Below are positions 1 to 7,671 of a stretch of DNA of 7,671 nucleotides, in pieces. The stretch is taken from positions 1-7,671 of the forward strand of contig JAUVAM010000155.1 in assembly GCA_030591745.1 (NCBI GenBank), in the 5' to 3' direction. Within the stretch, counting starts at the first letter, position 1, and every line of letters begins with the position of its first letter. The translations under genes were made by a program, and so were the position numbers. The DNA is from Deltaproteobacteria bacterium (GTDB lineage: Bacteria > Myxococcota > B64-G9). The notes under the pieces were generated by a model. It did no database searches. It saw nothing but the letters and a program-made list of their open reading frames with translations, and had not been told where the DNA came from.

Positions 1-1672
1 CGCCGCCGCTGTGGTAGTTGGCATCGCCGTTCGTGTCAAAAGCAAAGCCGTTGCTCGCTTGCCCCTCAGACAGGATTCTGGGCAAAGGCGAGCCCCAGGT
101 GTTCCACACGCTCAAATCACCCCCAAAATCATCTTCAAAAGCCAGGGTCGAGAAGGTGGACCCTTCGAGCGGATCGGGGAAGCCACACTCCCCCCTCAAG
201 GCAAGAACTTCAGTTTCTAAAAGAGCACGGTTAAATACCCGCAGATGGTCGATGGCTCCGCTCAATGGATGTGAGCCGTCGTAATCACCCAACTTCTTGC
301 CATGGGTGTCGGTTCCAGTGGCCAAGGCGATGGGGTATTCAACCGCAAACGCTCCGTCCACGAAGATCTTGAGATTGACTCCGTCGTAGCTGACCACCAG
401 ATGAACCCATTCATCGAGCAAAGGATAGTACCCGCTGCCGATCACCGTGCCGTTGGTATCGACGGCGAGTTCGCCGCTGGCCAGAATGCACAAGGAAAAC
501 AACCTATTTTGCGCCCCGCTGTCGCTGCCGTAGGTCAAGATGCCCGCTTGGCTGACGGGTTGAGCGTCGAGGTTCAGCCACAAGGAAAAGGCGAGCGGGT
601 TGGCGCCGTCGGGGAGGGGAACCGCGTCAAAGGCCAAGGCGTCCCCATCATGGAGAAGCACGGCCCCCGCGATGTGTCCGGTCACGATGCTCGGTGCGCC
701 GACGGGCTGCGCGTCGTAAACACCATACGAGCCGGTTTCCTGAAGGAGAGACTTGGTTCCATGATCGAACAAGTAGGTGACGATGATGCTGCCATCCCCA
801 AACAGGTCGTTTTTCTTCAAGGTGTTGCCGGGTCCCGTGCAGGTGGCATTGCAGTCGACAGCACAGATTGCTCCCGTATCGCAGACCTCCGTCCCTTCCT
901 GGGCATTGTCACCGCAGACTTGCAAGCTGGAACAATCGTCCAAGCACAGGCCATCGCCCTCGCCGGGGCCGTCGTCGCAGACCTCGGTTCCCTCCCTCTC
1001 CGCGTTCCCGCAGGTCTGCATGCCGGAACAGTCGTCCAAGCACAGGCCGCCGGGACCGTCGTCGCAGACCTCGGTTCCCTCTCTCGTCGCATTCCCGCAG
1101 GTCTGCAGGCCGGAGCAATCGTCTAAGCACAGGCCTTCGCCCTCGCCGGGACCGTCGTCGCAGGCCTCGGTTCCTTCCCTCGTCGCATTTCCGCAGGTCT
1201 GCAGGCCGGAGCAATCGTCTAAGCACAGGCCTTCGCCCTCGCCGGGACCGTCGTCGCAGGTTTCGCCCGAGTCCAAGTCGCCGTTGCCGCACAGGGTGCA
1301 CACGCCCTGCGTGCAGAACAAACCGGGTCCGCAATCGTCCGACTCGTCGCAAGGTCCCCCCAGCGCGGAGTTGGAAGCGCACACCCCTTCAATGCAGACG
1401 TCCACGCAGTCATCGTTGCTGGTGCAACCGGTGCCCTCAATGCCCTTGCAGACTCCCTCCCTGCAATCCAAACCAGGTCCACACGCTCCGGATTCATCGC
1501 AACTTCCGCCGATGATGGAATAGGCCTCGCAAACCGAATCGATGCAGGCCTCGGGACAGTCGGCATTCACGAGGCAAGAAGTTGGCTCCTCATGGAATCC
1601 ATAGCGTCCGCAGGCAAGGAGGCTGAACGACAAGCAGACAACCCAAAGCTTTCTCATTATTTTTGTCGTCAC
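1..1672 (-). CDS. Surface lipoprotein with DUF4215-type Cys-rich repeats and a LamG-like domain (3' end outside window)
   Basis: Reading the minus strand gives an open frame with no stop to the window edge (552 codons from the ATG at 1657). From that ATG, the N-terminus has a basic start, a hydrophobic stretch and lipobox LLAC with Cys16, so a lipid-anchored exported protein is predicted. Residues 28-121 form cysteine modules of the GxxCxxxxDCGPGLxC type. Residues about 124-248 are four near-identical repeats carrying CGNxxxxGTExCDDG and GLCLDDC, matching the myxobacterial DUF4215 pattern. Residues about 285-491 resemble a LamG/concanavalin-like fold (FSLWLNL, EWVHLVVSYDG, LKIFVDG, GAIDHLRVFNRAL). 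A further domain begins near residue 500 (FEDDFGGDLSVW, DTNGDANY) and is cut by the window. I prefer the in-frame GTG at 1672 because AAGGAAGG lies 8 nt before it; the ATG at 1657 has no close Shine-Dalgarno sequence. The ligand is unknown; glycan binding or adhesion is only an inference from the fold. Confidence 0.9.
   Translation of the reverse strand, partial: MTTKIMRKLWVVCLSFSLLACGRYGFHEEPTSCLVNADCPEACIDSVCEAYSIIGGSCDESGACGPGLDCREGVCKGIEGTGCTSNDDCVDVCIEGVCASNSALGGPCDESDDCGPGLFCTQGVCTLCGNGDLDSGETCDDGPGEGEGLCLDDCSGLQTCGNATREGTEACDDGPGEGEGLCLDDCSGLQTCGNATREGTEVCDDGPGGLCLDDCSGMQTCGNAEREGTEVCDDGPGEGDGLCLDDCSSLQVCGDNAQEGTEVCDTGAICAVDCNATCTGPGNTLKKNDLFGDGSIIVTYLFDHGTKSLLQETGSYGVYDAQPVGAPSIVTGHIAGAVLLHDGDALAFDAVPLPDGANPLAFSLWLNLDAQPVSQAGILTYGSDSGAQNRLFSLCILASGELAVDTNGTVIGSGYYPLLDEWVHLVVSYDGVNLKIFVDGAFAVEYPIALATGTDTHGKKLGDYDGSHPLSGAIDHLRVFNRALLETEVLALRGECGFPDPLEGSTFSTLAFEDDFGGDLSVWNTWGSPLPRILSEGQASNGFAFDTNGDANYHSGG
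914..1288 (-). repeat. Four tandem 96/87-bp repeats coding for DUF4215-type modules
   Basis: Units lie at about 914-1009, 1010-1096, 1097-1192 and 1193-1288. Three are 96 bp (32 residues); the second is 87 bp because it lacks three residues of the GEGEG linker. Each encodes four cysteines in the order CGN, CDDG, CLDD, CSG. Positions 1095-1164 and 1191-1260 are identical over 70 bp, including the rare-looking TTA leucine codon, which points to recent duplication or gene conversion. All length changes are multiples of three, so the frame is kept. Confidence 0.9.
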
Positions 1673-1679
1673 CAATCCC

Positions 1680-1694
1680 GCCTTCCTTGAAGGC
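1680..1694 (-). promoter_or_regulatory. Ribosome-binding site inside a small hairpin, upstream of the LamG lipoprotein
   Basis: On the minus strand the leader reads GCCTTC-AAG-GAAGGC, a perfect 6-bp stem with a 3-nt loop. The Shine-Dalgarno-like AAGGAAGG (plus-strand 1681-1688) makes up the loop and most of the 3' arm, 8 nt before the GTG at 1672. It supports the GTG start and could mask the ribosome site. No T-run follows, so it is not a terminator. Confidence 0.4.
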
Positions 1695-1795
1695 CCATCG
1701 AACCAGCCCTTCGTAAAACCGACACTCAAGAGCATCTTTACATTCGGGAGACATTCCGGCAAGCCAAATGGGCGCTACTGTGGTAGGTTGCGAGC

Positions 1796-2524
1796 ATGCA
1801 TCGTCTTTTCGAAAAGGTGGATTGGCAGGTTTTTGGCGGCCTGGTTCTTCTTTCCGTGGGGCTGCTTCTGGCCTGGGAAACCCCAGTGGTCTGGCCGCTC
1901 AAGATCCTTGTGGTCTTCTTCCACGAGCTCAGTCATGGCCTGGCGGCCCTGGTCACGGGCGGTTCCATCGTGCGCATCGAATTGGTGGCCCAGCAAGGGG
2001 GTCTTTGCATGACGATGGGGGGCAGCCGTTTCGTGGTTTTGAGCGCGGGTTATCTGGGCTCCATGATTTTCGGCGGCGTGATCTTGCTGGTGGCGTCTCG
2101 AACTCGTCTCGATCGCATCGCTTCCGGGGTCTTGGGGGCTTTGTTGCTTCTGGTGACCTTGCTGCTCATCCGTCCCTGGTTTTCCTTTGGTTTGGTTTTC
2201 GGTCTGGTGACCGGTCTTGTCTTGCTCGGCATGGCTCGGTTTTTGTCCGAGGGCATCAATGACTTCGTCCTGCGCATCATCGGCCTGACTTCTTGTCTTT
2301 ACGCCGTCTTCGACATCAAAAGCGACATCCTGGATCGACCCGGCCTGCGCTCCGACGCCTACATGCTGGGCGAACTGACGGGTCTTCCCACCCAGTTCTG
2401 GGGCATCATTTGGATAGCCCTGGCCGTCATCGGCTCGGCGGTGTTTTTGCTATTGGCCTGCAAGAAGAAGGCGGGCACGGCCACCGAAGGGTCAGAAACA
2501 CTGGGGTCAGAAACCGGCACATGA
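1796..2524 (+). CDS. M50B-like integral membrane zinc metalloprotease
   Basis: This 242-residue protein is very hydrophobic, with about six likely membrane segments (near residues 12-27, 31-42, 79-100, 109-125, 129-147 and 201-222). HELSH at residues 43-47 is the zinc-binding HExxH motif and sits in a membrane segment, as in site-2-type (M50) proteases. The context FFHELSHGLAALVTGG and the later SAGYLGS fit the Peptidase_M50B-like family. SDAYMLGELTGLP (186-198) matches the conserved C-terminal region; D187 is a candidate further metal ligand, but this is tentative. Many family members have no known substrate, and none is suggested by the neighbours. The ATG at 1796 has only a weak ribosome site (TAGG about 10 nt upstream). 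The last residues (EGSETLGSETGT) and the stop codon come from repeat-element DNA (2489-2530), so the native C-terminus may have been different. Confidence 0.85.
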   Translation: MHRLFEKVDWQVFGGLVLLSVGLLLAWETPVVWPLKILVVFFHELSHGLAALVTGGSIVRIELVAQQGGLCMTMGGSRFVVLSAGYLGSMIFGGVILLVASRTRLDRIASGVLGALLLLVTLLLIRPWFSFGLVFGLVTGLVLLGMARFLSEGINDFVLRIIGLTSCLYAVFDIKSDILDRPGLRSDAYMLGELTGLPTQFWGIIWIALAVIGSAVFLLLACKKKAGTATEGSETLGSETGT

Positions 2525-2605
2525 CACATTGGAAACAAGTAAAGCAAGTAGTTAAGGGCTGAATTCCGAGGGATGGCTATGTGTCAAGTGCCGGTGTCTG
2601 ACCCC
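2503..2605. repeat. Imperfect inverted repeat, REP/REPIN- or MITE-like
   Basis: Arms of 28 bp at 2503-2530 and 2578-2605 are reverse complements at 25 of 28 positions. They start and end with GGGGTCAG and CTGACCCC, and each contains a CCGGCAC or GTGCCGG core. They enclose a 47-bp spacer. An extra partial copy, GGGTCAGAAAC, lies at 2489-2499 just before the same string at 2504-2514. Two inverted palindromic units about 100 bp across are typical of REPINs mobilised by RAYT (Y1-type) transposases, but no such transposase is in the window. The element overlaps the 3' end of the M50B gene and could fold into a long hairpin in RNA, possibly limiting read-through. Confidence 0.75.
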
Positions 2606-2639
2606 ACTAGACGTGCACAAGCCCTTACTTGAGCGAGCC

Positions 2640-2669
2640 TTGACCTGCTTTTTCTGATTGTTGTATTCT
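2640..2669 (+). promoter_or_regulatory. Possible sigma-70-like promoter before the Cys-rich FGE-domain gene
   Basis: TTGACC (2640-2645; five of six to TTGACA) is followed after 18 bp by TATTCT (2664-2669; four of six to TATAAT). A start about 7 nt downstream would fall at or next to the ATG at 2676, so the transcript could be leaderless. That would fit the lack of a clear Shine-Dalgarno sequence there. This rests on consensus matching only. Confidence 0.3.
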
Positions 2670-2675
2670 GGAACG

Positions 2676-2731
2676 ATGAATTATTTGAAAATCTTTATTG
2701 CTTTGGTCCTCCCTGTGTGGACGGGGGGGGG
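2676..2731 (+). other. Signal-peptide coding segment, out of frame with the downstream gene
   Basis: The ATG at 2676 encodes MNYLKIFIALVLPVWTGGG, a lysine followed by a hydrophobic core, as in a lipoprotein signal peptide. In this frame the sequence after the G-run reads SPAVKNQS and loses the cysteine pattern. In the frame of the 2717-4498 gene the same DNA reads GGGLAGCEEP, a good lipobox (LAGC). One added G, or two removed, in 2723-2731 joins the halves with the lipobox cysteine at residue 23 (or 22). The natural gene is therefore probably 2676-4498. Confidence 0.75.
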
Positions 2732-4498
2732 CTCGCCGGCTGTGAAGAACCAGTCGGCGCTTGCGCCAATGATTTGGACTGCCCGGGTCTTGAAATGTGC
2801 ATCGACGGCGAGTGCAGGATTGAATCACCGACTTGTCCCCATGTGCCCTGCGAAGCGGGTGAAGTATGTGTCGAGGGCCACTGTTATCCCGAGGATTGCG
2901 AGACTTACCATTGCCCTGGTAGCGGAGAGGTTTGCGTCGGAGATGAATGTGTGCGGCTGAACTGCGTGGGGATTGAATGTTCTGATGCCGAGGTGTGCGT
3001 GGGGGGACACTGCTATCCCGAGGATTACGAGACTTACCCTTGCCCCGGCAGCGGAGAGATTTGCATCGAGGATGAGTGCGTGCCGCGGTGCTCAAAGATT
3101 GAATGCGCCGATGCCGAGGTATGCGTCGGGGGCCACTGTTATCCCGAGGATTGCGAGACTCACCTGTGCCCCGGCAGCGGAGAGATTTGTATCGAGGATG
3201 AGTGTGTGCCGCTCTGCGTGGGGGTCGAGTGTTCCGATGGCCGGACTTGCGTCGAAGGAACTTGCTATCCGAATGCCTGTACTGATCAGGCTTGCGACGC
3301 GGACGAAGTATGCTTTCAGGGTGAATGTGTTGATAAGGAGTGCCTGGATTTCGTTGGAGTTATCGTATGCGACGAGGTCCCGGATGATTATTGCGCCGAC
3401 GATGTTTTGCGAATTTACGACGATCTGGGCGCATGTCGAGAGGGAGAGTGCATTTATTCCTTCTCCGAAGAAATCTGCCCCTCGGGTTGCCTCGATGCGG
3501 CTTGTCTGCCCTGTCAATCGGATTGCACGCAGGTAGAGTGCGGACCCGACCCTGTCTGTGGCGAATCCTGTGGAGATTGCCGGGACGGCGGTTTGTGTTC
3601 GGTCGAGGGTGTTTGCATCCATTTCAATTTCGAATGGGTGGAAATCTTGCCGGGTGACTTCGTGATGGGCAGTCCGATCGAGGAACCCGGTCGGGATGTC
3701 TACACGGGTCAATGGCCCACCCTGGACGAGACCGCACATAGCGTAAGCTTGAGCCATGGCTTCGTGATCGCCGACCGAGAGGTGAGCCAGGGCGATTTCG
3801 ATGCAATGATGGGCTATAACCCGTCCCATTTCTCCTCCTGCGGTTTCACCTGCCCGGTGGAGGACCTGACATTTCACGAAGCCGCCCTGTTTTGCAACCG
3901 CCTCTCCGAGGCTTTGGGTCTGCCATCCTGTTTTTCCTGTGGCGGGTCGGGAAGCACCGTGAATTGCGACTTCTCCGGTAATTTCGGCTCCCCATATGAC
4001 TGTCCGGGCTATCGCCTGCCGACCGAGGCCGAGTGGGAGTACGCCGCCCGGGCCGGCACCCAGACGGCTTTTTCCAACGGGTCTTTGACGAACAGCAATT
4101 GTAGCCCGCTGGACGCCAATCTGGATGAGTTGGGCTGGTATTTGGCGAATTCGGATGTCGTCTACGAAGACGCCACGGTGATTCCATGCGACGGGCTGGA
4201 CAAGAACGTCGGACCGCATCCGACGGGGCAGAAGAGCGCCAATCCCTGGGGTCTTTACGACATGAACGGCAACGTCTGGGAATGGGTTATGGATTGCTCA
4301 TACAGCTATCCGGAAGGTCAACAAATCGACCAGGTAGGGCCTCTGGATTGCTCTGCTCCCATTTTCCGTGGCGGCAGTTATGGCTCAGCCGCCCTGTATT
4401 GCAGAAACGCCGAGCGTGCCGCGGAACCTTGTCATGGGAGTACTTGTGGCGATATCGGTTTCAGACCCGTGCGCTCTATCGTTACAGTACGAAATTGA
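2717..4498 (+). CDS. Cys-rich repeat protein with C-terminal FGE-sulfatase (SUMF1-like) domain, probable lipoprotein
   Basis: The open frame is 593 residues from a GTG at 2717, but the true start is probably ATG 2676 through a frame break at the G-run. Residues 6-9 (LAGC) look like a lipobox. Residues about 16-300 are disulfide-rich, including three tandem 42/43-residue repeats (49-175) with EVCVxGHCYPED, CPGSGEICIEDEC and ECSDA. Residues about 306-586 are an FGE-sulfatase domain: WVEILPGDFVMGSP, ADREVSQGDF, YRLPTEAEWEYAARAGT, GLYDMNGNVWEW, FRGGSY, GDIGFRPVR. Formylglycine-generating enzymes use two copper-binding cysteines after the GGS motif. Here the first position appears to be Ser556 and only Cys562 remains, so sulfatase activation is unlikely. 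Many bacterial proteins with this fold have other or unknown roles. The gene ends 8 bp before the convergent gene. I infer an outer-surface protein; the FGE-fold call is firm, the function is not. Confidence 0.88.
   Translation: MDGGGLAGCEEPVGACANDLDCPGLEMCIDGECRIESPTCPHVPCEAGEVCVEGHCYPEDCETYHCPGSGEVCVGDECVRLNCVGIECSDAEVCVGGHCYPEDYETYPCPGSGEICIEDECVPRCSKIECADAEVCVGGHCYPEDCETHLCPGSGEICIEDECVPLCVGVECSDGRTCVEGTCYPNACTDQACDADEVCFQGECVDKECLDFVGVIVCDEVPDDYCADDVLRIYDDLGACREGECIYSFSEEICPSGCLDAACLPCQSDCTQVECGPDPVCGESCGDCRDGGLCSVEGVCIHFNFEWVEILPGDFVMGSPIEEPGRDVYTGQWPTLDETAHSVSLSHGFVIADREVSQGDFDAMMGYNPSHFSSCGFTCPVEDLTFHEAALFCNRLSEALGLPSCFSCGGSGSTVNCDFSGNFGSPYDCPGYRLPTEAEWEYAARAGTQTAFSNGSLTNSNCSPLDANLDELGWYLANSDVVYEDATVIPCDGLDKNVGPHPTGQKSANPWGLYDMNGNVWEWVMDCSYSYPEGQQIDQVGPLDCSAPIFRGGSYGSAALYCRNAERAAEPCHGSTCGDIGFRPVRSIVTVRN
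2723..2731 (+). repeat. Homopolymeric run of nine G at a frame junction
   Basis: Nine consecutive G lie between the signal-peptide segment and the lipobox-containing frame. Such runs change length by slipped-strand mispairing and are known contingency switches for surface proteins in other bacteria. They are also frequent sites of sequencing or assembly error. With nine G, translation from 2676 leaves the cysteine-rich frame; with ten or seven it enters it. Confidence 0.9.
2861..3241 (+). repeat. Three tandem ~126-bp Cys-rich coding repeats
   Basis: Units lie at 2861-2989 (43 residues), 2990-3115 (42) and 3116-3241 (42). Each encodes EVCVxGHCYPED-(C/Y)ET, then CPGSGE(I/V)C and a DEC module. 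Unit 1 has one extra residue (VRLNC against VPRC/VPLC). Unit 2 has Tyr where units 1 and 3 have Cys (codon TAC in place of TGC, near 3024), leaving a probable unpaired cysteine. Confidence 0.88.
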
Positions 4499-4506
4499 GC
4501 CCAGCT

Positions 4507-5427
4507 CTAGGCTCGCACCCGCGTTGATTCGATTACAACTGGGGAGAAAGGGAAGGCTTCAGCGAGCGCCAGGCGGATAAGCTTGATAAAGATTTTTTCG
4601 GCCAGATCGCCTGCGCATTCTTTGTTGGCGATTCTTTTTTTTGTGTCCCTGCCGAAGGAATTGAGGGAGAAACCCAGTAACTTATTGCCCTTTTCATCGA
4701 CCACTTGCACTTCGGCTGCAAATTGGGATTTGTACATAGTTCTCCCTCTGAAGTCCGAATGGTCGTCGTCTTTTCGCTTTACTCGAACCTTGGTGATTCT
4801 TGTGTTTTTGCCGTCTCCCGGGAGGATGGAGAACTTTTGGACCAATTCGGCCCAGGTGGCTTTGAAGCTTCCGACCTCGGTGCCGGTCAATTGGCCAAAG
4901 GTGCTTGGGTCAAGCCTGCCGGGAATGAGACCCATTATCCTAGCCCGCAAATCTTTGTTCTTGAGCATGGCGAAATCAAAACAGGCCGCAACTTCCACCA
5001 CGGATGGGGCGGGGACCTCGCCTGCATCCGCCAAGTTGTATCCGTGTATCAGGGCCGGCAGGTTCTTTTTTGGATTTTTGCGGGCGGCATCCCAGAGATT
5101 CTGTAGCTTCGCGTAGTGCTTCCGTTGCTTTTTTGTGTACTTCACGGACGAGTCGGGGACAGGTTCCTTTTCCTGAATGGCCAAGTAGGTATCTATGTGC
5201 TGGATCGCCTCTTTGTACTTCAGGCGTTTCGCTTTCTTTCTTGCGAAATAGACTTGCATCGAACCTTTGTTTCGATGGGTCGGACGCTTGGCATTGCGGC
5301 GGTACCTGGCCGCTCGTTCCCTCTCGGCCAGGTACTCAGCCGTGCTTTGGATCTGGGGAGGGGGAGTCCGTGGGGCGCATGAGATCAAAACAAATCCACT
5401 CAGGAAAAGGATCACCAGCCGTTTCAT
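4507..5427 (-). CDS. Hypothetical lipoprotein, function unknown
   Basis: This 306-residue protein starts MKRLVILFLSGFVLISC: two basic residues, a hydrophobic core and a lipobox (LISC, Cys17), so a lipid-anchored protein is predicted. The mature part starts proline-rich (APRTPPPQ) and continues with a strongly basic, probably helical region (residues about 30-120, many K/R with KK and RR pairs). The C-terminal third looks mixed alpha/beta (MYKSQFAAEVQVVDEKGNKLLGF, then a helix ending KLIRLALAEAF). I do not recognise a family. The fold could resemble assembly or transport lipoproteins, but no motif shows this. The ATG at 5427 has a weak purine-rich site (GGGGTAG). The gene converges on the FGE-domain gene with an 8-bp gap and diverges from the 5539 operon. 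Confidence 0.85.
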   Translation of the reverse strand: MKRLVILFLSGFVLISCAPRTPPPQIQSTAEYLAERERAARYRRNAKRPTHRNKGSMQVYFARKKAKRLKYKEAIQHIDTYLAIQEKEPVPDSSVKYTKKQRKHYAKLQNLWDAARKNPKKNLPALIHGYNLADAGEVPAPSVVEVAACFDFAMLKNKDLRARIMGLIPGRLDPSTFGQLTGTEVGSFKATWAELVQKFSILPGDGKNTRITKVRVKRKDDDHSDFRGRTMYKSQFAAEVQVVDEKGNKLLGFSLNSFGRDTKKRIANKECAGDLAEKIFIKLIRLALAEAFPFSPVVIESTRVRA

Positions 5428-5453
5428 TTTTGTCTACCCCGGAGGATGAAAAG

Positions 5454-5519
5454 ATGATTGAGGATTTCACATCGGTATTCCCCTGGCAAGAAAAGAGGGG
5501 TATACAGATCCCAGGGTAA
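5454..5519 (+). CDS. Possible 21-residue small ORF upstream of the DUF3109-like gene
   Basis: ATG 5454 opens a frame of 21 codons (MIEDFTSVFPWQEKRGIQIP plus G) ending in TAA at 5519, 19 nt before the next gene's ATG. GGAGG at 5441-5445 lies 8 nt upstream, as good a ribosome site as those of real genes here. It could be a leader peptide or a translationally coupled small protein. With a single sequence and such a short frame, chance is a serious alternative. Confidence 0.25.
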   Translation: MIEDFTSVFPWQEKRGIQIPG

Positions 5520-5525
5520 AAAACT

Positions 5526-5530
5526 GGAGG
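5526..5530 (+). promoter_or_regulatory. Ribosome-binding site deciding the start of the DUF3109-like gene
   Basis: GGAGG lies 8 nt before ATG 5539. This favours that start over the upstream in-frame TTG at 5458, which would add 27 residues with no conserved look. Confidence 0.8.
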
Positions 5531-5538
5531 CAGGCGAT

Positions 5539-6372
5539 ATGGAAGGGCAAGGCAGGGACTTTCTTGGGCTGATGGATGCCAGGGTGGCGCGCTGGTTGCA
5601 CACGCCGGATCCGGACTGCGAAAGTGATAATCAGATCGAGAGCGATTCGTTTTTTGACGGCTGGCTGTTGAGGCGTATGTCGCATAACGCGATTTTCGAG
5701 GTGGGTGGGGTCTTGGTGGATGAATCCATTTTGGATGTGCGTTTCGCCTGCGTGCCCGAGCGTTGCTCGCCCACAGTAGAGCGGGGCAAGTTCAAGAGCT
5801 GCTGTGCGGATCTCACCGTCTATTTGACCAAGCGAGAACGCAAGCGCTTAGAGAAGTATCGCAAGCCCCTGGCCAAATACATGCTGGAACGTGAGCCGCG
5901 CCTGGCCAAGCGCATCAAGGGCAAAAAGAAGAAAAAGAGGTTTTGGCTGGACCGTGACGGCGATGCTTTTGCGCGACCCAAGAAGCGCTGCGTGTTTTCC
6001 CTCATTGATTCGGAGGGCCGCATCCGCTGCCACCTGCACAATTTCGCGGCCAAAAATGGGATTGAACAAACCGACATCCAGCCGGTGACCTGCCGGCTTT
6101 TCCCGCTGATCCTCGTGGATTTAGAAGACGGGCGGGTTTTGGTCACGGCCATGAACACGGACAATTACAAGGCCTGGGGCGGCAAGCACCCCAAGTTCTT
6201 TCCTTGTCTCTCGGATCCCAAGTTGCCGCCGGCCATCGAGTCCATGGGACCGACTTTGGACTGGCTCTTCGGTGAGGGTTTTGCGGCCGAACTAAGCCAA
6301 GCGGGCGCGAACCATCGGCAAGAAAAAGCCGAAGCCGAAAAGGCCCTGGCGTCAGAGGTGGAGGGGGACTGA
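5539..6372 (+). CDS. YkgJ/DUF3109-like cysteine-cluster protein
   Basis: This 277-residue protein has no signal peptide or membrane segment, so it is probably cytoplasmic. Cysteines at 71, 76, 88, 89, 151, 164, 185 and 223 follow the YkgJ/DUF3109 pattern: C-x4-C, a CC pair in KFKSCCADL, then CVF, RCHLHNFA and the signature QPVTCRLFPL (181-190). The family is thought to bind zinc or an iron-sulfur centre; its biochemical role is not established. A lysine-rich insert (KGKKKKKR, 128-134) lies between the two cysteine groups. The start is set by GGAGG 8 nt upstream. The stop codon is 4 nt before the CapA-like gene, so the two are probably co-transcribed. The C-terminus is charged and looks disordered or helical (EKAEAEKALASEVEGD). 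Confidence 0.85.
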   Translation: MEGQGRDFLGLMDARVARWLHTPDPDCESDNQIESDSFFDGWLLRRMSHNAIFEVGGVLVDESILDVRFACVPERCSPTVERGKFKSCCADLTVYLTKRERKRLEKYRKPLAKYMLEREPRLAKRIKGKKKKKRFWLDRDGDAFARPKKRCVFSLIDSEGRIRCHLHNFAAKNGIEQTDIQPVTCRLFPLILVDLEDGRVLVTAMNTDNYKAWGGKHPKFFPCLSDPKLPPAIESMGPTLDWLFGEGFAAELSQAGANHRQEKAEAEKALASEVEGD

Positions 6373-6376
6373 GTTC

Positions 6377-7671
6377 ATGGATCTGGCATTTCGACATGGC
6401 GTCGGCGGGATGGGCCTGGTTTTCCTGAGTTTGTTTTGCTTCGCGCAAGCGGGGGCGGCGGAGAAAGCGCCGGTTTTGCCCAAGGCGAAAATTCTGGCTG
6501 AAGTCCGCATCGCCGCGGTGGGCGACATCGTAGCCCACGGCGCGGTCATCAAGTGTGCGCGGCAGGCCAACAAACTCGACGCCAAGGGCAAGAGCCTCAA
6601 CCATGGCGGCTTCGATGTTCTGTGGTCCGCGCTTTTGCCGGTCCTGAAGGACGAGGACATCGTCTTCGCCAACTTAGAGACCCCCATCGCCCCCCAAAGC
6701 GGGGGCAAGTCCGTGCCCTTCTCCTTCAACGCCCCGGTGGACATGCTGGAAAGTCTGAAGGCCCTGGGCGTAGGTGTTGTCAGTTTCGCCAACAATCATG
6801 TCTACGACCAAAGGCGAAAAGGATTCATCGAGACCTTGAAACATCTGGATGCCTCGGGTCTGGCCTATGTTGGTGCGGGCAAGACCTGCGCCGAAGCCCG
6901 ACGCGCGCGTATTTTAGAGGTCAAGGGCATCAAGTTGGCCTTTCTGGGGGCTTCCGATCTCTTCAATCAACGCATGAACAGGGGCCCCAAGGACCCCTGC
7001 GCCGCCGAGTTCGACGAGAAACAAGTGCTCGAAGACGCGGCCGCGGCCCGCAAGGAGGGGGCGGAGCTGGTCATCTTGAGCCTGCACTGGAGCCGCGAAT
7101 ACGTCACCGCGCCCAGCGAAAAAGAAGTCCAATTGGCCCATCGGCTCATCGAGGGCGGTGTGGACGTGCTTTTGGGCCACCATCCCCACGTCTTGCGTCC
7201 GGTGGAAGTCCACAAGGCCAGCGACGGACGGGTGGGCATCATCGCCTACAGCCTGGGCAATTTTGTCTCAAACCAGTCTCGTTACTATGTACACGGCCTG
7301 CAGCCGAGCAAGATGGGCAACACCCGGGACGGGGTCATCTTTCGGTTTTCCGTACTTCGCCGCGACTATGGTCCGGCGGGCAAGCGGGTGGAGTTGGCCA
7401 ACTTGAGCGTCCAGCCCCTCTGGACGGAGAACAATGCACTGGCCCGCAAGAAGCCCAAGAAAGCCTCAAAAAAGAAGAAAAAGAGCAAGAGCAGGCAGCT
7501 GGACGCTCAAGCTGTGCGCATTCGGGTGGTGGCCAATGATCATGAGACAGCTCGCATGCGCTGTGAGATGGCCAAATTGCTGCTCGCCGAAGACCCGGAA
7601 GATGACGGATTGCGGCGCGAGCGACAAGATCGCGTGCTGGAGTTGATGCGCCACACCGAGTTGCTCTCCGA
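6377..7671 (+). CDS. CapA family (PGA_cap, metallophosphatase-like) exported protein, 3' end outside window
   Basis: The frame is open to the window edge (431 complete codons). The ATG at 6377 lies 4 nt after the previous stop codon, with AGGGGG (6362-6367) about 9 nt upstream. A Sec signal peptide is likely (hydrophobic residues 12-25, possible cleavage after AGAA near 28). The CapA-family motifs are in order: AAVGDI (46-51), FANLETP (97-103), SFANNHVYD (136-144), LSLHWSREY (234-242), LLGHHPHV (265-272) and YSLGNFVSNQ (291-300). The family is named for poly-gamma-glutamate capsule synthesis (CapA/PgsA), but many members are not capsule genes, and no capB or capC is seen here. Residues about 357-373 are a lysine-rich stretch (KKPKKASKKKKKSKSR) after the core domain, followed by a charged C-terminal extension (EDPEDDGLRRERQDR). 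The sequence suggests an exported metallophosphatase-like enzyme; the substrate is unknown. Confidence 0.9.
   Translation, partial: MDLAFRHGVGGMGLVFLSLFCFAQAGAAEKAPVLPKAKILAEVRIAAVGDIVAHGAVIKCARQANKLDAKGKSLNHGGFDVLWSALLPVLKDEDIVFANLETPIAPQSGGKSVPFSFNAPVDMLESLKALGVGVVSFANNHVYDQRRKGFIETLKHLDASGLAYVGAGKTCAEARRARILEVKGIKLAFLGASDLFNQRMNRGPKDPCAAEFDEKQVLEDAAAARKEGAELVILSLHWSREYVTAPSEKEVQLAHRLIEGGVDVLLGHHPHVLRPVEVHKASDGRVGIIAYSLGNFVSNQSRYYVHGLQPSKMGNTRDGVIFRFSVLRRDYGPAGKRVELANLSVQPLWTENNALARKKPKKASKKKKKSKSRQLDAQAVRIRVVANDHETARMRCEMAKLLLAEDPEDDGLRRERQDRVLELMRHTELLS

Follow-up and report, generated by a model that had tools for sequence, protein, structure and literature searches.

The window (by which we mean the whole 7,671-nt stretch of DNA that we analyzed) encodes, in order, a LamG lipoprotein-like protein, an M50B-type peptidase, a gene that is split at a run of nine G, a 306-aa protein, a DUF3109 protein, and a PGA_cap/CapA-type protein. 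The LamG protein, which is Cys-rich, and the 306-aa protein are on the minus strand, and both have a lipoprotein-like start (assigned by eye).

The split gene begins with an ATG at position 2676 of the plus strand. A signal-peptide coding segment (MNYLKIFIALVLPVWT, 2676 to 2723) leads into the nine-G run (2723 to 2731), which is the longest homopolymer in the window and whose first G is also the final base of the segment. The lipobox, L-A-G-C, follows at 2732 to 2743 (CTCGCCGGCTGT) and shares its frame with the downstream body. The mature body (2732 to 4498) comprises Cys-rich repeats and then an FGE-type domain at about 3632 to 4474. The initial annotation had described a signal peptide from this ATG that is separated by the run from a lipobox in another frame, and the reading frames bear this out. 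Reading from ATG 2676 gives MNYLKIFIALVLPVWTGGGSPAVKN... and a stop at 2960, for an expected out-of-frame product of 94 aa as read (2676 to 2960). The lipobox and the body lie in a 593-aa ORF (2717 to 4498), with an upstream stop at 2630. We rejected an alternative start for the body: there is no ATG, GTG, or TTG between that stop and the GTG at 2717, which sits behind most of the hydrophobic segment. Because no start precedes this GTG, the 593-aa ORF, as sequenced, lacks its own signal peptide. No single frame of the window as sequenced contains both the signal peptide and the lipobox Cys of an SPase II-type lipoprotein. When we looked for a second assembly in which the frame is broken in this way, the 94-aa product had no database relative at E ≤ 0.001 (one candidate, none scored).

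Upstream of the ATG, there is a sigma-70-like promoter match on the plus strand at 2640 to 2669 (TTGACC, 18 nt, TATTCT; 9 of 12 positions match; one such match, compared to a mean of 0.2 after shuffling). Its 3' end is six bases short of the ATG. A scan of the closest relative's locus (L001, described below) did not find a counterpart site on the plus strand, though TTGACC is retained.

The body was previously described as being of a Cys-rich/FGE-domain type, which is confirmed by a match to PF03781 (FGE-sulfatase; E = 2.7e-32, 112.9 bits vs. a gathering cut-off of 23.3) across residues 306-586 of the ORF from 2717. Matches to NCBIfam models (PvdO, GldK, EgtB, and others) were all below the curated cut-offs. 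Among proteins of solved structure, the nearest in sequence is Treponema denticola variable protein 1 (2y3c; E = 2.4e-25, with the best stretch at residues 340-583), which we take to be a target of a diversity-generating retroelement. It has the same FGE/SUMF1-type domain as the split gene, whose copy in L001 has a lipoprotein signal peptide. Formylglycine-generating enzyme proper has a pair of catalytic Cys near its C-terminus. By eye, one Cys is present here (in YCRNAER) and the second position is seemingly not Cys, so a role in surface binding seems likelier than catalysis.

The best protein match to the split gene is P0001, which is intact (607 aa, 89% identity, 99% coverage) and starts with MNYWKNFVVVVLSVWTGVLLAGCQ. 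It is encoded by L001, from a Deltaproteobacteria MAG (record JAFCZJ010000108.1), which is 90-93% identical to the window at the DNA level over the main blocks. We will call this relative's genome G001. In this orthologue, the signal peptide (MNYWKNFVVVVLSVWT, aligned to the segment in the window) and the lipobox Cys are in one frame (MNYWKNFVVVVLSVWTGVLLAGC), as in SPase II-type lipoproteins. At the place of the tract, L001 has GGGGGTGTTG, which is ten bases long and in frame, with only five consecutive G. The earlier argument that ten (or seven) G would join the two frames is arithmetically sound, and the intact relative does have a 10-nt segment there. L001 is the single close orthologue that we found, and the position of the tract is not conserved in it.

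For the tract to align with L001, a minimum of one T must have been lost and two T's changed to G; none of the three T's of L001 is present here. In the body, T-to-G changes affect 8 of 413 T sites. At that rate, two adjacent T-to-G changes have a chance of about 4e-4 (computed after we had seen the place), so this segment can hardly have diverged in the ordinary way. The alignment suggests one of three origins: the tract may have been lost in the relative, it may have arisen here by slippage, or G may have been over-called. Over-calling would form part of a technical artefact, in which the assembled contig contains a homopolymer indel and the organism's gene is intact, as the relative's is. 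Short reads typically miscall T as G after G-rich sequence, and the only frame break that we see sits in the longest homopolymer of the window. We consider an artefact possible, if somewhat unlikely; results from the rest of the window and from the assembly of G001, given below, count against it.

To compare the window with L001, we used a protein-guided alignment of all six genes, which covered 2,299 codons; it omitted the final 8 of M50B, where a repeat element overlaps the gene, and the 60 of CapA that are past the end of L001. The nine-G run is the only frame break that we saw in this comparison, and a run of eight T (4635-4642) is unbroken, which counts against an artefact. The sole gap is an in-frame unit of 29 codons in the LamG protein. 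The FGE body aligns without gaps over 588 codons with dN/dS = 0.42, which is close to the value for the intact LamG lipoprotein (0.43); these ratios are averages over both lineages and are blind to very recent loss. The values for the other neighbors are 0.26 (M50B), 0.17 (DUF3109), 0.12 (CapA), and 0.74 (the 306-aa protein). The gapless body and its dN/dS disfavor an old, long-degraded pseudogene, and we rejected this reading; the initial annotation had named a fixed nine G with a degraded downstream gene in relatives as the sign of a pseudogene. Since the body is gapless at dN/dS = 0.42 and there is no other frame-breaking indel, the break is recent, switchable, or technical. These comparisons point to an event that is specific to the tract, whether real or technical.

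A nine-G run is not rare by chance: in simulated windows of the same size, we found one in 47 of 1,000 (second-order model) to 93 of 1,000 (first-order model). This run is notable for its place between the signal peptide and the lipobox and because we saw no other frame break. In G001, runs of 7, 8, 9, and 10 bases number 313, 92, 25, and 12, which is a geometric fall. The 25 nine-base runs compare to 27.0 expected, and runs of at least 10 bases number 21, compared to a geometric expectation of 11.3. Observed and expected counts of nine-base runs in eight other genomes of the family were 11/24.4, 20/20.3, 8/7.3, 15/13.6, 23/34.9, 3/12.7, 16/11.3, and 25/18.5. Across the nine genomes, there was no consistent excess.

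That such runs occur at chance frequency fits another explanation, which is that a slippage-prone run suffered a recent, ordinary frameshift. This would be a strain-level loss of function that was not selected as a switch. The absence of a long tract in the orthologue fits as well, as do the rearranged blocks around the gene (relative to L001), and dN/dS would miss a loss this recent. But the body is still open and gapless over 588 codons, and we think that an ordinary frameshift is unlikely. It is also conceivable that RNA polymerase or the ribosome slips on the run and so restores the frame as the gene is expressed, which would give a reduced and constant level of the protein. Nine G could plausibly be slippery and the body is conserved, but the orthologue requires no such slippage, and we consider this very improbable.

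For runs in the middle of genes, we took those in G001 that are flanked on either side by 40 or more codons of coding sequence. This test qualified 15 of the 46 runs of at least nine bases and left 31 unclassified; by design, it skips runs that are less than 40 codons from a start, such as those at loci L165 and L167 (see below). The qualifying runs were of 9-12 bases, and 14 of the 15 were in frame. The other (L146) was labeled as shifted and has an in-frame alternative, so it is ambiguous. With no frame errors in 14 runs, the 95% upper bound on the error rate is 0.19, which applies to the assembly of G001 and not to that of the window. With that difference in mind, this result argues against an artefact. 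An earlier classifier based on codon scores was replaced, as it was too weak for short signal-peptide segments and scored the window's run as noncoding. It had also called L145 frame-shifted, which we rejected: that run is actually after a stop codon. GGG makes up 15.2% of the Gly codons in this test of G001, so a GGG run that encodes a Gly linker is possible but is not favored.

We then fetched all 46 distinct G001 runs of at least nine bases with their flanks, which gave 45 loci. Four of the 46 runs are on the sense strand just behind a lipobox Cys; these are at three lipoprotein loci from two families. L165 and L167 encode paralogous FG-GAP lipoproteins (as identified with Pfam) that have in common their leader, the start of the signal peptide, and a tract of G immediately after the lipobox (AACDPKSP / MACDPKSP). 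The flanks are the same, and the tract differs: L165 has ten G and is in frame, while L167 has nine G and continues in another frame for 518 codons, as far as the fetched sequence extends. This shared architecture in lipoproteins of the relative counts against an ordinary frameshift as the explanation for the window's gene. The 5' region of the FG-GAP lipoprotein has two copies in G001 and none in the other eight genomes. In the third locus (L152), 15 G, NNNNN, and 22 G (460-501) are directly behind the lipobox (IACGQENP), and the assembly is unsure at this very long tract. The lipoprotein encoded by L152 contains HEWGH, and its match to FTP is borderline (21.2 bits vs. 21).

Long contigs of G001 totaling 400 kb gave 53 lipoprotein-like starts (a heuristic count that may over-call). 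From this density, we would expect about 0.3-0.5 sense-strand runs within 100-150 nt of lipoprotein starts in G001, and we saw three loci. This corresponds to P = 0.004-0.011, or P = 0.04-0.08 if L165 and L167 are counted once. With a 250-nt interval, P = 0.04 for three loci and 0.18 for two. The enrichment at lipoprotein 5' ends rests on few loci.

Several other features of these loci are worth describing. Near 2600-2684, L165 differs in length from L167, and the open frame of L165 ends 378 codons beyond the run. At L175, a run of 13 G (1544-1556) precedes a lipoprotein-like start (MNQIFTLSLTLCMAISFLGC) by 70 nt; this start was not picked by the lipoprotein criteria that we applied, and a location of the run in the promoter region is possible. 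At L176, a run of ten G (1535-1544) precedes an ATG by one base, close to the position of the Shine-Dalgarno sequence, and overlaps the end of an upstream open frame.

As a control, we searched for the lipobox word GCCTGY followed by nine G. There were 11 matches: six in G001 (four at the three lipoproteins) and five in the eight other genomes, none of which were flagged by our screen for exported or membrane starts. With nine C instead, there were 13 matches (7 in G001 and 6 in the others, including overlaps) at 8 distinct places, 3 of which are in G001. Because this control matches similarly, the word and the tract are not specific by themselves, and only the reading frames make the case. 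For eight G before a lipobox-like word, 30 loci among the 53 matches listed were screened; the reversed-pattern control also gave many matches. Exported or membrane starts precede runs of 8-9 bases at L298, L314, L318, L325, L326, and L333, and the in-frame continuation is open in each. This implies that other genomes of the family also have in-frame runs near such starts. The screen flagged no run of at least seven bases behind an exported or membrane start in the 400-kb sample of G001. Also, none of 20 FGE/Cys-rich loci contained a G or C run of at least eight bases, so the FGE/Cys-rich family as such lacks tracts.

The most likely reading of the split gene, at a probability of roughly 40%, is that it is a candidate homopolymer contingency (phase-variation) locus of a known kind, seen here in one assembled copy. 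A conserved lipoprotein gene would read through a slippage-prone G tract at the junction of the signal peptide and the lipobox. Slipped-strand mispairing would change the length of the tract and so join or separate the frames of the signal peptide and of a Cys-rich lipoprotein with an FGE fold that is exported, and the window would show the locus caught in its off state. We infer that tract length would vary in the population, reversibly and under selection. As in known contingency loci, the gene has a homopolymer that is capable of slipping (the nine G) and is otherwise intact in the other frame beyond the tract. The L165/L167 pair and the in-frame runs in the middle of G001 genes tilt the balance towards switching by slippage. 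Along with the lipobox-adjacent runs, they favor slippage-type phase variation modestly. The surplus of runs of at least 10 bases in G001 and the 13 G at L175 are further points for this reading.

Several observations count against a switch. Conservation of the tract is the usual hallmark of contingency loci, and it is absent here because the orthologue lacks a long run of G. G001 has about as many nine-G runs as expected, and the family shows no consistent excess of them. A lost T (or more) and two T-to-G changes are many within a segment of 10 nt, and over-calling of G could account for them. Finally, in-frame runs near signal peptides are also found in other genomes of the family. The initial annotation offered a phase switch or an indel error: the split lipoprotein and the choice between these options both stand, while the switch itself is partly supported, by the paralogue pair. 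As to the tract in relatives, ten and nine G behind the lipoboxes of L165 and L167 support it, and the orthologue does not.

The split gene resembles the intragenic poly-G/C contingency loci of Neisseria, Campylobacter, and Helicobacter, which are turned on and off by frame (PMC11868660). In both cases, a G tract is near the 5' end of a gene for an exported protein and single-base changes would switch the frame, and the relative of the window has a pair of paralogues in and out of frame. Unlike those loci, the window's gene is from an uncultured lineage and from one assembled sequence, its orthologue has no long tract, and its relative has no excess of nine-G runs.

A broader proposal, which we regard as doubtful, is that a lineage of uncultured Deltaproteobacteria uses G tracts as frame switches for surface lipoproteins with FGE folds, FG-GAP repeats, or similarity to proteases. 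The tracts would be at the junction of the signal peptide and the lipobox or just behind the acylated Cys. We estimate that the lineage has several hundred lipoproteins. The best-documented cases of phase variation driven by repeats are from pathogens and commensals that are adapted to a host; under this proposal, there would be contingency loci outside of host-adapted pathogens, perhaps acting against phage or predators. Our literature search found nothing that joins phase variation, homopolymeric tracts, lipoproteins, and Deltaproteobacteria; among the matches listed for phase variation, Myxococcota were absent and no title concerned this lineage. (The name AB_03_Bin occurs in one paper, PMC10553843, which is about consortia of methane-oxidizing archaea.) The locus is a candidate in an uncultured lineage, with both tract states in the paralogue pair of one genome. 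If it is an artefact, then it illustrates how a lipoprotein gene that is split at a G run is annotated without its signal peptide.

Among viral contigs, there were 143 relatives; 79 loci were kept, with a best identity of 39%, so none of those kept is close. The window and L001 also differ in other ways. In the LamG protein (about 900-1270, minus strand), the tandem Cys-rich repeats (DGPGEGEGLCLDDCSGLQTCGNATREGTE) include one 29-residue unit more than in L001, which is an in-frame length variation in a protein that neighbors the split gene. A REP/MITE-like palindrome at 2502-2606, with 28-nt arms that are 93% complementary, overlaps the 3' end of the M50B gene and is not present between the corresponding blocks of L001; a query containing it had 33 further matches in G001. 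Finally, two adjacent blocks are in swapped order, without inversion: the FGE lipoprotein block (2618-4505 in the window, 9941-11831 in L001) and the minus-strand block of the 306-aa protein (4504-5430 in the window, 8995-9921 in L001).
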